Source: Thermocoleostomius sinensis A174 (lineage in GTDB: Bacteria; Cyanobacteriota; Cyanobacteriia; Elainellales; Elainellaceae). From it: a stretch of 64,000 nucleotides of DNA. The notes under the pieces were generated by a model. That model was given only the letters and a program-made list of their open reading frames with translations, made no database searches and was not told the DNA's origin. The position numbers and the translations under genes were made by a program. Below are positions 1 through 64,000 of this stretch, piece after piece; the stretch's first letter is position 1, and every line of letters starts with the position of its first letter. The stretch lies in the NCBI RefSeq assembly GCF_026802175.1, contig NZ_CP113797.1, positions 4,999,026-5,063,025 of the forward strand. The letters run 5' to 3'.

Positions 1-2
1 AA

Positions 3-332
3 TCAGAAGATCGGCAAACCTTAGTGCAAATTGTGGCTAAACCCGAACCTGTGATGACTGTGACCGCTGCAACAACGATCGATCTGCTACGAGCCGCCTA
101 TCATTTGGGCAATCGCCATGTGCCCCTAGAAGTTACCGAAACTTATTTGCGCCTATCGCCCGATCCGGTGCTGAAGTCCATGCTGGAACAGATGAGGCTG
201 CATGTGACGGAAGCTCAGTTACCCTTTGAACCAGAAGCCGGAGCTTATGGACACACCGCTTCTCACGGACATGCTCATGCCCCCTCTGCTACTCACGTTC
301 ATGATCACGTTGACCATGATCACATTGACTGA
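3..332 (+). CDS. ureE: Urease accessory protein UreE, C-terminal part (5' end outside window)
   Basis: The open frame runs into the left edge, so only about 109 C-terminal residues are seen. The stretch [14 protein letters not shown] followed by [18 protein letters not shown] is the UreE C-terminal metallochaperone domain, and the protein ends in a histidine-rich tail ([19 protein letters not shown]) of the kind that binds Ni(II). UreE delivers nickel to the urease active site with UreD, UreF and UreG. An internal GTG at 24 could be mistaken for a start, but the reading continues in frame upstream (SEDRQTLV) and matches the family, so the gene is truncated by the window rather than short. The stop lies 6 bases before ureF, implying one transcript. 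Confidence 0.93.
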
Positions 333-338
333 GGCGCT

Positions 339-1058
339 ATGAATTCAATCGATGCTGCGGCCTTCTTACGCTTGTTGCAACTGGTGAGTCCGGCGTTGCC
401 TGTAGGTGCTTATAGCTATTCGGAAGGACTGGAGACCTTGGTGCAAAGCAACCGCCTCCCTGATGCTGTCACCCTAGAACACTGGCTGACGCAAGAACTA
501 CACTACGGCGCTATTCGCCTAGAAACAGCCGTGCTCACTCGAATTTACGAGTGTGCTAGCACTGGCGATCTAACGCGATTAAGCTATTGGAACCAATGGC
601 TTTCTGCCTTTCGCGAAACCGAAGAACTACGCCAACAAAGCTGGCAGATGGGGCGATCGTTGTTGCGATTGTTGCAGGGATTGGGGAGTCGGGAGTCGGG
701 AGTGGGAAATGAGGAGCAGAGGAACGGGCTGGGTGAGTGGGTTGAGACGTGTGGGGAAACATGTCATTTTGTCACGGCATTTGGCTTGGCGACGGTTTAT
801 TGGCAGATTGATTTACCTGCGGCAACATTGGGCTATTTGCACAGTTGGGCCAGTAACTTGGTGAATGCGGGGGTGCGCTTGATTCCGCTGGGGCAAACGC
901 AAGGACAGCAGGTATTGCTCAATCTCTACCCATCGTTAGCACAGACTGCAACCAGTGCTTTAAACTTGAAGGATGATGAGTGGTGGAGTTGCAACTGGGG
1001 CTGGACGATCTCTAGCATGAATCATGAAACGCTCTACTCGCGCTTGTTTCGCAGCTAA
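339..1058 (+). CDS. ureF: Urease accessory protein UreF
   Basis: A 239-residue protein with the UreF N-terminal signature LLQLVSPALPVGAYSYSEGLE and a C-terminal half (HSWASNLVNAGVRLIPLGQTQGQ) typical of the family. UreF is part of the UreDFG complex that activates urease by carbamylation and nickel insertion. It follows ureE by 6 bases. No ureG follows: the next gene is convergent, so the remaining urease genes must lie elsewhere. Residues about 111-135 form a low-complexity insert (LGSRESGVGNEEQRNG) encoded by a GGGAGTC heptamer repeat that normally occurs between genes; it keeps the frame, so the protein is probably functional. Confidence 0.95.
   Translation: MNSIDAAAFLRLLQLVSPALPVGAYSYSEGLETLVQSNRLPDAVTLEHWLTQELHYGAIRLETAVLTRIYECASTGDLTRLSYWNQWLSAFRETEELRQQSWQMGRSLLRLLQGLGSRESGVGNEEQRNGLGEWVETCGETCHFVTAFGLATVYWQIDLPAATLGYLHSWASNLVNAGVRLIPLGQTQGQQVLLNLYPSLAQTATSALNLKDDEWWSCNWGWTISSMNHETLYSRLFRS
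684..704 (+). repeat. GGGAGTC heptamer repeat inside ureF
   Basis: Three tandem units, GGGAGTC, GGGAGTC and GGGAGTG, totalling 21 bases and therefore in frame. The same heptamer family appears in spacers at 14711, 21448, 46183, 48707 and 61453. Confidence 0.85.
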
Positions 1059-1067
1059 TCCCTTCTC

Positions 1068-2111
1068 TCATGCTTTCTCCTTTCCCTTCAGCCACCGATC
1101 GATTGGCTCAGTGGACTTCACCACCTGCATTCCAGCATCGGCAAAGCGTTGGTAAGCGGCATCAGCTTGGTCGGTAAAATCCACGACTCCGGGCACAACT
1201 ACAGGCGAGGAGCAATCCTCTAGCAAGTAGACTTTTTGAACCAGGCTCGGATCAGTAGCTTGAATTTCGCTGAGCAAATTTTCGACAGTCCAGGCAACAC
1301 AGTGGCTTTTTGCTTGCCCTGCAATCACAATCGCGTCAAACTGAAGCAGCTTTTGCAAAAATGCCGTGTTTTTGTGAGCGATTGTTTGTTTCTGGGCGTC
1401 TTCCAATACTTCTGGACTCAGAACGGAGTAATTTTCGGTTAACGGATTGCTGCCCTTCAGTTCAAAGTGGGTTTGGCGATCGCGAGCAATGGCATGGAAA
1501 AAACAAGCTTCTTCTACAGCTGAGACGATCGCATGACCAACGCCGCCCAGCATAGAATGGTAGGGCCAGATGGTGAGCGGATACTTGCCGTCTTGATGTA
1601 AGGTGCGGACATAATGCAAGGCATAGGACTGGAGCCGATCAATCTCGTAGCCAAGCCCTTCTGCAATGGCAGCGTTGACGTTCCACCGGCCTTGCTCAAC
1701 GTCATCCAGGGAAATCATGGTCATGGCGGGGGGGTGATCCCCGTTGGCATCAACCCAAAAAATGGGATGGAAAATTTGAGTGGCGGTGTGGGTGTCCATC
1801 GTCAAGGCAATTTCGGTGATGCGATCGAGATGGCGATAGATAAACTCACACAAGCGGATATTGTCTTCCACTGCTCCCATGCCCGATCGCCCGCCTACAA
1901 AAAGCTCAAAATCGGGAATGCAGAATGTATTCTGAACATCGATCGCCAACAGACACAGACGAAAGGTATCACTAGCAGCGGGAAGTAGGTGATGCTGCTT
2001 GGCCCAAGCTTTGGCATCGATCGATCGCTGTTGATAGGGAACTCGCCAAACCTCGCCCACAGAATGTGGAACAAAATGGGCGGGCAGCGGCAATTGCGTG
2101 GTTGTGCTCAT
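1068..2111 (-). CDS. Nicotinamidase/isochorismatase-like cysteine hydrolase
   Basis: About 347 residues from the ATG at 2111, which has a GGAGG box 9 bases upstream; the frame also opens 15 bases earlier at a TTG. The fold has the Asp-Lys-Cys triad of cysteine hydrolases: Asp in LLAIDVQNTF, Lys in IAHKNTAF, nucleophile Cys in AKSHCVAWT. A metal-site-like stretch MDTHTATQIFHP is also present. Family members hydrolyse nicotinamide, isochorismate or related amides. The protein is much longer than the roughly 200-residue PncA because of an N-terminal extension and an insert. Its promoter region is shared with a divergent NrtR-like regulator, which favours a role in NAD metabolism, but the substrate is not proven. 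It is convergent with ureF. Confidence 0.82.
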   Translation of the reverse strand: MSTTTQLPLPAHFVPHSVGEVWRVPYQQRSIDAKAWAKQHHLLPAASDTFRLCLLAIDVQNTFCIPDFELFVGGRSGMGAVEDNIRLCEFIYRHLDRITEIALTMDTHTATQIFHPIFWVDANGDHPPAMTMISLDDVEQGRWNVNAAIAEGLGYEIDRLQSYALHYVRTLHQDGKYPLTIWPYHSMLGGVGHAIVSAVEEACFFHAIARDRQTHFELKGSNPLTENYSVLSPEVLEDAQKQTIAHKNTAFLQKLLQFDAIVIAGQAKSHCVAWTVENLLSEIQATDPSLVQKVYLLEDCSSPVVVPGVVDFTDQADAAYQRFADAGMQVVKSTEPIDRWLKGKEKA

Positions 2112-2234
2112 CAGTGCTGCCTCCAAAGCAGTGGAGAGGGTAGAGCATCAGCGACTAGCATCTTATGCAAACTTTAACAATTGCGATAGAACAGTCAACG
2201 AAATCAATCAAAGCTTGATGAAATCGTGAGATAT

Positions 2235-2257
2235 CTTAGTGTAACTTAAACACTAAG
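2235..2257. promoter_or_regulatory. Palindromic operator, probable NrtR site
   Basis: Perfect 8-base inverted arms CTTAGTGT (2235-2242) and ACACTAAG (2250-2257) around a 7-base spacer, 42 bases before the NrtR-like ATG and between two divergent genes. Palindromic sites next to their own genes are usual for NrtR regulators; assigning it to NrtR is inference. Confidence 0.65.
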
Positions 2258-2298
2258 AGGATGAAATGCTGTCTACTCACTAGAATGCCTCGATACAA

Positions 2299-2991
2299 AT
2301 GCCTCATACCTATAAATATCCTAGACCGGCTCTTACTGTTGATTGTGTCGTATTTGGACTCGATCGCCAACATACGCTGAAAGTCATGCTCATTCAACGC
2401 AAGCTATCACCCTTCCAAGGCGATTGGGCCTTGCCAGGTGGCTTTGTACGCATGGATGAATCTCTAGAGGCGGCAGCATTGCGGGAGCTATGCGAAGAAA
2501 CCGGGATTGAACGGTTGTTTTTAGAGCAACTCTACACGTTTGGGGCAGTCAATCGCGATCCCCGAGAACGGGTGGTCACGGTGGCGTATTATGCCCTGAT
2601 TAACCTAGAAGAACACCCCGTTAAAGCGGCGTCGGATGCTAGTGATGCTGCCTGGTTTGCTATCGATGCCCTGCCATCACTGGCGTTTGATCATGACCAG
2701 ATTCTCAAGATTGCCCTCGATCGTTTGAAAGCTAAAGTGCGCTACGAACCGATTGGTTTTGAATTGTTGCCGCGCAAGTTCACGTTATTTCAGCTTCAGC
2801 GCCTTTATGAAACGGTGCTGGGACAAGAACTGGACAAGCGCAATTTTCGCAAAAAAATTTTGAATATGGGGTTACTGCGCGAACTAGACGAACGCCAGCA
2901 GGATGTCCCCCATCGTGCTGCCAAACTCTATCAATTTGACGAAGCGACCTATCGCCAACTTCGAGAGAAAGGTTTTAACTTTGAAATTTGA
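2299..2991 (+). CDS. nrtR: NrtR-type Nudix-domain transcriptional regulator
   Basis: A 230-residue protein with an N-terminal Nudix domain (about 10-145) and a C-terminal winged helix (about 150-225, [18 protein letters not shown]). The Nudix box GGFVRMDE-x7-RELCEETGI is complete, so hydrolase activity cannot be ruled out; many NrtR proteins have lost activity and use the domain to sense ADP-ribose. NrtR family members repress NAD biosynthesis and salvage genes. The gene is divergent from a nicotinamidase-like hydrolase with a palindrome between them, which fits local regulation of NAD turnover. The NrtR assignment is from domain architecture and context. Confidence 0.85.
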
Positions 2992-3403
2992 CAACCTCAG
3001 TTACATCTGATAGATACGCTACAGCTAGGGGCTTTCTTGAGTTCCCAACCATAATGGATTGAAATAACGCGATTCGCCTAACCCTGAATACGTCGATCGG
3101 CTTGCTTCAACTCTTCTAGCTAATTTGTAGAAAAGTTACGAAATGTAAAACACATTGAAAATATTTATGAACTCTTGTCGTTGCCTGATCCCGTTGCTAG
3201 AGTGTGCTGGAAGCTTCAAGCTGGTTCCGTTATCGGCGTTCATTCTGATTAATCGCCTGCTGAACTGTTCCATGTTTCTTAGTTCACGCATTCATTCAAT
3301 TCAACTGTTCCTCAGTTGCAGAAGCACAGTGTCTTACTGATATTCGAGCGATTCACAACCTAGGTAAAAGCGCAGTAAGGCTTGATTCAGGAGGTTTTCC
3401 AAT
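2992..3403. other. Intergenic region without recognised gene
   Basis: 412 bases. A 61-codon frame at 3155-3340 has no ribosome site or familiar composition and is not called. A strong ribosome site (CAGGAGG) for the following SDR gene lies at the right end. No other structure is evident. Confidence 0.5.
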
Positions 3404-4225
3404 ATGGATATTTGTGGAAAGGTTGCTCTAGTAACTGGAGCATCGCGTGGAATTGGACGATCGATCGCGCTGGAATTAGCCAAACACGGTGCGAGGCGGC
3501 TGTTGCTAGTAGCTCGTAATGTCGCTTTGTTGTCAGACGTGGCAGCAGAAATCGAAGCCTTGGGCGCAGAAGCGATTGTGTTACCGCTTGATTTAACGCA
3601 AACGGTAGCGGTTAATGTGGCAATTGCTCAGGCTTGGCGATCGCATGGCCCGATCGATTTACTCATCAACTGCGCAGGCGTCGCCCATCAAACTCCATTT
3701 TTGCAAACTAAATTGCCGCAGGTGCAAGAGGAAATTGCGGTTAATTTACTCGGCATGTATACCATCACTCGTGTGGTGGCTCGACGCATGGCAGCCCGCA
3801 AGCAAGGCAAAATAGTCAATGTTTCTAGCCTCATGGGCAAGTTAGCTGCTCCTACAATGGCGACTTATTCCGCCACAAAATTTGCCATTCAGGGCTTTAC
3901 TCAAGCACTGCGGGCCGAACTGCTTCCTCACAATGTGCAAGTTATCAGCCTACTGCCCACTCTGACTAGTACTGATATGATCCGTAACTTGCAGCTATTT
4001 CGTTGGGTAATTCCCATGACACCAGAGCAGGTGGCTCGATCGTTGATTCGGGGCTTACATCGAGAGTCCCCGGAAATTCTAGTGGGTTGGCAAAGTCACT
4101 TAGCCGTGCTCGGCAGTCGCATCATGCCCTGGTTGACGCAGAAACTGTTACGAATGGCCTCGCCGTTATCCAGCCCTCGATCGTCCCACTATCGTCCTCG
4201 GCATCTTGAGCATCCCACGGTTTAA
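3404..4225 (+). CDS. Short-chain dehydrogenase/reductase (classical SDR)
   Basis: A 273-residue classical SDR: cofactor motif TGASRGIG near residue 12, LINCAGVAHQ in place of NNAG, catalytic Ser in NVSSLMG and YSATK for Tyr and Lys. It would catalyse an NAD(P)-dependent oxidoreduction; the substrate cannot be read from sequence. Start ATG is supported by an AGGAGG site 9 bases upstream. The C-terminal segment (PWLTQKLLRMASPL) is basic and amphipathic. It stands alone between two long spacers. Confidence 0.85.
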   Translation: MDICGKVALVTGASRGIGRSIALELAKHGARRLLLVARNVALLSDVAAEIEALGAEAIVLPLDLTQTVAVNVAIAQAWRSHGPIDLLINCAGVAHQTPFLQTKLPQVQEEIAVNLLGMYTITRVVARRMAARKQGKIVNVSSLMGKLAAPTMATYSATKFAIQGFTQALRAELLPHNVQVISLLPTLTSTDMIRNLQLFRWVIPMTPEQVARSLIRGLHRESPEILVGWQSHLAVLGSRIMPWLTQKLLRMASPLSSPRSSHYRPRHLEHPTV

Positions 4226-4831
4226 GGGGCCACAAGACCAGTGGATGTCTTTGGCGAAGCCAGAGCGGGTTTATCTGGCAGAGTTATCTAAAAGGTGATT
4301 TCAATCCTGCTCTGGTCTTATCGTTCCGTAAGCGTGAAGTTGACTCAACTCTTGGGCTGAGTGAAACCGGACATACTGAGTCAACCAAATGAGTCAACCA
4401 AAGGCAGAAGAAACTTTGCCTCGATCGATCCGTCATCAGTTTGGAGTGAATTCTTGTAGTCAAAGGAATTTGTGCTAGACGATCGCGAAAATGATTTTGA
4501 CAGACAAGCGAATTCCGTGGAGAGCATCGTCTAAGCAATCGATTCGGACTGGAAAAGCCGAGTTTGAATTGCAAGGTGATGCTTTTTCAGGCATTTGATG
4601 TTACATAGGATACGGATTGCCGTTTATTCACGGTTTCAACTTTCAATAACATTTTCCTGATGCACCAATTCATTCAGTGCTATTCGTGTTAGTGCTGCTT
4701 GTGGCGCAGCCTAAGTTTGATCGTTCTTCGCCTGTCAGTTACTTCTCGATTCCGTTATTTTCTGATTTGACTGGTTTCTTGCAGGTATTTCTTGCAGGTA
4801 TCCCTTGTTCCTTGTCAATACTCGTCAATTG
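4226..4831. other. Long intergenic region with tandem 13-mer
   Basis: About 600 bases. It contains a weak hairpin just after the SDR gene (GCCAGA/TCTGGC, 4259-4279) and a perfect tandem 13-mer at 4377-4402 with an inverted half copy at 4340. A 96-codon frame on the minus strand (4284-4574) is rich in Arg and Ser, shows no family features and is not called. Confidence 0.5.
4377..4402. repeat. Tandem 13-bp repeat TGAGTCAACCAAA x2
   Basis: Two perfect adjacent copies (4377-4389, 4390-4402). The core TGAGTCAA also occurs inverted as TTGACTCA at 4340-4347, giving three half-sites within about 60 bases. Confidence 0.7.
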
Positions 4832-5863
4832 ATGACCAATCTCTGTATGGCTAATTTTCTTGAAATGCGTCCCTTGTTTCGCTCCATTCACCCTCTGCGT
4901 CACCAAACCTGGAAGCAACTTGTGGCCGTGACGATGGGAGCGCTGACGCTGACGGCTAGTCTACTGTCTAACCCAGCTTGGGCAGGCGATCCGTTTCGAG
5001 TGACCAATCCACGTAATGTTGGTGATCAAACCGAGGCTGCTTTCAAAGCCATGTTTGAGCAAGGCAATTATGTGACCGCCTCCGAGTTACTCCAAACGGC
5101 TGAACCGGATGAACCTTTGTCCTATGCATTGAAAGCTTCGTTGGCATATATGAATGAAGAGTTTGATGCGATGGGAGAGAACGCCCGTTTAACGCGGGAA
5201 AAAGCCGAACAACTGAAAGAGCAAGATCCTCTACGAGGACACCTTTACATAGCCGCTGGATTATTTCTGGAGGGAGCACATTCGTTTCTAACAGAAGGGG
5301 CCGTGCGATCGACTCCGGCGGTTCTTGGTAAGTTACAGCAGGTGTTCAATAACCTCAGTGAAGCAGAAAAAATTGATCCCAACGATCCAGAATTGAATTT
5401 GCTCAAGGGCTACATGGATCTGATGCTGTCGGTGAATTTGCCGTTTGCCAATCCTCAAGAGGCCATTCAGCGGCTGGAAACTCGGGCGGCTCCAGTGTAT
5501 TTGGCACAGCGAGGTATTGCAATCGGCTATCGCGACTTAGATCAACAGGAGCAGGCGCTAATCGCGGTCGATCGGGCCCTACAAGAAACCCCTAACAATC
5601 CAGAACTCTTGTATTTGAAGGCGCAAATTCTGCGGCGACAAAGCGACGAGGTTGAAGGAGAAGCGCAAACCCGGTTACAGCGGCAAAGCCTCAATTTCTT
5701 CCGTCAGGCTTGGGAACAGCGCACCCAACTTCCCGAAAACACCGTCGAGCAGATCGATCGCGAGGCCTGCCGTACCTTTCAGTATCTCCGCGATCGTAAC
5801 CCTGATGTCTGTGTTGAGAACCATTCCGTCAACTGGCAGCGCACCGAACAAGCAGGAGGGTAG
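4832..5863 (+). CDS. Exported TPR-repeat protein
   Basis: About 343 residues from the ATG at 4832 (other in-frame ATGs at 4847 and 4865; no clear ribosome site decides). A hydrophobic segment (LVAVTMGALTLTASLLS) followed by NPAWAGD looks like a signal peptide with an AxA-type cleavage site. The mature part is alpha-helical with TPR-like repeats (LSEAEKIDPNDPELNLLKGY, ALIAVDRALQETPNNPELLY), which usually scaffold protein complexes. The family is widespread in cyanobacteria and of unknown role. It lies upstream of, and on the same strand as, petC-petA, separated by one minus-strand gene. Confidence 0.8.
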   Translation: MTNLCMANFLEMRPLFRSIHPLRHQTWKQLVAVTMGALTLTASLLSNPAWAGDPFRVTNPRNVGDQTEAAFKAMFEQGNYVTASELLQTAEPDEPLSYALKASLAYMNEEFDAMGENARLTREKAEQLKEQDPLRGHLYIAAGLFLEGAHSFLTEGAVRSTPAVLGKLQQVFNNLSEAEKIDPNDPELNLLKGYMDLMLSVNLPFANPQEAIQRLETRAAPVYLAQRGIAIGYRDLDQQEQALIAVDRALQETPNNPELLYLKAQILRRQSDEVEGEAQTRLQRQSLNFFRQAWEQRTQLPENTVEQIDREACRTFQYLRDRNPDVCVENHSVNWQRTEQAGG

Positions 5864-5948
5864 GGATTGGGTACTGGAGAGGGGGCTTAGGCTTTAGCCT
5901 GCTGCCTCTGTTCCTCTCAATCTCAACCTAATCCCTAGCTGCTCTCTG

Positions 5949-6590
5949 TTACTGCAATGGCGGTTCCGTAGCAGGTGGGGGGGCAAACAGCGGTTCTGGT
6001 TCATCTGGCACGTCAATACGACTCGGAGTCGCGGGAATGCCTTGATCGATCGGCACAAAGTTAGGTAGGACGCTACGAGGACGGCTGCTAGCCGCAATGC
6101 ATCTGTCCATAATTTCAGCGGTTGACAGTGCTGTCTCACCGCGAACACCTGTAACGCACGACGAGAACCGCAGCGGCAACAAACTGCGACGGCAATAGTC
6201 CAGAACAGTAAGAGCCGTCGTTTCATCGGAAACTCCATCGCTAATACTGACCACGCAGGACGCTAAATCTACCGGGCGCCTAGCTCGCCTACAGCTTGAT
6301 AGCGCATTAGTCGCGGCAATTGTCTCATTGTTGCTAATCCGAGTCACGCAAGCCGACAAATCGCGTGGGTAGAGTGCTCCACCACAGGCAGCAGCCGCCT
6401 CCGCTTCAGATACTCCCGCTCCCACTAACCCAGAAGCACAGACGGCATAATCTCTGGGTCGCGATCGATAGTTGGAAATAGAGGTGGCGGCAACAGCCGG
6501 ATTGACAGGCAACAAAACTGAGAAAATGCTAGCCATCAATAAAGAGAGACTAGAAAAGCGCAAGGACGATCGACAAAGAGAATGTTGCAT
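5949..6590 (-). CDS. Exported protein with cysteine-pair repeats
   Basis: A 213-residue protein with a signal peptide (SLSLLMASIFSVLLPVNPAVAA). The mature part has four imperfect repeats of about 30-35 residues, each starting near Pro-Arg-Asp and holding two cysteines (RPRDYAVC...AAACG, YPRDLSAC...LSSCRR, RPVDLASC...LDYCRR, LPLRFSSC...MDRCIA). It ends in a proline-rich tail (PDEPEPLFAPPPATEPPLQ). The even spacing suggests periplasmic disulphides, one per repeat. No function is recognised. It is divergent from petC. Confidence 0.75.
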   Translation of the reverse strand: MQHSLCRSSLRFSSLSLLMASIFSVLLPVNPAVAATSISNYRSRPRDYAVCASGLVGAGVSEAEAAAACGGALYPRDLSACVTRISNNETIAATNALSSCRRARRPVDLASCVVSISDGVSDETTALTVLDYCRRSLLPLRFSSCVTGVRGETALSTAEIMDRCIAASSRPRSVLPNFVPIDQGIPATPSRIDVPDEPEPLFAPPPATEPPLQ

Positions 6591-6941
6591 AGCAGGTGAC
6601 TCGATTCAGAAGCGAATGCAGAGCGACAGATCTGGAGCTATTTTCCCACAACGACTAAAATTTGCCATCGGTTCATTAGACTTCTTGACCCAATCCCCAA
6701 TTCCATCGTTCTATCCTGGATGGAATTTTTTAGAGGTGCAGTCTGGATCGATCCAAGCAATTTTCGGCGTTACAGTTTTGTTACGCTGTAGAATACTTTT
6801 AGAAAAACTGTAAAGCTGCTGAGTAACCGCCACTTTGGCTAAAGCCAACAGTTGTCTGACGCTTAATAGTTATTAAGGTTGCCTGTATGGGCTGCTTTAA
6901 TAAAACGTTACTTTGTACTATCGATCTCTTCTGCTCAAGTC
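6591..6941. promoter_or_regulatory. Divergent promoter region upstream of petC
   Basis: A spacer of 351 bases between the cysteine-repeat gene and petC. It holds the perfect palindrome CTTAATA-GT-TATTAAG at 6862-6877, 64 bases before the petC ATG. An open frame that crosses it (6879 onward) is only the in-frame upstream extension of petC. Confidence 0.5.
6862..6877. promoter_or_regulatory. 16-bp palindrome upstream of petC
   Basis: Arms CTTAATA (6862-6868) and TATTAAG (6871-6877) are perfect inverted repeats around GT. The position fits a regulator site or promoter element for petCA; no regulator is assigned. Confidence 0.45.
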
Positions 6942-7484
6942 ATGGCTCAACTTTCTGAAACTCCAGATGTCCCTGATCTAGGGCGTCGTCAATTTATGAA
7001 TTTATTGACCTTTGGAGCAGTGACGGGAACTGTTCTAGGGGCCTTATATCCGGTTGTAAAATACTTCATTCCTCCATCTAGTGGTGGTTCTGGTGGCGGC
7101 ACGGTGGCCAAAGACGCACTGGGAAATGATGTGCTTGCAGCCAACTTTTTGGCAGAACACAAGCCCGGTGATCGAGTGCTGGCACAGGGACTTAAAGGAG
7201 ACCCAACTTACATTGTGGTAGAAGGACCCGATGCAATTGCTGATTATGGCATCAACGCGGTTTGCACCCACTTGGGCTGCGTGGTGCCTTGGAACGGTGG
7301 TGAAGGTAAGTTTATTTGCCCGTGTCACGGCTCGCAATACAACAGCGAAGGCAAAGTTGTTCGAGGTCCTGCTCCTCTCTCTTTGGCCCTAGTTCATGCC
7401 AATGTTGACGACAATGGCAAGGTCGTCTTTAGCCAGTGGACTGAAACCGACTTCCGCACAGGCGAAGATCCTTGGTGGGCATAA
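6942..7484 (+). CDS. petC: Cytochrome b6f Rieske iron-sulfur subunit PetC
   Basis: 180 residues from the ATG at 6942 ([19 protein letters not shown]), chosen over an upstream in-frame start because this is the family N-terminus. One membrane helix ([20 protein letters not shown]) follows a GRRQF motif resembling a Tat signal anchor, then a flexible glycine hinge (SSGGSGGG). The 2Fe-2S ligands are in CTHLGC and CPCHGS. The protein carries electrons from plastoquinol to cytochrome f in the thylakoid lumen. petA follows after 119 bases, the usual cyanobacterial petCA operon. Confidence 0.98.
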
Positions 7485-7603
7485 CAAGCAGTCCAAACGA
7501 TGAACGATCTGAATAGCGTGCCGTTACACCCGAACCCCTAACTTTAAGCTGAAAGCTGGAATTTGAATTTCTCGCATCCTTTGTCACTGAACACTTGTCA
7601 CCC

Positions 7604-8593
7604 ATGAAATCAACGTTTTGGATATCGCTGTCGCTAAGAGGAGCCAAGGCTGTCTTTAAAGGCGCTTTGGTGATGTTTGTGGCTATTGCTTTGTTGTTGG
7701 GAAGTGATGTGATTCGCCCACAGGCAGCCGCTGCCTACCCCTTCTGGGCCCAGCAGAACTATGAAACACCCCGTGAAGCCACTGGCCGGATTGTTTGTGC
7801 CAACTGCCACCTTGCTGCAAAGCCCGTCGAAATTGAAGTTCCTCAATCTGTTTTGCCAGATAAGGTGTTTAAAGCTGTTGTCAAAATTCCCTACGATACC
7901 AATGTTCAACAGGTGTTGAGCACGGGTGAAAAAGGCCCGCTGAATGTTGGCGCCGTGCTGATGTTGCCCGATGGTTTTAAAATTGCACCAGACGATCGCA
8001 TTCCTGAAGACATGAAAGAAGAGGTTGGTCCTTCCTATCTGTTCCAACCCTACGCAGAAGGCAAAGAAAATATTGTATTGGTGGGACCTTTACCTGGCGA
8101 TCAATATCAAGAGATTGTTTTCCCGGTGCTCTCTCCTGACCCCAACACGGATAAAGGTATTTACTTTGGAAAATACCAAATTCATTTGGGCGGTAATCGT
8201 GGACGTGGTCAAGTCTATCCTACGGGTGAAAAGAGCAACAATGCCGTTTATAACGCTTCAGCAGCGGGAACCATCACCCAGATTGCCAAAGCCGATGATG
8301 GCAGCTATGAAGTCACTATTCAATCCGAAAATGGAGATGTGGTGGTAGACAAGATCCCGGCAGGACCAGATCTGATTGTGTCAGAAGGAGAAGAAGTTGC
8401 TGCTGGAACTGCTCTGACCAACAACCCGAATGTAGGTGGCTTTGGTCAACGAGATACTGAGATTGTGTTGCAAAGCCCGAATCGAATCAAAGGGTTGATT
8501 GCCTTCTTGGCAGCCGTAACACTGTCACAAATCATGCTGATTCTGAAGAAGAAGCAGGTCGAAAAGGTACAAGCTGCTGAGATGAGCTTCTAG
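7604..8593 (+). CDS. petA: Cytochrome f, PetA
   Basis: 329 residues from the ATG at 7604; a TTG 9 bases upstream is less likely. The signal peptide ends AAAA|YPFW, so the mature protein begins with the tyrosine whose amino group ligates haem. The c-haem site is CANCH. A C-terminal anchor helix ([17 protein letters not shown]) with KKKQVEK holds it in the thylakoid. It receives electrons from PetC and passes them to plastocyanin or cytochrome c6. A terminator-like hairpin follows at 8639. Confidence 0.98.
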
Positions 8594-8638
8594 CTACCGT
8601 TAGATCAATCACCGTTAGATCAAATTAAATCGATTAAT

Positions 8639-8667
8639 GAGGGGTTTTGCATAGCAAGCCCCTTTTT
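8639..8667 (+). terminator. Rho-independent terminator after petA
   Basis: Imperfect stem GGGGTTTTGC / GCAAGCCCC with a short loop, followed by TTTTT at 8663. Confidence 0.75.
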
Positions 8668-8994
8668 GGTTGCAATCACAACCTAAGACGGCTTGCAATT
8701 GCCGGCATACTTGAGGCAGCATAAGGACTCTAGACCTGGTTAGTAAATTGGAGCCACCGCAGCAGGAAAAGTTAAGGGCAGATTATATCGAATAAATGAG
8801 ATTTATATTTATCAGAATTTGAATTGGCTCAATTTATCGCTAGGCTATTTTCATAAGAACACTCAGCAGAGCTTGATGTTCTGCCTTGAGCGTTTGAAGT
8901 CACTGCATCCCAGGCTTGAGGACGAAGCTGGCTTGCAATCCACTGTGAAGGGATTTATTGCGATCGCTGCCCCGTCGTCATTGAGGTTAAAGCC
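8668..8994. other. Intergenic region, nothing recognised
   Basis: About 327 bases between the petA terminator and a small membrane protein gene. A GCGATCGC octamer occurs at 8960. No open frame or hairpin of note. Confidence 0.5.
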
Positions 8995-9225
8995 GTGAAC
9001 AAATTACAAGAGCGTTTCGATGAAGGATGGTCAGTGCAAATCTATGACGGTAATCGTCATTTGCGTTGTTCTCTCTCTGCTTCTCACATGCGGGTGTTCC
9101 TAGCAGGTTTGGTGGTGGGGTTCATATTGGCTTTAGTTGGATTAAGCCATAGCCCCCGTGCACAGTCTTCACAGGTATCTCCGTCATTTTCACCCCCTAT
9201 AGAGTCTCCACTGAGCCTAAATTAG
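8995..9225 (+). CDS. Small single-pass membrane protein
   Basis: 76 residues starting at GTG. The N-terminus (LQERFDEGWSVQIYDGNRHLRC) looks cytosolic, followed by one membrane helix (VFLAGLVVGFILALVGL) and a Ser/Pro-rich tail. No family is recognised; the composition and helix suggest a real gene. The GTG start has only a weak upstream GAGG. Confidence 0.55.
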   Translation: MNKLQERFDEGWSVQIYDGNRHLRCSLSASHMRVFLAGLVVGFILALVGLSHSPRAQSSQVSPSFSPPIESPLSLN

Positions 9226-9260
9226 CGTGTCATTTTTTGAGCGTGTGGATGGTTAAGTAG

Positions 9261-10145
9261 TTAAACACTTAGATAGCGTCTTAGATAGCTCTCAACCGTT
9301 TCCATCTGAAGCCCAAATGTTGTCTGAAGCCGATCGATCTCAGCGGGAGAGCAGAAAAACTCATTCGCTAGCAGAGTTCGCAGAGTTCCCAAGGATTTCT
9401 GCGCCTCTGGGTTCAGCAGTCCCAAAACTGTGCGAACACCATCTAACACCAGCAGCGGGGGATTGATGACGATCGGATCGCGATTAAAAATGCGTCCAAA
9501 GATTTGCGGGATTTGCGATCGTTCTAAAACTTCTGGGCCGCCCACTGCAAAAATTTGACGGCTAGCATCTGGATTGCTAGCAGATTCCGCCGCAATTTTG
9601 GCTAGGTCGTCTGTACTGACGATCGACGTGCGAATTTTGGGGTCGCCAATCTGTAGATAAATTCCGGTTTGGCGAAAGCGCTCTGCCAGTGGCAATAAGT
9701 TAGACGCAAATCCAGAGGGGCGTAAGATTGTATAGTTTAATCCACTCGCCTGCAAATACTGTTCAACGGCCCACTTCGCCTTAAACACAGGCGCATCTTC
9801 ATAACCTCGATCGACCCCTAGCACTGAAACGAACGTGATATGCTGTACCCCAGCTATCTTTGCCGCATCAATCAAGTCAATGTTGGCGCGATAATCGATG
9901 GCTTGAGGGCTACCTGTAGAGGCATTAGAACCGTGCGTACTGATGATATAGTCAACCCCTTGACACGCTTTTTGAATATCGCGCTCTTGTCGTAAATCAC
10001 CAATAAATATTTCGGCTCCGCGTTGCTCTAGCTCGCCGTACCGCGAGGTCAATTGCACAAACGCCCGCACAGGTAGCTCTTGTTCGCGTAGCCGCCGTAC
10101 CACTCGACGACCTAAATCACCCGATGCGCCAGTTACTAAATACAT
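9261..10145 (-). CDS. NAD(P)-binding atypical SDR (NmrA/Ycf39-like)
   Basis: 294 residues from the ATG at 10145, which is preceded by AAGGAG; the frame stays open upstream but that part lacks family features. The N-terminus YLVTGASGDLGRRVVRRL is a Rossmann nucleotide-binding site; DYIISTHGSN, the HITFVSVLGVD strand and YTILRPSGF are typical of the NmrA/Ycf39 atypical SDR branch. Cyanobacterial relatives assist photosystem assembly or quinone and chlorophyll chemistry; others act as redox sensors. The specific role is not determined. Confidence 0.8.
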   Translation of the reverse strand: MYLVTGASGDLGRRVVRRLREQELPVRAFVQLTSRYGELEQRGAEIFIGDLRQERDIQKACQGVDYIISTHGSNASTGSPQAIDYRANIDLIDAAKIAGVQHITFVSVLGVDRGYEDAPVFKAKWAVEQYLQASGLNYTILRPSGFASNLLPLAERFRQTGIYLQIGDPKIRTSIVSTDDLAKIAAESASNPDASRQIFAVGGPEVLERSQIPQIFGRIFNRDPIVINPPLLVLDGVRTVLGLLNPEAQKSLGTLRTLLANEFFCSPAEIDRLQTTFGLQMETVESYLRRYLSV

Positions 10146-10194
10146 GCAATCGTTCTCCTTAAGGGACTGTTTGTAAGTTGCTGGACACGCGAGG

Positions 10195-10350
10195 TGCCAC
10201 TGTCTGACAGCAGTGGAGGAATCCTGCTTCGCCCTCATCCCCAAACCTGCTCCCACGTGTGAAAGCAGGGAGCCGAACCTGCTTCGCTAGCTTCCTCCTC
10301 TCCTAGGTTGAGGAGTGAAAGGTCGGGGAGGTGGGGTCCAGATAGTTGCC
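10195..10350. repeat. Dispersed-repeat-like spacer with C-rich hairpins
   Basis: The spacer has CCCTCATCCCCAAACC, the inverted pair CCTGCT (10246) / AGCAGG (10264), and a CTCCTCTCCTAGGTTGAGGAG hairpin-like element. This style (ccctcatcccc... tctccc) resembles the common cyanobacterial interspersed repeat. A related fragment lies at 31480-31512. Confidence 0.45.
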
Positions 10351-10360
10351 CATCGCGTTG

Positions 10361-10654
10361 TTACTTCTTTTTGTTATTTTTTCTGCGCTGTGTCCGTTGC
10401 TCCCAGCGAAATAAACTCACCATTAGCACAACAATTCCAACCTGAAGAGCCAAATTAGGCAACGCAGTTTCTGCACTCGCTCGTCCCGCCAAGAGTTGCG
10501 TAAGAAAGATAAATGCCCCAATGCAACCCGAAGCTCCGCAGGCGAGATAGACAAACTGGCGCAGCCCTCGGTAAGGTGATTTTAGCTCGGCAAGCAGTTG
10601 GGCGCGTGTTTCAGGATCAAGGGTTTGAGACGATCGGGGGGGTAGGTCAGTCAT
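10361..10654 (-). CDS. DUF3493 / LPA3-like thylakoid protein
   Basis: 97 residues with the DUF3493 hallmark AELKSPYRGLRQFVYLACGASGCIGAFI, two membrane helices and a lysine-rich C-terminus (RRKNNKKK). The plant LPA3 C-terminal domain, needed for low-level photosystem II assembly, belongs to this family, so a role in PSII or thylakoid assembly is plausible but unproven here. Start ATG at 10654. Confidence 0.8.
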   Translation of the reverse strand: MTDLPPRSSQTLDPETRAQLLAELKSPYRGLRQFVYLACGASGCIGAFIFLTQLLAGRASAETALPNLALQVGIVVLMVSLFRWEQRTQRRKNNKKK

Positions 10655-10741
10655 ATCAACGCAGAATGGCTCTCCTTGATCCTAAAGCACAATCGTTCTT
10701 CTATGAGCCAAGCAGGGTTTATTCTTACAACGGCAGTATTT

Positions 10742-12403
10742 TTACCACAAACCACGTTTGCCATTGGGATGAATAGTTGCCCAGTTGGTGCGGGCTAGAG
10801 CCAGTTGTTCATCAGACACCTTTGCACCAGTTAAATCAGCTCCGCAGAGATTGGCCCCACGCAGATTGGTATTACTGAGATGGGCATAGCTTAAGTTTGC
10901 ACCGCGTAAATCGGCTCCAGCTAAATCGGCATGGTTGAGGTAAGCCCGTGCTAAATTAGCATTTTTCAAAATCGCTTGGCTGAGGCTAGCGCGACCGAAG
11001 TCAGCATTAAACAAATTTGCGCCTTGCAGATTGACCCGATGTAATTTGGATTGATGAAAATTGCCATTCGATAAGTCAACTCGCTGTAAATTCAGTGTGC
11101 TCAGGTCTTGGCTGGTGAAATCTCGTCGCCCTTTAGCATAGGCAGCAATTACCTCATCGACCGCTAATTTCGTTGAAACAAATCCCGTCTGATTCACCAA
11201 ATTTTTGGAACTTGTGGCTGTGGCAGTTGGTGCATTTCGCCGAGTGCTAATGGGTTGTTGATAGGTACGCGGGCGAAGCGATCCAGACTGGCAACGGGTC
11301 GTAGGAGCGGCAGGAGACAACGGAGAAGAAGCCCCCCCCGAAGCCCGATGAACTTTGCTGGCTCGAATTGCAGCGGCCAATCGAGCTGATGGAGACAAGG
11401 ACGGCATGGTATCTATACTGCTGGGCATATCAGACGCGGTGGAAGAAACCGATCGAGAAGATCGGCTAGGCTGAGATACTAGGCTTTGGGACAAGCTATC
11501 CATGTAGGGTTCTAAATCCAGGGCCCGGAGCACATCTTCAGCAGACTGATAGCGATGTCGAACAGAGACTTCCAGCATTTTGCTGAGGACTGCTGCAAAG
11601 TGAGCGCTGATATGAACGTGCTCTTTCCATAGCACTTCACCTGTGGTTGAGTCATAGTCCATGTCTTTCGGCGATCGTCCCGTTAATAAGTACAAGCAGG
11701 TGATTCCCAAGGCATAAATATCACTGGCATACACGGGGCGCATGGCCATCTGCTCAGGCGGGGCATAACCAGGAGTGCCGATCGCATAGGCGGTGAGGGC
11801 CGTTTGTTCAGATGCCCCCGACCGAATGGGATTTACTTGATCTTTAACGGCTCCAAAGTCGATTAAGACCAGCTTTTTGTCTTGAGAGCGACGAATGAGG
11901 TTGGCTGGTTTAATGTCGCGATGGATCACCTGCTGACCATGAATATATTGCAGCATTGGCAACACTTCGCTGAGAAATTGCTTCGTGCCTGCTTCACTAA
12001 ATGGCCCCGAGCGCTTCACCTCCTGTTGCAGCGTTGAGCCACTGATATATTCTTGAACCAAATAAAATTCCTGATTTGCTTCAAAATAGTCCAACAGACA
12101 AGGCACTTGAGGATGGTTGCCGACTTTCCCTAGGGTTTTAGCTTCCCGCTGAAATAGATCCCGCGCCATTTGCATCACATGGGGCGAGGTCGCCACAGGG
12201 CGCAATTGTTTAATTACCGAGTAGGGCGTTCCAGGTAGGGATTCATCTTTAGCAAGAAAAGTAGCGCCAAAACCGCCCTGCCCGAGGGCCTGAATCACTC
12301 GATAGCGATCGCGCAGCAATAACTTTGAGCCACAGGTCTGACATCGCTCTGTATTGACTAAATTTTCTGGATTGGCACAGGCTGGATTTAGGCAATAGCT
12401 CAT
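10742..12403 (-). CDS. spkB: Serine/threonine kinase with zinc ribbon and pentapeptide repeats (SpkB-like)
   Basis: 553 residues in three parts. Residues 1-30 hold a four-cysteine ribbon (CLNPAC ... CQTCGSK). About 32-300 is a Hanks-type kinase: GQGGFGATF glycine loop, lysine in VIKQL, HRDIKPANL catalytic loop, DFG in LIDFGAVKD, and GTPGYAPPE. A Ser/Pro-rich linker leads to a C-terminal pentapeptide-repeat helix (about 435-540, A(D/N)LxxA units such as LRGANLCGADLTGA). This is the architecture of Synechocystis SpkB, linked there to oxidative-stress signalling. It is cytosolic, with no membrane segment. Confidence 0.9.
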   Translation of the reverse strand: MSYCLNPACANPENLVNTERCQTCGSKLLLRDRYRVIQALGQGGFGATFLAKDESLPGTPYSVIKQLRPVATSPHVMQMARDLFQREAKTLGKVGNHPQVPCLLDYFEANQEFYLVQEYISGSTLQQEVKRSGPFSEAGTKQFLSEVLPMLQYIHGQQVIHRDIKPANLIRRSQDKKLVLIDFGAVKDQVNPIRSGASEQTALTAYAIGTPGYAPPEQMAMRPVYASDIYALGITCLYLLTGRSPKDMDYDSTTGEVLWKEHVHISAHFAAVLSKMLEVSVRHRYQSAEDVLRALDLEPYMDSLSQSLVSQPSRSSRSVSSTASDMPSSIDTMPSLSPSARLAAAIRASKVHRASGGASSPLSPAAPTTRCQSGSLRPRTYQQPISTRRNAPTATATSSKNLVNQTGFVSTKLAVDEVIAAYAKGRRDFTSQDLSTLNLQRVDLSNGNFHQSKLHRVNLQGANLFNADFGRASLSQAILKNANLARAYLNHADLAGADLRGANLSYAHLSNTNLRGANLCGADLTGAKVSDEQLALARTNWATIHPNGKRGLW

Positions 12404-12840
12404 GCAATATCACTCGCTTCATAGGTCTCTAAAACGTGCTAGCCGGGTCAGCATTAAAGTGGGTAAAGCCCTAGAACTTTGCTAACGTCACTACCGTTTC
12501 ATCACCCTTATCTTTCCAACAAAATCTTGGCAAAGTGCCATGCTTTTGGGGAAACTCTTGAAGAGTTGCTAAAGATAGCAAGGTTTTGCTTGAAGCCTTT
12601 ATGAAACTCCATCAGGTTGCGAGTTTGAAGTACCTAAAATCAATCTATTAGGGCAAATTTTGAACCACTAGTCAGGGCGATTCTAACCGTTGAAGAGACA
12701 GAAATTGCAATTCTCTTGCCCGAGCGCTTGGAAAGTGTACCGTTGCGAACTTATCATAGAAGAATAGAATCCAAATCCTGCTAAATGCGTAGCTTGCCCC
12801 CGCTTCTGGATCGAGCAGACTAGGGCACCGTCTTGTTTGT
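12404..12840. other. Intergenic region between divergent genes
   Basis: 437 bases upstream of both the kinase gene and an alpha/beta hydrolase. Contains GAAACTC/GAGTT-like short repeats but no convincing hairpin. A 62-codon minus-strand frame (12672-12860) is not supported. Confidence 0.45.
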
Positions 12841-13818
12841 ATGGTCAAAACTGTTGACATCCTAGGATTTCCTCACGTCTACGAACTGTCGGCTCCCACA
12901 GATTGTCCCACCGTTCTAGTTTTCGTTCATGGCTGGCTCCTCAGTCGGGCCTATTGGCAGCCTATGATCGATCGACTGTCTGGGGACTATCAATGCCTTT
13001 CCTACGATCTGCGTGGATTTGGTGCATCCCAACGAGTGGCTAATTTATCTGCTGCTACGACACCTGCCCTAGTTGAAGATCCCGTACTAGAAAAAGCGGT
13101 CGTGGGCAGCGGAGCGGCGATATCATCACTGCCGTCCAGTTTAGAAACTCTGAAGGTTTCGACGACGATTGACTACACCAATTACGCACCTGCTATCTAT
13201 GCCCAAGAGCTTGCCATTCTACTACAGCAACTTGCCATCCAAAAGGCGTGGATAGTAGGACACTCCTTGGGAGGCAGTATTGCACTTTGGGCAGCCCATC
13301 AGTTTCCAGAATCGATAGCAGGGGTAATTTGTATTAACTCAGGGGGGGGGATTTATCTCAAGGAAGAGTTTGAGCGCTTCCGTACCGCCGGTCAACAACT
13401 CGTCAAGTATCGCCCCCGTTGGTTATCGTATGTCCCCTTACTTGATATTGCCCTAACCCGGATGAGTGTGGCTAAGCCGATCGAGCGTCGCTGGGGACGC
13501 CAACGTTTGTTTGATCTATTAAATGCCGATCCCGCTGTGGCGATTGGCACCTTGCTGGATTCAACCACAGAAGCAGAGGTGAATCGGCTACCCCAAATTG
13601 TTGCGCAATTGAAACAGCCTGTGCATTTTATCGCTGGTTCCAATGACACGGTAATGGAACCAAAATATGTTCACCACTTGGCTAGCTTTCATCCATCCTT
13701 TGAGTGCTGTAGCAATAACGTAACTGAAATTGCTAACTGTGGTCATTTGTCCATGATTGAACAACCCGATGCAGTGGCTACTGAAATTCGCCGAGTGCTT
13801 GATCAATATCTCACCTAG
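12841..13818 (+). CDS. Alpha/beta-hydrolase
   Basis: 325 residues. The oxyanion region is VFVHGWLLS, the nucleophile serine sits in GHSLGGS, and the catalytic histidine is probably in NCGHLSMIEQP; an acidic residue in FIAGSNDTVM completes the triad. A roughly 45-residue insert (about 65-110) separates the first strands from the nucleophile elbow. Substrate unknown; esterase, lactonase or haloperoxidase-like activity are all possible. The next gene, rpiA, follows after about 110 bases and is not obviously linked. Confidence 0.85.
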   Translation: MVKTVDILGFPHVYELSAPTDCPTVLVFVHGWLLSRAYWQPMIDRLSGDYQCLSYDLRGFGASQRVANLSAATTPALVEDPVLEKAVVGSGAAISSLPSSLETLKVSTTIDYTNYAPAIYAQELAILLQQLAIQKAWIVGHSLGGSIALWAAHQFPESIAGVICINSGGGIYLKEEFERFRTAGQQLVKYRPRWLSYVPLLDIALTRMSVAKPIERRWGRQRLFDLLNADPAVAIGTLLDSTTEAEVNRLPQIVAQLKQPVHFIAGSNDTVMEPKYVHHLASFHPSFECCSNNVTEIANCGHLSMIEQPDAVATEIRRVLDQYLT

Positions 13819-13931
13819 ACCCCGCACTCAAAATACACTGTGAGAAAGACTAGTCGTGAGCGTCCCTCTAGGCAGCAAGGCCACTTTAGGTGATGCTTAA
13901 TAGTGGTCAATTTAGATGAGGAGCGTTGCAG

Positions 13932-14642
13932 ATGACAGCAGGACTAGATCCCGTGACGGTAATGAAGCAAGAAGTGGGACGCGCCGCTGCCAATCGAGTG
14001 AAGTCGGGTTCTATTGTGGGGTTGGGCACGGGGTCAACTACCGCGTTTGCGATTCAGTGTTTGGGCGAGCGGCTTAGATCAGGTGAACTGACGGACATCA
14101 GAGGCGTACCGACCTCCTTTCAAGCCTCCGTACTGGCCAAACAGCACGGCATTCCGCTGACCACCCTAGACGAAATTGATCGGATAGACATTGCCATTGA
14201 TGGAGCCGATGAAGTTGATCCACAGAAAAACTTGATTAAAGGTGGCGGAGCGGCTCATACCCGTGAAAAAATTGTCGATTCGCTAGCAGAGCAATTTATA
14301 GTCGTCGTCGATCGTTCCAAATTAGTTGATCGCTTAGGTACGACCTTTCCGCTGCCAGTAGAAGTGTTGCCGATGGCGGTGACCCCAGTTATGCAGGCGA
14401 TCGAAAAACTGGGCGGCAAACCTGAACTGCGTATGGGCGTCAAAAAAGACGGCCCCGTCATCACCGACCAAGGCAATATGGTGCTAGATGTAACGTTTGG
14501 AGCGATCGACAACCCAGCCGAACTAGAAAAAACCTTGAACAACATTCCTGGCGTGCTAGAAAACGGCTTATTTGTTGGCGTGGCTGATGTTGTGCTAGTT
14601 GGCGAAATCAAAGACAACCACCCCTCAGTGAGAGAAGCTTAA
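13932..14642 (+). CDS. rpiA: Ribose-5-phosphate isomerase A
   Basis: 236 residues from the ATG at 13932, with a GAGGAG site 10 bases upstream; an in-frame TTG at 13926 is less likely. Motifs GLGTGSTT (phosphate loop), DGADEVD (catalytic Asp region) and [11 protein letters not shown] (general acid/base lysine region) identify RpiA. It interconverts ribose-5-phosphate and ribulose-5-phosphate in the Calvin and pentose phosphate cycles. Length is normal for the family. Confidence 0.97.
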
Positions 14643-14654
14643 GCAAAGGCGAAA

Positions 14655-14713
14655 GGATGAGAGCGAAAGGATGAATCAAGACCAATCTTCGTTCATTCAT
14701 TTCATCCTCATCC
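14655..14713. terminator. Hairpin between convergent genes
   Basis: GGATGAG (14655) pairs with CTCATCC (14707-14713), and an inner GGATGAAT pairs with ATTCAT/TTCATCC. It lies between convergent rpiA and the DUF2325 gene; no long T tract. Confidence 0.5.
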
Positions 14714-14732
14714 CAACTCCCAACTCCCAACT
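14711..14732 (-). repeat. CCAACTC heptamer x3
   Basis: Three tandem CCAACTC units, the reverse complement of GAGTTGG, a member of the dispersed heptamer repeat family. Confidence 0.75.
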
Positions 14733-14740
14733 CTTGACGC

Positions 14741-15781
14741 TCAAGCTGGTTTAGAAAACTGATTCAAATGCCTAGCCAATTGCTTAGTTTTAAGTCCATA
14801 TTCGATCGCCTCTAGCACGCGCACCACGCCTGTTGTGTTGACCATTTCCACCGATTTCCCTGATCGCTGAGCCGCTTGCACAGCTTTGTCAGTTAGTTTG
14901 TGACTTGTGTAACCAGTGACAACCAACACCAGATCAGCACTAGCAATATGGCTTTCGCTTTGTTCAGCAATTTGGGGCCCTGCTTGGGCTGTACACCAAA
15001 TCAGATTGACATTGGAATCTCTTAAACGATTTCTAACCGCGCTTTCGAGTCGATCGTGCCCACCGAAGATGACCACCTTACCTTCCAAAATGGCATAGGG
15101 ATTGGGGCGTTTTTCGCTGCTGCGATGGCGAACCCGTGGCTGCACATCGGGGGCCCGTTCGACCCGCGATCGGTTTTCTAGGGCTTTGTTATAGATAAAC
15201 GTCAGTGTTTGCTCATGGCTACCGCGTAACCGGGCCACCGGACCTTCTTCACTATGGGTATTAATTTGGTGAATGAGCACATCCACCACTTCTTCCAAGG
15301 CTCCAATGGCTTTGAGGTCGTGAATATAGGGACGGATGGCGATCGAAGCATCCGTAGCGCTGTAAAAGTCCTGTTGTTCGGTAATCATCTCCAACAGATC
15401 TGCTTTCAAGGCCAACCGCCAGCGATGGGTTTGCTCGGCAATGCGCTCATCCAACAATTTCTCTTCGTTTAAAATCATTTGGCGATCGATGGCCTGAGCC
15501 GCCAGCAACGGTGCGTTGGCCAGCCGTTGTCGCAAGTCTTCAGCTTTAGCTTCCAGCTTTTTGCGTGTCATACTGTCTACAAAGTCTTCAGAGGACAGTT
15601 GCGACAGCATTTCTTCAATTTGGGACAGCAGCGGTTCTAGGCGCTGTTTTATTTTGACGATTTCTTCTTGGATTTGCTCATCCCGTTGCTGCTGTAAGCG
15701 CTTTTCTTCCAATTCTATTTTTGCTAATGATAAGAGATCTTGAACTGAATTTTCTAACTCATCTAGTTCTGAGATATCCAT
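14741..15781 (-). CDS. Coiled-coil protein with C-terminal DUF2325-like domain
   Basis: 346 residues. The first 130 or so are charged coiled coil (LEEKRLQQQRDEQIQEEIVK and on). The last 115 form a Rossmann-like DUF2325 domain: KVVIFGGHDRLESAVRNRL, a ADLVLVVTGYTSHKLTDKA strand and RSGKSVEMVNTTGV. The middle is alpha-helical. DUF2325 proteins have no assigned function; the joined coiled coil suggests a scaffold or assembly role. Start ATG at 15781. Confidence 0.7.
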   Translation of the reverse strand: MDISELDELENSVQDLLSLAKIELEEKRLQQQRDEQIQEEIVKIKQRLEPLLSQIEEMLSQLSSEDFVDSMTRKKLEAKAEDLRQRLANAPLLAAQAIDRQMILNEEKLLDERIAEQTHRWRLALKADLLEMITEQQDFYSATDASIAIRPYIHDLKAIGALEEVVDVLIHQINTHSEEGPVARLRGSHEQTLTFIYNKALENRSRVERAPDVQPRVRHRSSEKRPNPYAILEGKVVIFGGHDRLESAVRNRLRDSNVNLIWCTAQAGPQIAEQSESHIASADLVLVVTGYTSHKLTDKAVQAAQRSGKSVEMVNTTGVVRVLEAIEYGLKTKQLARHLNQFSKPA

Positions 15782-16018
15782 AAACTTGCCTCAAGAAGGA
15801 TTAAACCATAGCCATCAAGGTCATAGACCGAGTATTCGATTGAAAATACCGCCCTATGGCACCGCGATATGGCGAACATAGCTGTCATGTGAAAGATTAG
15901 TTAACGTTATAGTATTGCGAGTGTTGTTTGAGGATGAACCCGTCCAAGCAGGAACTCGAAGCATGAACACCATTCACCACTCACCCAATCGTCATTGACC
16001 TAATCTCTCTACCTCTCC

Positions 16019-17215
16019 ATGCACTATCGAAGATTTGGACGTACCGAGCTAGCTATGCCAGTGTTTTCCTGTGGTGGTATGCGCTACCAATACAAATGGC
16101 AGGATGTACCAGAACGGGAAATCCCATCTGACAATCAAGCGAACCTGGAAGCGACGATCCGTCGATCGCTGGAATTAGGTATTTATCATATCGAAACCGC
16201 CAGGGGGTATGGCACCTCTGAGATACAGTTAGGCAAAATTTTGCCGCTGTTACCCAGAGAGAAACTTATTGTACAAACAAAAGTTGCTCCTGTTGCGAGT
16301 GCCAAAGAATTTCAGCACACCGTTGAACGCTCACTCATGAACCTCAGGCTAGACTACATTGATCTGTTGGGGCTGCACGGAATCAACACGCCTGAGCTAC
16401 TCAACTATAGCACTCGTCCTGGTGGCTGTTTGGACGTAGCTCACAAACTCCAGTCTCAGGGAAAAATCCGGCACATTGGGTTTTCTACCCATGGAGCCAC
16501 TGATCTAATTGTGCAAGCCATTGAGACAAATCAGTTTGATTACGTCAACCTGCACTGGTACTACATTTTTCAAGCAAACTGGGCAGCGATTGAAGCAGCC
16601 AGTCAGCGAGACATGGGAATTTTTATTATCAGCCCCTCGGACAAAGGTGGACGATTATACAATCCACCCCAGAAGCTAGTAGAATTATGCCAACCGCTGA
16701 GTCCAATGGTGTTCAACGATTTGTTTTGCCTCAGCCATCCATTGGGTCGTCAACCACTGGTGCACACGCTCAGTATTGGCGCTGCTCGCCCTCAGGATTT
16801 TGACGAGCACCTGAAAACTCTGCCTCTACTCGATCGTGCGGATGAGATATTGCCACCAATTTTGCAGCGTTTAGAGCAGGCAGCGATCGACTCGTTGGGT
16901 GAAGAGTGGGTGCGGACGTGGCATGTGGGGTTACCGCACTATAGTCAAACTCCGGGGAATGTGAACATTCCTGCAATCCTGTGGTTGCGCAATTTGGCCC
17001 TTGCCTATGACTTGGTGGATTATGCCAAGGGACGATACAATATGTTAACCAACGCTGGACACTGGTTTCCCGGCGCGAATGCTGCCAAGGTCGATCGCTT
17101 GGATTTGCGACAGTGCCTTGTCAATAGTCCTCATGCCAGCAAAATTCCAGCCCTTTTAAAAGATACACATCAGCGTTTAGCAGGAGACCCTGTGAAGCGA
17201 CTATCGCAACAGTAG
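16019..17215 (+). CDS. Aldo/keto reductase
   Basis: 398 residues. The aldo-keto reductase tetrad is visible: Tyr in ARGYGTSEIQLG, Lys in IVQTKVAP, His in LGLHGIN, with an upstream Asp/Glu in IYHIETA. The N-terminus HYRRFGRTELAMPVFSCGGM is typical. The C-terminal 100 residues (HVGLPHYSQTPGNVNIPAIL) extend beyond the minimal barrel as in the cyanobacterial branch. It reduces carbonyls with NADPH; substrate unknown. A GT61 gene follows after 164 bases. Confidence 0.88.
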   Translation: MHYRRFGRTELAMPVFSCGGMRYQYKWQDVPEREIPSDNQANLEATIRRSLELGIYHIETARGYGTSEIQLGKILPLLPREKLIVQTKVAPVASAKEFQHTVERSLMNLRLDYIDLLGLHGINTPELLNYSTRPGGCLDVAHKLQSQGKIRHIGFSTHGATDLIVQAIETNQFDYVNLHWYYIFQANWAAIEAASQRDMGIFIISPSDKGGRLYNPPQKLVELCQPLSPMVFNDLFCLSHPLGRQPLVHTLSIGAARPQDFDEHLKTLPLLDRADEILPPILQRLEQAAIDSLGEEWVRTWHVGLPHYSQTPGNVNIPAILWLRNLALAYDLVDYAKGRYNMLTNAGHWFPGANAAKVDRLDLRQCLVNSPHASKIPALLKDTHQRLAGDPVKRLSQQ

Positions 17216-17379
17216 AACCGCAGCTTTAAACAGTAAACCAACTAGTTCTAAGCGTTTGATTTGGAGCACCACTAGAGATTGCATTCAAAAAGATCCGGGT
17301 TTTGAACCATTTGCTCTGTACTTGCCGGTAGATGGATGTGTGCCCTAAAGAAACTTAACAACGCTGAGGAAATACTCAA

Positions 17380-18519
17380 ATGCTAGCGAACTCAGACGCA
17401 AATCAGAGTTTTCAATCGAGTCTTGCCTCCGCTGAATCAAAAGTGTTACCACCAGCAACTATTGCAACTGACACCCCAGGAAAGGCAGATCGGTTACTGA
17501 ATCAGTCCCTATCGGGGCAGACGTTTGTTGTGCCGTCATCGCGCATGTTTGTTCATCCCACCCGCCTACTGTGCGCTTGGGAATCTCGTCCTATGCAGAT
17601 TCATTTACCTGAAGATAAAAAACGGTCTTCTCCGATTGAAATGACCGTCCGCACTGGAGGACTGACTCAGGCCAGCAATCTACAACCTCGTCGGTATTAT
17701 CGACACGCTCTGAAAGCTCTGTATCAGCAGCTAGCGTTGCCTGTGCGTTTGCCCCATTCCTATGTACTGGACAGCCGTTTTGATACCGATCAAAACATTG
17801 CTCATATTGTTGACAATATTCTGACTCGCTTCTTGCTGGCCAAGCGTATTGAACCAGCCTTGTCCAATCTCACCCTGATTTTGCGTCGCAATGCCAGCCC
17901 GATGATGAAACAGGTGTGTCAACTGCTCCACATTCCGTTTATCTGCACCGATCGCCGGGTCCAGGGCAACATCGTCACCGTTGAAGCAGAGAAGCGATCG
18001 GCAACTTGTCCAATTCTATTTGAACCGTATTATCGATCGCTGTTTGGATCGTTAGACTTTGCAGACTATCAAGCCGACACTCCCAAGCGTGTATTTATTG
18101 CCCGAAAGCATCGCCGCAAACTCACAAATGAAGCCGAGGTTGAGCACTGTTTACAAGCCTACGGGTTTATTAAGCTCTATTACGAAGATATTCCCATTCA
18201 GCAGCAGTGGTCGATCGCCAGAAATGCGGAAGTGGTGGTCGGTATGCATGGTGCAGCCTTGAGTAGCTTGGTGTTTAATGTTGATCAGGTGAAGCTACTC
18301 GAAATTTTTCATCCTGGCTATCTTGTTGATTTGTATCGCCATTCGATCGCTGCTGTGGGCGGCAAGTGGGCAGCGGTGATCGGGCAACTACACCCCGAGG
18401 TGATTCAAGCATTGGATTTTGAAGTCAAACCAAGACAATTTGCCCTTGCTGATACAACGATCGATCTGGGGTCGTTGCAGATGGGGTTGGATTATTTGGA
18501 AGTGGGGAAGAGGGAATAG
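17380..18519 (+). CDS. Glycosyltransferase family 61 protein (DUF563)
   Basis: 379 residues. The C-terminal half carries the GT61 hallmarks: RVFIARKHRRKLTNEAEVE, EDIPIQQQWSIARNAEVVVG, GMHGAALSSLVFN and LLEIFHPGY. Family members add sugars to glycans or proteins in cell-wall or exopolysaccharide synthesis. The N-terminus is hydrophilic with no clear membrane segment. It stands alone, not in an evident polysaccharide cluster. The 3' end of the gene has G-rich repeat-like composition (18500-18540). Confidence 0.82.
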   Translation: MLANSDANQSFQSSLASAESKVLPPATIATDTPGKADRLLNQSLSGQTFVVPSSRMFVHPTRLLCAWESRPMQIHLPEDKKRSSPIEMTVRTGGLTQASNLQPRRYYRHALKALYQQLALPVRLPHSYVLDSRFDTDQNIAHIVDNILTRFLLAKRIEPALSNLTLILRRNASPMMKQVCQLLHIPFICTDRRVQGNIVTVEAEKRSATCPILFEPYYRSLFGSLDFADYQADTPKRVFIARKHRRKLTNEAEVEHCLQAYGFIKLYYEDIPIQQQWSIARNAEVVVGMHGAALSSLVFNVDQVKLLEIFHPGYLVDLYRHSIAAVGGKWAAVIGQLHPEVIQALDFEVKPRQFALADTTIDLGSLQMGLDYLEVGKRE

Positions 18520-18577
18520 GGAGTTGGGGGCGATTGGAAATGGTTGGGTATCTTTGTTCTCGGTAGCTATCTAGCAG

Positions 18578-19471
18578 CTATGCAGTTTTGCTAAAGAGTC
18601 CTGTTTGACGCAGCACATCTAAAAAAGCAAATACAGCCGGGGGATGGAGAACGTTTGCCATGATTGCGGCTCCAATCACTCGCTCTAGGGGAACAGGAAG
18701 CGATCGAACCTGTACGCTGGCGGGGATGGGTAAGGCGGCTAGTCGAGGCAAAATAGCAGCCCCTAGCCCTTGGGCAACCATGCTGACGATGGTAGAGTCT
18801 TCTTTGATTTCAAACGCCACCTTGAAGGCTTGTCCCCATTGAGACCAGTGATTGCGCACAACGGAAGTGCATTCGGCGTAGTTAAACAAAATAAATGAGT
18901 ATTGTGACAGTTCTTCCCAGGTCAGGTGTTCTGGAACTTGTCCGAAGGAAGCAGGAATTAAGACCACAAACTCATCGCGAATAATTTCCCAGGTGTCAAA
19001 TTCCTCCGACGATCGCGGCAAGGGAACCAACCCAATATCTACCTGCCCCTCGCGTAAGGCTTGTTCAACACTGGTAGGATCATCCTCTGTCAGGGTCACT
19101 TCAATTGCCGGAAACCGCTGACTGAATTGGGCAATTAGGGGGGGCAATACATGGGTAGCCGCGCTGCGAAACGAGGCAATGCGAACACGCCCGCCGTCTA
19201 GACCTTTGGCTAAATTGATTTCGTGTTCGATTGTGTCGCAAACTTGCAAAATTTGTCGAGCATGATGCAACACCCGCTCACCCATTAAGGTAGGACGTGC
19301 TCCGAAACGCCCACGTGTTAACAACGAAATGCCTAACTCATCTTCCAGCGCTGCGATCGCCCGACTAACTGCTGCCTGTGAGGTATTGAGCTTTAAAGCC
19401 GCTGTGGAGAAACTTTGACATTCCACCACGGTCAGTAGAATTTGCAAGTGAGACGTATTCATTGCTGCCAT
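18578..19471 (-). CDS. LysR-family transcriptional regulator
   Basis: 297 residues. The N-terminal winged helix is clear (LQILLTVVECQSFSTAALKL and SQAAVSRAIAALEDELG), followed by a periplasmic-binding-fold effector domain (RVRIASFRSAATHVLPPLI). Start is ATG at 19471 or 19462. It is divergent from a cupin-like gene at 19612, and LysR regulators often control the adjacent divergent gene, so that gene is a candidate target. Effector unknown. Confidence 0.92.
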   Translation of the reverse strand: MAAMNTSHLQILLTVVECQSFSTAALKLNTSQAAVSRAIAALEDELGISLLTRGRFGARPTLMGERVLHHARQILQVCDTIEHEINLAKGLDGGRVRIASFRSAATHVLPPLIAQFSQRFPAIEVTLTEDDPTSVEQALREGQVDIGLVPLPRSSEEFDTWEIIRDEFVVLIPASFGQVPEHLTWEELSQYSFILFNYAECTSVVRNHWSQWGQAFKVAFEIKEDSTIVSMVAQGLGAAILPRLAALPIPASVQVRSLPVPLERVIGAAIMANVLHPPAVFAFLDVLRQTGLFSKTA

Positions 19472-19611
19472 CTATTCGGAATGCGAATCGATGTGAATCG
19501 GGATTGGTTTTGATTGGTGAAGCAGGCTTAAGTTAACTTAATTGGACAACCGTAACGGTGTTGTAACAATTCCAACACATCTGCTTGCTGCTTAAAACAA
19601 ATCCTGGTGCC

Positions 19612-20103
19612 ATGTTTGAACTCATTCCCTATTCCAAGTTTCGCGATACGCCAAGTGTTCGTTTCTTTGATATCACAATTTCCCAATCGAACGCTCGTGA
19701 TTTGGTCTTCCACGATGGGCCGGCCGTCAGCCCCCACAATAGCCCGGACGGATATTGGCAATTTTATTTACATCCTCATCAAGAAGATAATCTCTTGGCA
19801 TTAACCGGGGGACGAACTTTTTACTTAGTGAACTTTGCTTGGAGGCAAGCCTTTCATATTGTGCGCTTAGAGGCAAACGGTGCTATTCTTCGCATTCCGC
19901 CCGGTACGTTTCATCGATCGGTATCTGACCCAGAAGGCTCATTGGTGCTAAATCAAGCTGTTCGCACCGCCCAAGCCACCATAGAAAGAGAATTCCGCGT
20001 TTATAACAGTGCCAACATCCCGCGATTACTTCAGGTAACGTCTAAGTCAGCCGTTCCACCGGTGTTGCATGGGCTTAATCGATCGCAACAATATGCCGCT
20101 TAG
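19612..20103 (+). CDS. Cupin-fold protein, function unknown
   Basis: 163 residues from the ATG at 19612. A cupin-like core is seen: YLHPHQEDNLLALTGGRTFYL with histidines and an acidic residue, then RIPPGTFHRSVSDPEGSLVLNQ. It resembles dTDP-sugar epimerase-like or RmlC-like cupins but lacks a decisive signature. Divergent from a LysR regulator that may control it. Confidence 0.7.
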   Translation: MFELIPYSKFRDTPSVRFFDITISQSNARDLVFHDGPAVSPHNSPDGYWQFYLHPHQEDNLLALTGGRTFYLVNFAWRQAFHIVRLEANGAILRIPPGTFHRSVSDPEGSLVLNQAVRTAQATIEREFRVYNSANIPRLLQVTSKSAVPPVLHGLNRSQQYAA

Positions 20104-20128
20104 TCGTTGACAATTCAAACTTTATTGG

Positions 20129-20157
20129 GGTGGGTAATAGCCCACCTTATTTTTTTT
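20129..20157 (+). terminator. Rho-independent terminator after cupin gene
   Basis: Stem GGTGGG (20129-20134) / CCCACC (20141-20146) with loop TAATAG, then a T-rich tract TTATTTTTTTT. Confidence 0.85.
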
Positions 20158-20307
20158 GGGGTCAATTTTTTAACCAGGTTTTTTCAACCGATTTTCTTCA
20201 ATCAACCAAACGGTGAGTAGAGTTGTCTCTACAAAAGCTTGGGTTTTCTGCACTATCGCTTCATTAAGGGGAATGTCATGATGAATGTGTTCCTGGAGGG
20301 TAGTTGA

Positions 20308-20619
20308 ATGAAACGGTTCCTAGCTCAGCCACTTTACAATTTTTTTCGCAAGCTGATTCGTAATCCTAAATATCGTTGGTTGGTTTTAGCAGGTGGCTTG
20401 TTCTACTTGCTCAGCCCCTTAGATATTTCGCCAGATGTCCTTCCTGTTGTGGGTTGGCTGGATGATGGCATGATTGCCACACTATTGATTACCGAGGTGT
20501 CACAGATGATCATCGATCGTCGTAATGCTCAGCGAAACAAGCAGGCAACGACTGAAAGTGATCCATCGAATGACTTACTGAATGCCAACCAAACGATCGA
20601 TGTAAAAGCGACGGTTTAG
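20308..20619 (+). CDS. YkvA-family (DUF1232) membrane protein
   Basis: 103 residues with the DUF1232 signature LLSPLDISPDVLPVVGWLDDG between two short membrane segments. Ribosome site GGAGGG lies 7 bases before ATG. Family role is unknown; it is often found near stress and membrane genes. A charged Asn/Thr-rich tail follows. Confidence 0.82.
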   Translation: MKRFLAQPLYNFFRKLIRNPKYRWLVLAGGLFYLLSPLDISPDVLPVVGWLDDGMIATLLITEVSQMIIDRRNAQRNKQATTESDPSNDLLNANQTIDVKATV

Positions 20620-20692
20620 TGTTTGATTCAGCAGATCTGAGCATTCAGATTTGAGTGAGCATTAACCTTTTGAATACTTGTTGGGGTGATGT

Positions 20693-21445
20693 ATGTCTAA
20701 TTCTATGAAAGATCGGATTTCTACCGATCTACAGAAAGCAAAGTCTGAAGGTACGCTTCGGGCCGAGCGAATTCGAGATATTGTCAAGGCAGCCGTGTCA
20801 CAAACAATGTCTGAACTTAAGGAAGGATCTGTAGAAATTCGATCGGTTGTGCAAGACGCCATTGCGGCCGTCGTTGACTTTGCTGGAGATAAGGGCAAAG
20901 AAAGCCAAGAGGAAATTTCTGCCTCGGTGGAGGGGGTCATTGAAGGAATCAGTGAGTCTCGCCGCGAGGAAATTGCCAAAACTCAAGCAAAGATTGATGA
21001 ACTGCAAGCTCAAATGGCTGAGCAAGAACAGCAACTTGATTCTGAAATTGATGGTGCGATTGTTCAAGTAGAAACCAGCGAGAAAACCACATCTGATATT
21101 AAAGCACTGATTGAAGCTGCGGTAAAAGCTGTTCGTGAACGGGAAGAATTTGCTGGTTTGCGTGAACAATATGCCAAGTTGCGTACCAAGCTAGAGGTGG
21201 TTGAAGCGAATCTGAAAGTTCGCTACGGCGATCGCTATGATGAAGTCAAACAACATTTAGATAATGCCAAGACTTGGTACGATAATGCGAAGGTCAAGGC
21301 TGAAACGAAAGGCGTTGATCCAGTCCAAGAAAAACAACTGGAGTTTGAAACTAAACTCGGCGAAGCTGGAGCTTCTTTGGCGCGGAAAGAAGAACAGGTG
21401 AAGCAACGCTTGAGGGAGCTTTGGAAGACGGTGACGAAGATGTAG
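20693..21445 (+). CDS. Helical coiled-coil protein of unknown function
   Basis: 250 residues, nearly all charged amphipathic helix (ELQAQMAEQEQQLDSEIDG, REREEFAGLREQYAKLRTK), without cysteine or membrane segment. The composition recalls LEA-like or apolipoprotein-like proteins; no enzyme domain is visible. It follows the DUF1232 gene by 73 bases on the same strand, so co-transcription is likely. Confidence 0.7.
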   Translation: MSNSMKDRISTDLQKAKSEGTLRAERIRDIVKAAVSQTMSELKEGSVEIRSVVQDAIAAVVDFAGDKGKESQEEISASVEGVIEGISESRREEIAKTQAKIDELQAQMAEQEQQLDSEIDGAIVQVETSEKTTSDIKALIEAAVKAVREREEFAGLREQYAKLRTKLEVVEANLKVRYGDRYDEVKQHLDNAKTWYDNAKVKAETKGVDPVQEKQLEFETKLGEAGASLARKEEQVKQRLRELWKTVTKM

Positions 21446-21447
21446 TT

Positions 21448-21474
21448 GGGGAATCGGGAGTCGGAAATCGGTAA
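21448..21474 (+). repeat. Heptamer repeat array
   Basis: Consecutive units GGGAATC, GGGAGTC, GGAAATC and GGTAAC just after the coiled-coil gene stop; same family as the repeat inside ureF. Confidence 0.75.
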
Positions 21475-21555
21475 CAGTATTAAGCTGGTTGTCAGTTAGT
21501 AGTGAGCCGTTCTAGTTCCTAACTCTAAATACTCACTTGTGAAATACTCAATCTT

Positions 21556-21594
21556 GATGCAGGGGTTCATAGGATTGGAATTCCTGCATCTTTT
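21556..21594. terminator. Terminator between convergent genes
   Basis: Perfect 8-base stem GATGCAGG (21556-21563) / CCTGCATC (21583-21590) followed by TTTT; serves the plus-strand gene and could slow the minus-strand one. Confidence 0.7.
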
Positions 21595-21616
21595 GCTTTC
21601 TAGTCTGTAATTGCTG

Positions 21617-24600
21617 CTACTCTTCGTGTGTGTTTGAGCCTTCTTCAAGATTGACTTGTTCTAAATCTTCGGTCTTGCCCAACTCCAGCAAGAATTGCAG
21701 CGCTTTGGCAATAAAACTGGCGCACACATAGGGCGAAGTTTCATAGAACGATCGCCACGCCACGCCTTTTTGCTGGTTGTAGGATAGCTCGTGCTCAGGA
21801 TGCCGATCGAGCCAGGCTAAACGCACCGCATGACCAATTAACACATCCAGCACGATGTAATCTTCAATCAGTAAATCAGGGTTTTGTTCGGTCAAGGCGG
21901 CTAGTTCCATTAGCGCTTCAATATTGACCTGGCGATATTCTGGGGCTTGAATTTTGTTAAGGAGATGTTCCACCCGCAGGGCAAAGTTTTTTTCGCCCGG
22001 GGTCATTTCTGCCAAAATTAAGTCACTGTCGAGACGATTGCGGCGATCGAGCTTGTCGCCAATCACCAATCCTTTGCAGTGCTGCATCACTTGCCACACC
22101 TTGGGATAGAACCCTTTGGGAACACGGTTGAGTGCGCCTTCCCGCTGGCGATGCTGCCACCAATCAGTGGTAATTTCAGTCTGGGCTTCGGCGTCTTTGG
22201 CTTCGGGAGAGACGACCCATTGAATGGGCTGCTGTTGCCGCACATGCAACGATTCCTGCTGAAATAGGGTTTTGTCGAGGGTTGTGTAGCCCATCAACAC
22301 CTGGGTCAATTGCGTTTTTACCTCAAACGGACTTAGTTGCATCAGGTGCTCATAGGCTTCATCGCGAGTAATGTGTAGTTCTTGGGCTAGTTTACTGGTC
22401 AGTAGCACAATTAAATAGCCCACGCGCAGGGTCAACAATCCGTCAAACAACTGCGGCTCGGTTTTAATTAATACGCTCAAGTACACCAAGATTTCCTGGG
22501 TCAGGGGACGTTCACGAATGTCGTTGCCGCAAAATTCTTGGATTTTTGCCAGGATATCATCGGTGGGCATAGGACGATCGATCAGCGAGGCTTCACTATA
22601 GGCTTTGCCCACGGCAATTTGCTTACCGCGAATTAGGATCGTAGTCACTGCTTCAGCCAAGGCAATATCAAACTTGCCGAGTAGCCCCGCCGCCCGACGA
22701 ATCACTGACCACAAATGCAATTCTCCAGCACGGGTGTAAACCTCGTCCAGCAAATTGGCGATCGTCACAGGTGTATCGGTGTTGCCCAATTCTGTGTCGA
22801 AGCTTAAGCCAACCAGTTGAGTCAGCTTTTCCAACACGTCAATTTGCTCATAGAGATTATGCGACTGCCGCAAGTTCTCTAACAAGCGAGCAATGTTGGT
22901 TTCATATTCCAGCAAAAACTCTTGCGTTGTGCTAAGCGGTAAGCTGGCGTCTTGATCAGAAGTGAGATACTGCGGAGCGGGCGTGCTGTTCTGAATGGTT
23001 GAGGGGGAAAAGCAAAAATCATGAACAAAATCGATGCGCTCTATGCCCGCCGTCAGCATCAGTTGGTTCAGCGGCCCCAGCTTAATTGTGACGCCATTGC
23101 AGCTACCGTCTCGCAGTTCTTTCAACAATCCCAACAGCGGCGATCGTTCAATCCCATCCTCTCCCCCGGCAAACATGGCATGGGTCAGCAACAGTGTCAT
23201 CGTGGGGCGACCCAGTTGATACCAGTGGCGCTGCATGTACACCAGTTCACCTTTGATTTGCGAGACTAAAAAGTGATAGTCCAGGGTGATATAAAACTGC
23301 TGCTGATCCAAAAACGCTGGCAAAAACACAATCGTTTCACCGCGAATCCGAAAAATGCGTGAGGTAGTCAGCGATCGAAGGCGACGGATGGGGCGACCCG
23401 TTAATCCCAATTTGTCGTTGCGCCCAATTTGGTAATAGATGGCTGAGAGTTTTTCGGGTTGGCGTACCTGAATCGGTGCAACTTGGTTCAACGTTTGGGT
23501 TTCAATGCCGTGGGTGGCCAGTTCCGCTTGCAGGTCTTCATCTTCGGCTAGCAGCGCAATTTGTACCGGGCGGTGGCGGGTGTGGGTGCGCAAACGCCGA
23601 CCCAATGGATCAATATCGCCAGGAGTAATGAAGTTATCTCGCAGCAGTTGCCCCAGATAATACAAACTCTGGGCCCACACCAGGGGAATGTTGGCATTTG
23701 GGAAGCGTTCCTGACTTTGAGGATTAGCGCGTTCGGCTTCGATCGCCTCAGCCGGAACATAGTAGAGTTCTGGCAACAGCTTGTGCCCGTTTGCCTCCAC
23801 AAACAGTGGTTGCAGGCGTCGATAATACTCATCGGCTTGAGTCCGATCGCCGCGAAATAGCGCATCTAGCATGAGATAGGTGAAAAACAGGGGCCACTCA
23901 CACTCAATATGTTCAAACTGCTTTAGTTCCCAAGGTTCATAGTGCAGACGCTTAGCGTCTTCCAGCACGGTTTGATGCCCATCCCGCAAAAACCGCTTGC
24001 AGCCATACCTGCCCTGAAGCTTGCTAACGATCGTGTGGCGGGTACGCTCCTCTAAGGCTGCATCTTCGACCGCAAAGGCTGGAAAGCCAATGACGCTGAG
24101 AACCGCCGCATCGGCTTCTTTAGAACTGGATTCACGAGGCAATAGAGACTGAAGTGTGGTGCGGGTGCGGGCAATTTCATCGGGCAGTACATGAATCACC
24201 GAGGTTTGGCTACCGCGTACTCCAAATAGATCGAGTCCGTTGATTGCTTCTAGGGCTGCTTTGGCCATGCCCACTGAACTGGCGTTGAGTTCTGGGTTGC
24301 CGTGATTGATTTTGTTACCGCGTTCCCAGATGCCATAGTCCGGGGTGCGATACGCGCGGCCAATGTAGTAAACCAGGTTTTGGACAAAATTCACTTCGTC
24401 GATCGTAAAGATAATTTGCAGCCCAGAAGCCGTCATCTGTGCCAGCATCAGCAAATATAGCGACGTCGCATCTAGCTGAAGATGTCCCCACTGATCATCT
24501 TCCACAACAGTGTCGCCTGTACCTGTGTCGTACTTGGCGTGCAGCGCATCCAGCGGGTCTTGCGTCACCTTAAACATTTCCACCTTGGCAGCCTGTCGCA

Positions 24601-24922
24601 TCATGGCAAACAGCAAGCCGCGCATTAGTTTAACGACACTGTGTTCTAGTTCGTAGGTGCGCCCTTGATCGATATCCAATTTTCGATACGCAAGTGCCAG
24701 CCCCCACACTGCCAAAATGCTATACACATTGTCCCGCACCCAGGCATCTGTGTAATTTCCATGCTCATTAATGGCAGTACTGGCTGGCAGCAACCCGGTG
24801 ATGGGATTCTGCCGCGACAAGATCACCGCCTGAATTTCTTGATAGTAGGCATCTAGAGTTGTAGAATCAGCAGGCTGGGTAGATGGACCGCAATCGAACG
24901 TGTGAGGAGCAGTGGCAACCAT
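21617..24922 (-). CDS. GH15-family protein related to phosphorylase kinase alpha/beta subunit
   Basis: 1101 residues from the ATG at 24922 (MVATAPHTFDCG); a TTG 21 bases upstream is an alternative. The N-terminal two thirds have the alpha/alpha-toroid glucoamylase-like fold seen in GH15 and in eukaryotic phosphorylase kinase regulatory subunits: NGNYTDAWVRDNVYSILAVW (read from EHGNYTDAWVRDN), DDQWGHLQLDATSLYLLML, and CEWPLFFTYLMLD. The C-terminal part is helical. Whether it hydrolyses glucan or only binds it is not clear from sequence. No signal peptide, so cytosolic; a glycogen-related role is likely. Confidence 0.8.
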   Translation of the reverse strand: MVATAPHTFDCGPSTQPADSTTLDAYYQEIQAVILSRQNPITGLLPASTAINEHGNYTDAWVRDNVYSILAVWGLALAYRKLDIDQGRTYELEHSVVKLMRGLLFAMMRQAAKVEMFKVTQDPLDALHAKYDTGTGDTVVEDDQWGHLQLDATSLYLLMLAQMTASGLQIIFTIDEVNFVQNLVYYIGRAYRTPDYGIWERGNKINHGNPELNASSVGMAKAALEAINGLDLFGVRGSQTSVIHVLPDEIARTRTTLQSLLPRESSSKEADAAVLSVIGFPAFAVEDAALEERTRHTIVSKLQGRYGCKRFLRDGHQTVLEDAKRLHYEPWELKQFEHIECEWPLFFTYLMLDALFRGDRTQADEYYRRLQPLFVEANGHKLLPELYYVPAEAIEAERANPQSQERFPNANIPLVWAQSLYYLGQLLRDNFITPGDIDPLGRRLRTHTRHRPVQIALLAEDEDLQAELATHGIETQTLNQVAPIQVRQPEKLSAIYYQIGRNDKLGLTGRPIRRLRSLTTSRIFRIRGETIVFLPAFLDQQQFYITLDYHFLVSQIKGELVYMQRHWYQLGRPTMTLLLTHAMFAGGEDGIERSPLLGLLKELRDGSCNGVTIKLGPLNQLMLTAGIERIDFVHDFCFSPSTIQNSTPAPQYLTSDQDASLPLSTTQEFLLEYETNIARLLENLRQSHNLYEQIDVLEKLTQLVGLSFDTELGNTDTPVTIANLLDEVYTRAGELHLWSVIRRAAGLLGKFDIALAEAVTTILIRGKQIAVGKAYSEASLIDRPMPTDDILAKIQEFCGNDIRERPLTQEILVYLSVLIKTEPQLFDGLLTLRVGYLIVLLTSKLAQELHITRDEAYEHLMQLSPFEVKTQLTQVLMGYTTLDKTLFQQESLHVRQQQPIQWVVSPEAKDAEAQTEITTDWWQHRQREGALNRVPKGFYPKVWQVMQHCKGLVIGDKLDRRNRLDSDLILAEMTPGEKNFALRVEHLLNKIQAPEYRQVNIEALMELAALTEQNPDLLIEDYIVLDVLIGHAVRLAWLDRHPEHELSYNQQKGVAWRSFYETSPYVCASFIAKALQFLLELGKTEDLEQVNLEEGSNTHEE

Positions 24923-25529
24923 ACGAAGTATCACGTCAATCAAGGGAAATGGTTCAAGTCAGCACAATTACACTGGTAATCTTGTTTACCAGCAATCGCT
25001 GTGATCAGAGGAACTTGCCGCGCAGGTATAGAGAATTCAAACGGAAGCTACCTGGAATCTAAAGATTCAATAATGATTTTGCTATTCTCTAATTAAAAGG
25101 TTTTAGCCTGAAAAGCTTTAAAAATTCTTCTTAAAGTAACTTGTTTAACAAGGTTTAACGGATCTATAGCGCTAGATCCGTCGCGTCTGATACCAATCCT
25201 CACCCCCTCCGGCTAGATAGGAAAGTGCCTAGCCTCTCAGTACTCTCAGTATTGAGTAAAACTAGCTTGCAACCAACACTTGGAGATTGAGCAAAGCCAA
25301 TCTCAGGAGATAGATGCTACAGCCACTAAACACATCTGGTGCTTCAGCTTTGCCTCACCTTGCCGACGGACGGGTTAAATACGCAACTTTTTCAGACGTG
25401 CCCAACCAGACGTAGCACAAGCACTAAGGTGTTGTCACGAGGCTTGCCTAGCAGCTTTAATACGCTACTTGCTTGAGTTCCTGGAGAACCTTGTTTTCAA
25501 AAGGAATTCATCAAGGTTCCTGAGGTAGA
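24923..25529. other. Long intergenic region with one hairpin
   Basis: About 600 bases. A perfect 9-base stem ACGGATCTA / TAGATCCGT lies at 25158-25181 without a T tract. The right part may include decayed 5' sequence of the pseudogene that follows, but no convincing reading could be made. Confidence 0.45.
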
Positions 25530-26502
25530 TCAGTACAATGCAATAGTCCATCGCTGTCAGCTTTATTTGATGTGTTGCATTATGAAGGGCATCCCGCCCT
25601 TTGGTACTTATGCCTACATTTTCTAGGCATGATTACTCATCACCCAATCGCCATGCAGTTGTTGCATGTAGTCATCGCCACAATCGGAACCTATATTTTT
25701 GTGCAGTTTTCTCCTTTTACTCGTCTACAAAAACTGTTATTTACCTTCAGTTATTATCCTTTATTTGAATATAGTTTAATTAGTCACAGCTACAATCTGG
25801 GTCTCTTAATTCTGTTCTTATTTTGTAAATGTTTTGTTATCGAACTAAAGGATATATCTTAACTAGCAGTTCTACTGGCTTTTTTAGCCAATACTAGCAC
25901 TTATGGATTAATGTTTGCCATTTGCCTAGCTGTGGCTCTGGGTCTAGAAATAGTTTCTCTTAAGCCATCCAATCCACTGCCTTCTGAGTCTGCTCGATCG
26001 ACTACTTCTTCATATTCTGTTTTTAAGACGAACTTAATCATTAGTACTTTGATTGTGACAGTTGGAGCAACTATTGCAGTGTTACAAATACTGCCACCCT
26101 TCGAGCATTTCACCTCGTATTATCAAAGTCGAACCTCTCCGGAAGAGTCTTCAGCAATTTCTATCATTGCTGAAGAAAATGACACCCATTTCAGCTTGGC
26201 TTGATTGAGCAATTTATTATCCAGAAAGCCAAGAACTGGAATACTATGTTCATTTAGGGCATCATCGTCCCTTGCCGCCTACTGAGCGCATGGCGGCGAT
26301 CGATCGGGTTGCTGATGCAAGCCAGAGCAAAATCCTACTAATTTTGACAAATGATTTGACCCCTCAATTTCAAGATCAGCGACGTACGTTTCTATCGCGC
26401 TTTGATGGGAGTCGGGTTGCTAGTGAAACCTACTCTGTTTACGTCATTCACGATAATGGTGAAGTAGGAAGGGAGCGCAACAAGCTGTCCTTGGGGAAAT
26501 GA
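25530..26502 (+). pseudogene. Decayed integral-membrane glycosyltransferase-like gene (GT39/ArnT-like)
   Basis: Three blocks of one multi-spanning protein can be read. Block 1 reads SPSLSALFDVLHYEGHPALW and continues into membrane helices to 25858. An in-frame TAA follows directly, after which the same frame continues LAVLLAFLANTSTYGLMFAI to about 26200. A frame change then leads into [19 protein letters not shown] and a soluble C-terminal domain ending at 26502. The motif YEGHPALWY and the C-terminal YPES/HHR region resemble GT39-like membrane glycosyltransferases. The N-terminus with the catalytic acidic residues is not found. One nonsense mutation, one frameshift and loss of the 5' end point to a dead gene. 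Confidence 0.7.
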
Positions 26503-26979
26503 ATCATAACTCTCTATGGTGGTGCGTACAGCCAACGTAGCTTAGATGTTCATGACTGTAGCTATTCTACAACCATAAATATTTTCCTATGGCATCCCCT
26601 TTACCAATCTACACCGGAAGAGTGATCTTAACGATGTAGACCCAGTTACAACTTCACTCCCTAGATTGATTCAGTTAGTGGTTGCTCCAGAGTACAACTG
26701 AAGATGCACAAGCAAGTGCTAGGTGAGAATCTTCAACTTTGGTTCGATCGTTGATTCGATCGTTCGGTTGTTGCCTCATCTGTCTTTCAACTCAAATAAT
26801 TCGTGTGTGTACGGTGCTTGGCAAGAGGTAAAAGTCGATGTAGGATCGGCGTTGCGCAAATTGCACAATGATTTTGACATTGCTTGATCTCAGTTCGAGC
26901 CGTCAAATCTATAGGAGTTTTACATCTTGTTTGTGTCGAATTAAGCTGAATCAAATAATTTCAAGATTGGAGGAATTTC
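26503..26979. other. Intergenic region, nothing recognised
   Basis: About 477 bases after the pseudogene. Contains two nearby GATTCGATCGTT-like copies at 26744-26768. A GGAGG ribosome site for the next gene lies at the right end. Confidence 0.45.
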
Positions 26980-27339
26980 ATGATGAACTTTACTCGTTGT
27001 CATACCCTTATTTTGCGTTCTATTCGTTTTGCTGTAATTGCGTTTACCTGTACTCTACTGTTTGTTTCCAACGCTTTGCCGGCGTCTGCTAATACGGCTC
27101 CTCGCACTAGAGCATCTGAAGGCTCTGTGCAACTTGACACAATTCAAGAGAAGTCCGAGGCCGTTACCAAAGCGCCACCATTATCTCGCAAAGAAACTCA
27201 GCGTGAAGCAAATAAGGGGCTGAATGAAGTTCAGGGCGATGCCAATATCAACGATATGTACCGTCCTGAAAACTCGAATGCGACCTCTATTATTGATCAA
27301 GTGGAAGAAGCATTGGAAAATGTAACGGGTCGCGAATAG
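26980..27339 (+). CDS. Small exported protein of unknown function
   Basis: 119 residues with a signal peptide (IRFAVIAFTCTLLFVSNALPASA, AxA cleavage near residue 37) and a charged, probably disordered mature part (KAPPLSRKETQREANKGLNE, DANINDMYRPENSN). ATGATG start preceded by GGAGG. Similar small exported proteins are common in cyanobacteria, some annotated as cold-induced; no function can be assigned. Confidence 0.65.
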   Translation: MMNFTRCHTLILRSIRFAVIAFTCTLLFVSNALPASANTAPRTRASEGSVQLDTIQEKSEAVTKAPPLSRKETQREANKGLNEVQGDANINDMYRPENSNATSIIDQVEEALENVTGRE

Positions 27340-27562
27340 TATTGATTTAACCTGATGCTTGAGCAATTTAACCGAGCTAGATTCGCTCAACTATACTCAG
27401 TAGATGAAGCTTGATGTATTACTCTTGTATTTGAGTTGAATGTGGATAGGTTTTGTAGGCATGGCGCGGTCGTCATGTCTTTTTTATTACTTTTTATTAC
27501 ATGGTTTGATAAACTGCCAACAGGATAGTTAGGTTGTGATGCCATATTTTGTGATGCCATAT

Positions 27563-28009
27563 TTATTGGGATGGTTGAGCATTGTTTGCAGCGGCAATAT
27601 CACCCATCGCTGGTGAGACATGATCGATCGTCAATTCTCGATAGCCTGTATTGCTATCGTACTCTCGCTGAAACGAGAAATGAGGCAGAATCCCAATCAC
27701 AATCTCTGCTGTCGTGTAAATTAAACACCCTTCTAAAACATGACCACCAATTGTGCGACCGTTGCTGTCGGCGATCGCTATATGATAATGCGAACCTGTT
27801 TGAGACATTAGCCCGGTTAGCGACACGATTTCAAATTTTTCTTGATATATCGTTGATTGAGGTTGACCTGCCAACCGCAGCGTTGCCTGCGTTAAACTGC
27901 CGACACAGGTGAACACACAAGCGGCCGTAATGCTTCGGTCTTGCACAAAACGATCGAGTTCCTGTTTTAAATCTTGTTGTGGTTTCAGTCGCAGTGCAGT
28001 GGTTTCCAT
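27563..28009 (-). CDS. PPC/DUF296 domain protein
   Basis: 148 residues from the ATG at 28009, which has a GGAG site 7-8 bases upstream; an ATG at 28027 is also possible. The PPC/DUF296 core is seen: ALRLKPQQDLKQELDRFV, ACVFTCVGSLTQATLRLA, FEIVSLTGLMS and HYHIAIADSNGRTIGGHVLEGC. In plants the domain accompanies AT-hook DNA binding; bacterial single-domain members are trimeric with unknown role. Confidence 0.82.
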   Translation of the reverse strand: METTALRLKPQQDLKQELDRFVQDRSITAACVFTCVGSLTQATLRLAGQPQSTIYQEKFEIVSLTGLMSQTGSHYHIAIADSNGRTIGGHVLEGCLIYTTAEIVIGILPHFSFQREYDSNTGYRELTIDHVSPAMGDIAAANNAQPSQ

Positions 28010-28249
28010 GATGCTGCTCCAGTTCATTTCACAACCTTATCATGCCTCGCTATGTTGCCAATTACACAGCCAATTACACACTATCTAAAGACAGGAGCAG
28101 GGCGGCTATTTGGAAAAAAGTTGGGATCAAAACCGAACCGCCTTCGATCGTGAAGTTATCTATTCTAATAACTAGAGAAGTTTGGTGCTGTACAATATTT
28201 CAACAACCAAACTAATCGCATCATAATCAACGTTAGGAGGTGACAATTT

Positions 28250-28693
28250 ATGTCATTAGTTCGTTGGGAACCATTGCGAGAGATTAACGCGCTACAACGG
28301 CAAATGAATCGCTTGTTCGATGATGTCATGTCTCCATTGAGTCGCTACGAAGATGGCAACTTCACCTTTTTCCCACCTGTAGAGTTGAATGAAACAGCGG
28401 ATGCCGTTCATCTAAAACTAGAGACTCCTGGAATGGAACCCAAAGATTTAGATGTGCAAGTAACGGCTGAAGCAGTCTCGATTAGCGGTGAACGTAAAAC
28501 GGAAACAAAAACAGAAGAAAACGGAGTAACTCGTAGCGAATTCCGCTATGGTAAGTTCCAGCGCATGATTCCATTGCCTGCCCGCATCGACAACCAATCC
28601 GTACAAGCAGAATACAAAGATGGAATTTTGCGGCTGACGTTACCTAAAGTGGAAGAAGAGAAAAATAAAGTTGTGAAGGTAAACCTTGGCTAA
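28250..28693 (+). CDS. hspA: Small heat-shock protein (Hsp20/HspA class)
   Basis: 147 residues: N-terminal arm MSLVRWEPLREINALQRQMN, an alpha-crystallin domain (about 42-140) with LETPGMEPKDLDVQVT and DGILRLTLPK, and the C-terminal tail KVVKVNLG. It is an ATP-independent holdase that protects proteins and thylakoid membranes during heat and light stress. Strong AGGAGG site before ATG. No CIRCE element (TTAGCACTC-N9-GAGTGCTAA) is visible in the 220 bases upstream, so regulation is by another route. Confidence 0.95.
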   Translation: MSLVRWEPLREINALQRQMNRLFDDVMSPLSRYEDGNFTFFPPVELNETADAVHLKLETPGMEPKDLDVQVTAEAVSISGERKTETKTEENGVTRSEFRYGKFQRMIPLPARIDNQSVQAEYKDGILRLTLPKVEEEKNKVVKVNLG

Positions 28694-28741
28694 GCTAGGT
28701 GAATTAGAGCCTTCGTTGAAACCATCAACTGAGATCCGATC

Positions 28742-28799
28742 GAGGTAATGGGTAATGGGTAGGGGCTACATTGTCCACGCGATTACCCATTACCTCTTT
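28742..28799 (+). terminator. Long-stem hairpin after hsp20
   Basis: Perfect 15-base arms GAGGTAATGGGTAAT (28742-28756) and ATTACCCATTACCTC (28782-28796) around a 25-base loop, followed by TTTC. The arms are made of GGTAATG repeat units. Confidence 0.8.
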
Positions 28800-28858
28800 C
28801 TGTATGACCGTATGAATCGCTATTGAGCAAATCTAACTCATAAATTAAATAGTCTTCT

Positions 28859-29386
28859 TTACTGAAGAGTAGCAGCACCAAATGTAGCATTAAATCGGCG
28901 ACACCAAATGACAGCCGATCGATAGTCATCTGGGTTGAGGTCACTAGGTACTGCATACTCTTGTGCTCCACTTGTCGATCGCAACGGTTCGAGCACCACG
29001 TAATCCCCTTCACTTAAAGGATAAGCGGGCGGATTGGTGGAACCCAGCACATTGTCTGATTGATGCAGGGCAACGACTAAATCGGGGCCATTGTCAGTTT
29101 GAAATGACTGATCAAATACCAAAACAACAGTTCCATCTCGACGAACTAGCTGTGCTGTTCCAGCGGTGGGATGTTCTCCCGATTCAAAACTTCCAGATTT
29201 GACAATCTCTGCATTGGCAATGTTGTTAGGGGAGGCAGCCTCAGTAGATACTGCTTCCGGTGACTCGACCACAGGATCTGGGGATTGGGCAATCGGAGCG
29301 CTGGACTGGGTGGATGAGACTGAATTTCCACATCCGGCAAGAATTACAGAAGCACAACCAATCATCAACCAGTGTTGAATATTCAT
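28859..29386 (-). CDS. DM13-domain lipoprotein
   Basis: 175 residues. A lipobox (ILAGC, Cys about residue 19) marks it as a lipoprotein; a Ser/Pro/Glu linker leads to a DM13 domain (about 60-172): GSFESGEHPTAGTAQLV, VLVFDQSFQTDNGPDLVVAL and the conserved cysteine in SAVIWCRRFNATFGAATL. DM13 domains are thought to be redox-active, cytochrome- or DOMON-associated modules. The domain is complete. Confidence 0.88.
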   Translation of the reverse strand: MNIQHWLMIGCASVILAGCGNSVSSTQSSAPIAQSPDPVVESPEAVSTEAASPNNIANAEIVKSGSFESGEHPTAGTAQLVRRDGTVVLVFDQSFQTDNGPDLVVALHQSDNVLGSTNPPAYPLSEGDYVVLEPLRSTSGAQEYAVPSDLNPDDYRSAVIWCRRFNATFGAATLQ

Positions 29387-29679
29387 CCATCTCCTCCTAA
29401 AGCATGGTCTTTAACGATGTTTTGGATAGACTTTAGAGATCTACACTTCGATTTTCAGTGGTTTCCGATCGCTAGAAATGATTTTTTTCTGAGAATTCCA
29501 GCAGGAAATGCTGAACTGTTGGTCAGTGACCTAATTTAGGCTAGTTTGGGTAGAAAATTGCCTCACTTCCCCCTAATAATCCGTCTAGGCGTCAAAAAAT
29601 TCCCGCTAGGGGTCAAAATTCTCTTTTCGTCAACCAAACTTTACGCTAAGCTACCCGATGCGATCGATCGGGTAGGTTG

Positions 29680-31452
29680 ATGCAAATTCCTCTGAAGCAC
29701 TATGGTGCACTGTTAACCGATTACCTCAAACCTCAGCAACAACAAGCAATTTGGCTAGCACTGACTCTGTTAAGCAGCATTGGCTTACAAGTGCTGAATC
29801 CTCAGTTGTTGGGCTACTTCATCGATACAGCGGTTAACGGTGGCTCTACACAAACCCTATGGATCGTGGCGTCCGGATTTATCGGCATTGCTATCCTAAC
29901 CCAAGTCCTGGCTGTATCAGCGACCTACTTTGGAGAAACGATCGCGTGGGCGGCTACTAATGCCCTCCGAGTCGATTTGGCAGAGCATTGCTTGCGGCTC
30001 GATCTGTCGTTTCACAAATCTCGTACCCCTGGAGAATTGCTGGAACGAGTGGATGGCGATGTAACGCTCCTGTCTCGTTTTTTTTCCCAGATGGTGATTC
30101 ATGTTCTAGGCAACGGCATTTTGTTAGCGGGAATTTTGCTGGTATTGTTTGTTGAGAATGCCATAGCTGGACTCAGCTTAACTGCCTTTTCGTTGGTGGC
30201 TATGACATTACTGTTGGGGATGCGATCGTTTGCCGTTGCGCCGTGGACTCACTATCGCCAAAAAAGTGCCGAGTTTTTTGGGTTTGTGGGCGAACAGTTG
30301 TCCGGACGCGAGGACATCTGTGCTAATGGTGCAGTGGGCTATGTCATGCGGCGCTTTCACGAACTTTTGCAGCATTGGCTCCCTCTCTATCAACGAGCAC
30401 GGTTTGCTAGCACGGTGCTGTGGACTACGTCGGTAGGGCTATTCACGATTGGCAATGCGGTTGCGTTGGCCGTAGCTGCCTATTTGTGGAATCAACAGGC
30501 AATTACGATCGGCACAGCATATTTGATTTTTCACTATACGAATTTGTTGGCTCAACCGATTGAACGAATTCGGGAAGAACTAGAGGAATTTCAGCAAGTA
30601 GAAGCCAGCATCTATCGCATTCAAGAACTGCGATCGGTGCAACCAACCCTCAAAGCCAATGGCGATCAACCGTTGCCCACAGGAGCGTTATCGATCACGT
30701 TTGAGCAGGTGTGTTTCACCTATGAGCCATCCCATCAGCAAGCTGTACAACTTGACACGAACTGGACGCTACATAACATTTCCTTTCATCTGCCAGCCGG
30801 CCAAGTGCTAGGGCTATTGGGACGAACGGGCAGCGGCAAAACGACGATCGGGCGATTGTTATTGCGGCTCTATGACTATCAGTCCGGAGCGATTGGGTTA
30901 GGCGACGTACCCATTCAGGCAACACCACTGAGCCAATTGCGGCAACGGGTCGGCCTAGTCACACAGGATGTGCAGCTATTTAACACCAGCATTCGCCATA
31001 ATTTAACGTTTTTCAATCCCACCATTAGCGATGACCAGATCCTACAAGTCTTGCAACAACTAGAACTGATGGAATGGCTGCGATCGTTGCCCCAGGGACT
31101 AGACACGCAGCTTGGTTCAGACAGCAGTGGACTCTCAGCCGGACAAGCGCAATTGTTGGCCTTTGCGCGGATTTTTCTCAAGAATCCAGGGCTGGTTATT
31201 TTGGATGAAGCCTCCTCGCGGCTCGATCCGCTGACCGAACGCTTGATTGAACAAGCAATCGATCGCTTATTGACTGGACGAACAGGTATCATCATTGCCC
31301 ATCGCCTAGCCACTGTACAGCGCGCAGATCAACTTTTGATTCTAGATCAGGGGAAAATCATCGAGTACGGCGATCGCCGCACGTTGGCAGATAATCCGGA
31401 TTCGCACTTTGCCCAGCTATTGCAACAGGGAACCGCTGACTGGTTAGCCTAA
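29680..31452 (+). CDS. ABC exporter, fused permease and ATPase
   Basis: 590 residues from the ATG at 29680. Residues about 15-310 are a six-helix transmembrane domain (QVLNPQLLGYFIDTAVNGG at the start); about 340-580 form the ATPase: Walker A GRTGSGKTT, Q-loop LVTQDVQLF, signature LSAGQ (ABC signature variant of LSGGQ), Walker B LVILDEASS and the switch histidine in IIAHRLAT. It would export a lipid, peptide or drug as a dimer. Substrate unknown. Confidence 0.92.
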   Translation: MQIPLKHYGALLTDYLKPQQQQAIWLALTLLSSIGLQVLNPQLLGYFIDTAVNGGSTQTLWIVASGFIGIAILTQVLAVSATYFGETIAWAATNALRVDLAEHCLRLDLSFHKSRTPGELLERVDGDVTLLSRFFSQMVIHVLGNGILLAGILLVLFVENAIAGLSLTAFSLVAMTLLLGMRSFAVAPWTHYRQKSAEFFGFVGEQLSGREDICANGAVGYVMRRFHELLQHWLPLYQRARFASTVLWTTSVGLFTIGNAVALAVAAYLWNQQAITIGTAYLIFHYTNLLAQPIERIREELEEFQQVEASIYRIQELRSVQPTLKANGDQPLPTGALSITFEQVCFTYEPSHQQAVQLDTNWTLHNISFHLPAGQVLGLLGRTGSGKTTIGRLLLRLYDYQSGAIGLGDVPIQATPLSQLRQRVGLVTQDVQLFNTSIRHNLTFFNPTISDDQILQVLQQLELMEWLRSLPQGLDTQLGSDSSGLSAGQAQLLAFARIFLKNPGLVILDEASSRLDPLTERLIEQAIDRLLTGRTGIIIAHRLATVQRADQLLILDQGKIIEYGDRRTLADNPDSHFAQLLQQGTADWLA

Positions 31453-31532
31453 AGAAGGCGTGGCTGCATTCCCGTCGGAGTTGCCCGCATCCCCACTCCT
31501 TCTCCCCAAGGGAAAAGAACTGACACTATAGG

Positions 31533-33296
31533 CTACATCCGCTCTAAAACCGGAATACCTAACAGTGACAACCCCAGCTTAATGGTACGAGCCGTAAGAT
31601 CGGCCAAAATCAAGCGAGAGGTGCGCTGTGGTTCTTCGGCTGGCAAAATAGGACAGCGATCGTAAAACCGATTGAACTTTTGGCTCAGTTCAAATAAATA
31701 TTCGCACAAACGGTTGGGAAACAAATCTGCCTCCACGGCTGCCAACACTTGATCCAATTGCAGCAGGTGCTTAGCCAGAACCAACTCTTCCTCTTCCTGT
31801 AGAACGATCGCCGCATCATTTCCTAGCTGCTCAAACTCAATGCCACCTTTACGACTAATTCCTTGCACCCGCACATAGGCGTAGAGCATGTATGGAGCCG
31901 TATTCCCTTGCAACGCCAGCATTCTATCGAGATTAAAAATGTAATTGCTGGTAAGGCTTTGGCTGAGGTCGGCATATTTAATGGCGCTGATGCCCACGAC
32001 TTGGGACACATGTTCAATAAATTCTGGCGATTCTTGCCTCCCTTCTTGCTGCAAGCGCGTTTCTAGATCCGTCCGGGCCCGATTGATCGCCTCGGTTAAC
32101 AAATCCACCATACGCGGTGCATCGCCCGATCGACTTTTCAGTTTCTTACCGTCTTCACCCAAAATCAACCCCAGCGGCAGGTGCACAAAGGTGCGATCGT
32201 CCGTGATCCATCCAGCTTTTTTGCCCACCTGAAAAATTTGAATAAAATGATTGGTTTGCTCGACCCCCACCGGATAAATCACCCGCTGGGCATCATCGAC
32301 CTGAACGCGATAGCGAATCGCCGCCAGATCGGTTGTGGCATAGTTGTAGCCGCCTCCAGACTTTTGCACAATTAAGGGAAGAGGGTTCCCCTCCTTATTC
32401 GTAAACCCATCTAGGAAAACGCACTTTGCGCCCGCATCCTCAACCAACAGTCCTAGCTGCTCTAACTCTTCCAAAACGTTCGGCAAAAACGGATTGTAGA
32501 AGGACTCTCCCCGCTCTTGAATTTGGTCAGACAACCCCATCAGGTCAAAAATTTTGCGGTTGGTGCGGTTGGAAAGATCGCACACAATCTTCCAAGCTTG
32601 CAGAGTTTCTTCATCCCCTGCTTGCAGCTTCACCACCGCCTGTCGCGCCGCCTCTTGAAAAGTTTCGTCTTGGTCAAATCGCTTTTTGGCTGCCCGATAA
32701 AATGTGGCCAGATCCCCCAAATCCAACCCTTCTGTAGACTGCAACGCTTCAGGATACGCTTCCTGTAAATAGGCAATCAACATGCCGAACGGTGTACCCC
32801 AATCGCCAATGTGGCTGAGCCGCAGCACTTCATGGCCCATAAACTCTAAAATTCGGGCAATGCAATCGCCAATTACCGACGGGCGCAAGTGCCCCACGTG
32901 CATTTCTTTGGCAATGTTGGGGCTGGGATAATCGACAATGACACGCTGAGGCTGGGAGACTGGCTCGACCCCCAAGCGTGGATCAGACTGAATGGCTTTC
33001 AGTTGAGTTTCCAGGTAGCTGGTCTGTAACCGGAGGTTGATGAAGCCTGGTCCAGCGATCGACGGTGGTTCACATATGTCTGACAAATCCAGATTTTGAA
33101 CAATTAGTTCTGCGATCGTTCGGGGTGGCTTGCTCAACTTTTTTGTCAGCGACATGGCTACATTGGACTGAAAATCCCCAAATTTGGGATTACTGGCAGC
33201 CACCAAAATCGGATCGGTATCAGACCATGTTTCCCCGAATGCAGCAACAAAGGCTTGCGCAAAGCGTTGTTTTAGTTGGGCGATCGTTTCATTCAT
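31533..33296 (-). CDS. argS: Arginyl-tRNA synthetase
   Basis: 587 residues, normal for ArgS. The N-terminal Add1 domain is followed by the class I HIGH motif as HVGHLRPS, the KMSKS-like stretch [12 protein letters not shown], and the helical anticodon-binding domain ([20 protein letters not shown]). It charges tRNA-Arg. Convergent with the ABC gene. Confidence 0.97.
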
Positions 33297-33573
33297 AGGT
33301 TCACTGTCTGCAAACGGGATGCGTCAGCTTCATTAAATCATTTCTAGGATACCGAACGAGAGCCAGGAGGCAATCGGAACCGAGGAGGGGTATCGGCATC
33401 TGGACAAGCAGGGAAAGCATGAGGCAAGGTTGAAGGCGTTTTGTTTGTGAAAGGCGTCAGTGAACAGGAGCACACGGGAATTCTAACGGAAAGGTAGAAC
33501 TGATGGATTAAATAAAGAAATAGAGATATAGTCGATACGTTGTGCAAGTACAAAACTACTAAAAACTACTAAG

Positions 33574-34080
33574 ATGACTAGCTTCACCCGTCGTCTATCT
33601 ATTCCCGAGCTAAGCGAACGGGTCTTGCAAATGGCCAAAACAGGAGTTTACCGCGAGTCTGTTTTTGAAGCATTGCAGCCGTTAGCCACAAAGCAGCAGA
33701 TTCGTAAAGCGATCGCCCATGCCAAGCGCTTTGGATTACATTCAGTTGCCAGCCTTCGCGACGCCGAACTGGGCACCTACTATCAGCTAGATGAAACCAA
33801 GTATCAAGCTTGGAAGCACAAATTGCATGCTCCTGACTATTTTGGTGAAGATGCCGACTTGATGCAGCAAGTTACCCAAGCTACACAATCCGTGCAACGA
33901 CTGCTAAGGGCTGCAAAAGTACTAGCAGGCATTTTGGGGCTGTTGGGTGCAATTGGCGCAGTGACGGGACACGGACAACTTAGCCTGGCTTTGTTCAGTA
34001 GCGCGATCAGCGTGATGGGGGTATGGGGATTGCAACGCTGGATAGCACGATCGATTCCGTCTTCTCGAACAGATGCGTGA
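33574..34080 (+). CDS. Conserved cyanobacterial membrane protein, unknown function
   Basis: 168 residues: a helical soluble N-terminal half (SIPELSERVLQMAKTGVYRE, QQIRKAIAHAKRFGLHSVAS) and two closely spaced C-terminal membrane helices (VLAGILGLLGAIGAVTGHG, LSLALFSSAISVMGVWGL). No named domain recognised. It sits just left of the NMG cluster. Confidence 0.65.
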   Translation: MTSFTRRLSIPELSERVLQMAKTGVYRESVFEALQPLATKQQIRKAIAHAKRFGLHSVASLRDAELGTYYQLDETKYQAWKHKLHAPDYFGEDADLMQQVTQATQSVQRLLRAAKVLAGILGLLGAIGAVTGHGQLSLALFSSAISVMGVWGLQRWIARSIPSSRTDA

Positions 34081-34142
34081 ATTAGTTGTCGTGCTTTACG
34101 AGAATTACGAGAATTATCAGCTTACTTTTAACTTTTTACTTA

Positions 34143-34772
34143 TCAACTGATTGAGCCGAACGGCATAGTGTAATAAATAATGGCTAAAAAACGAATCGGT
34201 AGTTCGAGCAATTTTTCGGGTCCGTGCGGAATGTCACCGCGAAAGGTGAGGGAATCTCCCGATTCCAGCAAATAGGTGTGTTGCCCATGGCGATATTCAA
34301 TCGTTCCTTCCAGCATGTAAATAAACTCAGTACCAGGATGCTCGAAGGTGGGAAAGACTTCCGAGGCATCGTCCATCGTAATTAAGAAAGGTTCAAATAG
34401 TTTGGTGGGCCCTTGATCATAGGCCAATAGATGATAAGTGTGTCCGCGTTTTGTGCCGCGCCGCACCACTTCCATCCCTTGCCCCTGCTTGATGTGTTGC
34501 GCGCCGCCGGCTGGCATGTTGTAGTTACGAAACAAAGTAGACAAGGATACGCCAAGGGCATTGGCCAGTTTTGCCAGCGTTTCCAAGCTAGTAGCTGTTT
34601 GAGCATTCTCAATCTTGGATAACATGCCGCGAGAAATGCCGATTTGCTCTGCAACCTCAGCAATGGTGAGTCCATGTTTTAACCGTAGTTCGCGAATGGT
34701 GTTGCCAAGGTAGCGTTCCAGGGAGTGCTGTGTGTTGGCGCAATCGGTCATGTTGGCGGCGGCGTCGGTCAT
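34143..34772 (-). CDS. XRE-family regulator with C-terminal cupin domain
   Basis: 209 residues. Residues about 20-75 are an XRE helix-turn-helix (LTIAEVAEQIGISRGMLSK); about 105-200 are a cupin (EHPGTEFIYMLEGTIEYRHG, DSLTFRGDIPHGPEKL). Regulators of this class often govern amine or amino-acid catabolism and sense the substrate through the cupin. It is divergent from the mgd genes and separated by 154 bases, so it is the best candidate to control them. The effector, perhaps methylamine or N-methylglutamate, is inference. Confidence 0.88.
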   Translation of the reverse strand: MTDAAANMTDCANTQHSLERYLGNTIRELRLKHGLTIAEVAEQIGISRGMLSKIENAQTATSLETLAKLANALGVSLSTLFRNYNMPAGGAQHIKQGQGMEVVRRGTKRGHTYHLLAYDQGPTKLFEPFLITMDDASEVFPTFEHPGTEFIYMLEGTIEYRHGQHTYLLESGDSLTFRGDIPHGPEKLLELPIRFLAIIYYTMPFGSIS

Positions 34773-34827
34773 CGGGCTACCTCACAAGTGGGTGTGGTCC
34801 TGTTGCGTATCATAACAAGAAATTTTG

Positions 34828-34872
34828 TTGACACTGAGGAAACTTTCGTGCATGATATTCACCAATGTTTCC
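34828..34872 (+). promoter_or_regulatory. Candidate mgd promoter with flanking inverted repeat
   Basis: TTGACA at 34828-34833, with CATGAT 17 bases on at 34851 as a weak -10 box. GGAAAC (34838-34843) and GTTTCC (34867-34872) form an inverted pair overlapping the promoter, a plausible operator for the divergent XRE-cupin regulator. Confidence 0.4.
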
Positions 34873-34926
34873 TGATAGGAATCTTTTGGGCGTGCAGAAG
34901 TCGCACGGCGGGCGGTAAAGGAGCTT

Positions 34927-36168
34927 ATGCCATTACGTTTATTAAGGTTTGGTTTGTCAAAATCCTATCCGGAACCCCGGATGTTTACGCAGCCCGATCG
35001 CCTCAAATCTAGCTATGACGCGGTCATTATTGGCGGCGGTGGCCATGGATTGGCGGCGGCTTATTACCTATCTCGCGATTACGGTATGACCAATCTTGCT
35101 GTCCTAGAACGTAGCTATTTGGGCAGTGGCAATACAGGGCGCAACACCACAATTATTCGATCGAACTATCTCACTCCCGAAGGCGTGAAATTTTATGATG
35201 AATCGGTGCGGCTGTGGCAAGACTTGTCGCAGGATTTTGACTTGAATTTGTTCTACTCTAACCGTGGCCATTTCACCTTGGCCCATACAGATGCAGCCGT
35301 GCGAATGATGCGCTGGCGAGCCGAAGTCAACAAGCATTTTGGCATTGATAGTGAATTGGTGTCACCGACTGAGGTCAAAAAAGCCTGTCCCCCACTAGAC
35401 ATTACCTGTGGCGGTCGTCATCCTGTGTTAGGAGCACTCTATCATGCGCCGGGCAGTATTGCTCGTCATGATGCTGTGGCTTGGGGCTACGGTCGCGGAG
35501 CCAATCAGCGAGGGGTTGAGATTCATCAGCAAACTGAGGTGCTGGGCATCACGATCAAGTCCGATCGCATCACGGGGGTAGAAACGTCGCGAGGAACAAT
35601 TTCTACGTCGCGGGTGCTGTGTGCCGTTGCCGGATTTACACCGCGTTTATTGCAAATGGTAGGGCTACGCTCGCCGCTTTCCATCCACCCGTTGCAGGCG
35701 ATGGTGAGTGAACCCATGAAACCGTGGCTCGATCCGATTATTGTTTCTGGCAGTTTGCATGTGTATGTCAGCCAGACGGCTCGGGGGGAATTGGTCATGG
35801 GCGCATCGCTTGATCCTTATGAATTGCATTCCACGCGATCGACGCTGGAATTTGTTGAAGGATTAGCGGCCCACATGCTGGAATTATTTCCCTGTTTGTC
35901 ACACGTTAAAGTAGTGCGACAATGGGCTGGTATGGCCGACATGACACCAGATTTTGCACCCATTATGGGCAAAACGCCGATCGCTGGGTTCTATTTAGAT
36001 GCAGGCTGGGGAACTTGGGGATTCAAAGCCACACCTGTTTGTGGTAAAACCATGGCGTATACGATTGCGAATGATCGCAATCACGACTTAATTCAAAATT
36101 TTACGCTCGATCGATTTCGCCAGTATGAATTGATTGGGGAAAAGGGAGCTGCATCGGTAGGGCATTAA
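34927..36168 (+). CDS. mgdA: N-methylglutamate dehydrogenase, SoxB-like flavin subunit
   Basis: 413 residues from the ATG with AAAGGAG just upstream. The N-terminal FAD site is DAVIIGGGGHGLAAAYYL; the region GSIARHDAVAWGYGR holds His181, which aligns with the histidine that carries covalent FMN in sarcosine oxidase beta. The C-terminus (YLDAGWGTWGFKATPVCGK) closes the flavin fold. By itself it could be sarcosine oxidase beta, but it heads a block with gmaS and mgsABC, which identifies it as MgdA, part of the enzyme that oxidises N-methylglutamate to glutamate. Numbering of mgd subunits follows the SoxBDAG order. Confidence 0.88.
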   Translation: MPLRLLRFGLSKSYPEPRMFTQPDRLKSSYDAVIIGGGGHGLAAAYYLSRDYGMTNLAVLERSYLGSGNTGRNTTIIRSNYLTPEGVKFYDESVRLWQDLSQDFDLNLFYSNRGHFTLAHTDAAVRMMRWRAEVNKHFGIDSELVSPTEVKKACPPLDITCGGRHPVLGALYHAPGSIARHDAVAWGYGRGANQRGVEIHQQTEVLGITIKSDRITGVETSRGTISTSRVLCAVAGFTPRLLQMVGLRSPLSIHPLQAMVSEPMKPWLDPIIVSGSLHVYVSQTARGELVMGASLDPYELHSTRSTLEFVEGLAAHMLELFPCLSHVKVVRQWAGMADMTPDFAPIMGKTPIAGFYLDAGWGTWGFKATPVCGKTMAYTIANDRNHDLIQNFTLDRFRQYELIGEKGAASVGH

Positions 36169-36194
36169 GGAGAAATAATGGCGAGGAATAGAGA

Positions 36195-36452
36195 ATGAAG
36201 TTGATGACTTGTCCGGTAAATGGTATAAGACCGATCGCTGAATTTATCTGTGCTGGAGATGTTCGCCCTATGCCCAATCTCCAAAAATGTGATGATGTAA
36301 CCTGGACAGATTATGTGTTTAATCGTAATAATTCTCCAGGAATTAAACAAGAATGGTGGTGTCATACCCCTAGCAATACTTGGTTTATTGCAGAACGAAA
36401 TACGTTGACTGATGAGATTCTCCGCACCTATTTATACGGAGAGGATGCATGA
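36195..36452 (+). CDS. mgdB: N-methylglutamate dehydrogenase, SoxD-like small subunit
   Basis: 85 residues, the right size for SoxD. It keeps the family outline (TCPVNGIRPIAEFICAGD, WTDYVFNRNNSPGIKQEWW, WFIAERNTLTDEIL). In typical SoxD the start reads CPYCG and supplies two zinc cysteines; here it is CPVNG, so one is replaced. Remaining cysteines are at ICAGD, QKCDD and WWCHTP. It may bind zinc differently or not at all. It follows mgdA by 26 bases and overlaps mgdC by 4. Confidence 0.85.
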   Translation: MKLMTCPVNGIRPIAEFICAGDVRPMPNLQKCDDVTWTDYVFNRNNSPGIKQEWWCHTPSNTWFIAERNTLTDEILRTYLYGEDA

Positions 36453-39430
36453 ATTACCGATTATCCCCTATACTTGGCGAATGGATCGATCGCACTCAGA
36501 CAATTACGTTTACTTTTGAAGGAAGAACCTACAGCGGTTATCAAGGAGATACGATTACATCGGCTCTGTATGCTGCCGGACAACGGATCTTGGGACGCAG
36601 TTTTAAGTATCATCGTCCTCGTAGTGTGTTGAGTTTGGCCAATCACGATGTGAATGTGCTGATGCAAGACGGGCAACGGCTAAATATCCGGGCTGATGTC
36701 ACTCCCCTTGAAGCAGGAATGAATTTGACAACGGTGAATACGTTTGGTGGGGTGATGGGCGATCGAGCTAGTGTCATTGATTTTTTTGCTGCGTTTCTAC
36801 CAGTAGGTTTCTACTACAAAGCCTTTCACAACAAAAAGCTGTTTCCATTCTGGGAACGCCAAATTCGCCGCATGACGGGATTAGGACAAGTAGATGTCAC
36901 GACTCCTCATCTACGGACTGCTAAACGCTATGATTTTTGTGATGTTTTAGTGATTGGTGCAGGCATTTCTGGGTTGTCGGCCGCCCTAGCTGCCGCAGAA
37001 GCTGGGGCTGAGGTGGTGATTGTGGATGAAAATGCTCGGGCCGGTGGTGCAGGCAGCTATCAAATCGGCGATCGGCCGGAAAGCAATCCAGCCAGTGTAA
37101 CTTTGACCATGCATTTAGTTGCAGCAGTCACCTCGCATCCCAACATTCGCTTATACACCGAGACAATCGCGGCTGCCTATTACGCGGATCATTGGGTTCC
37201 CTTAGTCAGGCGAGAGTATTTGGTAAAAATGCGAGCTAAGGCAGTTATTGTTGCCAGTGGCGCTTACGAGCAACCCGCTGTATTTCGCAACAATGATTTA
37301 CCAGGTGTGATGCTGTCCTCGGCGACGCAGCGCCTGATCTACCGATATGCGGTTAAACCGATGCATCGAGCGGTGGTGCTGACGGCCAATCAAGATGGTT
37401 ATCGAGCCGCGTTAGATTTAGTATTCCAGGGCATTGAAGTCAAAGCCATTGTTGAGTTGCGCTCACAACCCAGCGCTACGGAAGCATTGATTCAGAAAAT
37501 TCGCTCCTGCAACATTCCTATTCTGGTAGGGTATTGTATTTATGAAGCCCGATCGAATCCGGCGAACGATGGGGTCTCGGCTGCGGTTGTTTGCCCGCTT
37601 GACTGGAACGGCAATCCTCAACTAGCGGCTTGTCAATCAATCGCCTGTGATGGCATCCTCATGAGTGTTGGTTGGGCCCCGGCTGCTAATTTGCTGTATC
37701 AAGCAGGGGCTAGGATGAGCTTTGATACTGCATTACAGCAATTTGTCCCAACGACCTTACCCACGGGTGTGTTTGCCTGTGGTCGGGTCAATGGTGTTTT
37801 TGCAGTTGATCAGAAAAGGGTGGATGGACAACGGGCAGGAATTGCCGCTGTTCAATCATTTAACGATCGCTCGATTGTAAGAGCGACTACTGAATCATTA
37901 TCTAGTGCAACTGAAGTAGATACATGGGACGAATTAATGGGGTCTCCCTCACATCCCTACCCCATCTTTGCTCATCCTCAATCTAAGAACTTTGTTGATT
38001 TTGACGAAGATTTACAATTAAAAGATTTCTTAAACGCATATCAAGAAGGGTTTGACAACATCGAATTACTCAAGCGCTATACGACTGTTGGAATGGGACC
38101 TAGTCAGGGAAAACATTCTAATATGAACGCTTTGAGAATTTTAGCTCGAATTACTGGTAAAACTCCTGATGAAGTGGGTACGACAACCGCGCGTCCATTT
38201 TTTCATCCTATACCAATGTCTCATCTTGCCGGACGCAGATTCATGCCAGAGCGAACTACACCGTTGCACGATCGTCATACTGCTCTGAATGCAAAATTTA
38301 TGCCAGTAGGATTGTGGCAACGACCAGAGTATTACCAACAAGCTGATAAACATCAAGATGAGTGTGTGCGATCGGAGGTGCAGGCGGTACGAACCCGGGT
38401 AGGCTTAATAGATGTCGGTACGTTGGGTAAGTTGGAAATTTGGGGGACAGATGCAGCGGAATTTTTGGAAAGAGTCTACACAGGTCGGTTTCAGAACCAG
38501 AAGATTGGAATGACCCGTTATGCGGTGATGTTAGATGAAGCAGGAACCGTCATGGATGATGGAGTAGTGGCTCGTTTGGCAGCAGAGCAGTTTTACTTTA
38601 CAACGACGACAGCAGGAGCAACTGTGATATACCGTGAACTGACGCGCCTGAACACGGTTTGGCAACTGGACTGTGGGTTAGTAAATCTGACAGGGGCCCG
38701 ATCGGCTATTAACTTGGCTGGCCCTTATGCGCGGCAGGTGCTTGCTCAACTCACCGATCTCGATTTGTCCGTTGCTAATTTTCCCTATCTCGCGGTTCGG
38801 GAGGCAGAGGTAGCTGGAATTGCGGCAGTGCTTATGCGCGTTGGCTTTGTGGGTGAATGGGGCTACGAAATTCATGTGGCGGCGGAAGCGGTCCCAGCCC
38901 TGTGGGATGCATTGATGGCAGCAGGTGCAGACTACGGAATTCAACCGTTTGGTGTGGCAGCCCAACGGCTATTGCGATTAGAAAAGGGACATCTAATTAT
39001 CGGACAAGATACCGATGGTTTAACTACTCCGATCGCCGCTAATTTGAACTGGGCGGTGAAACTCGATAAGCCATTTTTTGTGGGCCAGCGCAGTCTGCAA
39101 ATCCTCCGACAAAAATCACCTAAGCAAGTACTAGTTGGGTTTGTACTAGAGGTGGATGATCACCCCACCCCCCCACAGGAGTGCCAGTTAATACTTGAGC
39201 AGGGTGAGATTGCTGGACGCATAACCAGTGTGGCATTTAGTCCTACATTACAGCGCTATATTGGGTTAGCATATATGCCACCAAATCTTGCAGAAGTGGG
39301 AACTCGGTTTGTCATTCGTTGTTCCGATCGGGCGACTATCGGTGCGATCGTCCATCCCATTCCCTTCTACGATCCTAACAATGCTCGCCAAAAGGAACCA
39401 ATTGCTTCACAGCAGGAGGTAATGGCATGA
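36449..39430 (+). CDS. mgdC: N-methylglutamate dehydrogenase, SoxA-like large subunit with GcvT-type domain
   Basis: 993 residues. Residues about 15-100 are a ferredoxin-fold N-terminal domain (GRTYSGYQGDTITSALYAAG, GRSFKYHRPRSVLS); about 165-500 a pyridine-nucleotide/flavin disulphide-type domain with VIGAGISGLSAALAAAEAG; about 600-970 an aminomethyltransferase (GcvT) type domain (RTRVGLIDVGTLGKLEIWG, GFVGEWGYEIHV). That last domain would pass the released methylene group to tetrahydrofolate, giving 5,10-methylene-THF instead of free formaldehyde. Starts in an ATGA overlap with mgdB and ends in one with mgdD, so translation is coupled. Confidence 0.92.
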   Translation: MNYRLSPILGEWIDRTQTITFTFEGRTYSGYQGDTITSALYAAGQRILGRSFKYHRPRSVLSLANHDVNVLMQDGQRLNIRADVTPLEAGMNLTTVNTFGGVMGDRASVIDFFAAFLPVGFYYKAFHNKKLFPFWERQIRRMTGLGQVDVTTPHLRTAKRYDFCDVLVIGAGISGLSAALAAAEAGAEVVIVDENARAGGAGSYQIGDRPESNPASVTLTMHLVAAVTSHPNIRLYTETIAAAYYADHWVPLVRREYLVKMRAKAVIVASGAYEQPAVFRNNDLPGVMLSSATQRLIYRYAVKPMHRAVVLTANQDGYRAALDLVFQGIEVKAIVELRSQPSATEALIQKIRSCNIPILVGYCIYEARSNPANDGVSAAVVCPLDWNGNPQLAACQSIACDGILMSVGWAPAANLLYQAGARMSFDTALQQFVPTTLPTGVFACGRVNGVFAVDQKRVDGQRAGIAAVQSFNDRSIVRATTESLSSATEVDTWDELMGSPSHPYPIFAHPQSKNFVDFDEDLQLKDFLNAYQEGFDNIELLKRYTTVGMGPSQGKHSNMNALRILARITGKTPDEVGTTTARPFFHPIPMSHLAGRRFMPERTTPLHDRHTALNAKFMPVGLWQRPEYYQQADKHQDECVRSEVQAVRTRVGLIDVGTLGKLEIWGTDAAEFLERVYTGRFQNQKIGMTRYAVMLDEAGTVMDDGVVARLAAEQFYFTTTTAGATVIYRELTRLNTVWQLDCGLVNLTGARSAINLAGPYARQVLAQLTDLDLSVANFPYLAVREAEVAGIAAVLMRVGFVGEWGYEIHVAAEAVPALWDALMAAGADYGIQPFGVAAQRLLRLEKGHLIIGQDTDGLTTPIAANLNWAVKLDKPFFVGQRSLQILRQKSPKQVLVGFVLEVDDHPTPPQECQLILEQGEIAGRITSVAFSPTLQRYIGLAYMPPNLAEVGTRFVIRCSDRATIGAIVHPIPFYDPNNARQKEPIASQQEVMA

Positions 39431-40116
39431 AGAACAAACCCACGAGGACGCCTTTGCGACTGAGTCCAGTTCACTCAGAATTGCGATCGTTGTTGGGAAC
39501 ATGGCAGAACGTGAATGGAATGCCGACCCTGATGACGGTTGCGACGCCAATTGAGCATCAGTTGAAGACCTTGGCCTTAGCAGATGTTTCCTGCCTGATG
39601 CGCACTGGTGTGAAAGGAGCCGGGGCCGCTAAGTGGTTGCAAGAGCAGGGCATTGTTGACCTCCCCGTTCCTAATTCATGGCAACCCTTGGTCGATGGTG
39701 GGCTAATAGCACGACTGGGATTCACGGAATTTTTAATTGAAGATGGATGGCATAGCCAAACCGTATCTCGCCTCAATGAAAATCAATCCAGGGCAAAAGG
39801 CTCCTTGCCTGCGAAGGTTTACCCGATTCTGCGTCAAGATCTAGCCATCATTCTTTGGGGTAAACTTGTTCCTGATTTATTTCAACAAACTTGTAATGTG
39901 AATGTTCGCGCTCTTAATCTTGCCAATCGTCCTATTGTTGTGACATCCATGATTGGGGTAGCTGTGACAATTCTTGCCGATGAGCGGAATGGTTTACCGT
40001 TTTATCGTCTTTGGTATGATGGAACCTTCGGAATTTATGTCTGGAAAACATTGTTATCGATTGTCCAAGAATTGGGAGGTGATGTGATTGGGTTTGCTCA
40101 AATTGAACATCGTTAA
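39427..40116 (+). CDS. mgdD: N-methylglutamate dehydrogenase, SoxG-like subunit
   Basis: 229 residues resembling sarcosine oxidase gamma, a GcvT-like fold lacking its own active site (LADVSCLMRTGVKGAGAAKWL, ARLGFTEFLIEDG, NVNVRALNLANRPIVVTSM). It overlaps mgdC by 4 bases (ATGA) and completes the four-subunit set. The gamma subunits diverge fast, so the assignment relies partly on position. Confidence 0.85.
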   Translation: MKNKPTRTPLRLSPVHSELRSLLGTWQNVNGMPTLMTVATPIEHQLKTLALADVSCLMRTGVKGAGAAKWLQEQGIVDLPVPNSWQPLVDGGLIARLGFTEFLIEDGWHSQTVSRLNENQSRAKGSLPAKVYPILRQDLAIILWGKLVPDLFQQTCNVNVRALNLANRPIVVTSMIGVAVTILADERNGLPFYRLWYDGTFGIYVWKTLLSIVQELGGDVIGFAQIEHR

Positions 40117-40205
40117 GAACATAACTAGTATAGTTTGATAACGATATAGCAAATAATTACTGACAAAATCTCTAATATTTTATTACTCACATAGGAGATA
40201 ATGAT

Positions 40206-41534
40206 ATGACCCCACTAGAGGCACGGCAATTTCTGGAAGACCATCACATTAAGTTTATCCTGGCACAGTTTGTAGATATACACGGAACGGCCAAAACTAA
40301 GGCAGTTCCCGCCTCTCACTATGAAGATATTCTCAGTCCGGGAGCAGGGTTTGCTGGATTTGCACTTTGGGGGTTCAACATGCTGCCCAATAGTCCTGAT
40401 TTTATGGCAGTGGGCGATCCATCTACCTTGTCACTAGTGCCGTGGATGCCAGGATTTGCGAGGATGGTATGCATCGGGCATGTGCAGGGCAAGCCTTATC
40501 CCTATGATGCTCGTTATGTATTAATGCAGCAGATTGATCGCCTGCGGGAAAGGGGGTGGACGTTAAACACAGGAATTGAACCAGAATTTGCCCTGCTTTG
40601 TAAGGATGCGCAAGGACGGATTGCTCCAGCCGACGCCACTGACACGCTGGAGAAGCCCTGTTACGACTATAAAGGACTGTCGCGCAGTCGGCTCTTTATT
40701 GAAACCCTAGTGAACTGTTTGCAAATGGTTGGGTTCGATGTGTATCAGATTGACCACGAAGATGCGAATGGTCAGTTTGAAATTAACTACACCTACAGCG
40801 ATTGTCTCACGTCGGCCGATCGCTACATTTTCTTTAAGATGGCTGCCTCGGAGATCGCTAAAGAACTAGGACTGATTGCCACCTTTATGCCCAAGCCCTT
40901 TGCCGATCGCACGGGTACAGGCATGCATTTGCATTTGTCGATTTGGGATGAAACACATAATCTGTTTGCAGATGATTCGGATCAACGCCAGTTAGGATTG
41001 TCTACCTTGGGTTATCATTTCCTGGGAGGGCTGCTGACTCACGCTCCGGCCTTAGCGGCTATTTGTGCACCCACTATCAATTCCTATAAGCGATTGGTTG
41101 TCGGTCGATCGCTCAGCGGCGCAACGTGGGCTCCAGCATATATTAGCTATGGTGACAACAATCGATCGAGCATGGTGCGTGCTCCTGGCGGTCGTTTGGA
41201 ACTGCGGCTGGCGGATGGCTCCTGTAATCCCTATCTGGCGACAGCAGCGGTAATTGCAGCGGGATTGGATGGGATTGAAAAAGCACTTGATCCCGGTGAA
41301 CCAAGCAACTTTAACCTGTATGATTTGTCTTCCACCGAGCTAGCCGAGAAAGGTATTCGGACTTTGCCTCAAAGTCTGAAAGACGCGATCGATGCGCTGG
41401 TTGCCGATGAAGTAATTCGGACGGCACTGGGACCATTAGCTGATGAATTTATCAAGCTAAAACAGATGGAATGGGTTGAATATATGCGCCACGTATCTGA
41501 ATGGGAAGTGCAGCGCTATCTAGAGTTTTTCTAA
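40206..41534 (+). CDS. gmaS: Gamma-glutamylmethylamide synthetase / glutamine synthetase-like, GmaS
   Basis: 442 residues of the glutamine synthetase superfamily: N-terminal beta-grasp ([19 protein letters not shown]), metal and glutamate motifs [40 protein letters not shown] and adenylylation-side features [11 protein letters not shown] and [19 protein letters not shown]. In the NMG pathway GmaS joins methylamine to glutamate using ATP, giving gamma-glutamylmethylamide. The adjacent mgs and mgd genes favour GmaS over an ammonium-using glutamine synthetase. A TAGGAG ribosome site lies 8-13 bases upstream; 89 bases separate it from mgdD. Confidence 0.9.
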
Positions 41535-41573
41535 GTCTAGCTATTTTCTAATCATTAATTTCTAAGTAGAACC

Positions 41574-42467
41574 ATGTGTGGAATTGTTGGTCTCTTAATT
41601 AAGAACCCAACCCTGCGCGACTCTTTAGGCGAACTAATGGTTCCGATGCTGATAGGTATGAGCGAGCGCGGCCCAGATTCAGCAGGATTGGCAGTCTTTA
41701 CTGACACCGTCAAAGAACCCTATCGAAAATATAGTTTGTATGCTGCTCAGGAATTTGACTGGCAAATTCTGGGTGATTATTTGCGATCGACTATTGCAAA
41801 TCACTCGAAACTGATAGCGCATGGTAATCATGCTAGCTTAATCACAGATATTGACTCAAAACAACTCAAACAATGGATCACTGAACAGCATCCTAGTTTG
41901 CACCTTTTGGCGACTGGACGCACGATTGATTTATACAAAGATACAGGACATCCTGCTCGCATTGCCGATCGCTATCAATTTCACTTATTCAAAGGAACGC
42001 ATGTCGTCGGGCACACACGCATGGCAACGGAATCGGCAGTGACACCTGCTCATGCTCATCCCTTTACTGCTGGCGAGGATTTCTGTTTGGTACACAATGG
42101 CTCTCTCTCTAATCCCTATGAAATTCGTCGCAAGCTAGAACCGCAAGGCATTCAATTTGAAACAGATAACGATACGGAAGCGGCTTGTCGGTTTTTAGAA
42201 TGGCGAATGCGTGAAGGCGATGACTTGGAAAGCGCCATCGAAAAAGGCTTTCAGGAACTTGATGGATTTTACACGTTTCTGATGGGCACAGCCGACAAGT
42301 TGGCGTTGGTGCGCGATGCTTTTGCTTGTAAACCTGCGGTGGTGGCTGAAACCGATGATTATGTAGCGATTGCTTCAGAGTATCAATCGCTGGCACATTT
42401 GCCCGATATCGATCACGCTCACCTCTACGAACCCAATCCAGAGGAGATGTATGTATGGACGATCTAA
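41574..42467 (+). CDS. mgsA: N-methylglutamate synthase subunit A, class II amidotransferase
   Basis: 297 residues starting MCGIVGLL, where Cys2 becomes the N-terminal nucleophile of class II glutamine amidotransferases. SERGPDSAGLAVF, HTRMATESAVTPAHAHPF and LVHNGSLSNPYEIRR are typical. MgsA corresponds to the glutaminase domain of glutamate synthase and would cleave gamma-glutamylmethylamide, channelling methylamine to MgsC. Overlaps mgsB by 13 bases. Confidence 0.92.
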   Translation: MCGIVGLLIKNPTLRDSLGELMVPMLIGMSERGPDSAGLAVFTDTVKEPYRKYSLYAAQEFDWQILGDYLRSTIANHSKLIAHGNHASLITDIDSKQLKQWITEQHPSLHLLATGRTIDLYKDTGHPARIADRYQFHLFKGTHVVGHTRMATESAVTPAHAHPFTAGEDFCLVHNGSLSNPYEIRRKLEPQGIQFETDNDTEAACRFLEWRMREGDDLESAIEKGFQELDGFYTFLMGTADKLALVRDAFACKPAVVAETDDYVAIASEYQSLAHLPDIDHAHLYEPNPEEMYVWTI

Positions 42468-43144
42468 CGTTTGATCTGAACCAAACGCCCCTGCGCCAAG
42501 TGAACCAATTTCTGCATGACAATCTCCAACAGTACGCTGGCCAACCCGTACGCATATTTCACCCGAATGGAGCACACAATATCGCGGTAGGTGTGAATGC
42601 GCCGATCGAGATTGATATCTTCGGCCATACCGGCTATTACACAGCCGGAATGAATCAATTAGCGAATATTACCATTCATGGTAATGCAGGTCCCGGTGTC
42701 GCAGAAAACATGATGTCGGGACGAGTCCATGTCAAAGGGTTCGCATCGGTATCAGCCGGAGCATCCGCCCACGGTGGACTCTTGATTATTGATGGAGATG
42801 CTAGTTTACGCTGCGGTATTTCTTTGAAAGGAGCCGATATTGTGGTGGGTGGGAATGTTGGCAGCTTTTCGGCGTTTATGGCCCAAGCAGGCAGGATGGT
42901 TATCTGTGGAAATACAGGCGATGCACTAGGAGACTCATTATATGAAGCCGTGATTTATGTGCGCGGCACGATCAAATCGCTGGGGGCAGATGCACAAGTG
43001 GAACCCATGGCAGACCAGGATTACGAAGCGGTCAATGAATTATTGACAAAGGCAGATTTTACATTCGATCCCAACGAATTTCAACGCATTGCCTCTGCTA
43101 AACAGCTTTACCATTGGAACGCCGATGCGAATCAGGAGTATTAA
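42455..43144 (+). CDS. mgsB: N-methylglutamate synthase subunit B, GXGXG beta-helix
   Basis: 229 residues of right-handed beta-helix like the C-terminal GltB GXGXG domain: ITIHGNAGPGVAENMMSGRVHV, GLLIIDGDASLRCG, GADIVVGGNVGSFSAFMAQAG. It probably holds subunits A and C together and transmits signals between active sites. Its ATG lies inside the end of mgsA, so translation is coupled. Confidence 0.92.
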   Translation: MDDLTFDLNQTPLRQVNQFLHDNLQQYAGQPVRIFHPNGAHNIAVGVNAPIEIDIFGHTGYYTAGMNQLANITIHGNAGPGVAENMMSGRVHVKGFASVSAGASAHGGLLIIDGDASLRCGISLKGADIVVGGNVGSFSAFMAQAGRMVICGNTGDALGDSLYEAVIYVRGTIKSLGADAQVEPMADQDYEAVNELLTKADFTFDPNEFQRIASAKQLYHWNADANQEY

Positions 43145-43252
43145 TCATGAGGAGCTTTAAGCAAAACACGAATTGGAGTAAGGGAGCAAGTTTGCACTCA
43201 TCTACACTGTACTGTCTACCCCATCACCTATTACCCATCTATACCCACAGTT

Positions 43253-44620
43253 ATGAATGACTCGTTACATCGTCTCTTCTTCCTGGAAGAATCCGCTGGA
43301 TACAATCGCCACATTCTCAATTACATTCAAAATGCTGCTGCTCACGGACTCTACGAAATTCGTGGACTAGGGGCAAAACGCCGCTTACCTCACTTCGATG
43401 ATTTAGTGTTTCTAGGAGCCTCGCTGTCCCGCTATCCACTGGAAGGCTATCGCGAGAAATGCGTCACCAAAACTACCTTGGGCACACGCTACGCCAGCAA
43501 ACCGATTGAACTAGAAATGCCAATTACGATCGCAGGCATGAGTTTTGGTTCATTGTCAGCCAATGTTAAGGAAGCACTAGGACGGGCAGCAACTCAAGTA
43601 GGCACCTCTACGACAACAGGCGATGGCGGTATGACCCCGGAAGAACGGCGATCGTCCAAAACTTTAATTTACCAATGTTTGCCGTCACGCTATGGTTTTA
43701 ATCCTGATGATGTGCGCCGGGCCGATGCTATTGAAATTGTGATTGGACAAGGGGCAAAACCAGGTGGGGGGGGCATGTTGTTGGGGCAAAAGGTTAATCC
43801 GCGCGTGGCAGCGATGCGCACCTTACCCGAAGGAGTAGATCAGCGATCGGCTTGTCGCCATCCTGATTGGACCGGTCCAGATGATTTGACCATTAAGATT
43901 CAAGAATTGCGCGAATTGACCGATTGGCAAAAACCCATTTACGTCAAAATTGGAGCCTCTCGTCCCTTTAACGATGTCAAACTCGCCGTTCATGCCGGAG
44001 CCGATGTGGTAGTGGTAGATGGGATGCAGGGCGGTACCGCTGCCACCCAGAGCGTGTTTATTGAACACGTGGGTATTCCTACCCTAGCTGCCGTCCGGCA
44101 GGCTGTAGATGCGCTAGAAGACATGAACATGAAAGGTAAAGTGCAACTAATTGTGTCGGGGGGCATTCGCACCGGGGCTGATGTGGCCAAAGCGCTGGCA
44201 ATAGGCGCCGACGCCGTATCGATTGGGCAGGCAATCTTGATGTCCTTAGGTTGCAATAGCGATACCTATATTCAGAACGGAGCACATCATTCCGCCGTTG
44301 ACGATTATCACGCCCTTGGTACAGCCCCTGGCTATTGTCATCATTGCCATACTGGAAAATGTCCGGTGGGAGTAACAACCCAAGATGAGCAGTTGGAAAA
44401 GCGTCTAGAACCTGATGTCGGCGCACGACGAGTTAAAAACTATCTGCAAACGCTCAACATGGAACTGACAACGATCGCCCGTGCGTGTGGTAAACAGAAC
44501 GTGCATCACCTGGAACGCGAAGATTTAGTAGCTTTGACGATCGAGGCGGCAGCGATGGCGCGCGTACCTCTGGCGGGAACGAATTGGATTCCCGGTTACA
44601 CAACAGCGATACACCTGTGA
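43253..44620 (+). CDS. mgsC: N-methylglutamate synthase subunit C, FMN glutamate-synthase-like
   Basis: 455 residues like the GltB FMN-binding synthase domain: GMSFGSLSANVKEALGRAA, GQGAKPGGGGMLLGQKVN, VDGMQGGTAATQ and VSGGIRTGADVAKALAIGAD. Cysteines in YCHHCHTGKCPVG would ligate the iron-sulfur cluster. It condenses methylamine with 2-oxoglutarate reductively to N-methylglutamate. It ends the NMG block; a terminator follows at 44648. Confidence 0.92.
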   Translation: MNDSLHRLFFLEESAGYNRHILNYIQNAAAHGLYEIRGLGAKRRLPHFDDLVFLGASLSRYPLEGYREKCVTKTTLGTRYASKPIELEMPITIAGMSFGSLSANVKEALGRAATQVGTSTTTGDGGMTPEERRSSKTLIYQCLPSRYGFNPDDVRRADAIEIVIGQGAKPGGGGMLLGQKVNPRVAAMRTLPEGVDQRSACRHPDWTGPDDLTIKIQELRELTDWQKPIYVKIGASRPFNDVKLAVHAGADVVVVDGMQGGTAATQSVFIEHVGIPTLAAVRQAVDALEDMNMKGKVQLIVSGGIRTGADVAKALAIGADAVSIGQAILMSLGCNSDTYIQNGAHHSAVDDYHALGTAPGYCHHCHTGKCPVGVTTQDEQLEKRLEPDVGARRVKNYLQTLNMELTTIARACGKQNVHHLEREDLVALTIEAAAMARVPLAGTNWIPGYTTAIHL

Positions 44621-44647
44621 TGAACGCATTACTTCTCAACCTTGCCT

Positions 44648-44679
44648 TGCCGATCGCCGAATGGGACTCGGCATTTTTT
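44648..44679 (+). terminator. Terminator after mgsC
   Basis: TGCCGA (44648-44653), or the nearer GCCGA at 44656, pairs with TCGGCA (44668-44673), followed by TTTTTT. It separates the NMG block from the FaRLiP cluster. Confidence 0.8.
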
Positions 44680-45058
44680 ATTGTCAAATGACTACTGAAA
44701 CGCGAAGGGTAATTGTCTGACAGAAATTGATGAATCCTGCATCAATGGATACTCATTATCGCGGCATCGCAATTGCCCATAGATAGTGAATATGGTTTGC
44801 ATTTATCAACACATGCTTCTGTAACATTTTTTGAAGATCAAGCGAGTCTTCATCAGTCCTTCATCCTTTTTTCCTATTCTCTTCACCAAAGAGCCAAGTA
44901 CAGCATTAGCTGGAAGGGCTACTCCAATGTTGTACCCGTATCTTTTTCTACTCCTAGCTTAATTAGTCGTTAAATAATCAGTTCACTCATTATGCTCGGA
45001 CTTAAAACGTCTCTGTAATGAGCAACTCCAACCTGTTTAAAAAGGAGTTATTTTCATC
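44680..45058. promoter_or_regulatory. Intergenic region upstream of chlF
   Basis: Holds the presumed chlF promoter and an AAGGAG ribosome site at 45041. A 66-codon frame at 44773-44973 lacks a ribosome site and family features and is not called. Confidence 0.5.
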
Positions 45059-46168
45059 ATGACGATACAGTTTGGTAGAGCGATCGCTAACAATCGCCCT
45101 GACCAAATCGAAGCTGACCATAACGTAACCCATCGGAGGGTCAACCCGTGGGAACGATTTTGTCGCTGGGTGACTAGCACCGAAAACCGCATTTACATCG
45201 GCTGGTTTGGAGTGATTATGATTCCCACGCTGTCAACGGCTGCTATTGTTTTTATCATTGCCTTTCTAGCAGCCCCGCCTGTAGACATGAATGGCACAGG
45301 AGCCTTGGTTTCCGGGTCATTATGGGACGGTAACAACTTGATTACAGCGGCAGTTATTCCATCATCAGCTGCGATCGGTTTACACTTCTACCCTATTTGG
45401 GAGGCCGCATCTATTAAGGAATGGCTTTCTAATGGTGGGCCGTATCAACTAATTGTTCTACATTTCATCATTGGCATCATTTGCTATCAAGATCGAGAAT
45501 GGGAACTCAGTTATCGTTTAGGAATGCGCCCTTGGATTTCACTGGCGTTTACAGCCCCAGTTGCGGCGGCAATCTCAGTCCTGTTGATTTATCCAATCGG
45601 GCAAGGAAGTTTTTCATCTGGTTTGCCGTTGGGAATTTCTGGAACATTCAATTTTATGTTGCGATTCCAGGCAGATCATAATATATTGATGAGTCCATTT
45701 CATCAACTTGGTGTTATCGGTGTATTTGGCGGAGCATTTCTCTGTGCAGTCCATGGCTCACTTGTTACTTCAACATTGATTCGTAAAACAAGTCCCAATG
45801 AGTCCATTAATGTGGGCTATGTGCTTGGGCAACGAGAACCAACCTACAGTTTTCGCCATGCCCAAACCTATCAGCAAACTTTATTCTGGAAGAGAATAAG
45901 TTTTCCAAATTCACGATCGCTCCACTTTTTTCTAGCTGCCCTACCAGTTGCAGGCATCTGGTCCGCCGCCTTAGGGGTAGATATTGCTGCCTTTAATTTC
46001 GATCGATTCAACTTCAGCCAACCTTCTGTGATGGATAGCCGAGGACAAATGATTCCCACGTGGTTTGACTTTATAACACAAGTCAATCACAGTATCGCGG
46101 TGCTTGATGAACCGAGCGATCGTTATTTTCCAGAATTGTTGATTGAAGAGGTTGAACCTGTGTTGTGA
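45059..46168 (+). CDS. chlF: Chlorophyll f synthase ChlF (super-rogue D1)
   Basis: 369 residues with a full D1 fold ([33 protein letters not shown]). It is not a PSII D1: where D1 has CYMGREW it reads CYQDREW, the QD motif (Q144, D145) of chlorophyll f synthases. Mn-cluster ligands are absent: SFSSGLP instead of SFSDGLP, QADHN instead of QAEHN, and the tail ([19 protein letters not shown]) lacks the His, Glu, Asp and terminal Ala ligands. Tyr of the YZ position ([10 protein letters not shown]) is kept. ChlF oxidises chlorophyll a to f in the light. First gene of the FaRLiP block, 161 bases before psaA2. Confidence 0.96.
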
Positions 46169-46182
46169 AGAGGGAACAGAGA

Positions 46183-46270
46183 ATGGAATTTGGGAATGGG
46201 TAATAGGAAATAGGTAAGGGAATGAAATTTGAAATTGTTACCAATCACCAATTACCAATTATCAATCACT
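46183..46270 (+). repeat. Inverted heptamer-repeat spacer between chlF and psaA2
   Basis: G-rich units (TGGGAATGGGTAATAGG) on the left face A/C-rich units (TTACCAATCACCAATTACC) on the right, able to form an imperfect hairpin. Confidence 0.65.
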
Positions 46271-46329
46271 AACCCTCGCACATCATCGTTGTTGTTTCAC
46301 GTCGTTGTTTCACAAAAAGGAGTGCTTCA

Positions 46330-48693
46330 ATGACAACCAGTCCTCCGGAGCAGAGGCAACCTGTTCGGGTTGTTGTCGATCAAAATCCGGTTCCGGTTAC
46401 ATTTGAGCCGCTAACCAAACCAGGACATTTCGATCGCACGCTAGCCCGCGGTCCCAAAACCACAACTTGGATTTGGAATCTTCATGCCGATGCTCATGAC
46501 TTTGACAGTCATACCAGTGATCTACAAGATATTTCACGCAAGATCTTTGCGGCCCATTTTGGGCATCTTGCCGTCATCTTCATCTGGCTTAGCGGCATGT
46601 ATTTTCATGGCGCACGCTTCTCCAACTTTTCAGCTTGGATGACTGATCCGATTCACATTAAACCAAGTGCCCAGATTGTTTGGCCCATTTTTGGGCAAGA
46701 CATTCTGAATGCGGATGTGGGTGGTGGATTCCATGGAATTCAAATCACCTCTGGGCTATTTCAACTGTGGCGAGCCGCCGGATTTACAACTGAATATCAG
46801 CTTTACTGCACCGCGATCGGTGGTTTGGTAATGGCGGCTTTGATGTTGTTTGCAGGTTGGTTCCACTACCATGTGCGAGCACCAAAGCTGGAATGGTTCC
46901 AGAACGTGCAATCAATGCTGAACCATCATTTAGCTGGATTATTAGGATTAGGCTGTTTGGGATGGGCAGGTCACCAAATTCACGTTGCTCTGCCTACCAA
47001 TAAATTACTGGATGCTGGAGTCGCATTGCGGGACATTCCTCTGCCCCACGAGTTCATCCTCAACCCTAACTTGATGAAAGAACTATACCCCAGTGTGGAT
47101 TGGGGCTTCCCCAGCGGCATCATTCCGTTCTTTAGCCTCAATTGGGGGGCCTATTCTGATTTCCTCACCTTCAAGGGTGGACTAAATCCAATAACGGGTG
47201 GTTTGTGGTTATCAGATACGGCACACCATCATTTAGCGCTAGCGGTGCTGTTCATTATTGCCGGACATATGTACCGCACTAATTGGGGCATTGGTCACAG
47301 TATTAAGGTGATGCTAGACGATGCGAGAACACCAAACATGCTGCCGTTCTTAAGCTTTATTGGCCCAGTCGGGCACAAAGGCTTATTTGAAGTTCTGACC
47401 ACCTCTTGGCACGCGCAACTGGCAATCAACCTAGCCATGATGGGTTCTCTGAGTATCATCGTGGCACACCACATGTATGCGATGCCGCCCTATCCTTATC
47501 TCGCAACTGACTATGCCACAGTTACATCCTTATTCACTCATCATGTCTGGATTGGTGGCTTTTTAATTGTTGGGGCGGGTGCACATGCAGCAATCTTTAT
47601 GGTGCGAGATTACGATCCAGCGATGAATGTAAATAATGTACTCGATCGAGTCATTCGTCATCGTGATGCAATCATCTCTCATTTAGTTTGGGTATGTCAG
47701 TTTTTGGGCTTCCACAGTTTTGCGATGTATTGTCACAACGATACGATGCGAGCGTTTGGGCGTCCTCAAGATATGTTTTCCGATACGGGTATTCAACTTC
47801 AGCCTGTGTTTGCTCAGTGGGTGCAACACATCCACACGGCAGCCGTAGGGGCTTTGCAAGCGGCTCAACCTCTAGGAGATACCTTTGGAGGATTGCGCAA
47901 CATTGAAGTCTCTGGGCTGGGTGTGACGGCTCCTGGATTGAGTGAACCAGTCAGCTACGCCTTTGGTGGCGGTGTGGTGGCAGTGGGCAGCAAAATTGCT
48001 ATGATGCCCATCAGTCTTGGTACAGCGGATTTTCTAATTCATCATATTCATGCGTTCACCATTCACGTGACGGTGCTGGTACTGCTGAAGGGTGTATTGT
48101 TTGCTCGCAGTTCTCGTCTGATTCCCGACAAAGCCAACTTAGGTTTCCGGTTCCCTTGTGATGGTCCGGGACGGGGCGGCACGTGTCAAGTTTCCGGTTG
48201 GGATCATGTCTTTTTAGGTCTGTTTTGGATGTATAACTCGTTGTCTATTGTCATCTTCCACTTCTTCTGGAAAATGCAGTCAGATGTGTGGGGAACCGTC
48301 AACCCGGACGGTACGATCACGCATCTCACAGGTGGTAATTTTGCAATGTCATCGATTACCAACAATGGGTGGCTACGAGACTTCCTTTGGGCGCAATCGA
48401 CTCAAGCCATAACCTCCTATGGATCTGCCCTTTCAGCCTATGGATTGCTTTTCCTAGCAGGGCACTTTGTCTTCGGATTTAGCCTCATGTTCTTATTCAG
48501 TGGTCGCGGCTACTGGCAAGAGTTGATTGAGTCAATCGTCTGGGCCCACAATAAACTCAAAATTGCCCCGTCCATTCAACCTCGTGCCTTGAGTATTATT
48601 CATGGTCGTGCCGTTGGAGTTGCTCATTATCTGCTCGGTGGAATCGTCACAACCTGGGCGTTCTTCTTAGCGCGGATGGCGGCGATCGGGTGA
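46330..48693 (+). CDS. psaA2: Far-red photosystem I core protein PsaA2
   Basis: 787 residues with eleven membrane helices expected for PsaA. The F_X ligands are in [19 protein letters not shown]. Many conserved chlorophyll histidines are visible ([23 protein letters not shown]). The FaRLiP context (chlF, rfp genes, paralogous L2/I2/F2/J2) marks it as the far-red paralog that holds a few chlorophyll f molecules, replacing PsaA1 in far-red light. AAGGAG site 8 bases upstream. Confidence 0.96.
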
Positions 48694-48706
48694 ATGGAAC
48701 ATGAGG

Positions 48707-48774
48707 ATTGGTAATAGGGAGTTGGAAGTCGGGAATGAAGTAGATTTTTCTCTCTATTACCAATTACCAATTAC
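48707..48774 (+). repeat. Hairpin of heptamer repeats between psaA2 and psaB2
   Basis: ATTGGTAATAG (48707-48717) pairs perfectly with CTATTACCAAT (48754-48764), with GGAGTTGG units in the loop and further TTACCAAT units after. Confidence 0.7.
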
Positions 48775-48813
48775 CAGTTTCAAAACAATCAGTCACACTA
48801 GATTGAGACTACT

Positions 48814-51036
48814 ATGGCAACAAAATTTCCCAAGTTTAGTCAGGACTTAGCTCAAGACCCGACAACGCGAAGGATATGGTATGCGATTGCTACAGCGCAT
48901 GATTTTGAAAGTCATGATGGTATGACGGAGGAGAATCTTTATCAAAAGATTTTTGCTTCTCACTTTGGTCATGTGGCGATCATCCTCCTCTGGACATCGG
49001 GTTTACTGTTTCATGTGGCATGGCAAGGTAACTTTGAGCAGTGGGTTAAAGATCCGCTCAGTGTTCGGCCGATCGCTCATGCTATTTGGGACGCCCAGTT
49101 TGGGCCAGCAGCTATTGATGCGTTCACGCGGGCTGGGGCGGCAAATCCGGTTGATATCTGCTATTCAGGTGTCTATCACTGGTGGTATACGATCGGAATG
49201 CGCACCACAAACGATTTGTTTGCGGGTTCCATGTTTTTGCTGCTGTTGTCTGCGGTCTTTCTGTATGCTGGATGGCTGCACCTTCAGCCTCGTTACCGTC
49301 CCAGCCTATCCTGGTTCAAGAGCGCCGAAGCTCGCTTAAATCACCATTTAGCAGGGCTATTTGGCTTGAGTTCTTTAGCCTGGGCAGGACACCTAGTTCA
49401 CGTTGCGATTCCTGAATCACGTGGGCAGCATGTGGGTTGGGACAATTTCCTGCGTATGCCGCCTCACCCACAAGGATTACAGCCTTTCTTTACCGGGCAT
49501 TGGGCTGCCTATGCGCAGAACCCCGATACGGCACAGCATTTATTTGGCACATCCCAAGGAGCCGGAACCGCCATTCTCACCTTTTTGGGTGGTTTTCATC
49601 CCCAAACTGAATCGCTGTGGCTAACAGATATGGCGCATCATCACCTTGCGATCGCCATTCTCTTTATCATTGCGGGGCACATGTACCGCACCAACTTCGG
49701 TATTGGTCACAATATCAAGGAAATGCTGAATGCGAAGGAGTTCTTTGGCCAAAAAGTGGAAGGGCAATTCAATTTGCCACACCAAGGGTTATACGATGCC
49801 ATGAATAACTCTTTGCACTTCCAGCTTGCCTTTGCATTAGCAGCATTGGGAGTAGCTAGCTCTCTCACAGCACAGCACATGTACTCAATGCCGCCCTATG
49901 CCTTCATCAACCGCGATTACACCACGATGTCTGCTCTGTATACGCATCATCAATACATCGCAGGATTCCTGATGGTGGGAGCCTTTGCGCATGGGGCTAT
50001 CTTCATGGTGCGAGACTATGATCCGGTACAAAACAAGGGCAATGTGCTCGATCGAGCGTTGAACCACAAAGAAGCGATTATTTCTCACCTTAGTTGGGTG
50101 TCGCTATTCTTAGGTTTCCACACGTTGGGATTGTATGTTCACAATGATTGCGAGGTGGCATTAGGTGCAGCCGAGAAGCAAATTTTGATTGAACCTGTGT
50201 TTGCTCAATTCATTCAGGCGGCTCACGGTAAGCTGATCTACGGCTTCAATACCCTGTTGTCCAATCCAGACAGCGTTGCCTTTACCGCCTGGCCTAATCA
50301 TGGCAATGTTTGGCTCCCGGGCTGGCTAGAGGCGATTAACAGCGGCAAAAACTCGTTGTTCTTAACAATCGGCCCCGGTGATTTCTACGTTCACCATGCG
50401 ATCGCTCTTGGTCTTCATGTTACAACCCTAATTTTGGTGAAAGGAGCGCTGGATGCACGTGGTTCCAAGCTCATGCCCGACAAGAAAGACTTTGGCTATT
50501 CCTTTCCCTGTGACGGTCCGGGGCGTGGTGGTACCTGCGATATCTCGGCTTGGGATACGTTCTATCTCGCCATGTTCTGGATGCTGAATACATTGGGGTG
50601 GATTACATTCTACTGGCACTGGAAACACTTGTCGGTGTGGAGCGGTAACGTGGCCCAATTCAACGAAAGCTCTACTTATCTGATGGGTTGGTTCCGCGAT
50701 TATCTCTGGCTCAATTCTGCTCAGTTAATCAATGGCTACAACCCATTGGGAACGAATAATCTAGCTGTTTGGGCGTGGATGTTCCTCTTTGGACATTTGG
50801 TTTGGGCAGTGAGCTTTATGTTCTTGATTACATGGCGCGGCTATTGGCAAGAGCTAATTGAAACGCTGATGTGGGCCCATGAAAATACACCGTTGTCCTT
50901 CGGTTATCCCAAAGATAAGCCAGTGGCACTGTCGATCGTTCAAGGGCGTTTAGTGGGTTTAACGCACTTCACCGTTGGCTACATTGCCACCTACGGGGCG
51001 TTTCTGATTGCCTCAACGGCCAGTCGATACGGATAA
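48814..51036 (+). CDS. psaB2: Far-red photosystem I core protein PsaB2
   Basis: 740 residues. F_X cysteines in [20 protein letters not shown]-terminus [25 protein letters not shown] and C-terminus [17 protein letters not shown] are PsaB. Partner of PsaA2 in the far-red PSI reaction centre. 120 bases after psaA2, same transcript by position. Confidence 0.96.
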
Positions 51037-51219
51037 TTTGCGAGGTTTGGGTAATTTATGGATTTTAGATGTCTTCTGTAGCGCAAGCTAGGTTGATGTA
51101 AGTTGCAGATAGGACAAAGCTCTGAAATCAAAAGAATTCACTGTATCCTATCCCAATCTTCCCTGCATCCGTCTAGGCAGAATGCGAAATCTAAAATCCG
51201 TAATCCAAACTGATAAAGC

Positions 51220-51275
51220 TTGAGACTCTCCTCGTCTCAAAGACAATCCTGGTCAAGGGGAAGTAGACCAGGATT
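51220..51275 (+). promoter_or_regulatory. Two tandem hairpins upstream of psaL2
   Basis: TTGAGAC (51220-51226) / GTCTCAA (51234-51240), then AATCCTGGTC (51245-51254) / GACCAGGATT (51266-51275) followed by TTT. They could terminate or attenuate transcription between psaB2 and psaL2, or protect an RNA end. Confidence 0.6.
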
Positions 51276-51330
51276 TTCATACACCACATTGTTGGTTGAG
51301 ATGAAGCTAATCAGAACAACAAGGTGAACA

Positions 51331-51903
51331 ATGATGACTACAACAAATGGAGCTAGTTTGACCAGTGCCTATACAGATGAAGACATGGTTCAACCTTATA
51401 AAGGTGATCCGTGGCGTGGCAATTTGTCTACTCCCTTCAACAGTTCCAAGCTTGTCAAGGCATACATCAATAACTTGCCTGCTTACCGTCCGGGCTTAAG
51501 CCCCTTCATGCGAGGGTTAGAAATTGGTGCAGCACATGGCTATTTTTTGGTTGGGCCAGAAGTTGTTGTGGGGCCTTTACGCGAAGCCTCTCATGGAGCC
51601 AATCTCAGTGGCTTAATTACAGCAATTTATATCACTGTTTCTGCCTGTTTAGGCATCTCAATCTTTGCACTAGCCACTTTTCAAGGCAATCCCAGAGGTG
51701 CATATAGCCGATATTCTAGGGATGAACTGCGCCCTCTGCGCAACAAAGAAGATTGGTTTCAACTAAATGGTGGCATCTTTTTAGGTTCAATGGGCGGCGC
51801 CGTATTTGCCTACTTACTGCTGGAAAACTTCGATGAACTCAATGCCATGTTGCGAGGAGCAGTCAATGTCAGCCAATCGCTATTACCCTGGCTATTGAGC
51901 TAG
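51331..51903 (+). CDS. psaL2: Far-red photosystem I subunit PsaL2
   Basis: 190 residues; PsaL features are VQPYKGDPWRGNLSTPFNSS, INNLPAYRPGLSPFMRGLEIGAAHGYFLVGP (read in parts), and membrane helices through ITAIYITVSACLGISIFAL. PsaL mediates PSI trimer or tetramer contacts; this paralog belongs to the far-red set. Two adjacent ATGs; either can start. Confidence 0.94.
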   Translation: MMTTTNGASLTSAYTDEDMVQPYKGDPWRGNLSTPFNSSKLVKAYINNLPAYRPGLSPFMRGLEIGAAHGYFLVGPEVVVGPLREASHGANLSGLITAIYITVSACLGISIFALATFQGNPRGAYSRYSRDELRPLRNKEDWFQLNGGIFLGSMGGAVFAYLLLENFDELNAMLRGAVNVSQSLLPWLLS

Positions 51904-52110
51904 TGAGGGAGAAAGGAAATTAGGAATGATGGATAAATGGATGAATAGATAGATGGGCAGATGAGTGAAATGGCGAGTGAAATTAGGAACCTCAATGACT
52001 TGCTTCTCATCTTATCTTTCCAATCTTGTCTTCCTCATCTTCCGATTCCCCACTCCCTATACCCTACTCCCTATTTTCCATTCCCCATTCCCTACTTCAA
52101 ACAACAACTA
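51904..52110 (+). repeat. Repeat-rich spacer between psaL2 and psaI2
   Basis: GATGGATAAATGGATGAATAG units are followed on the other side by C/T-rich CCCCACTCCCTATACCC and TTCCATTCCCCATTCCC units, an imperfect inverted arrangement. A frame across it (51961-52248) is not a gene; it overlaps psaI2 in another frame. Confidence 0.6.
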
Positions 52111-52126
52111 ACTTGGAGAACTGATC

Positions 52127-52315
52127 ATGGCAGATTTGACACAACTAACCGGAGCATACTCAGCTTCCTGGCTACCTTGGATTATGATTCCCCTAATTTT
52201 CTACATTTTGCCATTTCCCATCTTCGCCCTGATTTTCCTTTGGATTGAGCGAGAAGCGGATTCAACAGATTCGATCGAATCTCGCGAATATAACCGAATT
52301 GAGGAGATAAATTGA
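52127..52315 (+). CDS. psaI2: Far-red photosystem I subunit PsaI2
   Basis: 62 residues. GAYSASWLPWIMIPLIFYIL and a single helix ending LIFLWIEREAD match PsaI, which is usually about 38-40 residues; here the C-terminus carries an extra 20 or so (TDSIESREYNRIEEIN). TTGGAGAA ribosome site. psaF2 begins 10 bases on. Confidence 0.88.
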   Translation: MADLTQLTGAYSASWLPWIMIPLIFYILPFPIFALIFLWIEREADSTDSIESREYNRIEEIN

Positions 52316-52325
52316 GGAGAAATCC

Positions 52326-52811
52326 ATGCGAAAAGTGCTAGCCTTGTGTTTCATCGTATTTATCTGGTTCAGCGTTGTTCCTGTGGCATCGGCTGTCAAC
52401 GAAACCTTAGTGCCCTGCCAGAACTCGCCTGCATTTAGGGAGCGTATGAAGAATGCTCCAGATACCTATTATTTCGAGGGGCCATTTAAGACCTATGCAT
52501 CGGAATTGCTGTGTGGAGACGATGGTTTACCGCATCTGCCGCTCGATCGCCCCAGTCGATTCATTGATGTTGTGATTCCCTTTGCCATCTTCTTCTACTT
52601 CGCTGGCTTTGTTGGTTGGTCGGGACGTGCTTACCTGCAAGCCACAAAGAAATTTCCCAATCCAGAACAACAAGAGATTTTTATTAACCTACCTTTAGCC
52701 ATGCAATCCCTCCTGCAAGGATTGCTTTGGCCGCTACTTGCGATCAAAGAATTTCTCAGCGGAGAGTTGACAATCAAAGACGATAAACAGATTCCAGTTT
52801 CCCCTCGCTAG
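52326..52811 (+). CDS. psaF2: Far-red photosystem I subunit PsaF2
   Basis: 161 residues: signal peptide (VLALCFIVFIWFSVVPVASA), lumenal part with LVPCQNSPAFRERMKN and ELLCGDDGLPHL, and a membrane helix (RFIDVVIPFAIFFYFAGFVGW). PsaF is the lumen-side subunit near the donor site. GAGGAGA before ATG. Confidence 0.94.
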   Translation: MRKVLALCFIVFIWFSVVPVASAVNETLVPCQNSPAFRERMKNAPDTYYFEGPFKTYASELLCGDDGLPHLPLDRPSRFIDVVIPFAIFFYFAGFVGWSGRAYLQATKKFPNPEQQEIFINLPLAMQSLLQGLLWPLLAIKEFLSGELTIKDDKQIPVSPR

Positions 52812-52951
52812 GTAACGAGATGGATCAACTGTAGGATGCATTCGTTTCAACAAACCGGACTAAGACATTAACCACTTGGTTCGAATCTAATCCCACCTAC
52901 GGCCTACCTACTTGAAAGCAACGTTCACACATTAAAGGCTTTGGAGGATGA

Positions 52952-53095
52952 ATGATGCAATATATACTCAAGTACCTAACCAGTGCACCTGTCATGGCAA
53001 CGCTAGCTATTGTGGTTCTAGCCGTGATCTTTATTGAACTCAACTACTTTTTCCCAGGGTTACAGTATGGTACCTACTTCCATGCCATCCCCTAA
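52952..53095 (+). CDS. psaJ2: Far-red photosystem I subunit PsaJ2
   Basis: 47 residues, too short for routine frame lists. It starts MMQYILKYLTSAPVMATLAI, one membrane helix follows, and FIELNYFFPGLQYG matches the PsaJ pattern (IEFNRFFPDLL). A second ATG three bases on is possible. GGAGG site at 52944. A strong terminator at 53117 ends the PSI unit. Confidence 0.9.
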   Translation: MMQYILKYLTSAPVMATLAIVVLAVIFIELNYFFPGLQYGTYFHAIP

Positions 53096-53116
53096 CTAAG
53101 CAGCATGTTCAAACAA

Positions 53117-53155
53117 AAAGAACACGCTCTAGTGAATCAAAGGAGCGTGTTCTTT
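53117..53155 (+). terminator. Strong terminator after psaJ2
   Basis: Perfect 13-base stem AAAGAACACGCTC (53117-53129) / GAGCGTGTTCTTT (53143-53155), 13-base loop, T-rich end. Confidence 0.92.
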
Positions 53156-53568
53156 CCTATAGGCCAGCCTTTTATAGAAAAGTATAGCTAGCGGTTTTAA
53201 ACACCGTATTGATACAACATATTAGAAAGTATTAGAGCAGAAACTTGTGAAGAACTGAGGAAGACGAATGGGTTAAGCCCATAAATTTCTATTCTGTCCA
53301 CGAAGATGAAACCATGACTCATTAATAGAGTTTTTTCAATTCTTAAGGATTATAACAACTTGGGCGGAATCAGTGGGGATTACCTGTGAGCAGTCGCTCA
53401 ATCTATTTGAATTAATGTACAAATAAATTAATTTTTAATAATATTTTCAAATATATTATTGTTTTAATTAATAATACGTTTCAAATAACAACTTGATTCT
53501 TAATCTTTTCCTTTCTCAAACTGTTCTTCAAAAAAACTTGCGATTTACGTTTAGATAGGCACTTGCAT
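53156..53568 (+). promoter_or_regulatory. AT-rich promoter region of rfpB with inverted repeat
   Basis: About 410 bases, very AT-rich at 53400-53500. AATAATAT (53437-53444) and ATATTATT (53453-53460) are perfect inverted arms with an 8-base spacer, flanked by ATTAATT-like sequences. A candidate regulatory site for the rfp operon. Confidence 0.5.
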
Positions 53569-55566
53569 ATGAGGCTTCTACTCGTTGAGGATGATGACTC
53601 TATCGCTAAAGCACTTGAGAAAGTGTTAAACGATGAACACTATGTCGTTGATATTGCAAACGATGGACAGATGGGTTGGCAGCTTGTAGAAGCGTTTACC
53701 TATGATCTGATTGTGCTAGACGTTGTTCTGCCAAAACTAGACGGCATTCAATTTTGTCGTCAGTTACGATCGCATCATTATCAAACACCTGTGCTGTTGC
53801 TTACGGCCCAGCGTTCCAGCGCTCAACGGGTGATTGGACTGGATGCAGGAGCCGATGATTATGTAATTAAACCATTTGAAATGGAGGAGCTTCTGGCGCG
53901 AATTCGGGTGCTGTTGCGAAGAGGAGCTACACCCGTTCTAACCATTCTAGAGTGGGAAAATTTACGTCTCAATCCTAATACTCGCGAGGTGACTTATCAG
54001 GGACATCCCCTCTACTTAACGCCAAAAGAATACCGAATCTTGGAACTATTTCTCCGCAAACAACACTATGTCTTCAGCCGCAACGACATTTTGGAGAGCC
54101 TCTGGACAATTAATGAGACGCCAAGCGAAGATACGGTGACTGCTCACATTAAAGGCTTACGTCAAAAGTTAAGACAAGCAGGGGCCGCATCAGACTTGAT
54201 TGAAACAGTGTACGGTGTTGGATATCGCTTAAAGCCCCTTGATGCAATCAAAGCCGAGGTGACACCACCATCAACCGCATCAACTGCCACATATTCATTA
54301 ACCGTTAAAAAAACACCACATACAGAGGAAAAATCTTCAATTCAACAGCAAACCAAAGCAGCTTTGGCGGAAGTTTGGCAAAAGTCTAGAAAGCAAAATA
54401 CCGATCGCCTCGCTGTTCTCAAACAAGCCTCTAGAGCTTTATTGGAGAACACATTAACGGATCGATTGCAACAGCAGGCCCAATTAGCCGCTCACAAACT
54501 GGCTGGAGCATTGGGGGTGTTTGGATTTATCGAAGGATCACGGCTAGCGGCTGACATTGAACAGCAATTTGCCAATGAGCAAGCGATCAATACCACTAAT
54601 AAACAAAAAATAGTGAATTTGATTCATCAATTAGAGCAAGAACTACAAGATTCATCGCCCCATCCATGTCTGCCGATATCGTATCAAGCCCCAATCTTAC
54701 TTCTAGTAGATCATGAGCCAGCACTCGCAGCCCAGGTAATTGAATTTGCTAAAACTCAGAACCTCACCATTCATTTGACTTCAACTATTGAAGAATTAAA
54801 AGTCGTACAAGTTACAGCACTGAAAAATTACAAGTTGCAGTATTTAGAGGACTCTCACATCAATCACTTCAACTCCACGCTTCAGTTACCGGATGTCATC
54901 CTGCTCAATCTGACATTTAAGGAAATGACCCCCAGTTGTCTAAAAGCTCTAACTGAAGTCATTCATCAACCTCCTCCGATGCCTGTTCTGGTTTGTACCG
55001 CAAATAACTGTTTGGCAAACCGAGTTAAAGCGGCTGAGTTGGGTGCTTATGCCTTCTTACATCAACCCACGGTGAAGCAAACCATCGAAATGATCAAATT
55101 GATACGATCGCGGCTTCGCAAGCTCTCTGGCAACATTTTGATCGTTGATGATGATCCGCAGGTTTTGAGTAGCTTACGCACGCTTCTAGAGCCTTGGGGA
55201 TTGACATTGACCACGCTAGAGCAACCGCCACAGTTCTGGGATACGTTGGAGGCTTGTTCACCGGATTTGTTAGTTCTTGATGTTGAAATGCCTGAATTTA
55301 ATGGAATTGACCTCTGCCGGGTTGTACGGCATACTCCTGCTTGGCAACGACTACCTATTCTGTTTCTCACGGTACACACCGATCCTCAAATAGAACATCA
55401 AGCTTTTACCGCGGGTGCGAATGATTTCATTAACAAATCTCTAGCTCAATCGGAACTTCTTACTCGCATTCTTGGACAATTAGAACGATCGTATTTACAA
55501 CAAACTCTAATGACGATGGAAACTAATGAACTGAGACCTCAAGGGATAGAAAAAGCTAGCCCCTAA
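53569..55566 (+). CDS. rfpB: FaRLiP response regulator RfpB
   Basis: 665 residues from the ATG at 53569 (a TTG two codons upstream is unlikely). Order: receiver 1 (1-118; phospho-acceptor D51 in VLDVVLP, K101); OmpR-type winged helix (about 126-224; LTPKEYRILELFL, TVTAHIKGLRQKL); Hpt-like helical domain (about 260-360) with H309 in AAHKLAGALG; a degenerate receiver (about 374-512) with Asn447 in place of the Asp; receiver 3 (about 522-640; D571 in VLDVEMP, K623). This matches RfpB, the DNA-binding activator of FaRLiP genes. Heads rfpB-rfpA-rfpC. Confidence 0.94.
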   Translation: MRLLLVEDDDSIAKALEKVLNDEHYVVDIANDGQMGWQLVEAFTYDLIVLDVVLPKLDGIQFCRQLRSHHYQTPVLLLTAQRSSAQRVIGLDAGADDYVIKPFEMEELLARIRVLLRRGATPVLTILEWENLRLNPNTREVTYQGHPLYLTPKEYRILELFLRKQHYVFSRNDILESLWTINETPSEDTVTAHIKGLRQKLRQAGAASDLIETVYGVGYRLKPLDAIKAEVTPPSTASTATYSLTVKKTPHTEEKSSIQQQTKAALAEVWQKSRKQNTDRLAVLKQASRALLENTLTDRLQQQAQLAAHKLAGALGVFGFIEGSRLAADIEQQFANEQAINTTNKQKIVNLIHQLEQELQDSSPHPCLPISYQAPILLLVDHEPALAAQVIEFAKTQNLTIHLTSTIEELKVVQVTALKNYKLQYLEDSHINHFNSTLQLPDVILLNLTFKEMTPSCLKALTEVIHQPPPMPVLVCTANNCLANRVKAAELGAYAFLHQPTVKQTIEMIKLIRSRLRKLSGNILIVDDDPQVLSSLRTLLEPWGLTLTTLEQPPQFWDTLEACSPDLLVLDVEMPEFNGIDLCRVVRHTPAWQRLPILFLTVHTDPQIEHQAFTAGANDFINKSLAQSELLTRILGQLERSYLQQTLMTMETNELRPQGIEKASP

Positions 55567-55620
55567 GCCCGTAGAATCAACAACCATGAACCGTTCTAGC
55601 AATCCCATCTGTCCATTGCC

Positions 55621-58158
55621 ATGTCCCAACCTGATTTCATTTTAACTGAATCTATCAGTTCTCCTGAAATCCTGCTACACCGAATGACGAACCGGATTCG
55701 CCAATCGTTGGAGCTACCGGACATTTTAGCGTCTACGGTGACAGAGGTGCGAGCATTTTTGAAAACCGATCGAGTCAAAGTCTATCGATTTCATCCGGAT
55801 GGTAGCGGTGAAGTAATTGCAGAAGCCATTCATGAAAAACGATTACCCTCTCTGATTGGACACCGATTTCCAGCAGGCGATATTCCACCGGAAGCACGGG
55901 AATTATTTTTGAAAGCCCGACAGCGAACGATTGTTAATGTGGCAGCTAGTCAGATTGGGACTAGCCCATTACGCTGTCCAAAAACAGGAACACTATCAGC
56001 AACTGACATTCAATTTCGTCCTGTTGATCCGTGCCATGCTGAATATCTCACGGCAATGGGTGTACAATCATCGCTCGTCGTGCCCATCCTTTCCGCTAAT
56101 CAACTCTGGGGATTGTTAGTTTCTCACCATCATGCTCCTCGACGAGTCGCCAAACGAGAATTAAAAGTCGTCCAATCTGTAGCAGATCAGGTTTCTGTGG
56201 CGATCGCCCATTCAACGCTACTGAGTCAAACTCGGCTCCAAGCTCAGCAAGAAGCCACCATCAATTACGTTGTCTCATTGCTCCATTCCACAACTGAAAT
56301 GCAGTTTCAAGCAGCATTAGAACAGACTGTAGCAGCGCTACAAGGAATAGGAGGCAGAATCTATATTACGCCGCAAAGCCCAAGCCAAACGCCCCAACTC
56401 TTCACCTACGGCACACAACCGAATCCTCCCTCCACCTCTCCACCCCCATCCAGTTTCATCGAACAGCATCCCGATTGGCAAGCTTGTTTAAATGGAGACC
56501 CTGTAAATTCTGTGGATGATATTTGGGCGATCTCCGATCTCTATGATCTCATTGTGTCTCCAGATATCACCCTAGCGTTATTATCGGCTCAAATTCGTGG
56601 ATTATTGGTTGTACGATTGCAGTATCGGCAGCAGTTTTTGGGATATTTGAGCGTTTTTCGAGGTCAAATTGAAATTGAAACGATTTGGGCAGGACGGCTT
56701 GATAACGATGATCCGCGTCAATTACGCCCGCGTCAGTCATTTGAGACCTGGCGAGAGTTGAGGCAAGGGCAATCGCATGACTGGACATCTGCTGATGTTG
56801 AGCTAGCCCGAAACTTGGGCAATCATCTGGCAATGGCGATTCATCAATATGAGCTATATCGGCAAGTTCAGGCATTAAATACTGAGTTGGAACACCGAGT
56901 TTTAGAACGAACAACAGAATTACAACAAGCTAATGCTGAGTTGCGGCGAGAGATCGCTGAACGTGAACGTGCTTTACGAGAGCGACAACAGGCAAGGGAT
57001 TCACTCAAGCGGCTCAGTCGCCAAAATGAGTTGATTTTGAATTCGGCGGGTGAAGGAATTTACGGGCTGAATCTTCAGGGTAAAACGACGTTTGTAAATC
57101 CGGCGGCTGCCAGAATCCTTGGATATGAAGTAGAAGAACTGTCAGGACAGTGCATGTATACGCTGCTCAATCACTCTAAACCAGATGGAACGCCGTATGA
57201 TTGGGAAGAAAATCCCATTCATCAAACGTTAATAGAGGGAGCCGTGCAACACATCACAGAGGATTTATTCTATCGGCAAGATGGTTCTAGCTTTCCGGTA
57301 GAGTATGTTAGTACACCAATTCGTGAGCAGGGAAGAATCTTAGGGGCAGTTGTAATTTTCAAAGATATTACAGAACGACAAATTGTAGAACGAATGAAAG
57401 ATGAGTTTGTTTCAGTTGTTAGTCATGAATTACGAACTCCATTGACTTCAATTCGAGCGGCATTGGGTTTGCTGGCTCGTGGCGACTTAACAATGCAACC
57501 CGACAAAAGCCAACGGATGCTCGATATTGCGTTTTCAAATACCAACCGTTTAGTTCGCCTGGTAAATGACATTCTAGACATTGAGCGGATTAAGTTCGGC
57601 AAAGTTACACTGAAAAAACACAGTTGTAATGCGGCTGATTTAATTACAGAAGCGATTGAAGTTATGCGAGCAATGGCTGAGCGATCCTCCATCAAGCTAG
57701 TGGCTAATCCGGTATCGGTTGAATTGTGGGCTGATCCCGATCGAATCATTCAAACACTGACTAATTTATTAAGTAATGCGATCAAATTTTCACCTCAAGG
57801 TTCTACTGTTTGGGTAGTCGCAGAACTAAAACAAAAAATCTTAAACCCCAAACAGCAAACAGCACCTACTATTCATTCTTCCCCTGATACGCTGCTGATT
57901 GCTGTCAAAGATCAAGGACTGGGTATTCCTGAAGATAAACTGGAAACCATTTTTGGGCAATTTCAACAACTGGATGCCTCTAATTCGGGGCATCAAGGCG
58001 GAACAGGTCTGGGGCTAGCCATTTGTCGTAGTATTGTGCAACAACATGGCGGGCAAATTTGGGCTGAAAGTAGATTAGGCAAAGGCAGCAACTTCTACTT
58101 CACCTTACCGTTACCCAAGGATAATTATCATGACCATCAAACGCATCTTGATCATTGA
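55621..58158 (+). CDS. rfpA: FaRLiP knotless phytochrome histidine kinase RfpA
   Basis: 845 residues. A GAF domain (about 25-200) comes first, without an N-terminal PAS, so it is a knotless phytochrome; bilin-binding Cys138 is in VDPCHAEYL and FPAGDIPPEA supplies the conserved Asp. A PHY domain (about 210-410) has the tongue motif PRQSF (370-374). A coiled coil leads to a PAS domain (about 468-590), HisKA (H602 in VVSHELRTPLT) and HATPase (DQGLGIPEDKL, GGTGLGLAI). It senses the red/far-red ratio and controls RfpB/RfpC. Overlaps rfpC by 29 bases. Confidence 0.95.
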   Translation: MSQPDFILTESISSPEILLHRMTNRIRQSLELPDILASTVTEVRAFLKTDRVKVYRFHPDGSGEVIAEAIHEKRLPSLIGHRFPAGDIPPEARELFLKARQRTIVNVAASQIGTSPLRCPKTGTLSATDIQFRPVDPCHAEYLTAMGVQSSLVVPILSANQLWGLLVSHHHAPRRVAKRELKVVQSVADQVSVAIAHSTLLSQTRLQAQQEATINYVVSLLHSTTEMQFQAALEQTVAALQGIGGRIYITPQSPSQTPQLFTYGTQPNPPSTSPPPSSFIEQHPDWQACLNGDPVNSVDDIWAISDLYDLIVSPDITLALLSAQIRGLLVVRLQYRQQFLGYLSVFRGQIEIETIWAGRLDNDDPRQLRPRQSFETWRELRQGQSHDWTSADVELARNLGNHLAMAIHQYELYRQVQALNTELEHRVLERTTELQQANAELRREIAERERALRERQQARDSLKRLSRQNELILNSAGEGIYGLNLQGKTTFVNPAAARILGYEVEELSGQCMYTLLNHSKPDGTPYDWEENPIHQTLIEGAVQHITEDLFYRQDGSSFPVEYVSTPIREQGRILGAVVIFKDITERQIVERMKDEFVSVVSHELRTPLTSIRAALGLLARGDLTMQPDKSQRMLDIAFSNTNRLVRLVNDILDIERIKFGKVTLKKHSCNAADLITEAIEVMRAMAERSSIKLVANPVSVELWADPDRIIQTLTNLLSNAIKFSPQGSTVWVVAELKQKILNPKQQTAPTIHSSPDTLLIAVKDQGLGIPEDKLETIFGQFQQLDASNSGHQGGTGLGLAICRSIVQQHGGQIWAESRLGKGSNFYFTLPLPKDNYHDHQTHLDH

Positions 58159-58510
58159 TGATGACGCAGATATTCGAGAAGCGACCCAAATCTGTTTAGA
58201 AATCACAGGCGAATGGGACGTTCTAACAGCAAGTTCGGGTAGTGAAGGCCTAATCAAAGCGGCGGCAGAGAAGCCAGATGCTATCCTGTTAGACATTATG
58301 ATGCCAGGGATGGATGGATTAACAACTTTTCAAAACTTACAGGATAATCCTGAAACTCAAAATATTCCAATTATTTTGCTGACTGCAAAGGCCCAATCAG
58401 CCGAACAGCGCCAGTTCACTCGATTAAAGGTGGCAGCAGTTATCACTAAACCCTATGATCCGTTCAGTTTATCCGATCAGGTTGCAGAAGCATTGGTTGA
58501 GAAGTTGTAG
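58130..58510 (+). CDS. rfpC: FaRLiP single-domain response regulator RfpC
   Basis: 126 residues, a lone CheY-type receiver: acidic pocket ILIIDDDAD, phospho-acceptor D55 in LLDIMMPGMDG, Thr in LLTAKAQ and Lys in ITKPYDP. Thought to relay phosphate between RfpA and RfpB. Starts within the end of rfpA. Confidence 0.94.
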   Translation: MTIKRILIIDDDADIREATQICLEITGEWDVLTASSGSEGLIKAAAEKPDAILLDIMMPGMDGLTTFQNLQDNPETQNIPIILLTAKAQSAEQRQFTRLKVAAVITKPYDPFSLSDQVAEALVEKL

Positions 58511-58693
58511 AAAATTAGTTTACTTTCTTCCCCAGTTTTTCAGGTTTTTCCCTTATTCTTTTACGTATCTTCTTAGTTCACTTCCATCTACTCTAAAGAT
58601 GTTTGCAACACACAAATGAATGTGAGGAGCTTACCGTGTGTCTACCAAACGTCTTTGACATTCATTGATTGTAGCTGAATTTTAAGTATTACC

Positions 58694-59776
58694 ATGACTA
58701 CACTCATTCAACAACGCGGAGTCCGCGATCGGTGGAAGCAATTCTGTGATTGGGTCACTAGCACTGAAAATCGGTTATATATCGGTTGGTTTGGTGTTTT
58801 GATGATTCCCTTATTAGGAGTCTCCACCTGCGTGTTTGTAATTGCGTTTATTGCGGCTCCCCCCGTCGATATTGATGGAATTCGCGAACCAATCGCAGGC
58901 TCATTACTCTACGGCAATAATATCATCACGGCGGCTGTCGTCCCAACTTCCAATGCCATCGGCTTACATTTTTATCCAATTTGGGAAGCAGCAAGCATGG
59001 ATGAATGGCTCTACAATGGCGGACCTTATCAGATGATTGGAGCCCACTATATTCCAGCCCTTTGTTGTTATATGGGGCGAGAATGGGAACTAAGTTATCG
59101 GTTAGGAATGCGCCCTTGGATTGCTGTCGCCTATAGTGCTCCATTAGCAGCAACGGCCTCTGTATTTTTGATTTATCCGATTGGTCAGGGCAGTTTCTCC
59201 GATGGACTACCAATGGGTATTAGCGGCACGTTCAATTTCATGTTTGTCTTCCAAGCCGAACACAATATCTTAATGCACCCGTTCCACATGTTAGGAGTTG
59301 CTGGAGTATTTGGAGGATCGCTATTCTGCGCGATGCATGGCAGTCTAGTTACGTCTAGCTTGGTACGAGAGACAACAGAGTCAGAATCGCAGAATTTAGG
59401 CTATAAATTTGGACAGGAGGAGGAAACCTATAATCTACTGGCTGCTCATGGCTATTTTGGCCGCTTAATTTTTCAGTATGCCAGCTTTAATAATTCACGA
59501 TCGCTGCATTTCTTTTTGGCAGCGTTTCCAGTGATTTGTATTTGGTGCACAGCGTTGGGCATCAGTACGATGGCATTTAATTTAAATGGTTTCAACTTTA
59601 ATCAATCTGTTTTGGATTCGCAAGGTCGAGTGATTAATACTTGGGCGGATGTCATTAATCGCGCAAATCTAGGCTTTGAGGTTCTGCATGAGCGCAATGC
59701 CCATAATTTCCCCTTAGATTTAGCTGGAGGAGAAGGCATTCCTGTAGCTATGCAAGCCCCCAGTATTTCTAGTTGA
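58694..59776 (+). CDS. psbA3: Far-red photosystem II D1 protein (PsbA3)
   Basis: 360 residues, a functional D1 by its ligands: SFSDGLP (D170), QAEHN (E189, H190) and [13 protein letters not shown] (H332, E333, H337, D342, A344). After A344 a 16-residue tail ([16 protein letters not shown]) would be removed by CtpA. MGREWELS is the normal D1 form, so it is not ChlF. Placed in the FaRLiP cluster, it is the paralog used in far-red PSII. A terminator follows at 59915. Confidence 0.95.
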
Positions 59777-59914
59777 ATTGGCGTTGTAAAAGCAGTGATC
59801 GGAGGAGAGCGATCGCAAATCATTTTGGTTTTAGCGCGTTGAAAGCTTGCAATAGTCAATCATTCTTGTTATCATCTCAACCTTCCTCCAATCAAAATAA
59901 ACGGTATAGACTCG

Positions 59915-59942
59915 GGCATTTTCTATAGGAAAATGCCTTTTT
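59915..59942 (+). terminator. Terminator after psbA3
   Basis: Perfect 9-base stem GGCATTTTC (59915-59923) / GAAAATGCC (59929-59937), 5-base loop, then TTTTT. Confidence 0.93.
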
Positions 59943-60316
59943 CATCTTATTCAAATATTATTTTCAATTTGTTGTGAAGTTTTGTTAAATCACTTCTTTT
60001 CTTCATAGGTTTTTTATGTTTTTTCTCTATCTTTATAAACATCTTCAGTTTGATTTATTAATGATCTAAGCTGCCAAACAAACTGAATGCTTTGTCTAGA
60101 ATGGATTCCATTTGATTTCTGGAATTTTCAATTTGGGAACGCTGAATTTCGTTTTTAGCTAGCTCAACACTGTGTTCGATATTGTTAGGCTAGTTATTGT
60201 CAAGATCAACAACAATTCAACATAAACTTGGTATTTCAATGCAGTGATTACTCACATTTTTCAAACGTAATCAAGCATGAAAACAACTATCTGAAGAATT
60301 AGTAAGGAGAGGATGA
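59943..60316 (+). promoter_or_regulatory. Promoter region of the apc genes
   Basis: About 370 AT-rich bases between a strong terminator and the first apcD-type gene, so a promoter is expected. GGAGAGGATGA ribosome site at 60306. No defined operator recognised. Confidence 0.5.
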
Positions 60317-60793
60317 ATGAGCATTGTTACGGAATTAATTTTAAATGCAGATAGTGAAGCGCGCTATCCAGCCCCTAAGGAGTTACGCATTTTTCAGGAC
60401 TTTCTGAAATCAGGCGAACAGCGCATTCGCATTGCTTCAACCTTGGCACAGAATGAAGATCGGATTGTGCAAAATGCTAGCGCTCGGTTCTGGGAACGCT
60501 GTCCAGTGACGCCAAGCAATAGTGGCAATCCCCGCAAAACCGCGTCTTGTCAACGAGATCAAGGCTGGTATGTTCGCTTAGTGGCGTACTGTATTCTGGC
60601 GGGCAGTGAGCAACCCCTGGCAGAGATTGGCACGATCGGTATTAAAGAAATGTACAACTCGTTGGAAATTCCCCTGCGAAATCTAGTAGAGGCCATGCGC
60701 TGTGTTAAAGAGGAGTCAATTTCATTGCTCAGTGCAGAAGATGCGGTGGAAGTTGCACCGTATTTTGATTACATCATTCGGGCACTTTCATAA
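60317..60793 (+). CDS. apcD: ApcD-type allophycocyanin alpha subunit (first copy)
   Basis: 158 residues of the phycobiliprotein alpha fold. The bilin Cys78 is in TASCQRDQGWY, and PVTPSNSGNP precedes it. Most like ApcD (allophycocyanin-B alpha) rather than ApcA, with DQGWYVRL. FaRLiP clusters encode several ApcD paralogs (ApcD2, D3, D5); which one this is cannot be settled here. It forms far-red-absorbing allophycocyanin with ApcB2, 118 bases downstream. Confidence 0.88.
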   Translation: MSIVTELILNADSEARYPAPKELRIFQDFLKSGEQRIRIASTLAQNEDRIVQNASARFWERCPVTPSNSGNPRKTASCQRDQGWYVRLVAYCILAGSEQPLAEIGTIGIKEMYNSLEIPLRNLVEAMRCVKEESISLLSAEDAVEVAPYFDYIIRALS

Positions 60794-60911
60794 GGCACAA
60801 ACAGATTGTGAAGTACAAACAGTTCACGTTGATCGATCGATTGTCCTATTGATTAGATTCCCTTGACTGTTGAAATTTTGATTCAAACGTTCAATTCAGG
60901 AGACTTAAGCC

Positions 60912-61397
60912 ATGCAAGATGCAATCACAGCGCTAATCAATTCTTCTGACGTGCAAGGCAAGTATTTGGATGATTCGGGTTTGGAGCGCTTGAGAAACTA
61001 TTTCCAAAGTGGTGAGTTGCGATCGCGAGCGGCTGTTGCCATTAGTGCGAATGCCAGTGCGCTTGTCACGCAAGCCGTGGCTAAATCTTTGATGTACACC
61101 GACATTACGGCTCCTGGTGGCAATATGTACACCTGCCGTCGCTATGCGGCTTGCATTCGCGATATGGATTATTTCCTGCGCTATGCCACCTATGCCATGC
61201 TAGCAGGAGATCCCTCGATTTTAGATGAGCGCATTCTCAACGGGTTACGGGAAACCTATAATTCCTTGGGAGTGCCAATCGGCGCCACCATTCGAGCTGT
61301 GCAAGCCTTGAAAGAAGTGACGACTGATTTGATTGGGGCAGAAGCTGGAAAAGAAATGGGTGCCTACTTTGATTACATTTGTGCAGGGTTAAGCTAA
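60912..61397 (+). CDS. apcB2: FaRLiP allophycocyanin beta subunit ApcB2
   Basis: 161 residues with bilin Cys81 in [15 protein letters not shown] and Asn71 (PGGNMYT, the residue methylated in beta subunits). N-terminus [20 protein letters not shown] is ApcB. The partner of the two flanking ApcD-type alpha subunits in far-red core complexes. Confidence 0.94.
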
Positions 61398-61452
61398 AAC
61401 CATCCATTGTTGCAGTAATCGCTTGAAGCATTCGTGACAGCACGATGGAAAC

Positions 61453-61554
61453 GGTAATTGGTAATTGGTAAGGAAACAACTTATGAACAAATGCTGTGTT
61501 GGTAGTGATATGCGATCGCAAATGATACGTTTCCCACACCAATTACCGATTACC
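61453..61554 (+). repeat. Inverted heptamer repeat between apcB2 and second apcD-type gene
   Basis: GGTAATTGGTAATTGGT (61453-61469) matches the complement of ACCAATTACCGATTACC (61538-61554) at 16 of 17 positions, followed by a T-rich run. Confidence 0.75.
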
Positions 61555-61591
61555 CATTTTTTAACAAATTCACTCCTTAGATAACAGAACC

Positions 61592-62071
61592 ATGAGTATC
61601 ATTACCCGATCGATTGCCGCAGCCGATCGTGAAGCTCGTTATCTCAGCGCCGGAGAACTGGATGCCATTCGCGACTTTTTTGAGGAAGGTCCGCATCGCC
61701 TGCGTATTGCTGCGACGCTGACTGCTAATGAACACTACATTGTTGAACGAGGCAGCCAGCGGTTTTGGGAACGCTGCCCGGTTACCCCGAGTAACAGTGG
61801 CAATCCCACCTATCGAGCTTCCTGTATGCGGGATCAAAGCTGGTATATTCGCTTAATCACCTATGCGCTTGTGGTTGGCGATATTGATCCAATCGAAAAG
61901 ACAGGTATCAAAGGGGCAAAAGAAATGTACATTTCTTTGGGAATTCCGCTGCGAAATATCGTGGAATGCATGCGTTGCCTCAAGGAAATTGCACTGGATT
62001 TATTAACTCCCGATGAGGCAATTGAGGTTGCACCTTATTTTGACTACTTGATTCAAGGATTAATGCCATAG
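61592..62071 (+). CDS. apcD: ApcD-type allophycocyanin alpha subunit (second copy)
   Basis: 159 residues, clearly paralogous to the first copy: shared FWERCPVTPSNSGNP, bilin Cys78 in RASCMRDQSWY, and IEVAPYFDYL near the end. The two differ in many positions, so both are likely used. Part of the far-red core with ApcB2 and ApcE2. Exact ApcD number not assigned. Confidence 0.88.
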   Translation: MSIITRSIAAADREARYLSAGELDAIRDFFEEGPHRLRIAATLTANEHYIVERGSQRFWERCPVTPSNSGNPTYRASCMRDQSWYIRLITYALVVGDIDPIEKTGIKGAKEMYISLGIPLRNIVECMRCLKEIALDLLTPDEAIEVAPYFDYLIQGLMP

Positions 62072-62209
62072 TTCTAGATGACTAGGAATAAACCGAATAG
62101 AGATTTTAATGTTTACCTAGCACATTAATTCTTGAACAGAAAAGCTAGATTTTTTCAACTCATTTTACGAACAATTCCCTACTGATTTAGCGTTTAGGAT
62201 TTAAAGCCA

Positions 62210-64000
62210 ATGAGTGCTCATGCAAGCGGCGGCAGTCCGGTAATCTGTCCACAACTCTATCACACAACCCCAACTGCAATCCTTGCTCAGGCTGAACAAC
62301 AGGATCGTTGGCTGAAGCAGAGCGAACTGAATGCCTTGTCAAGTTTTTTCCGCTCTGGAGCTAAACGGATTGAGATTGCCCTGACGTTGGCTCAACAAGC
62401 AAACGCGATCGTGTCAGCAGGAGCCGAGCGGATCTTCTTTGGTGGCTCTCCAATGGCATATTTAGAGGCACCACCAAACCGCGATCAGTTGCCGGGCTAT
62501 ACCCCGTTGCCCAAGAGAAGAGCACCTCTTCCAGCCAAGGAAAGGCTAAAGCCACAAATATCAAGACCAGGAAATCCGGTTGATTGGCTAACGGGATTTG
62601 CACGGGCACAATTTCTGGAAAATCGAGATCCACTGCCTAGCGGATTTCGCCCTATTAATGTAGCTCGATATGGCCCGATTCGTATGAAGCGTTCCATGCG
62701 AGATCTCAGTTGGTTTCTTCGCTATGTCACTTATGCGATTGTTTCCGACAATCCCAGTATTCTCTCTGTCAATGTACGTGGCTTACGTGGAGTCATTCCC
62801 GAAGATGTCACGGAAGCTACCGTTGTTGCTATTAAAGATATGCGGTGGAAAGCACTCAGTTATTTCAAACAAGATGCTGAAGCCAACGCGATTGTTCAAG
62901 AACATTTTGATGTGTTGGTGTCAGAATATCTGGTTGAAAAACCACCGATTCGACTGCGACAAGGCTTCTCCAATGATAAACAGGGATTGCAACTGCCAGA
63001 AAGCTACGCTTTAGCGGCTACATCGCGCCCCAAATTTGTTCTCAAACCCAGTTTGTCGGTAACAGAACAGCAGGAGGCGATTCAAGCAGCCTATCGGCAA
63101 GTGTTTGAGCGGGACATTACTCGGTCCTGTGGATTGCGTCTGAATGAGTTGGAATCCAAGGTCAAGAGTGGTGAACTCTCCACAAAAGAATTCATTCGTC
63201 AATTGGGAAAATCCCGGCTTTACCGCCGAGAATATTATGAACCATTTGTGATCAGTCGGGTAATTGAGCTAGCGGTGCGGCATTTTCTGGGGCGTGGATT
63301 AAGTTCGATCGAGGAGTTTCAGGAATATTTTGAAGTAATCTCTAAGGGGGGATTACCTGCGCTAGTGGATGCCCTCGTGGATTCTCAGGAATACAGCGAC
63401 TATTTTGGCGAAGAAACCGTTCCCTATCTACGAGGACTGGGACAGGAGGCACAGGAATGCCGCAATTGGGGACCTCAATTGGAGTTGTTCAAGTTCAATG
63501 CGGCTGTTCGACGAGTACCGCAATTCATTACGTTGTTCGGCGATTATCAACATCCGCTTCCCAATCAGCATCCCTATGGTGCTACTAATGATCCATTAGA
63601 AATTCAGTTTGGCGCTATTTTTCCCCATCCCGATCAACGACATACCGATCGTCCAGCGACTGTTGGTAAAGATCATCAACGGATTCTGATTCGGGTTAAC
63701 TCAGATAATGGGACAGGCAACGGTACAGAACTTGGAGCAGTTAGTCCGAGTCATCACCGGATTATCAAATTCGATCATTTAGTGTGGAGCAGTGGCACTA
63801 ATGGAAATCGATCGCATCAAGGCATCAGTGTATCGTTGTCGAAGCACTCTCCCACAGCCGTAATCCAAGCGGCCTATCGGCAAGTCTTTGGACGCGAGGT
63901 GTTTGAGGGACAACGGTTGACTACAGCGGAAGTAAAGCTAAAGTCAGGGGAAATTACCATGCGGGAGTTTGTGCGCCAGCTTGCCAAATCCCGGTTATTT
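62210..64000 (+). CDS. apcE2: FaRLiP phycobilisome core-membrane linker ApcE2 (3' end outside window)
   Basis: 597 residues are seen, open to the right edge. Residues 1-240 are the phycobiliprotein-like domain with a loop insert (about 75-150); about 285-440 the first linker repeat (QAAYRQVFERDI, EFIRQLGKSRLYRREYY); a second repeat starts near 550 (QAAYRQVFGREV) and is cut. Where ordinary ApcE has its bilin cysteine (RELIENACSS), this reads RGVIPEDVTEA; VIPE (195-198) is the ApcE2 signature, so bilin is held without a thioether bond. It anchors the far-red core to photosystems. Only the missing stop hides it from complete-frame lists. Confidence 0.95.
   Translation, partial: MSAHASGGSPVICPQLYHTTPTAILAQAEQQDRWLKQSELNALSSFFRSGAKRIEIALTLAQQANAIVSAGAERIFFGGSPMAYLEAPPNRDQLPGYTPLPKRRAPLPAKERLKPQISRPGNPVDWLTGFARAQFLENRDPLPSGFRPINVARYGPIRMKRSMRDLSWFLRYVTYAIVSDNPSILSVNVRGLRGVIPEDVTEATVVAIKDMRWKALSYFKQDAEANAIVQEHFDVLVSEYLVEKPPIRLRQGFSNDKQGLQLPESYALAATSRPKFVLKPSLSVTEQQEAIQAAYRQVFERDITRSCGLRLNELESKVKSGELSTKEFIRQLGKSRLYRREYYEPFVISRVIELAVRHFLGRGLSSIEEFQEYFEVISKGGLPALVDALVDSQEYSDYFGEETVPYLRGLGQEAQECRNWGPQLELFKFNAAVRRVPQFITLFGDYQHPLPNQHPYGATNDPLEIQFGAIFPHPDQRHTDRPATVGKDHQRILIRVNSDNGTGNGTELGAVSPSHHRIIKFDHLVWSSGTNGNRSHQGISVSLSKHSPTAVIQAAYRQVFGREVFEGQRLTTAEVKLKSGEITMREFVRQLAKSRLF

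Follow-up and report, generated by a model that had tools for sequence, protein, structure and literature searches.

A perfect palindrome in the spacer between two divergent genes of the window (the whole 64-kb stretch of DNA analyzed here) is very probably the operator of NrtR-2, the regulator encoded on one side of it, judging from sequence comparison across cyanobacteria. It is also likely to control two divergent promoters, that of nrtR-2 itself and that of HYD, the nicotinamidase-like hydrolase encoded on the other side. The features concerned are the following.

1068 to 2111, minus strand: HYD, nicotinamidase-fold cysteine hydrolase of 347 aa, called from its predicted fold and conserved residues
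2112 to 2298, no strand: divergent spacer with the putative operator, 187 bp
2234 to 2258, no strand: putative operator palindrome TCTTAGTGT-N7-ACACTAAGA, with the core TAGTGT-N7-ACACTA at 2237–2255
2299 to 2991, plus strand: NrtR-2, Nudix domain with an intact Nudix box and NrtR winged-helix domain

An earlier, sequence-only reading of this DNA had placed an 8-7-8 palindrome at 2235–2257. The palindrome is real, but its true extent is 9-7-9, with one more pair on each side: TCTTAGTGT-AACTTAA-ACACTAAGA, with arms of 9 bp and a loop of 7 bp. The divergent ATGs that flank the spacer lie at 2111 on the minus strand and 2299 on the plus strand, leaving 40 bases between the operator and the NrtR-2 ATG and 122 bases between the operator and the ATG of the hydrolase, for which an alternative upstream TTG start is possible at 2126. 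Taken by itself, the palindrome is only moderately unusual and a modest finding: among 5,000 dinucleotide shuffles of the 187-bp spacer, a 9-7-9 palindrome arose in 3, and any palindrome with arms of at least 9 bp and a loop of 3–10 bp in 32, while the 64-kb window holds five distinct palindromes of this looser class. We count it as a site because it is conserved elsewhere. The spacer of the window contains only one site at up to two mismatches; many relatives hold two. A 75% copy of 2233–2252 stands 73 bp before it, at 2160–2179 of the window, and may be what is left of a second site.

The plus-strand gene had been named an NrtR-like regulator, and the name holds: its product matched both PF00293 (NUDIX) and PF21906 (NrtR_WHD) above the cut-off, the Nudix and winged-helix pairing of NrtR regulators. 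It fell short of the NCBIfam equivalog NF050029, with 184.5 bits against a cut-off of 400, and the other NrtR of the same genome, NrtR-1, was also below this cut-off (121.3 bits). Among solved structures, the best sequence matches of NrtR-2 were AraR (5bs6) and then 2fml and 3gz5, both titled MutT/nudix family protein; 3gz5 is presumably the Shewanella NrtR. Matches to the NrtR family at E 1e-25 were present in 227 of 291 cyanobacterial genomes. We defined NrtR-2 as the close group, comprising 67 rows in 65 of the 291 genomes with 58–100% identity to the window protein; the distant group lay at 43–47% identity among the matches listed. This count leaves out a partial match in G156 (residues 12–142, 70% identity, beside its HYD) and includes G007, though its match spans residues 1–186. 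NrtR-1 of the window's genome is 44% identical to NrtR-2 and is encoded in a pncB-nadD-nrtR1 operon; the NrtR of the window is a second paralogue, distinct from the pncB-linked one. In a quick tree, 41 NrtR-2 proteins clustered with one phage protein, and NrtR-1 and a Variovorax protein fell outside this group (support 0.77).

We then turn to the comparison that carries the operator assignment. When the upstream regions of 39 NrtR-2 genes, that of the window not among them, were searched for 5-mer dyads, AGTGT-N7-ACACT came out as the most frequent, at 18 of the 39 loci, compared to a shuffle maximum of 2. The exact TAGTGT-N7-ACACTA occurred in 61 of 291 genomes, namely in 45 of the 65 with NrtR-2 but only 16 of the 226 without it (Fisher 8e-24, relatedness ignored). 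Nearly all exact sites of NrtR-2 genomes (47 of 49) lay at NrtR-2 or the HYD operon, with 41 within 400 bp of NrtR-2, 6 more at the hydrolase operon, and 2 elsewhere. In four genomes (G088, G155, G128, and G009), NrtR-2 is on another contig or more than 1 Mb from HYD, and there the exact sites lie 54 or 305 bp from HYD or before its operon; at two further loci (L072 and L097), a gene parts NrtR-2 from the operon, and the site stays with the operon. When named HYD loci were compared, a site with at most one mismatch was detected in 15 of 17 loci with NrtR-2 versus 3 of 63 without it (Fisher 1.5e-11, relatedness ignored; these 80 loci overlap partly with the first set of loci). The two misses were a locus with an NrtR-2 remnant (L151) and L201, while the three site-bearing loci without NrtR-2 in the stretch (L165, L200, and L216) carry other operon genes. 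A scoring matrix made from 50 sites of 34 of 43 loci, window excluded (training range 15.0–34.8 bits), gave 26.4 bits to the window site and 10.3 to the runner-up in the 64 kb. Genome-wide, a backwards control pattern was found in 69 of 291 genomes versus 61 for the motif; since the motif is no commoner than this control, the case rests on position and co-occurrence. Together, dyad discovery, co-occurrence, and the position of the sites strongly support the NrtR operator that the sequence-only reading had predicted.

No exact site was found in 20 of the 65 NrtR-2 genomes. In the nearest relative with a full NrtR-2 (G159, locus L069; 85% identity), the search gave no more than a pair of two-mismatch sites, both upstream of HYD. 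The NrtR-2/HYD spacer of G054 also holds sites with two mismatches only, and sites with one or two mismatches lie by its second NrtR-2. Upstream of NrtR-2 in G238, G003, and G069, no site was found. In G193, a remnant of NrtR-2 comprising the first 31 codons only lies 37 bp from HYD (L010 2552–2644, the same place as L151 7871–7963), and no operator-like site stands beside it; regulator and site seem to have been lost together here. At two loci with HYD and no NrtR-2 (L012, about 2566–2586, and L018, about 1461–1481), we observed a perfect palindrome, TTATGGTAA-N3-TTACCATAA, just upstream of HYD, which is perhaps the operator of another regulator.

A palindrome in this position could also act as RNA, i.e., as a hairpin in the nrtR leader serving as an attenuator or stability element rather than as a DNA operator. 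Predicted folding of either strand gave −10.1 or −10.5 kcal/mol (z −4.3 and −4.9), as a hairpin would, but any perfect dyad folds well, whatever its role. Moreover, in relatives the site is found doubled, with imperfect arms, or in front of the hydrolase operon at a great distance from NrtR-2, all of which speak against an RNA role. No terminator-like site was found in 2000–2400, and on this ground the hairpin or terminator reading was set aside; we consider it highly improbable.

The sequence-only reading had further expected sites of this kind at NAD-biosynthesis genes, and this expectation failed. A scan of the 5.8-Mb genome for TTAGTGT-N7-ACACTAA gave a single perfect match, none with one mismatch, and ten places with two; the palindrome is thus unique in the genome and absent from pncB. 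This genome-wide pattern search takes in nadA, nadE, and nadM. Seven of the ten two-mismatch places were inspected (L002–L008), of which five fell inside ORFs, and no NAD-like gene product was seen by eye at any of the seven. An operator at NAD-biosynthesis genes, as NrtR regulators have, was not found in the window's genome; with no further genomic site at up to one mismatch and none at up to two around pncB-nadD-nrtR1, an ordinary NAD-biosynthesis regulon was rejected for the palindrome, as the criterion set by the sequence-only reading itself demands. The operator itself is not refuted by the missing NAD regulon, because the NrtR of the window is a second paralogue.

The presence of two paralogues raises the question of which one the site serves. 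It might belong to NrtR-1, or to both, as part of an ordinary NAD-salvage regulon, given that NrtR-1 is related to NrtR-2 and encoded in the same genome and that a partly similar element was noted by eye upstream of pncB in four of four genomes (GGT(A/G)..ACTAT in three and TAGTA..ACTAT in one). However, 162 of the 226 genomes without NrtR-2 have an NrtR-family match (E 1e-25), yet only 16 of the 226 contain the exact site, and no TAGTGT-N7-ACACTA at up to two mismatches was found in the 8–9 kb around pncB-nadD-nrtR1 in four of four genomes, including that of the window. We therefore regard a role for NrtR-1 at this site as improbable and keep to NrtR-2 as the cognate regulator. At the four pncB loci (L141, L146, L147, and L148), the upstream element stands beside a −10-like sequence, as GGT(A/G)..ACTATAAT in three and TAGTA..ACTATTAT in one, and is a possible NrtR-1 operator.

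NrtR-2 resembles MsNrtR, as described in parts of PMC6800001, in combining Nudix and NrtR winged-helix domains, in having a palindromic site in the divergent spacer, and in the autoregulatory position of that site. It differs in that its Nudix box is intact, in that no site lies at pncB-nadD, and in that the pncB-nadD operon of the same genome holds a second NrtR, NrtR-1. According to PMC4666351, those NrtR proteins that regulate NAD metabolism have an impaired Nudix motif, an impairment that the NrtR-2 of the window does not share. Among 41 NrtR-2 proteins examined, the box was intact in 39, the exceptions being one E to K change and one two-residue insertion; conversely, it was degenerate in four of four NrtR-1. 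A passage of PMC12735969, citing Okuda 2004, reports robust ADP-ribose pyrophosphatase activity for NuhA of Synechococcus sp. PCC 7002, which has an intact Nudix motif; NuhA is, like NrtR-2, a cyanobacterial Nudix protein with an intact motif, and that passage discusses it beside NrtR. By analogy with the family, ADP-ribose is the likely ligand of NrtR-2, and because the Nudix box is intact, NrtR-2 may also hydrolyze it. Whether the protein would destroy its own ligand in this way we judge to be evenly balanced.

The minus-strand gene had been described as nicotinamidase-like, a name that agrees with the predicted fold of HYD. At the sequence level, HYD had no match in Pfam or NCBIfam at E 0.001 and still none in Pfam at E 1, so that the gathering score of PF00857 was not reached, and searches of PDB sequences gave nothing useful; 13 of 34 members of the HYD family matched PF00857 at E ≤ 1, the best at 0.0014. 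When an AlphaFold model of HYD (pLDDT 86.6, pTM 0.88) was used in Foldseek, nicotinamidases came out best, with E 4e-9 to A. baumannii PncA. The model aligned to Drosophila nicotinamidase with Z 20.6 and an rmsd of 2.6 over 217 residues, and the 14 top-ranking structural matches were all to nicotinamidases or pyrazinamidases, with Z from 20.6 down to 15.8; the six nicotinamidases that reached Z ≥ 18 stood clear, and the lower ones were tied with other isochorismatase-fold enzymes. Seven residues (D58, D106, H108, H115, H185, K219, and C271) were invariant in 34 of 34 proteins, i.e., the window protein and 33 relatives from named genomes; with roles as in PncA, we take D58-K219-C271 to be the triad and D106, H108, H115, and H185 to be metal ligands. 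HYD is thus like PncA/Pnc1 in its predicted fold and in its presumed D-K-C triad and metal ligands, but it is unlike them in its length (347 aa), in the roughly 50 residues that precede the matched domain, in its insertions, and in lying below Pfam detection. A single NAPRTase-family match was obtained in the window's genome, at pncB, and the three other PF00857 (isochorismatase-family) proteins found there are without the D-x-H...H and WPxH signatures kept in HYD; for these reasons, HYD is the best candidate in this genome for a nicotinamidase feeding PncB.

Co-occurrence pointed in the same direction. Across the 291 cyanobacterial genomes, with presence limits of E 1e-10 for HYD and E 1e-40 for pncB, HYD was present in 198 and pncB in 206; both occurred in 190 genomes, HYD only in 8, pncB only in 16, and neither in 77. 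Weak rows within these limits were counted (for HYD, G171 at 5e-12, G198 at 5e-24, and G136 at 1.5e-33; for pncB, G168 and G289). The association was retained when stratified by family (p 2.6e-8), and without family f2 the counts were 190 with both, 8 with HYD only, 16 with pncB only, and 42 with neither. HYD was also present in 62 of the 65 NrtR-2 genomes. Since 63 of the 80 named HYD loci have no NrtR-2 in the fetched stretch, control by NrtR is not needed for HYD function.

These data have to be weighed against the view that HYD is an amidohydrolase of the same fold acting on another substrate, its link to pncB reflecting shared ancestry and genome size. HYD is far from PncA in sequence, with no Pfam match and 17–20% identity in the top five structural matches, and from about the eighth match the structural scores tie with those of other isochorismatase-fold enzymes (Z about 16 to 15). 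The genomes with pncB and no HYD (16) or HYD and no pncB (8) fit this view, as does the partial clustering of the genomes with neither gene, of which 35 of 77 belong to family f2. Next to the HYD homologues of Vibrio and Variovorax, no pncB annotation was seen, and two characterized cyanobacteria use nicotinamide phosphoribosyltransferase instead, according to parts of PMC6610520 and PMC13036487. In contrast, the pncB association survives both family stratification and removal of f2, the D-x-H...H and WPxH signatures set HYD apart from the other isochorismatase-family proteins of the genome, and the six nicotinamidases at Z ≥ 18 rank above all other structural matches. We consider the other-substrate view a serious contender, though short of probable. 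The identification of HYD as a nicotinamidase, based on predicted fold, presumed residues, and pncB co-occurrence, we hold to be somewhat probable. The same three lines, together with the ADP-ribosylglycohydrolase in the operon of relatives, lend inferential support to the tie with NAD turnover that had been proposed for the hydrolase.

In relatives, the pair is part of a longer operon. We inspected 40 stretches, 39 of them chosen because they contain NrtR-2 and one for its remnant; many also have HYD nearby, and a sample chosen in this way is not random. A common order in them was NrtR-2 divergent from PP2C, ADP-ribosylglycohydrolase (ARH), kinase, and HYD, followed by vWA. By ORF clusters, PP2C, kinase, and vWA were each present in 18 of these 40 selected stretches and ARH in 20. 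ARH and PP2C were confirmed by Pfam, and the putative vWA was called from a DxSxS motif and predicted fold. The kinase, the least certain of the operon calls, was assigned from a glycine-rich start seen by eye and weak matches to models that we take to be kinase-containing. PADLOC gave matches to the kinase, PP2C, and NrtR-2 at E 4e-8 to 0.007, too weak for their labels to be used. At one locus (L071 5566–5612), two more operator-like sites stand as a pair between ARH and the kinase gene, where they may mark an internal promoter.

No ARH was found in the window's genome in a search repeated with genomes that do match, and PP2C and kinase queries of it came back empty in searches that carried no positive control. 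Because ARH, kinase, and PP2C were not found there, we read the window as a reduced, two-gene NrtR-2/HYD form of the system. Similar bare pairs occur at L168 and L183, with sites of zero and one mismatch, and at L090, with two-mismatch sites only.

The operon of the relatives recalls the ARG-centric systems of PMC9503650, in parts of which ADP-ribosylglycohydrolase is associated with Nudix-HTH regulators, phosphatases, and vWA and is proposed to counter viral ADP-ribosylation; relatives of the window likewise have an ADP-ribosylglycohydrolase, a Nudix-HTH regulator, a phosphatase, and a vWA in one neighborhood. The systems in those parts of PMC9503650 come from actinobacteria, planctomycetes, and proteobacteria and have rhodanese-type, calcineurin-like, HD, and HAD phosphatases, whereas the cyanobacterial operon adds PP2C, a kinase, and the nicotinamidase-fold hydrolase. 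The terms “PP2C,” “isochorismatase,” and “TerY” are absent from the PMC9503650 text. The locus in the window has the Nudix-HTH regulator and no ADP-ribosylglycohydrolase. A vWA protein, a PP2C, and a kinase also make up the TerY-P triad. The same three kinds of protein stand together in the relatives and in one huge phage (L238), and the operon differs from the triad in adding HYD, ARH, and NrtR-2; no TerY-P label appeared among the PADLOC matches, and the three were not found together in the window's genome, where the PP2C and kinase queries were empty.

Beyond cyanobacteria, tblastn recovered distant relatives of HYD from 10 records of plasmids and 4 of phages. An uncultured phage of 462 kb (L238 3995–8011) carries HYD and then, one after another, relatives of vWA, PP2C, and kinase, and two other large phage records have a vWA gene near HYD. 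On a Variovorax megaplasmid (L235), HYD diverges from an NrtR whose Nudix box is degenerate, and the genes nearby include vWA, a separate Nudix hydrolase with an intact box, a macro-domain gene, and NAD kinase. At L235 4913–5135, this NrtR and HYD diverge around two TTAGT-N11-ACTAA sites in their spacer, which share outer half-sites and spacing with the window's; one such site arose in 2 of 20,000 shuffles and two sites in none. A second Variovorax strain has the same two sites, while a third Variovorax plasmid (L240), where NrtR and HYD are codirectional, has no TTAGT-N11-ACTAA site. The fetched stretch around the Vibrio HYD homologue gave no match to NrtR-2 or vWA.

Comparison established the site, its links with NrtR-2 and with the hydrolase operon, the predicted fold, the conserved residues, and the co-occurrence with pncB; from these we infer a working that takes in direct binding, repression, the ligand, and both enzyme activities. 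A dimer of NrtR-2 on the dyad would repress nrtR-2 and HYD. Once ADP-ribosyl transfer or glycohydrolysis consumes NAD, the Nudix domain would bind free ADP-ribose, and the DNA would be released. HYD would then deamidate the nicotinamide freed by the same NAD-consuming reactions, and PncB and NadD would rebuild NAD from the resulting nicotinate. In the longer operon, ADP-ribosylglycohydrolase would strip ADP-ribose from its targets, perhaps under the control of vWA, PP2C, and kinase, and NrtR-2, with its intact Nudix box, may hydrolyze ADP-ribose and so reset itself. Put together, HYD would be an unrecognized cyanobacterial nicotinamidase that forms, with an NrtR-2 that senses and hydrolyzes ADP-ribose, the ADP-ribosylglycohydrolase, and a vWA-PP2C-kinase switch, a system for ADP-ribosylation reversal and NAD recovery, partly common to huge phages and a proteobacterial megaplasmid and probably used in phage–host conflict over NAD. 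We put this joint reading forward tentatively, as an unlikely whole, and the role in phage conflict is speculative.

A literature search that covered few subscription papers found no paper on this operon or on a cyanobacterial nicotinamidase. The comparison provides a predicted operator and an operon for a second NrtR of cyanobacteria, one whose catalytic box is intact, and NrtR-2 is a natural case in which to test whether sensing and destroying ADP-ribose can be combined in a single protein. HYD becomes a named candidate for the step from nicotinamide to nicotinate used by PncB, a step that would thereby be tied to ADP-ribosylation reversal and to huge phages.

Two further homologues were noted. 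A 636-kb uncultured phage (L242 4001–4654) encodes an NrtR-2 relative, 56% identical and with an intact Nudix box, and a HYD 66% identical to that of the window occurs in a MAG labeled Candidatus Gracilibacteria (L203), perhaps a mis-binned cyanobacterial contig.
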